Virus record (IMG/VR): IMGVR_UViG_3300025086_000236
Location: 1-24,109 of that record
DNA length: 24,109 nucleotides
Source of the DNA: a virus
Direction: 5' to 3' (one strand)
This document shows positions 1 through 24,109 of the stretch, in pieces; position 1 is the first letter of the stretch, and every line of letters begins with the position of its first letter. A program made the translations under genes and the position numbers. The notes beneath the pieces are model-generated. The model was given only the letters and a program-made list of their open reading frames with translations. It searched no databases and was not told where the DNA came from.

Positions 1-1
1 C

Positions 2-412
2 AAATCCTATCTTGAATTTTATAACCAAACATCTACAGCTCAAGAGCTCCAGAATACTCAAATATCTGAGATAAAAAATATAGCTGGAGGTGAAAAAGAG
101 TATGGGGAGATGCTTAGCTGGGCAGTAGAGAATCTAGAGAGTTCAGAGGTAGAAAACTTTAACAAAATTGTTAACTCCAATAACTACATAGCTACTAAGT
201 TTGCAGTTGAAGCCCTCAATGGTCGCTACCGAGGAGAGGTAGGCTATGAGGCTCCACTAGTTACAGGTAAAAATGCAGCTAGTGATGGAGTTAAACCCTA
301 TAGAAGTCAAGCTGAACTAGCTAGAGATATAGCTGATCCTCGATACAGCACTGACCCAGCATTTAGACAAGACATAGAAGAGCGTCTATCTCGTAGTACT
401 GATTTGCTTTGA
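2..412 (+). CDS. 9: Capsid assembly scaffolding protein, T7 gp9-like (3' part)
   Basis: The reading frame is open from base 2, so the start lies upstream of the window; 136 residues are visible. The first ATG inside (position 110) is internal, because coding continues upstream without a stop (KSYLEFYNQ...). The visible part is charged and helical, with a segment YGEMLSWAVENL, a central EALNGRYRGEVGYE and a disordered-looking tail ending in RLSRSTDLL. This fits the C-terminal region of T7-family scaffolding proteins, which template procapsid assembly through the C-terminus and then leave the shell. Its place before the capsid gene agrees, although in this phage the photosynthesis genes are inserted between the two. 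The assignment rests on remembered family sequence and gene order. Confidence 0.85.
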   Translation, partial: KSYLEFYNQTSTAQELQNTQISEIKNIAGGEKEYGEMLSWAVENLESSEVENFNKIVNSNNYIATKFAVEALNGRYRGEVGYEAPLVTGKNAASDGVKPYRSQAELARDIADPRYSTDPAFRQDIEERLSRSTDLL

Positions 413-417
413 GATAC

Positions 418-450
418 GTGGCGGCCCGAACAGTTCATCGTCACCGCCAC
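418..450 (+). other. Inverted repeat between scaffold gene and hli
   Basis: GTGGCGG (418-424) is exactly complementary to CCGCCAC (444-450) across a 19-nt loop. The loop holds a small palindrome, GAACAGTTC (428-436). It starts 5 nt after the scaffold stop and ends about 20 nt before the hli start, and it is much more GC-rich than its surroundings. No U-tract follows, so it is not a textbook terminator. It may be an RNA processing or stability element marking the border of the photosynthesis cassette. Confidence 0.4.
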
Positions 451-471
451 CTCGAAACAATTTAAGTACTA

Positions 472-648
472 ATGAACGATACAGAAATCATTGCATTAGA
501 ACCTCCTATTGAAATCATGAACCAAGAAGAAGAAAACTTCATCATGCACAGTGCTGAAGAGCTCAATGGTCGTCTAGCAATGCTAGGTGTAATGGCAGCT
601 CTCGGTGCTTATGTAACAACTGGTCAAATTATCCCTGGAATTTTCTAA
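472..648 (+). CDS. hli: High-light-inducible protein (Hli/Scp), phage type
   Basis: This is a 58-residue single-helix member of the chlorophyll a/b-binding-like family. Residues 29-39 carry the signature ExxNGRxAMxG (EELNGRLAMLG), followed by one hydrophobic helix (about 36-50) and the tail GQIIPGIF usual in phage-borne Hli proteins. Known host homologues sit in the thylakoid membrane, bind chlorophyll and carotenoid, and help protect or assemble photosystem II. Cyanophage copies are thought to maintain photosynthesis during infection. The N-terminal 25 residues are acidic and poorly conserved. The start ATG has no clear Shine-Dalgarno; internal ATGs at residues 16 and 25 are possible alternatives. 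The stop overlaps the next start (TAATG), so translation is probably coupled to the following gene. Confidence 0.93.
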   Translation: MNDTEIIALEPPIEIMNQEEENFIMHSAEELNGRLAMLGVMAALGAYVTTGQIIPGIF

Positions 649-1004
649 TGAAAAAAATAGCAACATTAATCACAGCATCCTTAATATCTACACCTGCATT
701 CGCAGGTCCATACCTCAACGTAGAAAGCAATGCTAACTATACTGGCTCTGATTATACTAGTCGAGCTACTGACCTTCATATAGGTTATGAAAACAATATC
801 GGCGACTTGGCTTACTACATACAAGGTGGTAAGACAATTAATGCTGCTGATGGCGTTGATTCAGAGTCTAATTTCTCTGGCAAGCTTGGTGGTTCTGTCT
901 CTGCTACAGATAAACTTGGTGTCTATGGCGAAGTATCTTTCGCACAAGTGGAAGACGCTGACAACAACTACGCTACAAAATTAGGCGTTAAATATTCTTT
1001 TTAA
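648..1004 (+). CDS. Secreted small beta-barrel-like protein, unknown function
   Basis: The protein has 118 residues. Residues 1-19 form a clear Sec signal peptide (basic MKK, hydrophobic core, AFA before Gly20). The mature part has alternating polar/apolar stretches (around PYLNVESNANYTG, HIGYENNIG, LAYYIQGG, YGEVSFAQ, LGVKYSF) and ends in Phe, which is the C-terminal signature of outer-membrane beta-barrels recognised by the BAM machinery. At about 99 mature residues it is short for a barrel, so it may be a small or oligomeric one, or a periplasmic beta protein. It starts on the hli stop codon and ends 4 nt before psbA, inside the photosynthesis cassette. I do not recognise a named family. 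Changing the infected cell's outer membrane is an inference from the signal peptide and strand pattern. Confidence 0.8.
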   Translation: MKKIATLITASLISTPAFAGPYLNVESNANYTGSDYTSRATDLHIGYENNIGDLAYYIQGGKTINAADGVDSESNFSGKLGGSVSATDKLGVYGEVSFAQVEDADNNYATKLGVKYSF

Positions 1005-1008
1005 ATAA

Positions 1009-2064
1009 ATGACTACAGCCACACTAACGAAAAATCCTACTAACTGGGAGAGTTTATGTGACTGGGTTACGAGTACTGACAACCGCCTCTACGTGGGGTG
1101 GTTTGGTGTACTTATGATTCCTGCACTTTTAACAGCTACTACTTGCTTTATTATAGCTTTCATAGCAGCTCCTCCAGTTGACATAGATGGAATACGTGAA
1201 CCCGTAGCTGGCTCTCTTCTCTATGGAAACAACATCATATCAGGGGCAGTCGTCCCATCATCTAACGCAATCGGTCTTCACTTCTACCCAATCTGGGAAG
1301 CTGCAACCCTCGACGAGTGGTTGTATAACGGAGGACCATATCAACTTACTGTGTTCCACTTTCTCATCGGTATCTCAGCTTACCTGGGACGCCAATGGGA
1401 ATTGTCTTATCGATTAGGAATGAGACCTTGGATATGTGTAGCTTATTCAGCACCCGTCGCTGCATCATTTGCAGTCTTTTTAGTTTACCCATTCGGACAA
1501 GGGAGTTTTAGTGATGGTATGCCTCTTGGTATTTCTGGCACTTTTAATTTCATGTTCGTATTCCAAGCCGAACACAATATCCTTATGCATCCGTTCCACA
1601 TGCTCGGTGTTGCTGGGGTATTCGGTGGAGCTCTTTTCGCTGCTATGCATGGAAGTCTTGTTACTTCTTCGCTTATCCGTGAGACGACTGGCTTAATTTC
1701 ACAGAACTATGGATATAAATTCGGCCAAGAAGAAGAAACGTATAATATTGTTGCGGCTCATGGATACTTTGGGAGACTTATCTTTCAGTATGCCAGCTTT
1801 AATAATAGCCGTAGCTTACATTTTTTTCTTGCTACTTTCCCCGTCGTTTGCATTTGGCTTACCTCTATGGGAATCTCCACTATGGCTTTTAATCTCAACG
1901 GCTTTAACTTTAATCAGTCCGTCGTTGATGCCAGCGGAAGAACAGTCCCAACTTGGGCTGATGTCCTTAACAGGGCTGACTTAGGTATGGAGGTAATGCA
2001 CGAGAGAAACGCTCATAACTTCCCATTAGATTTAGCCGCTACAGAAATAACAACAAATGCCTAA
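1009..2064 (+). CDS. psbA: Photosystem II D1 protein (PsbA)
   Basis: This is a complete, uninterrupted D1 of 351 residues. D1 is the PSII reaction-centre subunit that holds P680, Tyr-Z, the QB site and most ligands of the Mn4CaO5 cluster. Numbering runs one below the canonical scheme. Visible residues are Tyr160 (Tyr-Z), Asp169, Glu188, His189, His197 (P680 ligand), His214 and His271 (non-haem iron), His251 and Ser263 (QB/herbicide pocket), and His331, Glu332, His336, Asp341 and Ala343 (cluster and processed C-terminus). The CtpA-cleaved extension after Ala343 is only 8 residues; typical cyanobacterial D1 has about 16. All key residues are kept, so the protein should be functional. It begins 4 nt after the preceding gene without a clear Shine-Dalgarno. 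Its last 8 nt overlap a microORF. Confidence 0.98.
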
Positions 2065-2119
2065 AGGAAAAGGATACGGACCACTTTCTAAAAAGAAAGG
2101 CGGTAAGAAGAAAAAATAG
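2057..2119 (+). CDS. Lysine-rich 20-residue microORF after psbA
   Basis: This ATG-started ORF encodes [20 protein letters not shown] and overlaps the last 8 nt of psbA in another frame. It would be extremely basic (nine Lys, no acidic residues), which suggests nucleic-acid or ribosome binding if it is made. I recall short MPKGKG-type peptides from other marine cyanophages, but cannot verify that here. There is no obvious Shine-Dalgarno, so translation would depend on coupling to psbA. The end of the ORF is a run of six A (2111-2116) just before TAG. A +1 slip there would continue as [16 protein letters not shown] to a stop at about 2169, which looks more protein-like than chance. Confidence 0.5.
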
Positions 2120-2152
2120 ACGAGCTTACGTTTATCCTTATGGGACGCATGA

Positions 2153-2180
2153 AGCTAATCCATGAAACGGGGGATTAGTT
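2153..2180 (+). terminator. Hairpin downstream of psbA (possible terminator or processing site)
   Basis: CTAATCC (2155-2161) pairs perfectly with GGATTAG (2172-2178). G2154-T2179 and A2153-T2180 extend the stem to 9 bp with a 10-nt loop. Only a weak T-rich stretch (TTATTCTT) follows, so termination would be partial at best. It separates the photosynthesis cassette from the capsid leader. Confidence 0.35.
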
Positions 2181-2193
2181 ATTCTTAAGAGAA

Positions 2194-2298
2194 ATGCCTC
2201 TAGTAGAATTACAAGCTCGTGTTAAAGAACAGAAAGACTTCAAAAGAGAAGTCAAACTCAAGTATCGTGGTGTGACATATTACACCACTAAACAATAA
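2194..2298 (+). CDS. 34-residue protein with a KLKYRGVTYY motif
   Basis: The ORF runs from ATG 2194 to TAA 2298 and encodes 34 residues: a charged helix (residues 4-20, VELQARVKEQKDFKREV) followed by KLKYRGVTYYTTKQ. The KLxYRGVxY segment resembles the start of the cyanobacterial DUF4278 family as I remember it, whose members begin with a Lys-Leu-x-Tyr-Arg-Gly motif. The similarity is short and its function unknown. It lies between two hairpins in the space before the capsid gene. AAGAGAA just upstream is a poor ribosome site. It could be a real small protein carried with the photosynthesis genes, or part of a structured leader. Confidence 0.5.
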   Translation: MPLVELQARVKEQKDFKREVKLKYRGVTYYTTKQ

Positions 2299-2301
2299 AA
2301 G

Positions 2302-2334
2302 GGAGGGGAGCACCTCAGAGTAGGACTCCCCTTT
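2302..2334 (+). terminator. GC-rich hairpin before the capsid gene
   Basis: AGGGGAG (2304-2310) pairs with CTCCCCT (2326-2332). G-T pairs extend the base, the loop is 15 nt, and TTTCATT follows. It begins 4 nt after the stop of the 34-residue ORF. The stem is strong for this AT-rich genome. It may be an attenuating terminator or an RNA cleavage and stabilising site that sets the 5' end of the capsid mRNA. Confidence 0.45.
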
Positions 2335-2494
2335 CATTAGCCCCATCGGAGGCTTCGTATCTGATACCTTGCAAGGGAATTTTAGTTCTAAAGAAATAAT
2401 CAGAATAGGAGTAAGCCCTCTGCGGAGGATAACTTTCACTGAAAAGGATTTGATCAAGAACGATTAAACATATCTTTCTCTTATTTAAAGTAAA
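2335..2494 (+). promoter_or_regulatory. Capsid gene leader region with palindromes
   Basis: This 160-nt stretch lies directly upstream of the most highly expressed structural gene. It holds two adjoining palindromes, GTATCTGATAC (2357-2367) and CCTTGCAAGG (2367-2376), and a short CCTC/GAGG stem (2417-2428) that includes a strong but unused GGAGG. No bacterial -35/-10 pair or T7-type promoter is recognisable by eye. One forward frame is open from about 2324 to 2467 but has no ATG. A regulatory or promoter role is inferred from position, because T7 has its strongest late promoter (phi10) here. Confidence 0.3.
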
Positions 2495-3481
2495 GTGACT
2501 AATATAAGTAGTCTACACCGCCCCAATGCGGTGAACGGCAGCCAGTCAAATGCGTTTGCCGATAAATATTCAACAGCTCTTAAGCTATTCTCTGGGGAGG
2601 TTTTCACAGCCTTCAATGCAGCGTCTATATTTAAAGGGCTAGTCCGTAGTTATACACTACGAGGCGGAAAATCAAAACAATTTTTACTAACGGGTACGCT
2701 CAGCGCGGGTTTTCATACGCCAGGCACCCCCATACTCGGGGACACCTCACTCAAGGCTAATGAGAAAACTATCAATGCAGATGACCTACTTGTAAGTAGC
2801 CAATTTGTGTATAGCCTTGATGAATTACTTTCGCAGTACTCGACCAGATCTGAAGTAAGTAAGCAGATCGGTGAAGCTTTAGCAAAATTCTATGACCTTA
2901 GAATTGCTAGAAAGCTTGACATGGCATCCAGAGAAGCATCAGTAGTAACTGGTGAGCCTGGAGGCTTTGAAGTATCAATTGGTTCATCTAACCAGTACAA
3001 CGCTCAGAAGATCGTAGACGGTCTATTTGAAGCAGCTGCTGTATTAGACGAGCGCTCAGCTCCCCAGGAGGGACGTGTCTGCATTTTAAATCCAAGGCAA
3101 TACCTAGGACTTATAAGTGCCGTAGATACAAACATCCTCAACAGAGAACTTGGTGCATCTCAAGGAGACATCAACTCTGGTAAAGGTTTATATAGCATTG
3201 CTGGAATACGTCTATATAAATCAAACAATCTTCCATTTATGGCTGCTTACAACTCAGCTGTTACTGGTGAGAACAACGACTATGCAGATGCAAATGCTAC
3301 CTGCTGTGGCCTTGTCTTCCAAAGAGAAGCCGCTGGAGTTGTTGAAACTCTTGGACCATCCATCGAAACTACAAGTGGAGATTTCGGGGTTCAGTACCAA
3401 GGAGATTTAGTTGTAGGAAAGCTCAGCATGGGTGTCGGATCTCTCCGTACTTCTGTAGCTGGTTCTCTACAAGCTCAATAA
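2495..3481 (+). CDS. 10: Major capsid protein, T7 gp10-like
   Basis: The protein has 328 residues, slightly shorter than T7 gp10A (345), and has the HK97 fold known for this family. Typical stretches are the N-terminal NAFADKYSTALKLFSGEVF, the FLLTGTLSAGFHTPGTP region, the helix with FYDLRIARKLDMASR, and NPRQYLGLI. The only possible start is GTG at 2495, since an in-frame stop (TAA 2486-2488) lies just upstream and no ATG follows until deep inside conserved sequence. There is no clear Shine-Dalgarno for that start, which is odd for the main capsid gene and suggests a leader-dependent mechanism. The first 70 bases are more GC-rich than the rest. No 10A/10B-style frameshift extension is evident. 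Confidence 0.97.
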   Translation: MTNISSLHRPNAVNGSQSNAFADKYSTALKLFSGEVFTAFNAASIFKGLVRSYTLRGGKSKQFLLTGTLSAGFHTPGTPILGDTSLKANEKTINADDLLVSSQFVYSLDELLSQYSTRSEVSKQIGEALAKFYDLRIARKLDMASREASVVTGEPGGFEVSIGSSNQYNAQKIVDGLFEAAAVLDERSAPQEGRVCILNPRQYLGLISAVDTNILNRELGASQGDINSGKGLYSIAGIRLYKSNNLPFMAAYNSAVTGENNDYADANATCCGLVFQREAAGVVETLGPSIETTSGDFGVQYQGDLVVGKLSMGVGSLRTSVAGSLQAQ

Positions 3482-3488
3482 TATTTAT

Positions 3489-3515
3489 GCCCTTGGAGCT
3501 TCGGCTCCTCGGGGC
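3489..3515 (+). terminator. Hairpin after capsid gene (Tphi-position terminator)
   Basis: GGAGC (3495-3499) and GCTCC (3504-3508) close a TTCG tetraloop. GCCC (3489-3492) pairs with GGGC (3512-3515) below a small internal mismatch. The hairpin lies 8 nt after the capsid stop, where T7 has its main late terminator Tphi between genes 10 and 11. A strong U-tract is missing (CTTACCATTCC follows), so it may allow partial readthrough or protect the 3' end of the capsid mRNA. Confidence 0.6.
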
Positions 3516-3536
3516 TTACCATTCCCTAGAAAATAA

Positions 3537-4148
3537 ATGGCCTTTAAGCTTACAAAATTATCCGCCGTAAATATAATCCTATCAAACATAGGACAAGCAC
3601 CTCTTGCAAGTCTTACGACTTCCAATCCCTTAGCTACTCTTGCTACAAGCATGATAGATGAGGTAAACCATAACCTCCAGTCTGAGGGTTGGGTGTTTAA
3701 TACTGAGCAAGATTATCCTTTCGTTCCAAATACAAATAAAATTATTGAGATACCAGCTAATGTTTTGTCATTAGATAAGGTTGAATGGTCAACCATTGAG
3801 CCAATTATTAGAAAGCCAGCTGGAGCGTCTAATCAACAACTTTATGATAAAAGGAATCATACATATACATTTGATGAAACCCAATACTTGAAAGTAATTT
3901 GGTACTTTGAATTTGAAGATCTACCCGAAGTCTTTAAGCAATACATCACTATTAGAGCGGCAAACTTATTTGCTAATAGAGCTGTAGGTTCCAACGAAGT
4001 AGTTAAGTACTCTGAAAATGAAGAGGCTAATGCTAGAGCTGCAGTAATGGAATACGAAACTCAACAGGGGGATTACAACATATTCAATGATTCAGCAGGT
4101 GGAAAAGAATTTCAATCATACCTACCTTATAACGCTATTAAGAGATAA
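3537..4148 (+). CDS. 11: Tail tubular protein A, T7 gp11-like
   Basis: The protein has 203 residues, close to T7 gp11 (196). Gp11 forms a dodecameric ring under the portal that adapts the head to the tail nozzle. The family pattern is visible: an N-terminal helix with AVNIILSNIGQAPL, then DEVNHNLQSEGWVFNTEQDYPF, the strand motif YDKRNHTYTF, and FEDLPEVFKQYITIRAA leading into C-terminal helices. It follows the terminator hairpin and sits 2 nt before gp12. ATG 3537 is the first start after the hairpin and matches the family N-terminus. Confidence 0.95.
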   Translation: MAFKLTKLSAVNIILSNIGQAPLASLTTSNPLATLATSMIDEVNHNLQSEGWVFNTEQDYPFVPNTNKIIEIPANVLSLDKVEWSTIEPIIRKPAGASNQQLYDKRNHTYTFDETQYLKVIWYFEFEDLPEVFKQYITIRAANLFANRAVGSNEVVKYSENEEANARAAVMEYETQQGDYNIFNDSAGGKEFQSYLPYNAIKR

Positions 4149-4150
4149 AC

Positions 4151-6895
4151 ATGGCTGCAGTTTCACAGACAATACCTAATTTGTTAGGTGGGGTTAGTCA
4201 GCAACCAGATCCAATCAAACTACCTGGACAAGTTAGAGAGGCAGTTAATACTTATTTAGATCCTACATTTGGATGTAAGAAAAGACCCCCTACAGAGTTT
4301 GTAGGATTACTTGCTAACAACGTCCCAACAGATGCAAAATGGTTCCCTATCTTTAGGGATAATAATGAGAAGTATATAGTTGCTATCTACAAATCAGGTA
4401 GTCCTGCAGTTATTACTGTTAAAGCTTGGGATGCAACAACAGGAGCCACTCGTGCAGTAACAGTTGACGCTAGTGCTCAGACCTATCTTGATACCACAGA
4501 CTTAAATAGTCTTCATACATTATCTCTTTCTGACTATACATTAATTTCTAATAGTCAAAGGGATGTCAGCATGAACCAAGTTCAACTGACAACTACTAAA
4601 GAAGAAGCCCTAGTCGTTATTAATTCAGTTGCTTATAACACTACTTACTCTATTGATATAAATAGAGATGGTAATACAGCACAAACCATAGTCTATAGCG
4701 CATCAGAGTTAGAGATTACTCCTGGTTCTTATGAGGTGGCTGATGGTGGTGGATGTTCTCAGCACTCAGCTGGAGACCATACTTCCTCTGCTACAGGTAA
4801 AACAGGACTTCAATATCGAATTAATAACCAATGTGCTGCCTATTATGATGAAGAATCTAATGCTTATATCTCCAGATATAACGCTAAGGTTATTCTTAAA
4901 AATGGTGGTGTTGGTTGGAGAGTAGGAGATACAGTCACAGCAACTGAAGATGGTAAAACATTTACTATTCGAGTTAGTAAAGAGAAGTTTGAATATACCT
5001 ATGCAAGTGATGGAATAGCTACCTTCACAACCCCTAGTAATGCCAGCTCAGGTACGTTAACGATAGGTGACATTATCACCAATCTAAAGAATGCAGTTAA
5101 TGCTTTATCTAATTATACCTGCGATAGTATTGGTAATGTTTTAAGAATTAAAAGAAGCGATACCAGATCATTCAACGTAGCTGTGCGTGGTGGTACTACC
5201 AATATGGCTATGACCGTAGTAAAAGATACGGCCAATGACATTACAGAATTACCATTCCAATGTTTCCCAGACTTCCAGTGCAAAGTAAATAATACTGCTG
5301 ATAGTGAGTCAGATGATTACTATGTCAAGTTTGTCCCAGATGCTGCAGGTATCCCTGGAGCTGGATCATGGGAGGAAACAGTTAAGCCAGGAATAGAAAC
5401 AGGTCTGAACTCCTCAACAATGCCTCATGCCTTAGTCAGACAGGCTAATGGTACCTTTACGCTTGGACCCCTTAATAGTTCATCAGCATTTGGAGGCTGG
5501 GCTAGTAAGGGAGTAGGAGATGAAGCTAGTAACCCCAACCCATCTTTTGTAGATCAAGGTATAGCTAATATGTTCTTCTTTGGAAACCGTCTTGGATTCC
5601 TAAGTGAGGACGCAGTAATCCTTAGTCAGCCTGGAGACTACTTTAACTTCTTCCAGACATCAGCTATTACTGTTAGTGATTCTGACCCCATAGATTTAAC
5701 AGCTTCTTCTACCAGACCAGCAATACTTCAATCAGCTGTAGGTACCCCAAAAGGTTTAGTGTTATTTGCTGAGAATGCTCAGTTTCTAATGGCATCTCAA
5801 GATGTAGCCTTTGGACCTTCAACAGTAAAATTAACTGAGATTTCTTCTTATGCATATAGGTCAATAACCGAGCCTCAAAGTACTGGTGTTAGTGTCATGT
5901 TCGTAACTGAGGCAGATACTTACTCTAAGATTCTAGAGATGGCTGTGGACTCTGTAGATAACAGACCAACAGTTGCTGATAACACAAGAATAATTCCAGA
6001 ATATATTCCTCCAGCTTTAAAATGGGCAACCAATAGTCCAAATAATAGTTTGCTCTTTTGGGGTGATAATACAAACACTGTATATAACTTTAAATTCTTT
6101 AACCAAGGAAGAGAAAGACAGATAGCAGGTTGGAGTAAATGGACGTTCCCTACATCCGTTAGGATGATGGGCTTTGATAATGACACCGCTTATATAGTTT
6201 GTTTTGATGGTACAAATTCTATTCTCCTTAAAATGGAGTTGCTGGATGATCCAGAGACAGCTCCAATCACAACTACATTTAATAGTAAATTTCTTCCAAG
6301 ATTAGACTTTATTCACTATAAAGCAGATGTTACTACTAGTGTTTCTGGTTCTAATACCAAAATATACTTTCCAGCTGGAGGGTTTATAACGGGTGCTACT
6401 CCTGTATTTATTATCACTAGTGGTAGTGATGCAGGTTATTTCTTAAGGCCAAGCATTCAAACAGATAGCGGAGGAAAATATATAACAGTTGCCACTTCAT
6501 TAACAACAGCAAATTATGTTATTGGATTGCAATACAGAATGAGCGTATCTTTACCATCATTCTATGTAACTAATGAAGGGAGAGCTGACAGAATAGATAA
6601 CCCAGTTGTAGAAATGCTGAGATTAGATCTCTACTACTCTGGTAGGTATCAAGTAGAAATTGAAAGATTAGGATATACAAACTGGACCCATGATATAGAT
6701 ATTGCTCAAGCAAATTTATACCTAGCAAACAAGCCTGCAATAGCTGAAGTCATAACTAAAGATGTACCAATTTTCTGTTTAGGGAAAGATGCCAAAGCAA
6801 GTATCTATGCAGACGATCCAACCCCAGCATCTATTACTAGTTATTCATGGCAGGGTCATTACAACAAACGAGACGTAATCCAACTTAAAGGATAA
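4151..6895 (+). CDS. 12: Tail tubular protein B (nozzle), T7 gp12-like
   Basis: The protein has 914 residues against 794 in T7. Six copies of gp12 form the tail nozzle that closes the tube and carries the fibres. The N-terminus (QTIPNLLGGVSQQPDPIKLPGQ, split as read here into two stretches, followed by NTYLDPTFGCKKRPP) is diagnostic for the family. So is the middle region with MFFFGNRLGFLSEDAVILSQ and GDYFNFF, which belongs to the beta-propeller. Around residues 192-300 there is extra sequence with a Cys/His-containing start (GGGCSQHSAGDH) and a small beta domain (GDTVTATEDGKTFTIRV) that probably explains the greater length. The gene lies 2 nt after gp11 and 2 nt before gp13, indicating one transcription unit. 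Confidence 0.95.
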   Translation: MAAVSQTIPNLLGGVSQQPDPIKLPGQVREAVNTYLDPTFGCKKRPPTEFVGLLANNVPTDAKWFPIFRDNNEKYIVAIYKSGSPAVITVKAWDATTGATRAVTVDASAQTYLDTTDLNSLHTLSLSDYTLISNSQRDVSMNQVQLTTTKEEALVVINSVAYNTTYSIDINRDGNTAQTIVYSASELEITPGSYEVADGGGCSQHSAGDHTSSATGKTGLQYRINNQCAAYYDEESNAYISRYNAKVILKNGGVGWRVGDTVTATEDGKTFTIRVSKEKFEYTYASDGIATFTTPSNASSGTLTIGDIITNLKNAVNALSNYTCDSIGNVLRIKRSDTRSFNVAVRGGTTNMAMTVVKDTANDITELPFQCFPDFQCKVNNTADSESDDYYVKFVPDAAGIPGAGSWEETVKPGIETGLNSSTMPHALVRQANGTFTLGPLNSSSAFGGWASKGVGDEASNPNPSFVDQGIANMFFFGNRLGFLSEDAVILSQPGDYFNFFQTSAITVSDSDPIDLTASSTRPAILQSAVGTPKGLVLFAENAQFLMASQDVAFGPSTVKLTEISSYAYRSITEPQSTGVSVMFVTEADTYSKILEMAVDSVDNRPTVADNTRIIPEYIPPALKWATNSPNNSLLFWGDNTNTVYNFKFFNQGRERQIAGWSKWTFPTSVRMMGFDNDTAYIVCFDGTNSILLKMELLDDPETAPITTTFNSKFLPRLDFIHYKADVTTSVSGSNTKIYFPAGGFITGATPVFIITSGSDAGYFLRPSIQTDSGGKYITVATSLTTANYVIGLQYRMSVSLPSFYVTNEGRADRIDNPVVEMLRLDLYYSGRYQVEIERLGYTNWTHDIDIAQANLYLANKPAIAEVITKDVPIFCLGKDAKASIYADDPTPASITSYSWQGHYNKRDVIQLKG

Positions 6896-6897
6896 GA

Positions 6898-7359
6898 ATG
6901 AAACCGTATTACCGTGATGCCACAACCAAAGATGCGATACTTTTAGCTAATAATCTTCGGAAAGAAGATCGAGAAGAGCTTGAGGGTGTAGGACATAAAA
7001 ATGTTTTACTAGCCCTCATTTTCATAGTTCAGATAAGTGAAACAGCTATAGCCTTTTTTGATGAAGATGATTCATTAGGAGGTATTGGAGGAATATTGCC
7101 TGACCCTAGAGATGGGGTGGCAATTGTTTGGATGTTATGCACTCCAATAGTTCAAAGAAAACCCCATACATTTATCAGACACTTAAAGCGTTTCCTTAAT
7201 GAACAGCATGAGTATCGGATGCTATGGAATATCGCAGATGCGAGAAATAAATTTCACCATAAATTACTTAAATTATTAGGTTTTAAATGTTTAAGAATGA
7301 CATATCAACCCCCGTATGGATTGCCGTATTTGGAGATAGTTAAATTATGTGCCCAGTAA
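6898..7359 (+). CDS. 13: T7 gp13-like protein with GNAT-like fold
   Basis: The protein has 153 residues; T7 gp13 has 138 and is needed for virion assembly. The N-terminal YRDATTKDAILLANNLRKED and the later ADARNKFHHKLLKLLGFK follow the layout of acetyltransferase-like phage proteins: an N-terminal helix pair, a central sheet with GGIGGI, and a final Asn-helix-LGF motif. The acetyl-CoA-binding loop (Arg/Gln-x-x-Gly-x-Gly/Ala) is not seen where expected; TPIVQRKPHTF stands there. The protein is therefore probably a structural or assembly derivative and not an active enzyme. Its end overlaps gp14 by 13 nt. Confidence 0.8.
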   Translation: MKPYYRDATTKDAILLANNLRKEDREELEGVGHKNVLLALIFIVQISETAIAFFDEDDSLGGIGGILPDPRDGVAIVWMLCTPIVQRKPHTFIRHLKRFLNEQHEYRMLWNIADARNKFHHKLLKLLGFKCLRMTYQPPYGLPYLEIVKLCAQ

Positions 7360-8033
7360 CAGCCGCCATGGCGGGAAGTGCAGGTGCTGCTTTGAGTGCA
7401 AATATTGCAATAGCTGGATTAGCCGTTAGTGCTGTTAGTACTGGTATAGGAATGTACCAAGCTCAGCAAAATATGCAGTTCCAAGCTGCATCAGCTAGAC
7501 AGCAGCAAGACCTTTCATATAGACAAGCTCAACAGCAACAACGATTCCAGAACGAATCAATAGTCAACAAACATATAGGACAAGTCAAAGCACAACAAGC
7601 AGCCTCCAACGCTGCAAACATGGCTTGGTTCTATGGAGATCAATCAGCTAACAAAGCTTGGGTCTCTCAACAACAAAAGTTCAACGAAGTAAAAGATAAA
7701 GCCGCCTTTAAATCCCAAACCATCCTAGCCAAAATGATTGGCTCCAAAGGAAAGGTATTAGCTAGTGGAGCCACTGGACAGTCGGTTGGACTGCTAGCAC
7801 TAGATGCAGAACGTAGAGGAGGGTTTGCTCAAGCAGAGCAAGATGCAACCGTTAGAAGTGCTGAGATGGCGATGGGTAACTCTATGGAAACCACTCGCAT
7901 AAAAGCTCTATCTAATTCTAATAAGATTGGATCAATGCTCGACTTCCCCGTACAAACCCCACAACTATCACCAGAACCTGTAGGTATCGGAAAAGATTTA
8001 GAGCTGGGAATACCGGCTTATAGTTGGGCATAA
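7347..8033 (+). CDS. 14: Internal virion protein, T7 gp14-like
   Basis: The protein has 228 residues (T7 gp14 has 196). In T7, gp14 sits nearest the portal in the internal core and on ejection forms a pore in the outer membrane. Here an Ala/Gly-rich hydrophobic segment (residues 7-37) is followed by a Gln-rich helix (about 42-90), then a helical body and a Pro-rich tail. The start at 7347 overlaps gp13. It is preferred over ATG 7368 because it gives an MC- N-terminus as in T7 gp14. The stop is 2 nt before the likely gp15 start. Confidence 0.85.
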   Translation: MCPVTAAMAGSAGAALSANIAIAGLAVSAVSTGIGMYQAQQNMQFQAASARQQQDLSYRQAQQQQRFQNESIVNKHIGQVKAQQAASNAANMAWFYGDQSANKAWVSQQQKFNEVKDKAAFKSQTILAKMIGSKGKVLASGATGQSVGLLALDAERRGGFAQAEQDATVRSAEMAMGNSMETTRIKALSNSNKIGSMLDFPVQTPQLSPEPVGIGKDLELGIPAYSWA

Positions 8034-8035
8034 CA

Positions 8036-10540
8036 ATGACATCTAGAATTTATAATCAAGTTGACTATGGAAGTAATTTCCAAGGGTCAGCTAAAGAGGA
8101 ATCATTTACAAAAGTAGAAGCCTTAGATCAATCAGAAGCCATTAAGAAAAGGGCTGCTCAAAAAGTAGAGAATATAGGTAACTTAGCTAAAGCGGCACAG
8201 ATCCAAGGAAACTTAGATCAAGCTACCTTAGCTGGTAATCAAAAGATCGCTGGAGCAAAACTTGCTCGTGATCAGAAAATGATGCAAGGGATATTGTCTT
8301 TAACTAAGACAGGTCTTGAAGCTTATTCAAAGATTCACGAGCTCAAAGAGAAGGGTAAAAAAGAGTATCAATCCTATGAAGCTACTTTTGGATCAGATGG
8401 ACTAACTGAGGATGAAAAAGAGTCAATTGAAATAGATAACATAAAAACACAAGTAGAATCAAAAGTTATTAATGAAACTTCTACAGAGATAGAACAAGAG
8501 GAAGGTGAGAATAGTCCAACAGCTCATCTCTTACAAGAAAGTACAATATATAATTTCACAAAAGATATTAAGGGAAATGTATATACGGCTCGTGCTAGAC
8601 ATGCGTCATTCTTAGATGCCTATTTTCGTAATCTACCTGATAATGAAAAGCCAAGAACTGAAGCCGCTGCTTTAATAGCAGTAAAAAAAGCAAATATTAA
8701 ATTTGCTAGTTTAAGTGGTTTAAATAAAAAAGAATTAAGGTCTCTTGTTGTAACTGAATTAGTCCCTACAATTAACAACAACTCCATTGTTAAAGCAAAA
8801 GAATTATATACAGCTGGTATTAAATCAGATGTTGACGCTAACTTAGACGAAGCAAAGAGCTTTATATCAACATTAGTCGATACAGATAAACCAATTCAAG
8901 AAGTATGGAATGAAGCTTCTGAGAGAATTGCTAATGGAAATGTAGGATTTAAGGGGTACTCTGATGCTAGTAATAAAAAATCCCTTGAGTTATTATTAGA
9001 AGAATTATCTTTGTCTGGTCCTGGTGGTCTAGATAAAATACGAGAATTAAACGACGTATTAACTAGAGATAAAGTTAAAGGTACAGAATTAAAAAATAAA
9101 TATGATCATATTATAGACAAGTGGGAAGAGCAAGCAAAAAAAAATATCGCTTCAAATTTTACTAGAGATCAGCAAATGAAAAAAGCTAGTCTTCTTAAGA
9201 TAAGAGATAATTACTATGAAGATCCTACCAAAGAAAATAAAAAGAAAGCAATAGAAGCATTAAAGAAAATAAAAACCCCAGAAGCTTTAACATTAGCTGC
9301 TACGTTAGCTTCTACTGGAGCTAATTATGATCCTGACTTAAATTTAGAGCTAGCAGAACAACAGGATAATGGTGTAGAATTAGATGAAGATTTACTCAGA
9401 AGCTACCTAGATAAGGGGTATATTACAGAAGAACAATATAAAGAACGTCTAGGCTCTGGACCACTAAGGCAAAGTAAGAAGGAAATTAAGCAGCTAATTA
9501 AAGATCAAGGGGAGCAGATAACAAATAGAATGCTCGCTGGTATTTCTCAAGCAGACCTCAAGTTAAACCCACAGCTTGCTAGTGATGCTGCTAATAGAGC
9601 TCCAATATTAAAGAAAATGCTAGAAAAAAGCATGATAGCAGAGCTAAGAGTAAATCCATTATTAATCTCAGATCAGAAAGAATTAATGAGTCTTTTTGAG
9701 AAAAAGCTAGACATCTTATTAAGTCATGAACAATCAATCTTCAAGACAGCTGATGGTAGTAAAGGAATATATTTTGTAAATAATATTGATCAGAAAAAGA
9801 ACATAGCTTCTTTAAAAGTTGTTGGAAAAATAGGTGTTGAAGATTATTCAACATTAACTCATGATCAATTATTTAATCAACAAAAATTCTCCATAGCTGA
9901 GATGAATCCTAATAAGGATTATTTCTTTAGTGAAGAACAATTAAAAGTAGAAGTCCAGAAATATATATCTGACATCCCAAGCACAAGACTCACAAAACTA
10001 GCTGCAGGTATGGGCTATACACCAAAAGCCTTTATTAATGCTCAGATGAGAACAAGGGGTGAAAGAAATATTAATGAATTAATAAAATCTGGAGATATAA
10101 AACCAATAGAAGCTCCTCAAAACTTTGATGGTGTTAATAGTGGTTTTAAGTATCTAATTAAAGAAGGTGGATTACCTCTAAAAGGTTCAGCTTATTTAGC
10201 ATCAACCATCCAAAGTTTAAAAGGATGGGATTTTAATCTAGAGGATAAGGGGCAGCTTTCCTGTGCTCCTTGGATGGATACACCAGTGCGATTAGCGGCA
10301 CTAGAAAAACATTACGGCAAAAAAGTTAACCAGATAACTTGTCGTGAACAACTTAGCTACATGATTCAGGAAATGAAAACTTCTTTCCCAGATTCTTATC
10401 GTATATTTATGGACCCAAATGCTACTAAGTCAGCTTTAACTAAAGCTACTTATATGTATTTTGGTTCAGGATTTGATCCAAAAAATATGGATTCAATTAA
10501 TAAAGATGTTAAGAATTTGTTGAGCACTATACCCGACTAA
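8036..10540 (+). CDS. 15: Internal virion protein, T7 gp15-like, with C-terminal lysozyme-like domain
   Basis: The chosen ATG at 8036 gives 834 residues (T7 gp15 has 747). A TTG at 8024 would add four residues and overlap gp14. The body is highly charged and helical, as expected for the gp15 ring that forms the periplasmic tunnel during ejection. The last 139 residues (about 696-834) look like a compact domain of the phage tail lysozyme type: FKYLIKEGGLPLKGSAYLAS, then CAPWMDTPVRLAALEKHYGK, then REQLSYMIQEMKTSFP. Where active members have Gln-Glu-Ser-Gly, this protein has Gln-Ser-Leu-Lys-Gly (residues 726-730), so the catalytic Glu seems absent. Two Cys (743, 769) flank the central loop. The lysozyme relationship is by recognition only. 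Confidence 0.85.
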   Translation: MTSRIYNQVDYGSNFQGSAKEESFTKVEALDQSEAIKKRAAQKVENIGNLAKAAQIQGNLDQATLAGNQKIAGAKLARDQKMMQGILSLTKTGLEAYSKIHELKEKGKKEYQSYEATFGSDGLTEDEKESIEIDNIKTQVESKVINETSTEIEQEEGENSPTAHLLQESTIYNFTKDIKGNVYTARARHASFLDAYFRNLPDNEKPRTEAAALIAVKKANIKFASLSGLNKKELRSLVVTELVPTINNNSIVKAKELYTAGIKSDVDANLDEAKSFISTLVDTDKPIQEVWNEASERIANGNVGFKGYSDASNKKSLELLLEELSLSGPGGLDKIRELNDVLTRDKVKGTELKNKYDHIIDKWEEQAKKNIASNFTRDQQMKKASLLKIRDNYYEDPTKENKKKAIEALKKIKTPEALTLAATLASTGANYDPDLNLELAEQQDNGVELDEDLLRSYLDKGYITEEQYKERLGSGPLRQSKKEIKQLIKDQGEQITNRMLAGISQADLKLNPQLASDAANRAPILKKMLEKSMIAELRVNPLLISDQKELMSLFEKKLDILLSHEQSIFKTADGSKGIYFVNNIDQKKNIASLKVVGKIGVEDYSTLTHDQLFNQQKFSIAEMNPNKDYFFSEEQLKVEVQKYISDIPSTRLTKLAAGMGYTPKAFINAQMRTRGERNINELIKSGDIKPIEAPQNFDGVNSGFKYLIKEGGLPLKGSAYLASTIQSLKGWDFNLEDKGQLSCAPWMDTPVRLAALEKHYGKKVNQITCREQLSYMIQEMKTSFPDSYRIFMDPNATKSALTKATYMYFGSGFDPKNMDSINKDVKNLLSTIPD

Positions 10541-10585
10541 TTAACTCTCTAAGGTTGCGACCTAAGGGAACAATTTATATATAAA

Positions 10586-13500
10586 ATGTCAGATGAATTA
10601 AGAGATATTGATAATCTTTTTACTGATTCAGAAGATCCCATCACAGAAGGGAATCCCGAAGAGTTACAAGAAGAGTTCAATAACTTACCAAATATAGACT
10701 CCTCTACAGAACAACAACCTCAAGAACAAGAACCAGCTCGAAAAACTGTAGAAAGAAACCCCTTAGATCTATTACCTAATGTTTTAAAGCCTACAACCCT
10801 TAAACAGGGATATGATGCAGCTACAGGACTAGTCAATGGTCAAGGTGATGATGTATTCAGAGAAGCCACAGCAAGTGTAGTTGATTTTGTAGATAACACA
10901 TTTCTAGGTGATCAAAGAAGTAAAGACGAAATACTAGAGACTAGAGACCAACTCACTGGTCAAGGTGTATTAGATCGTCAAAAATTAGCAGAGGAAAGAT
11001 CTGGCCCAAACGTCGTCTCTGAAACCATAGGTCTACCTATTGGTACAGCTCTTGGAACCCTTGAGTCTGTACTGGAATTAGGAGAGTTAGCTGGTGATGC
11101 AATTGAACTACCAGGTCGATGGGTTTCTGGAAAATTAGATCCTAGTGATATACCTTTTCATAATAAATATGAATGGGCTCAGTGGAATTTAGGACGCTCA
11201 ACATTTGGTACTAAAAGTGCCGCTGGAAACTTCCTTACAGGTTTATGGGAGTTTGCTATAGCTTTAAAACATACTGGTGGTCTAAGAGGATTAAAAGGTA
11301 CTAGAGCTGCAATGAGGCCAGAAGGTACTTTTTTTCGCCCAGCTCACTATACCCAACCAACAGCCAAAGTTTTAAATCGTTATTGGCAAAGAGGTGGTGG
11401 TGGATTTGGTAAAGCTGTTGGAAAAACAGAACTTCTAAGACACGTACATAGAGCTAGTGCAGTTGCTAAGGCTGGATCAATTGGAGCGGCGGCTGGAATC
11501 CCTGCAGACCTACTCACAACCATCACTCAACCTGAACAATCAAACCTCACAAACCTACTTGAAGAGTGGAACCCAGCTTTAAAAGATACATGGCTAACAG
11601 CTCTAGCTGTTGATGAAGATGACAGCATGATCGAAGCTATGTTCAAGACATCCCTTGAAGGGTATGGCCTTGGATATGCTGCTGATGCTGCAGGCGTAAT
11701 AATTGTTGGTCATAGGGTATTTAAACAAGCAATAAAACAAGGAATTGATCCAGAAACAGCAAAAAGATTAGCCGGTAAAGAAGCGTATGAGTATCAAAAA
11801 CTACAAGAGCCTTATAGTGCTCAATCAATAAGACCCGAACAAGATATAGATGTAGCTTTTCCCCCACACGATCTAGGTAGATATGAGTTTTGGAGATTAG
11901 GTTCTGATACAGCTAATACTAATTTATTTGGTGAACTAGGAGAAGTAGCTGAAACCCTCAGATCATACTCAGTAGATGATCAGGTTAGGTGGTATAAAAA
12001 AGCTAAATTTGATAGAGATCAGAATGAATACTTTCTCCCTTTTCTATCTTTAGAAGCACAGTTCAAAATCAAAGGCGGAGATGCCCAAAGACTCTTTCAA
12101 CTTCCAAATGGAACAATAGTAAAATTTGATTTTCATAGATTCGGAACTACCTCTGTGGATTCAGATAGAATTTCAAGTAAAGAGGTATCCATAGCTTGGG
12201 ATGTTAAGAGTAAAGGTATAAAAGGTAGAAACCTCGAAGAGGGTATAGATCCAGCCAGTGACTATGGAAAGAAATGGAAAGAGTGGTATGACGGTGGAGA
12301 ACAAGGTCCAGGTCCAGTAAGACCAGATCAAGAAGATCTTGGTAAGTATAGTAGACGGATTGTTCGTGAGATCCAAACAGTTATAAGAGAAGAAATTGAA
12401 GCAGGAACCATTGTCACAAATACCCCGTTAGAAGATATAGAAACGGGTTTATCTGGAGCACAAGCCAGACGAGCTGCAGAATGGGCTGAAAAGAATCTTC
12501 CAAAAGAAACTGAGCAACTATTTCTCGACAACTTTATTGAAGATGAAGGTAGTAGTGGATGGAAGAGAGTACTAGAACAAGTACAAAACGATAGAAATTA
12601 TTATGGTAGTGAGAATGCCTTAGACGAAAACGACGCATTTGAGTTGCTTAAGAAAATAAATGACAAACCTAATGCAAAGAATGCTTGGCAGGCTCTAACT
12701 CCTGAACAACAACTGTATGCGTTTGAGCAGTTTGTAAGTAATCAAATGCTTGAGCGTCCCAAGGGTATGGAAGAGATGCCAAATATCAGAAGAGATCTAT
12801 ATAAAAGAGCAGGCTTTGGAGATCTTGATTATCGCGGTGCACAAACTGCAATAGCTAGAAGTTCACCAGATGGTAGGAATAGATGGCTTACCCCTGTTAA
12901 TGAAGTTCTTGATGAATTTGGAAACAGAGATCCAGTTGCAACAGAAGCTAAGACTTTTGAAACTTGGCGAGCACAAATCAACCCAATAGCAATTGCAAAC
13001 GACTATATCTTTAACACCAGTACAGGTGTAGGAGTATATGAAGGTAGAATCGAAAGATATTTAAAATTAAGAATCCAACAGGAAAGAGGCATCCCTATTA
13101 CCTGGGATGACGTTAAGGCTGTATTCCCTGAGTATTTCGTAACAGGAACAAGACAACCTATAACAGAGATACCTAGACAAATTCTCGAAGACATTGAAGG
13201 ATTTAAAGTAAGTGCTGAACTTGCTGGCATGAAAGATGCAAGTGCTAGAGACCTTGATGGGAATATAATTACTGAAGGATTCTTAGTTGATATAGATGGT
13301 GTATCACTCAACAAATTAGATGAGCAAAGCATCAATGACTTCCTTACAAAGAACTCTCAGCTCCTAACTAGAGAAGATGTTGCTATATACTATGGCGTTT
13401 CTAAAGAAGGAAAGCCAACATTACAGCTACATCGATTAGTAGCTGCAGATGACGAAGCTCAAGCTTTAGGATTACTATTTGACCAAGTTGATATTAAAAA

Positions 13501-16500
13501 TGCTACAGGTTGGGTACAGTCTGATTCTCCAGCAGGTCTTGCATATAGATTCACAAATTACCAACAAATTATATCAAACCCCGATATTCAGAAAGCCTTT
13601 AAAGAGGCATATATAGAAAATTATAGACAGTCTGATTGGGATCAATATATGGAGAATGCTCCTCCTGGGGAGTATGAAAAGACCTTCGATGCATTTGTAG
13701 GTGATGGTTTATTAAACCTTAGAGATTTCATGTCAGACCCACCTCCAGGTCTTGAATTTACTGGAGGAGGTGCCACTGGTAGAGCTGGTAAAGTAGAAGG
13801 AGTAGACTTTGAGCTCATTGATACCTATGGAATTGATCAACTAAAGGATACAAAAGGAGACCATTTAGAAAGCATGGTCACTAAGCCACATGAAAGAAGG
13901 ACAGTAACACCTACAGAAGCAGCTGCTCAACAGCTAGCTCAATCCCAAGAGCCTAATTTAGGGCAAGGTACAGGTAGTGGTGTCCAAAGAGTCATGACTA
14001 ATGCCCAGGTAAGAAACCTATCTCAAGGTTCTCCAGAGGGTGTTAGAGAAGCTATGGAGATGATGATTAAAGATACTCCTATAAGAATAAGTGAACTAGC
14101 TAAAGAAAGACAACTATCAGATAGAGCCGTCGTAGAAGAGGCATTAAAGGGTCTAGCTGATGCTTTTGATGAAGTTACAGGAGAAATAGATATTACGAAA
14201 CTTGAGTATAAAAACTATGGTGAAACAAGTGTTCTTCTAAGTGACGTAGGTATTGTTCAATCTCGAATGTTACTTCAAGAGATGTCTAAAGGTATATGGG
14301 AGTCTTCAAGGAGCATTGTAGAACTAGGAAATGCGGGAGAGGATACGTTTAAACACGTAGAAATGCTAGTACATCAGTGGAAAGTTTTAGCTCGAATGCA
14401 CAAAATCAGCTCAAACATGCACAGTCACCTACTACATTCATCAGCAATTAAACTTCCCTGGGGAGGAGAACTCCCTATCTCAATCAAGCAAGATCAGAGC
14501 AAACTACTTAATAAGCTAAAAGATGGCGAAAAAGTATTAAATGAACTAGTAGATAGATTAAAAACTGGAGACGCTCAAGCAAAAAGAGAGGCAATGAGAA
14601 TTGCTAATACATTATTGCTCGCTGATGGAAATATAAGCATTCATAATAAACTCTGGCAGTACATAGGAGAGGTTTCAGTTGGGCAAGGTTTAAAGATTAT
14701 GTATAACTCTTTATTATCTGCACCCGCTACCCACGCTGTTAACATAATTTCCAGCGCTATTAATACAGTTTATCGTCCTATAGCCGCTGCTACAGGTGGT
14801 GATGTAAAAACCAAACGCATGGCTGCAGCTGGGTTTCATGGATTTCAACAAACCCTGATGGATTCATGGACAATGGCTGAGAAAGTAATGAAGAATGGTG
14901 GTAAAGCTATTAATGATGGAGGAAAGGGAATAGTTATTGACGCTGAAATAAATGCAAAACTAGACCTTTTAAGACAATCAGCTATTAGTAGTGATGATAA
15001 GGGGTATAAATTTGGTGTAGGTTTTTTAGATTTCACTCATACCATTGCAAACTTCCCACTGTTTAGCTGGCCTAGTAATTTATTAGTTACTTCAGACGAG
15101 TTTTTCAAAACAATGAACGCTCGTATTGAATACAATACTAAGGTTATGGGTGTTGCTATAGATGAAGCTGGGAAAAGTGGTAAAGATATAGATGATGTAT
15201 TTGAAAAGCTCTTAAAAGATAATATAGATCAGAACTTTGATAAGAAAACTGGAGCCATACTTAATGATGATCTACTAGATGTAGCCAAGGAAACAACTTT
15301 CCAAACCGACTTAGAAGGTCCAGCAAAGACATTTGCTCATTTCATCAATGAAGCCCCAGGCTTAAGAATATTCTTCCCATTCGTGAAGACTGGTCATAAC
15401 ATTATGGTCTATGCAGGGGAGCATGTACCTCTATTAAATAGACAATTAACAGAATATAAAAAAGTAATGGCTGGTAATGATGAGTATGCCAAGGCAGTCA
15501 TGAAGGGTAGAGAAGCTTATGGCAGAATGATGGTCATAGCAGGTGGTTTGGCTGCATATAATGGCGTGATTACAGGTAATGGTCCTATGGACCCTGATGA
15601 AAAGAAGCTGTGGCTAAGATCACATAAACCTAGATCAATTAAAATTGGTAATAAGTGGATTAATTATGACCGCATAGAACCATTAGGACAAATCCTAGCC
15701 GGAACTGCAGACATATTCTATTACTTCCAAACCAGGCAATTACAAGAGCAAGATGCAGAATATTTATCTGGATACTTAACCTACTCAATAGCATCTAACC
15801 TTACTCAGAAGTCATTCTTCCAGGGTTTAGTACCTTTAGGTAGACTATTAACACCTGGATGGCAAGGTAAAACAGCATTATCACGACTTACTGCTGATAC
15901 AATTAATGCCTTCATACCTTTATCAGCTGCTAGAAGATCATTTGCCAATTTACATACTCCTTATTATCAAGAATTTACTAATGTTTTCTCAGATAAATTA
16001 GCTAACCAGCTAACTTGGGGTTTTGCTAAAGGCGATGATCAGTATGATTGGCTAACAGGTGAAAAAATAACAAATGATAGAGGAGGAATTAATTCTATTT
16101 TTCCTCTTCAAGTAAATGAAAGAGGGTCAAGCATCGTTCATGACAAATTAGAAGATATTCAATTTGATAGTTCAGTAGTCATAAAAGAATTACTAGGTAT
16201 TGACTTAACTGCAGAACAAAAAGCATTTTTTTCAAAGACTTTAGGTAACTCTAATATGTATAGGGAACTAGAGAAGTGGGTAACTAACCCAGCTTTTGAT
16301 AAAGGTTTAAAGCAGTTTAAGCTAGATCTTCAAGCAGGTAAAAATGTACGAAAGAAGAATGAATATTGGTACAGAAAGATAAATACAATCATTAACGCTT
16401 ATAGCAAGGATGCTAAGAAAGAACTCTATAGAAGATTTCCAGAGCTAAAAGCTGAAATACGTGATTTAGAGCTTAATAGAATGGAGCAAAGAGGTGGAAC

Positions 16501-16540
16501 AAGACGACAAAACGCAGTCCAGGAATTAGCCGACTTTTAA
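10586..16540 (+). CDS. 16: Giant internal virion protein, T7 gp16-like
   Basis: The protein has 1984 residues, far longer than T7 gp16 (1318). Gp16 is ejected into the cell and forms the inner-membrane part of the DNA channel. The N-terminus (1-60) is acidic and disordered, rich in Asp, Glu, Gln and Pro. I see no soluble lytic transglycosylase motif in the first 150 residues, unlike T7 gp16. A Gly/Ala-rich hydrophobic stretch (AKAGSIGAAAGIPADLLTTI) occurs near residue 300. The C-terminal third has features common to these ejection proteins: NAPGLRIFFPF-like sequence (NEAPGLRIFFPFVKTGHNI), MMVIAGGLAAYNG, and RIEPLGQILAGTADI. A 45-nt gap with AGGGAAC about 17 nt before the ATG separates it from gp15. 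Confidence 0.92.
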   Translation: MSDELRDIDNLFTDSEDPITEGNPEELQEEFNNLPNIDSSTEQQPQEQEPARKTVERNPLDLLPNVLKPTTLKQGYDAATGLVNGQGDDVFREATASVVDFVDNTFLGDQRSKDEILETRDQLTGQGVLDRQKLAEERSGPNVVSETIGLPIGTALGTLESVLELGELAGDAIELPGRWVSGKLDPSDIPFHNKYEWAQWNLGRSTFGTKSAAGNFLTGLWEFAIALKHTGGLRGLKGTRAAMRPEGTFFRPAHYTQPTAKVLNRYWQRGGGGFGKAVGKTELLRHVHRASAVAKAGSIGAAAGIPADLLTTITQPEQSNLTNLLEEWNPALKDTWLTALAVDEDDSMIEAMFKTSLEGYGLGYAADAAGVIIVGHRVFKQAIKQGIDPETAKRLAGKEAYEYQKLQEPYSAQSIRPEQDIDVAFPPHDLGRYEFWRLGSDTANTNLFGELGEVAETLRSYSVDDQVRWYKKAKFDRDQNEYFLPFLSLEAQFKIKGGDAQRLFQLPNGTIVKFDFHRFGTTSVDSDRISSKEVSIAWDVKSKGIKGRNLEEGIDPASDYGKKWKEWYDGGEQGPGPVRPDQEDLGKYSRRIVREIQTVIREEIEAGTIVTNTPLEDIETGLSGAQARRAAEWAEKNLPKETEQLFLDNFIEDEGSSGWKRVLEQVQNDRNYYGSENALDENDAFELLKKINDKPNAKNAWQALTPEQQLYAFEQFVSNQMLERPKGMEEMPNIRRDLYKRAGFGDLDYRGAQTAIARSSPDGRNRWLTPVNEVLDEFGNRDPVATEAKTFETWRAQINPIAIANDYIFNTSTGVGVYEGRIERYLKLRIQQERGIPITWDDVKAVFPEYFVTGTRQPITEIPRQILEDIEGFKVSAELAGMKDASARDLDGNIITEGFLVDIDGVSLNKLDEQSINDFLTKNSQLLTREDVAIYYGVSKEGKPTLQLHRLVAADDEAQALGLLFDQVDIKNATGWVQSDSPAGLAYRFTNYQQIISNPDIQKAFKEAYIENYRQSDWDQYMENAPPGEYEKTFDAFVGDGLLNLRDFMSDPPPGLEFTGGGATGRAGKVEGVDFELIDTYGIDQLKDTKGDHLESMVTKPHERRTVTPTEAAAQQLAQSQEPNLGQGTGSGVQRVMTNAQVRNLSQGSPEGVREAMEMMIKDTPIRISELAKERQLSDRAVVEEALKGLADAFDEVTGEIDITKLEYKNYGETSVLLSDVGIVQSRMLLQEMSKGIWESSRSIVELGNAGEDTFKHVEMLVHQWKVLARMHKISSNMHSHLLHSSAIKLPWGGELPISIKQDQSKLLNKLKDGEKVLNELVDRLKTGDAQAKREAMRIANTLLLADGNISIHNKLWQYIGEVSVGQGLKIMYNSLLSAPATHAVNIISSAINTVYRPIAAATGGDVKTKRMAAAGFHGFQQTLMDSWTMAEKVMKNGGKAINDGGKGIVIDAEINAKLDLLRQSAISSDDKGYKFGVGFLDFTHTIANFPLFSWPSNLLVTSDEFFKTMNARIEYNTKVMGVAIDEAGKSGKDIDDVFEKLLKDNIDQNFDKKTGAILNDDLLDVAKETTFQTDLEGPAKTFAHFINEAPGLRIFFPFVKTGHNIMVYAGEHVPLLNRQLTEYKKVMAGNDEYAKAVMKGREAYGRMMVIAGGLAAYNGVITGNGPMDPDEKKLWLRSHKPRSIKIGNKWINYDRIEPLGQILAGTADIFYYFQTRQLQEQDAEYLSGYLTYSIASNLTQKSFFQGLVPLGRLLTPGWQGKTALSRLTADTINAFIPLSAARRSFANLHTPYYQEFTNVFSDKLANQLTWGFAKGDDQYDWLTGEKITNDRGGINSIFPLQVNERGSSIVHDKLEDIQFDSSVVIKELLGIDLTAEQKAFFSKTLGNSNMYRELEKWVTNPAFDKGLKQFKLDLQAGKNVRKKNEYWYRKINTIINAYSKDAKKELYRRFPELKAEIRDLELNRMEQRGGTRRQNAVQELADF

Positions 16541-16555
16541 AAATGACAATAAATT

Positions 16556-18103
16556 ATGGCAGCAACTACAAACGCATACACGGGCAATGGGAGTGATAAA
16601 CAGTTTTCAATTACTTTTCCTTATCTAGAGACTACAGACATCAAAGCTCAGATTGATGGAGTTAATACAACTGCTTTCTCTCTAGCTAATGCAACTACTC
16701 TCGAGTTTACTAATGCCCCAGGCAACGGTACTGCCATAATCATTTATAGGCAGACCGACGATACAACACTTCCAGCTACTTTCTATGCTGGATCTTCGAT
16801 AAGAGCAGAGGGATTAAACGATAATTTCAAAAAGACCTTTTTTATGGGTCAAGAAATATCATCAAGAGCTTTAACAACTCTAGGAGGGTATGTCACTGGT
16901 GATCTGCGAATGGGTCAGAGTGCCAGAGTCATATTTGAAGGATCTACTGATGATGTTAATGAAACAACCCTAAATGTTGTTGATCCCACAGCAGATCGAA
17001 CAATAAATCTCCCAAATGTCTCTGGAACAATAGTTACCACAGGAGATACAGATACCGTTAGTACTGGGATGATCGCTGATGCCCAACTTAAGGATCTAGC
17101 AAACAATCTAACTAGCACAGCTACTGAACTAAACCAGTTAGATGGTAAGACTATTAGTGATACCCTTTCTACTAATAGCACAACGGTACCTACAGGTACA
17201 GCTGTTAACTCATGGGTAGTTAATTTATTAAATAGCCTTGGTAACTTTACCGCTATTTCAAATGAAGTTAGCTTCCCTAATACTAACCCCGACGTAAATG
17301 ACGATGCTGGGACTGTAGTTTCTATTACAGATGCAGGCGGCGTTGTTATTAATAGCTCTGGAGTAAGTACAACGGGTAGAACAGTTGGAGGAGCTACTGT
17401 AACTATAAATGGCTTCCCATCTGCACTACAAAGTAAAACCCTACCTGCAGGTATGGGGCTTTTAGTCCAAACTACAAGTACTTTAAATACCTATACCTAC
17501 CACAAAGCAATAGGTAGTGATGCAGATATAATTTTACTTAGTGATTCAGTTGAATCCTTTAATGCTCGGTATCGTATAGCAAGCAGTGATCCCAACAGTG
17601 ATAACAATGAAGGGGATTTGGTTTATAATACGACTACTAATATCATTAAAGTATATGATGATAGTCTAAATAGTGGAAGCGGTGGATGGAAAAGCGTTCA
17701 ACTCCCTGATAGCCAATTAACTAACATTAATATAATAGCTGGAGAACTTGGATGGACTTCAGATTTCGGAGGAATAGATGAAGCACTTGATACTGTTACT
17801 ACAGGCAATATAAATACAGTTGCTGACAGTATTGGAGATGTTAATAGATATGCACAAGAGTATAAGATTCAAAATTCCCAACCTAGTAATCCAAGTGCAG
17901 GACGTTTGTGGTTTGACACAGGAAGTAACAAATTAAAAGTCTATGACTCAAGCAACTGGATAGAGGTAGGTAATGCGTCAGGAACATTAATAGTAAATCA
18001 ATCTGCAAAAGCAACTGGATCAGTCGTCTACTACGACGGTTCTGAGTTCAAAGCCGATTCCACCACAACTAAAGATTCACTTGTACACGGAGGTCAATTT
18101 TAA
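16556..18103 (+). CDS. 17: Tail fibre protein with T7 gp17 N-terminal domain
   Basis: The protein has 515 residues. Residues 1 to about 110 are the T7-type fibre attachment domain (NAYTGNGSDKQFSITFPYLE, later IIIYRQTDDTTLPATFYAGS and RAEGLNDNFKKTFFMGQEI) that docks to the gp11/gp12 nozzle. After it come beta-rich fibre sequence and two related units: EGDLVYNTTTNIIKVYDDS...WKSV and AGRLWFDTGSNKLKVYDSSNW. The second is preceded by VADSIGDVNRYAQEY, a pattern common in marine phage fibres. The protein ends in HGGQF with no large receptor-binding tip, so host recognition is probably shared with the downstream genes. The start is 15 nt after the gp16 stop. Confidence 0.93.
   Translation: MAATTNAYTGNGSDKQFSITFPYLETTDIKAQIDGVNTTAFSLANATTLEFTNAPGNGTAIIIYRQTDDTTLPATFYAGSSIRAEGLNDNFKKTFFMGQEISSRALTTLGGYVTGDLRMGQSARVIFEGSTDDVNETTLNVVDPTADRTINLPNVSGTIVTTGDTDTVSTGMIADAQLKDLANNLTSTATELNQLDGKTISDTLSTNSTTVPTGTAVNSWVVNLLNSLGNFTAISNEVSFPNTNPDVNDDAGTVVSITDAGGVVINSSGVSTTGRTVGGATVTINGFPSALQSKTLPAGMGLLVQTTSTLNTYTYHKAIGSDADIILLSDSVESFNARYRIASSDPNSDNNEGDLVYNTTTNIIKVYDDSLNSGSGGWKSVQLPDSQLTNINIIAGELGWTSDFGGIDEALDTVTTGNINTVADSIGDVNRYAQEYKIQNSQPSNPSAGRLWFDTGSNKLKVYDSSNWIEVGNASGTLIVNQSAKATGSVVYYDGSEFKADSTTTKDSLVHGGQF
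18089..18094 (+). promoter_or_regulatory. Shine-Dalgarno GGAGGT inside the gp17 3' end
   Basis: GGAGGT encodes the Gly-Gly of the terminal HGGQF of gp17 and lies 12 nt before the ATG of the next gene. It is one of the few full anti-SD matches in this window, so the end of the fibre protein seems shaped to serve as the ribosome site of its partner. A similar GGGGGAA (19214-19220) encodes part of the VDGGTF end of the next protein, ahead of the ATG at 19228. Confidence 0.6.
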
Positions 18104-18106
18104 AAA

Positions 18107-19228
18107 ATGTCAGCAACAATACGAATAAAAAAACGGTTAAACCAAGGTGGCGCAGCTAGTGGTCCTCCTAGTGATTTAAAACCATCAGAACTAGCTTTCA
18201 ATGAAGTTAATGATGTACTTTACTATGGTGAAGGGGCAGCTGATGGAAATGGTAATGCTAGTGATGTCATAGCTATTGGTGGGGATGGGGCTTTCCTTTC
18301 TCTATCAGGAGCCCAAACAGCAGCTGGAAATAAAACATTTTCAGATAATGTAGTTGTTACTGGTAACTTGACAGTTAACGGTACTACTACTTCAATTTCA
18401 AGTAGCACTCTTGATGTAGAAGATAAAAACATTGAACTTGGCAAAGTTTCAAGTCCAAGTGATTCAACAGCCGATGGAGGTGGACTCACACTAAAAGGGG
18501 CAACAGACAAGACCTTTAACTGGGTTAATTCAACAGATGCTTGGACCTCTTCAGAACATATAAAACTTGCTAGTGGTAAAACATTTATTGGAGATGGATC
18601 AACTTTAACTTCATTAAATGCAGATAATTTAGGATCAGGAACAGTTTCTACTGCAAGATTAGGTTCTGGAACAGCTAGTGGTACTACATACTTAAGGGGT
18701 GATAATACTTGGCAAATAGTTTCAGTTAGTGATACTACTTATAGTGTCTCTTGTGTAAATGGTGATAACTCAGACGAAGAAAAAATTAGATTAACAAGCA
18801 GTGGCGGTGTTACTGATGATGTAGTTTTAGAAGCTGGTACAGGCTTATCGGTAGCCAGATCAGGAGATAAAATAACCTTTACTAATACTGTATCTGATAC
18901 TAATACAACCTATTCTGCTGGAACAGGTTTAAGTCTAAGCAGTACTACATTTAGTCTTGGAAATCACTCTGGAGACCTTATAACCTCTGGTACAGTTGCC
19001 GCTGCTCGTGTAGCAACACTAAACCAAAACACTACAGGTACAGCTGCTATAGCAACTACAGTTACAGTTGCTGACGAGTCTTCTGATACTACATGTTTCC
19101 CATTATTTGTAGATACAGCAACTGGAAATCGTGGACCTAAGAGTGGCAGTAATCTTACATTTAACTCATCAACTGGTTTACTTACAGCTACAACACTTGC
19201 TGGAATTGTAGATGGGGGAACCTTCTGA
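18107..19228 (+). CDS. Tail fibre/adhesin protein
   Basis: The protein has 373 residues and no recognisable enzyme. The N-terminal module (ATIRIKKRLNQGG, then PSELAFNEVNDVLYYGEG, about residues 3-43) matches the short IRIKRR...GELAFN...LYIGDG module found at the head of many phage fibres and tropism proteins. Residues 62-138 form a cyanophage fibre unit with GNLTVNGTTTSISSSTLDVE, DKNIELG, and DGGGLTLKG. Low-complexity Ser/Thr/Gly beta repeats follow, and the protein ends with TLAGIVDGGTF. It probably trimerises and binds on or next to gp17. The stop overlaps the next start (TGATG). Confidence 0.8.
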   Translation: MSATIRIKKRLNQGGAASGPPSDLKPSELAFNEVNDVLYYGEGAADGNGNASDVIAIGGDGAFLSLSGAQTAAGNKTFSDNVVVTGNLTVNGTTTSISSSTLDVEDKNIELGKVSSPSDSTADGGGLTLKGATDKTFNWVNSTDAWTSSEHIKLASGKTFIGDGSTLTSLNADNLGSGTVSTARLGSGTASGTTYLRGDNTWQIVSVSDTTYSVSCVNGDNSDEEKIRLTSSGGVTDDVVLEAGTGLSVARSGDKITFTNTVSDTNTTYSAGTGLSLSSTTFSLGNHSGDLITSGTVAAARVATLNQNTTGTAAIATTVTVADESSDTTCFPLFVDTATGNRGPKSGSNLTFNSSTGLLTATTLAGIVDGGTF

Positions 19229-19398
19229 TGGCAGCAGTAATAAAACTAAAGCGGGGTACTTCCGCACCAAGTACCAGTGATATTGCAAGTGGAGAAGTTG
19301 CCATAGATACATCCGCACAGAAACTATATATCAACGACGCTGGTACGATAAAAACTATCGGTGAAGGTGGTGACTTAGATATGGGGTCGATAGCATAA
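19228..19398 (+). CDS. Short adhesin-module protein (56 residues)
   Basis: This ORF encodes 56 residues and begins on the stop of the preceding gene. It is almost entirely the fibre N-terminal module: AVIKLKRGTSAPSTSDIASG, then EVAIDTSAQKLYINDAG. Its layout (KLKRGT, GEVAID, LYINDAG) is the same as the starts of the genes at 18107 and 19398, so the three are probably related module copies. The distal part is missing, leaving a stand-alone cap or adaptor. The stop overlaps the next start (TAATG). A preceding GGGGGAA provides a ribosome site. Confidence 0.75.
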   Translation: MAAVIKLKRGTSAPSTSDIASGEVAIDTSAQKLYINDAGTIKTIGEGGDLDMGSIA

Positions 19399-19907
19399 TG
19401 GCAAAACAATTAAAACTAAGACGAGGGACAACCTCGCAACACAGTAGTTTCACTGGTGCTGAGGGGGAATGTACTGTAGATACGACAAAGGATACTTTAG
19501 TCGTACATGATGGTAGTACCGCTGGAGGAATACCACTAGCAAAAGAATCAGATGCCTATACACACCCTAATCATAGTGGTGAAGTTACGTCATCGGCTGA
19601 CGGTGCTACGGTTATCGCAGATAATATAGTAGATGAAGCTAATCTAAAGGTATCTAATGGACCAACTAACGGCTACGTCTTAACAGCTCAGTCTGGTAAC
19701 ACAGGTGGGTTGACATGGGCAGAACAATCAGCAAGTGGTGGAGCTGTAGGTGGTGGTAGTGATACTGTCTTTTGGGAGAACGGACAGACAGTTACAACAA
19801 ACTACACCATAACTAATAACACCAACGCAGGTTCTTTTGGACCTATAACTATAAATTCTGGTGTCACCGTTACGGTTGGCGCTGGTGAAAACTGGACGGT
19901 AATTTAA
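19398..19907 (+). CDS. Tail fibre/adhesin protein with KLRRGT module
   Basis: The protein has 169 residues. It opens with QLKLRRGTTSQHSSFTGAEG and TLVVHDGSTAGGIPLA, the third example of the module in this cluster. The middle (HPNHSGEVTSSADGATVIAD and NIVDEANLKVSNGPTNGYVL) is a collagen-like or collar-type fibre sequence common in cyanophages. The C-terminal third is a small beta-rich unit with GPITINSGVTVTVGAGENW, a pattern found at the ends of many phage fibres. It starts on the stop of the previous gene, and its own stop overlaps the next start (TAATG). Confidence 0.8.
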   Translation: MAKQLKLRRGTTSQHSSFTGAEGECTVDTTKDTLVVHDGSTAGGIPLAKESDAYTHPNHSGEVTSSADGATVIADNIVDEANLKVSNGPTNGYVLTAQSGNTGGLTWAEQSASGGAVGGGSDTVFWENGQTVTTNYTITNNTNAGSFGPITINSGVTVTVGAGENWTVI

Positions 19908-20464
19908 TGACAATAACAATTAATGGAAACGGTACCGTCACAGGAGTCTCTGTAGGCGGCTTACCTGATGGAATAGTAGATACAGATATGATTGCTGCTG
20001 GTGCTGTTACTGCACCTAAAAGAGGAGCAGGGGCAATTCTTCAGGTACAAGCAGCAAAGACTAATAGCAGAACCGAAATGTCTTCTACGACATGGGCCGC
20101 AACAAATTTAAACTGTAATATTACACCCGCTACAAGTTCTAATAGAGTCATTGTTCAAGTTACTGGAGACTGTAATACTAACGGTGTAAACAATGATCTT
20201 GTTCTTACTGTATTTAGAAGCATTGACGGAGGAACTTATAACAACTTAGGAAACGGTACTTATGGTTTTCAGAGTGCAAGATGTGTAGGCTCTCGATTAC
20301 ATTCAGCCGTTTCTATTCAATTTATAGATGAGCCAAATACAACAGATCAAGTTAATTATAAAGTTTATATAGCAAGAGCATCTGGAAGCGATGGAAATGT
20401 TGAGTTCCCTGTTAGCAATGGGTATTCCTATGCCTATATTCATCTTTTGGAGTTAGCGACATGA
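19907..20464 (+). CDS. Fibre-tip-like beta protein
   Basis: The protein has 185 residues. It begins TITINGNGTVTGVSVGGLPD, followed by the fibre linker GIVDTDMIAAGAVTAPKRGA. The rest is a predicted beta-sandwich (ITPATSSNRVIVQVTGDC, VFRSIDGG, SAVSIQFIDEP, YIHLLEL) of the kind seen in tail-fibre-associated proteins of marine phages. Several Cys are present. The exact ligand cannot be read from sequence, but a cell-surface glycan is the usual target for such proteins. The stop overlaps the next gene (ATGA). Confidence 0.75.
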   Translation: MTITINGNGTVTGVSVGGLPDGIVDTDMIAAGAVTAPKRGAGAILQVQAAKTNSRTEMSSTTWAATNLNCNITPATSSNRVIVQVTGDCNTNGVNNDLVLTVFRSIDGGTYNNLGNGTYGFQSARCVGSRLHSAVSIQFIDEPNTTDQVNYKVYIARASGSDGNVEFPVSNGYSYAYIHLLELAT

Positions 20465-20724
20465 GTTTAAGAGGAGATGCGATTATTTCTTTAAGACCTG
20501 GTTCTGAATGGGTCATGCAAGGTGATAAATTAACTTGGTTAGAGTCGGGTACAGCACCTACTGAATCCGATATTACAGCCGAAATGGCTAGGATTGAATA
20601 TCAATCTAAAAGAGCAGCCGAATACCCTTCTGTGGTCGATCAGTTGGATGACATCTACCATAACGGTATAGACGCTTGGAAGGCAACAATTAAAACAACT
20701 AAAGATAAATACCCTAAACCATGA
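20461..20724 (+). CDS. Small fibre-associated protein with YPSVVDQLDDIY motif
   Basis: The protein has 87 residues. The second half (RIEYQSKRAAEYPSVVDQLD, then DIYHNGIDAWKATIKTTKD) is a helical motif seen in many phage proteins encoded next to tail fibres, similar to the XkdW-type group. Its role is unknown; attachment or fibre-assembly help has been suggested only by context. It overlaps its neighbours by 4 nt on both sides (ATGA), so it is made together with the fibre proteins. Confidence 0.75.
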   Translation: MSLRGDAIISLRPGSEWVMQGDKLTWLESGTAPTESDITAEMARIEYQSKRAAEYPSVVDQLDDIYHNGIDAWKATIKTTKDKYPKP

Positions 20725-21377
20725 GTAAAATAAAATTAAAACATTCAAGCGGGAATAGCATGAGCATCGCTGCTCCTGCAACTAATCCTGCCTCTGATTT
20801 ATCTTTACAACTACCTAATACAGTAGGTACTGGAAAAATTAATCATGGAAACGTATTAGAACAATTTTTTACGCCCTGCGATGGTTCAGCTATTACCGTC
20901 CCTAGTGGAACTTATACGGTAGGGAATGTCACTGCATTGCAGGATTTAACAACAAGTTATGCAGATGTTACAGGTTCTTCAATTGCTTACACTCCACCAA
21001 CGGGAACAACTCAAGTTATTTATGAATATCGAACTGTATCGGGAGGTTATGCAGCTAGTACTGAATGGACGATCCCACATTTTAGATTGTATTTAGACAG
21101 CGATGAAGTTGTTTATCAAAGGACAACAATTACTGCCCGTGATTACATGGACGACCAAGTTCAGTTTAAATATACTTTTAATATTGGCGGTTCTGCAAAT
21201 ACAAATACAGGAAGAGTAGCTAGTTGGAGTGGAGCCAAAACAATAAAAATACAAGCAAGAGAATATGGAAGTAGCAATCAAGCTAGATTACATTGCTTAT
21301 TCCATTGGGATGGTGGAACAGGTAGCACTTTTCATCAACCCTCAATAGGTATTACAGCTATAGGTACACCAACATGA
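20721..21377 (+). CDS. Tail-fibre-like beta protein
   Basis: The protein has 218 residues. The N-terminus SKIKLKHSSGNSMSIAAPAT then NPASDLSLQLPNTVGTG is a start found in several cyanophage fibre proteins and may be the adaptor part. The C-terminal about 140 residues are beta-rich (SIAYTPPTGTTQVIYEYRTV, IPHFRLYLDSDEVV, AKTIKIQAREYGS, LHCLFHWDGG). This suggests a jelly-roll-like domain with a HWDGGTG region near the end. Whether it binds the host or is part of the fibre shaft cannot be decided. The next gene starts within its last codons (ATGA). Confidence 0.72.
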   Translation: MSKIKLKHSSGNSMSIAAPATNPASDLSLQLPNTVGTGKINHGNVLEQFFTPCDGSAITVPSGTYTVGNVTALQDLTTSYADVTGSSIAYTPPTGTTQVIYEYRTVSGGYAASTEWTIPHFRLYLDSDEVVYQRTTITARDYMDDQVQFKYTFNIGGSANTNTGRVASWSGAKTIKIQAREYGSSNQARLHCLFHWDGGTGSTFHQPSIGITAIGTPT

Positions 21378-22396
21378 GCACATTAAAAGTCAACGCAATC
21401 AATGCTGCAACCAGTGGACAAGCTGTTGCAGTAGATATTTCAAATCCTAGAAGTTTTAGGAATTTGATAATTAATGGTAGTTATCAAATAAATCAACGTG
21501 GCAATCTAACTGGTATTGGTGGTGATAGTGTTTACACTTTAGACCGTTGGTTATTTGGAAGAGAGAACGGAAGTAATAGTACTAGATGGAGTATTAGTCA
21601 AACAACTTTAGCTAAAACTGACTTGCCTTATACAGCAGGTCATAGAAACTGCATGAAGTTAGATTGCACGACATCTTCTTCTAATAGTGGGAGTAATGAC
21701 ACTTCTTATATAACTCAAAGAATAGAAGGTTTTAATTGTAGTCATCTTGATTGGGGTAATTCAGGAGCCAAGACGTTAACTCTTAGTTTCTATGCAAAAA
21801 CTGACGGCTCAACTGGTGTTATGTGCCTTAGTGCATTCGCTTCAAAACATTATATAAAAGAAGTTACTTTAAGTAATTCATGGCAGAAATTTACTGTAGA
21901 AATTGATGGAAATACGGCTGATGAAATACCACACAGTAATGCTCAAGGCTTACAGCTAATGTTTGTACTTCATTCTGGATCAGATCATGAAGCATCAGCA
22001 GGTTCTTGGGAAGCTGGTTTTAAAGCTTCAACATCTAATCAAGTTAATTTCGGATCAAGTACAAGTAATAATATTTATATTGCAGGCGTTCAATTAGAAG
22101 TAGGATCATATGCCACTGACTTTGAACATAGAACTTATGGTGATGAATTAGCTAGGTGTCAGAGGTATTATCAGGCTCAAACAGATTATCATCATATTTG
22201 TGTTAACAATGGTGAGTCTGATAGGTGGATAAGATTTATGAAACCGATGAGGGCTGCTCCAACAGTTACAACTTCTCCTACAAATAGTGTTTCCTTTGCT
22301 GCTCAGAACCAGCAAAAAGAAGGTTTCGCAGGAAATGGTAGTGGTGGTGGATCAGCTAATTTCAATCTAGAATGGACAGCATCAGCAGAACTTTAA
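21374..22396 (+). CDS. Carbohydrate-binding-like fibre protein
   Basis: The protein has 340 residues. A short adaptor-like N-terminus (STLKVNAINAATSGQAVAVD) is followed by RNLIINGSYQINQRG and YTLDRWLFG, the opening of a family of phage jelly-roll domains. Further family marks are KTLTLSFYAKTD, the strand SWQKFTVEIDG, and VQLEVGSYATDFEHRTYGDE leading to LARCQRYY (about residues 238-266). Such domains resemble carbohydrate-binding modules, so this is a good candidate for the main receptor-binding tip. After residue 266 there is an additional beta part (HHICVNNGESD, PTVTTSPTNSVSF). The stop is 2 nt before the next ATG. Confidence 0.78.
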   Translation: MSTLKVNAINAATSGQAVAVDISNPRSFRNLIINGSYQINQRGNLTGIGGDSVYTLDRWLFGRENGSNSTRWSISQTTLAKTDLPYTAGHRNCMKLDCTTSSSNSGSNDTSYITQRIEGFNCSHLDWGNSGAKTLTLSFYAKTDGSTGVMCLSAFASKHYIKEVTLSNSWQKFTVEIDGNTADEIPHSNAQGLQLMFVLHSGSDHEASAGSWEAGFKASTSNQVNFGSSTSNNIYIAGVQLEVGSYATDFEHRTYGDELARCQRYYQAQTDYHHICVNNGESDRWIRFMKPMRAAPTVTTSPTNSVSFAAQNQQKEGFAGNGSGGGSANFNLEWTASAEL

Positions 22397-22398
22397 TT

Positions 22399-22581
22399 AT
22401 GCCTTATACAACTTATAAACAATACAAATTAAGAGATGGTACTTTAGTTACGGATTCAATAAAAGTCCCAAAAACTTCTGATCATCATGATATTTATATC
22501 CCATTCGTGGCAGATAACACCGATTATCAAGAGTATCTAAAGTGGGTAGCAGAAGGTAACACTGCAGATGCAGCCGATTAA
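22399..22581 (+). CDS. Small conserved-looking protein (60 residues), unknown function
   Basis: The ATG at 22399, 2 nt after the previous stop, gives 60 residues. An earlier ATG at 22372 would add nine residues inside the fibre gene and is less likely. The sequence begins MPYTTYKQYKLRDGTLVTDS and ends in DNTDYQEYLKWVAEGNTADA, with the YxEYLxWxAEGN pattern that recurs in small proteins next to phage fibre genes. There is no signal peptide or TM segment. It overlaps the next gene by 14 nt. A fibre-assembly or capping role is possible from context only. Confidence 0.7.
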   Translation: MPYTTYKQYKLRDGTLVTDSIKVPKTSDHHDIYIPFVADNTDYQEYLKWVAEGNTADAAD

Positions 22582-22966
22582 GCTGCCAAGAGCTACCCTA
22601 CCTAAGCCCATACACCTACCCACAATCGACTTCAAGCCACCTACAGCTCGGATTCCAGGGTATAAGCCTATGGTAATCCCTCCGAGCGATCTGGAGGCTC
22701 CTGAAGAGGTAGAACCTGAAGAAACATCTGAACAGCCTGAACCACCTAGTTTAAAGATTCCTGTATTGGATATACAAATGCCAATACCTGAAGCTGCTGT
22801 CGTGGTTACTGCTGTAACAACAGCGGTGGTAGCCGTTGCTACTACTACTATTACTCAATCTTTATTTGAACCAATTAAAAAGAAAGTTCAAAAACAACTA
22901 CAAGCCAAAGTTAATAAATGGAAGGAAAAGAGGAAAGCCCGAAACCAAACCTCCTCACCAAGTTAA
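22568..22966 (+). CDS. Proline-rich protein with one membrane segment
   Basis: The protein has 132 residues in three parts. Residues 1-65 are proline-rich with a repeated basic-to-hydrophobic pattern (IKLPRATLPKPIHLP, then PEEVEPEE). Residues 75-96 are one hydrophobic Val/Ala/Thr segment (AAVVVTAVTTAVVAVATTTI). Residues 101-132 are a strongly basic helical tail (EPIKKKVQKQLQAKVNKWKE, then KRKARNQ). I do not recognise a family. It is encoded between the fibre block and a holin-like protein and overlaps both neighbours. A membrane role during late infection is an inference. The Pro-rich arm could span a periplasm if it faces outward. Confidence 0.7.
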   Translation: MQPIKLPRATLPKPIHLPTIDFKPPTARIPGYKPMVIPPSDLEAPEEVEPEETSEQPEPPSLKIPVLDIQMPIPEAAVVVTAVTTAVVAVATTTITQSLFEPIKKKVQKQLQAKVNKWKEKRKARNQTSSPS

Positions 22967-23055
22967 AAGATGCAGCAGAAGATACTGAGCACCATATAGC
23001 GGTGCTTGGAACTTTTGTACGTCTTGGTGTAGTGGTCTGGTCGGGCTTTATTTGA
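22918..23055 (+). CDS. Holin-like membrane protein, N-terminal half (frame interrupted)
   Basis: The ORF runs from ATG 22918 to TGA 23055, gives 45 residues, and overlaps the Pro-rich gene by 49 nt. It has a polar N-terminus (MEGKEESPKPNLLTKLKDAA) followed by a hydrophobic helix from residue 27 to the stop (IAVLGTFVRLGVVVWSGFI). It stops inside that membrane segment. In the -1 frame immediately after, translation would continue as LIITLNYVEIP and then the product of the next entry. Adding one base in the TTT run at 23051-23053 would join them into one 104-residue protein. The segment therefore looks like part of a two-TM protein split by a deletion, a sequencing error or recoding. Confidence 0.65.
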   Translation: MEGKEESPKPNLLTKLKDAAEDTEHHIAVLGTFVRLGVVVWSGFI

Positions 23056-23231
23056 TCATAACTCTTAACTACGTTGAGATACCAATGATCAAAAAGACCC
23101 AAAACACAGATATCACGTTCGTAGCCAGTATATTTGGGTCTGCACTTTATTCGTTTGGTTTACAGACAAATAACGGAAAAGGCAACGGTAAAACTGTTGA
23201 ATGTCCAATGGCTAAGAAAAAGGAAACATGA
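23052..23231 (+). CDS. Holin-like membrane protein, C-terminal half
   Basis: This frame directly continues the preceding half: LIITLNYVEIPMIKK, then a second hydrophobic helix (ITFVASIFGSALYSFGL), then a basic Gly/Lys-rich tail (NNGKGNGKTVECPMAKKKET). It could be translated alone from TTG 23052, which overlaps the TGA of the first half as TTGA, or from ATG 23085. It could also be joined to the first half by frameshift. The whole would have two membrane segments and a charged C-terminus, the layout of class II holins, and it lies where T7 has holin gene 17.5. The sequence shows membrane character; holin function is inferred. The stop overlaps the next start (ATGA). Confidence 0.6.
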   Translation: MIITLNYVEIPMIKKTQNTDITFVASIFGSALYSFGLQTNNGKGNGKTVECPMAKKKET

Positions 23232-23599
23232 AAAAATGGCTAATACTCTTATTACTGGCAGCACCGACGGTAGCGAGAGCGGAGTTAGTTACTCCCAATT
23301 TTACACAAGGATCGATGAATTCTACCACCACGACTACTCAGGAAATCGTGGAGGAAATAACGACAACTACGTACGGGTCAGCCCTACAGAAATGGTCAGG
23401 CGACAACCTGACTCACTCTTCCGCTTCATCAGGAGGCATAACCGATTCCGATTCGGTATGGAACTTAACAACTGCTGGAAGCGACTTCACTTTAGAAGTA
23501 GTAACAAGAGCAGCCAGCCAGGTTCTCTCGATCACAGAAATAGAAAGAGAAATCGACACTACATCTACTACGGTCTCCTTATCAGTCTTCTCTCAGTAG
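23228..23599 (+). CDS. Secreted Thr/Ser-rich protein, wholly overlapped by another gene
   Basis: The protein has 123 residues. MKKWLILLLLAAPTVARA is a clear Sec signal peptide with a cleavage site after residue 18; no lipobox Cys is present. The mature protein is rich in Thr and Ser (MNSTTTTTQEIVEEITTTTY) and ends with ITEIEREIDTTSTTVSLSVF, suggesting beta structure in the periplasm or outside the cell. AAGGA (23220-23224) lies just before the ATG. Every base from 23236 onward is also coding in a second frame (next entry). I believe related proteins exist in other cyanophages but cannot confirm this. Its position after a holin-like gene suggests a lysis or envelope role; that is inference. 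Confidence 0.75.
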   Translation: MKKWLILLLLAAPTVARAELVTPNFTQGSMNSTTTTTQEIVEEITTTTYGSALQKWSGDNLTHSSASSGGITDSDSVWNLTTAGSDFTLEVVTRAASQVLSITEIEREIDTTSTTVSLSVFSQ

Positions 23600-24109
23600 C
23601 ACCAGTTCGTGCTGAAGATGAGACGAATAATGTCTCCAATCCTGTAGCTGCAGCCACCGGAAATGTGACCAATCAAGCAGTGATGTTCCAGAACAACGGT
23701 GCGCCGTCGAGACAGCACTACGGACCTAACATCTCATGTAATGGTGCGACGATGACTTTCTCGCCGTTCTACATGGGGAACCATACGACTCCCTATGACG
23801 ACGTTATGGCTCAACAGAGTTACACCGTCGCTGAGAACTGGGGAGGACAGATTAACTTTATGATCCCACTAGATCGTGAAGGTTTGCGTAGATGTAGAAG
23901 CATTGCAGCTAGGCAAGAGGAAAAGATGCGCCTGGACTACGAGTTGGTTCGTGCTCTCAAATGTGCAGAGCTCCAACAGAAAGGCTTCATGCTGGTTCCT
24001 AAATCACGTGTCTACAGCCTTTGTAGTGATGTGATTCCTATAGCTGCATATCTTAAACAGCAAAAACCCAAAGAGGTAAAGGAAGAAGGGTGGTCAATAC
24101 CCAATCCAT
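23236..24109 (+). CDS. Envelope protein with internal membrane/signal segment (3' end outside window)
   Basis: The frame is open from ATG 23236 to the end of the window (291 residues, no stop reached). It starts 8 nt after the start of the secreted protein gene and covers all the rest of it in a different frame. Residues 1-108 are aromatic- and Arg-rich (EMVRRQPDSLFRFIRRHNRF, then NNCWKRL). Residues 109-126 are hydrophobic (YIYYGLLISLLSVAPVRA, with a possible cleavage site after Ala126). From residue 127 follows an exported-looking domain with NVSNPVAAATGNVTNQAV, SRQHYGPNISCNGATMTF and a helical REGLRRCRSIAARQEEKM. Cys168, 220, 243 and 263 may form disulfides. Later ATGs (23392, 23458) lack a ribosome site. 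Function unknown. Confidence 0.75.
   Translation, partial: MANTLITGSTDGSESGVSYSQFYTRIDEFYHHDYSGNRGGNNDNYVRVSPTEMVRRQPDSLFRFIRRHNRFRFGMELNNCWKRLHFRSSNKSSQPGSLDHRNRKRNRHYIYYGLLISLLSVAPVRAEDETNNVSNPVAAATGNVTNQAVMFQNNGAPSRQHYGPNISCNGATMTFSPFYMGNHTTPYDDVMAQQSYTVAENWGGQINFMIPLDREGLRRCRSIAARQEEKMRLDYELVRALKCAELQQKGFMLVPKSRVYSLCSDVIPIAAYLKQQKPKEVKEEGWSIPNP

Follow-up and report, generated by a model that had tools for sequence, protein, structure and literature searches.

The two genes at the end of the window, which is the whole stretch of DNA analysed (24109 bases of a cyanopodovirus whose closest isolates are Cheungvirus NATL1A-7 and the Tangaroavirus phages), constitute a true nested gene pair with a probability of about 0.8, gene D being read in another frame from gene C. 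Selection on both frames, conservation of both starts, an overlap whose size depends on the clade and the ATGA geometry at the head of C are seen directly in the sequences compared, and these patterns suggest that both C and D are translated. The evidence that phages of ocean cyanobacteria have here overprinted the genes of two exported proteins is strong. Besides, the living series of overlaps (56, 64, 67, 112, 166, 193 and 364 nt) illustrates how a gene may extend upstream into its neighbour, at low cost because only a leader is overprinted; the start geometry together with the graded overlap series is an unusual variant of overlapping genes.

The original prediction described two ATGs only 8 nt apart (23228 and 23236) that open two frames, the first encoding a signal-peptide protein that stops at 23599 and the second free of stops up to the end of the window. 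An ORF check bears out this geometry (Table 1). In loci with an identical sequence here (L016, for example) the second-frame product has 295 aa, which places only the last 4 residues of D outside the window; the D frame in the window is already open 5' of 23236. It also holds that such a long open second frame is unexpected, the chance being about 2% per sequence, but not that the DNA is AT-rich: the GC content of the C/D region is 46%, the highest in the window.

Table 1. Position of the C/D pair, its parts and the neighbouring genes A and B in the window
Feature	Position	Strand	Description
Gene A	22568..22966	+	phrog_9426 (E=3e-47); probable membrane protein, head of the module
Gene B (DUF6450)	22918..23231	+	PF20048 in two pieces: 22918-23055 and, in another frame, 23052-23231; last codon TGA, sharing bases with the C ATG (ATGA)
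AAGGA	23220..23224	+	Possible Shine-Dalgarno for C, from the sequence; AGGA-type motif in part of the relatives only
Gene C	23228..23599	+	ORF of 123 aa; phrog_650, distant DUF6322; exported, N-terminal signal peptide MKKWLILLLLAAPTVARA
Gene D	23236..24109	+	ORF open at the window end; phrog_848/phrog_1755
Doubly coding stretch	23236..23599	+	364 nt of D; the whole of C minus its first 8 nt
D start codon	23236..23238	+	Formed by the last base of codon 3 of C (AAA) and the TG of codon 4 (TGG, Trp)
Internal ATG of D (+164)	23392..23394	+	Equals the D start position in the Synechococcus-phage clade (S-RIP2 type)
D hydrophobic segment and A-x-A site	23563..23613	+	Residues 110-126, IYYGLLISLLSVAPVRA; spans the C stop codon
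Predicted mature exported D domain	23614..24109	+	From alignment, Cys columns and AlphaFold2

Related loci were collected by three queries, namely D, C alone and the non-overlapping part of D, and the C-alone query does not favour loci in which D is open. All 74 usable new loci of the C-alone search nevertheless have an open D frame, as do 77/77 and 60/60 loci of the other two query sets. Among 141 distinct C ORFs of 372 nt (pairwise identity 0.69-0.99) it is free of stops in every one, and the remaining sense frame of C carries 14.8 stops per ORF. Shuffling of the synonymous codons of C yields an open D frame about 2% of the time, the mean expectation being 3.3 stops. At the degenerate C positions that precede AA, AG or GA, where a T would generate a stop in D (stop-making sites), T is found at 0 of 2171 synonymous sites in the 141 ORFs, compared with 24% (four-fold) and 55% (two-fold) at other degenerate sites of the same genes, and with 44% (four-fold) and 78% (two-fold) at equivalent sites in ordinary genes of the window. 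Because the compared sequences share ancestry, these counts lack independence. A parsimony count on the C tree, which lessens but does not remove this effect of kinship, gives 76 changes at stop-making positions in the columns before +164 (counted from the A of the C start), none of them to T, against 111 of 405 changes (27%) at safe positions, and at the latter rate the chance of finding none is about 3e-11. Four-fold divergence across three parts of C is 0.40, 0.42 and 0.29, the corresponding values being 0.54 for the rest of D and 0.48 for gene A.

Synonymous-site constraint in both frames had been proposed as a way to check the pair, and suppression plus stop avoidance were found, together with conservation of both starts; selection on both frames is supported. 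The opposite reading, in which the D frame is open by chance or composition and only C (or only D) is a gene, would be conceivable for any one sequence, where the odds of an open D frame, given C, are about 2%. For the set as a whole its probability is negligible, and it was discarded on the 141/141 and 74/74 open frames, the 0/2171 sites and the 0/76 parsimony changes: the avoidance hits stops only, the third frame has about 15 of them, and the families of both proteins extend beyond the window clade.

ATG is present at 0 and at +8 in 140 of the 141 distinct C ORFs; in the remaining one (L121) an extra codon brings the spacing to 11 nt, with the second ATG at +11 and the D start retained via CTA TGG. 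The A of the D start, which is the third base of codon 3, shows no change by parsimony on the C tree, compared with 47 changes for the third base of codon 2. Related to this, the +8 ATG is the first possible D start in 96 of 135 relatives. It could be argued that translation of D begins solely at the internal ATG at +164 (23392), the upstream opening being a by-product of the C sequence, since the D start of a related clade lies at the same position, the annotators of P-SSP10 chose it, and the ATGs at +8 and +164 both derive from an xxA-TGG (Trp) pair in C. This explanation is improbable, because stop-making T is missing upstream of +164 too (0/692 sites, and no T among the 76 changes where 27% would be usual). 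The S-RIP2-type clade, which truly starts there (mostly as TCA TGG), has T at 270 of 394 stop-making sites (69%) upstream of its D start versus 4 of 732 (0.5%) in the overlap. Moreover, the +164 codon of the nested clade varies between ATG, GTG and TTG (12 changes by parsimony), whereas +8 is constant; the conserved Met at +164 was rejected as a real start since it reflects a conserved Trp codon of C, and drifts.

Still less credible is a slippage model, in which ribosomes (or RNA polymerase) that began at the C ATG slip by -1 on the A run ATGAAAAAATGG and so reach D. Codons 2 and 3 of C in the window are AAA AAA, and a slip there enters the D frame exactly; nevertheless, codon 2 is AAG, AAC or AGA in 87 of the 141 ORFs (66, 18 and 3, respectively, with AAA in 54), the base needed for the ATG is conserved, and other clades open D at various places far downstream. 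A programmed -1 frameshift from C into D was also rejected, the slippery A run being conserved in part of the sequences only.

The suggestion that a single AAGGA could serve both starts is not fully supported: its spacing is good for the C start only, and the motif is absent from some relatives. AGGA-type motifs are found in 124 of 198 close loci and are rarer before the internal starts of other groups, and no well-spaced Shine-Dalgarno for the D start is present in the sequence. On the other hand, the stop of gene B overlaps the C ATG (as ATGA) in 118 of 126 close loci, the figures for the other groups being 63/63, 63/67 and 56/61, and in the nested clade 5 nt separate the B stop from the D ATG, so that termination-reinitiation could serve both starts. 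To judge from this geometry, coupling to the B stop fits better than one shared Shine-Dalgarno. Ribosomes ending translation of B at the ATGA would already stand on the C start and be 5 nt short of that of D, and termination-reinitiation after B would feed both; we infer that this is the probable route to C and D.

D-frame stops in related phages had been named as a finding that would speak against the pair. Early D-frame stops within C do occur in more distant cyanophages, but D then starts later, after those stops and still within C. The overlap measures 193 nt in 77 of 78 S-RIP2-type loci, and many loci of the P-SSP7 type have 67 or 112 nt. Of the 76 loci related to cyanomyovirus S-H38, 72 share 64 nt; P-SCSP1d and P-SCSP2 overlap by 56 nt, S-RIM8 and Syn9 by 166 nt. 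Across clades, D mostly starts at a base preceding a Trp codon of C. Besides the S-RIP2 type, T at stop-making sites falls from 248/734 (34%) upstream to 7/255 (3%) in the overlap in P-SSP7-type phages, and from 436/917 (48%) to 16/151 (11%) in myoviruses; the residual sites of these two groups are possibly due to variable starts. In all these counts stop avoidance begins at the own start of each clade, which maps the D start by selection alone. The stops of distant phages refine the nested-gene idea rather than refute it, because D starts after them and avoidance begins there.

Only the cyanopodovirus clade to which the window belongs has full nesting and the dual start. In a tree of the non-overlapping part of D, the fully nested form is one clade within shorter-overlap phages, with a support of 81, which is moderate and comes from a quick tree. 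Since the nested form is one clade, a single upstream move of the D start is most likely, and the most economical reading of the tree. Ancestral D would have begun inside C, with an overlap of about 56 to 193 nt like that of other cyanophages, and in the window clade its start would have shifted upstream to the head of C; the former start position (+164) has now drifted to GTG and TTG there. The reverse direction, in which the longer overlap was lost in other clades, is possible given the moderate clade support.

Profile searches relate D to phrog_848 (E=4e-59) and phrog_1755 (E=5e-54). An alignment of 81 D proteins displays a variable basic leader, a hydrophobic stretch and a conserved domain. 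The hydrophobic segment already noticed in the second-frame product is indeed present; it is the hydropathy peak of D and ends in the nearly invariant A126 of the A-x-A site. Cys 168, 220, 243 and 263 are invariant and belong to the conserved domain beyond C. The leader (residues 21-105) is about 52-55% identical between loci, compared with 76% for the exported part. In D of the window clade the hydrophobic stretch comes after 109 residues; in S-H38-type D it comes after 13-15 and resembles an ordinary signal peptide. What selection maintains in the overprinted part seems to be its character as a leader and not a particular sequence, because the signal segment is more hydrophobic than in synonymous C shuffles that keep D open in 32 of 32 sequences and the positive charge just before it is above the shuffles in 91% (32 sequences tested). 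D would thus be a second exported protein whose functional domain lies past the end of C, the part shared with C giving no more than a basic leader of some length and a hydrophobic, signal-like segment, and the two genes can share 364 nt because this leader is loosely constrained as protein. The leader is probably cleaved off. The AlphaFold2 model of D contains a beta hairpin and a 35-residue helix; block-mean pLDDT is 82-89 over residues 201-260, pTM is low (0.36), and comparison of the model with the PDB returned no match at E<=0.001.

Protein C matches phrog_650 (E=3e-31) in a profile search. Its relation to DUF6322 is distant, 15.1 bits for the window protein against a cut-off of 30.6, and the S-RIM8 homologue reaches E=7e-43. 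C is conserved in the 141 distinct ORFs and across podo- and myoviruses. The AlphaFold2 model (mean pLDDT 83, low pTM of 0.41) has two very long beta strands of 23-24 residues (27-49 and 99-122) on either side of a small domain. A Foldseek comparison with the PDB gave no match at E<=0.001, the insignificant resemblances including phage tail or collar proteins and the stems of beta-barrel pores. Among viral models, those that match best are for the most part phage proteins without assigned function, some from marine phages. Pfam yielded no above-cut-off match for C or D of the window, a sequence search of the PDB nothing significant, and the papers searched no mention of DUF6322, DUF6450 or the PHROGs concerned. 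C may be described as a putative exported, beta-rich envelope protein.

Genes A, B, C and D form a conserved envelope-directed module in phages killing Prochlorococcus and Synechococcus. The P-SSP7 homologue of A is annotated with one transmembrane region, and the A profile hits the C-terminal region of the T4-GC 234 protein of cyanomyoviruses (E=2e-4). B is holin-like, has about 100 aa in intact relatives, and is annotated with two membrane segments in P-SSP7. DUF6450 was found in 22 of the 22 C/D-bearing records tested: Syn9, P-SSM2, S-RIM8, P-SSP7, P-SCSP1d and seventeen more. In Syn5, P60 and S-PM2, none of DUF6450, C and D was found. In P-SSM2, B corresponds to T4-GC 218 and D to T4-GC 235; A is similar to the final part of T4-GC 234. 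A five-gene cluster of T4-GC 218, 219, 234, 235 and 237 has been reported in all cyanomyoviruses but S-PM2, and was described as mobile and thought to be functionally linked, with no function named (Sullivan and colleagues, PMC3037559). In P-SCSP1d and P-SCSP2 (L248:2383-3468 and L249:2250-3335) B-C-D is a compact block whose direct neighbours have the opposite orientation, which would fit a module that travels as a whole.

Gene B of the window is itself broken, especially at 23040-23060, by a conserved element TGGTCGGGCTTTATTTGA..TCATAACTC. Compared with intact relatives there are 5, 7 or 8 extra nt, with a TGA inside the first membrane segment, and the rest of B continues mostly in the -1 frame, with a TTG overlapping the TGA. 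The interruption recurs in about 10 contigs and in isolate SS120-1 (L005, L095-L097, L100, L103-L105, L112, L139 and L179), and 94 close loci are intact; it may reflect reinitiation, a frameshift or a dying gene. In cyanomyoviruses, a phrog_564 gene (annotated as OMP1 in S-RIM8) stands directly before C (L244:3207-3659, L502:8551-9015), and its product shows a weak relationship to C (phrog_650, E=1e-3), which an old duplication may explain.

A-B-C-D would act jointly on the host envelope, most likely at lysis; this proposal is tentative and has rather less than even odds. Under the hypothesis of a lysis role, the exported pair beside a holin-like gene is a reasonable candidate for disruption of the outer membrane. 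P-SSP7, P-SSM2 and Syn9 are listed among the phages in which no spanin was found, and it has been allowed that an outer-membrane protein could act as a spanin (Kongari and colleagues, PMC6139136). How these phages open the outer membrane is now directly testable via C and D. The fuller scheme is speculative and unlikely: C and D, with DUF6450 as the holin, would make up the system for outer-membrane disruption that many marine cyanophages have seemed to lack. They would replace a spanin without any lipoprotein, C as an oligomeric outer-membrane beta-barrel and D as its periplasmic or inner-membrane partner, and their dosage would be set by starts 8 nt apart behind the holin stop. Syn5, P60 and S-PM2 are on the same no-spanin list (PMC6139136) and lack C and D, therefore the pair cannot explain the whole list. 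The literature on the Syn5 horn offers no usable link to the pair, and Syn5 is without families B, C and D.

A canonical two-component spanin was rejected, as no lipobox was found within the first 45 residues of 81 C and 81 D proteins. Compared with what is expected of an i-spanin, D combines a basic leader and a single hydrophobic stretch with a predicted periplasmic domain that includes a long helix, but also has a conserved A-x-A resembling a cleavage site. As regards spanin gene order, the architecture is overlapping, DUF6450 is adjacent, co-occurring and holin-like only, and no endolysin gene adjoining the pair was identified. Related to this, D could remain uncleaved as a type II inner-membrane protein (N-in, C-out) and form with C, located in the outer membrane or periplasm, a spanin-like bridge. 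The long basic cytoplasmic leader, the single hydrophobic stretch, the periplasmic domain with the 35-residue helix and the overlap of the genes, as in two-component spanins (PMC6139136), would suit such an arrangement, which we nonetheless regard as rather unlikely: the stretch is short (about 15-17 residues) and ends in the conserved A-x-A, the S-H38-type segment with its n-region of 13-15 residues resembles a cleavable signal peptide, and C has no lipobox.

It is also quite conceivable, with odds not far below even, that C and D serve outside lysis, as virion, adsorption, superinfection-exclusion or nutrient-envelope proteins. The module comes after the tail-fibre genes, the weak and insignificant Foldseek likenesses of C are to phage tail and collar proteins and beta-barrel pore stems, and the cluster containing the D and B families was called functionally linked with its function unnamed (PMC3037559). 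However, internally assembled virion proteins are not expected to carry signal peptides, and podo- and myoviruses alike retain the targeting of C and D for export.

In terms of architecture, the embedded two-component spanins lambda Rz/Rz1 and T7 18.5/18.7 likewise have one exported-protein gene entirely inside another in a different frame, late in the phage genome and near a gene for a small membrane protein, and gene callers often miss one member of such pairs (PMC6139136). The C/D pair differs from them in having no lipoprotein; besides, the start of its longer gene follows that of the shorter one by 8 nt and the conserved domain of the longer gene lies past the overlap, whereas in most embedded spanins the inner gene lies within the distal half of the outer one (PMC6139136). 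The homologous genes gp165/gp166 of the cyanomyoviruses Syn9 and S-RIM8 overlap by 166 nt, only partially, with D beginning inside C, and in cyanomyoviruses B lies kilobases from C/D on the other strand, whereas in the window B adjoins C. Overprinted genes in general (reviewed in PMC8227390) also place a second frame over an existing gene, the newer part being less constrained, but here the overprint extends an existing gene 5', as a leader only, and present-day relatives still show intermediate overlap sizes. In E. coli, ambiguous initiation at AUGUG/GUGUG (PMC9841429) similarly uses two close start codons for two frames; in C/D the spacing is 8 nt, both starts are ATG and initiation is likely coupled to termination of the upstream gene.

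None of the 6 isolate records of the nested clade annotates both complete genes: those of NATL1A-7, 9515-10a and P-SSP6 have the long D and no C, that of NATL2A-133 has C and a truncated D, that of P-SSP10 has only D, shortened to +164, and that of P-SCSP-R27W has no annotation. Elsewhere in the window, a small cyanophage outer-membrane beta-barrel gene (PF24653 Phage_OMP, E=6e-45) lies at 648-1004 on the + strand, just 5' of psbA, and a glutamine-II riboswitch (RF01704, 47.2 bits) at 2126-2179, also on the + strand, between psbA and the gene at 2495.
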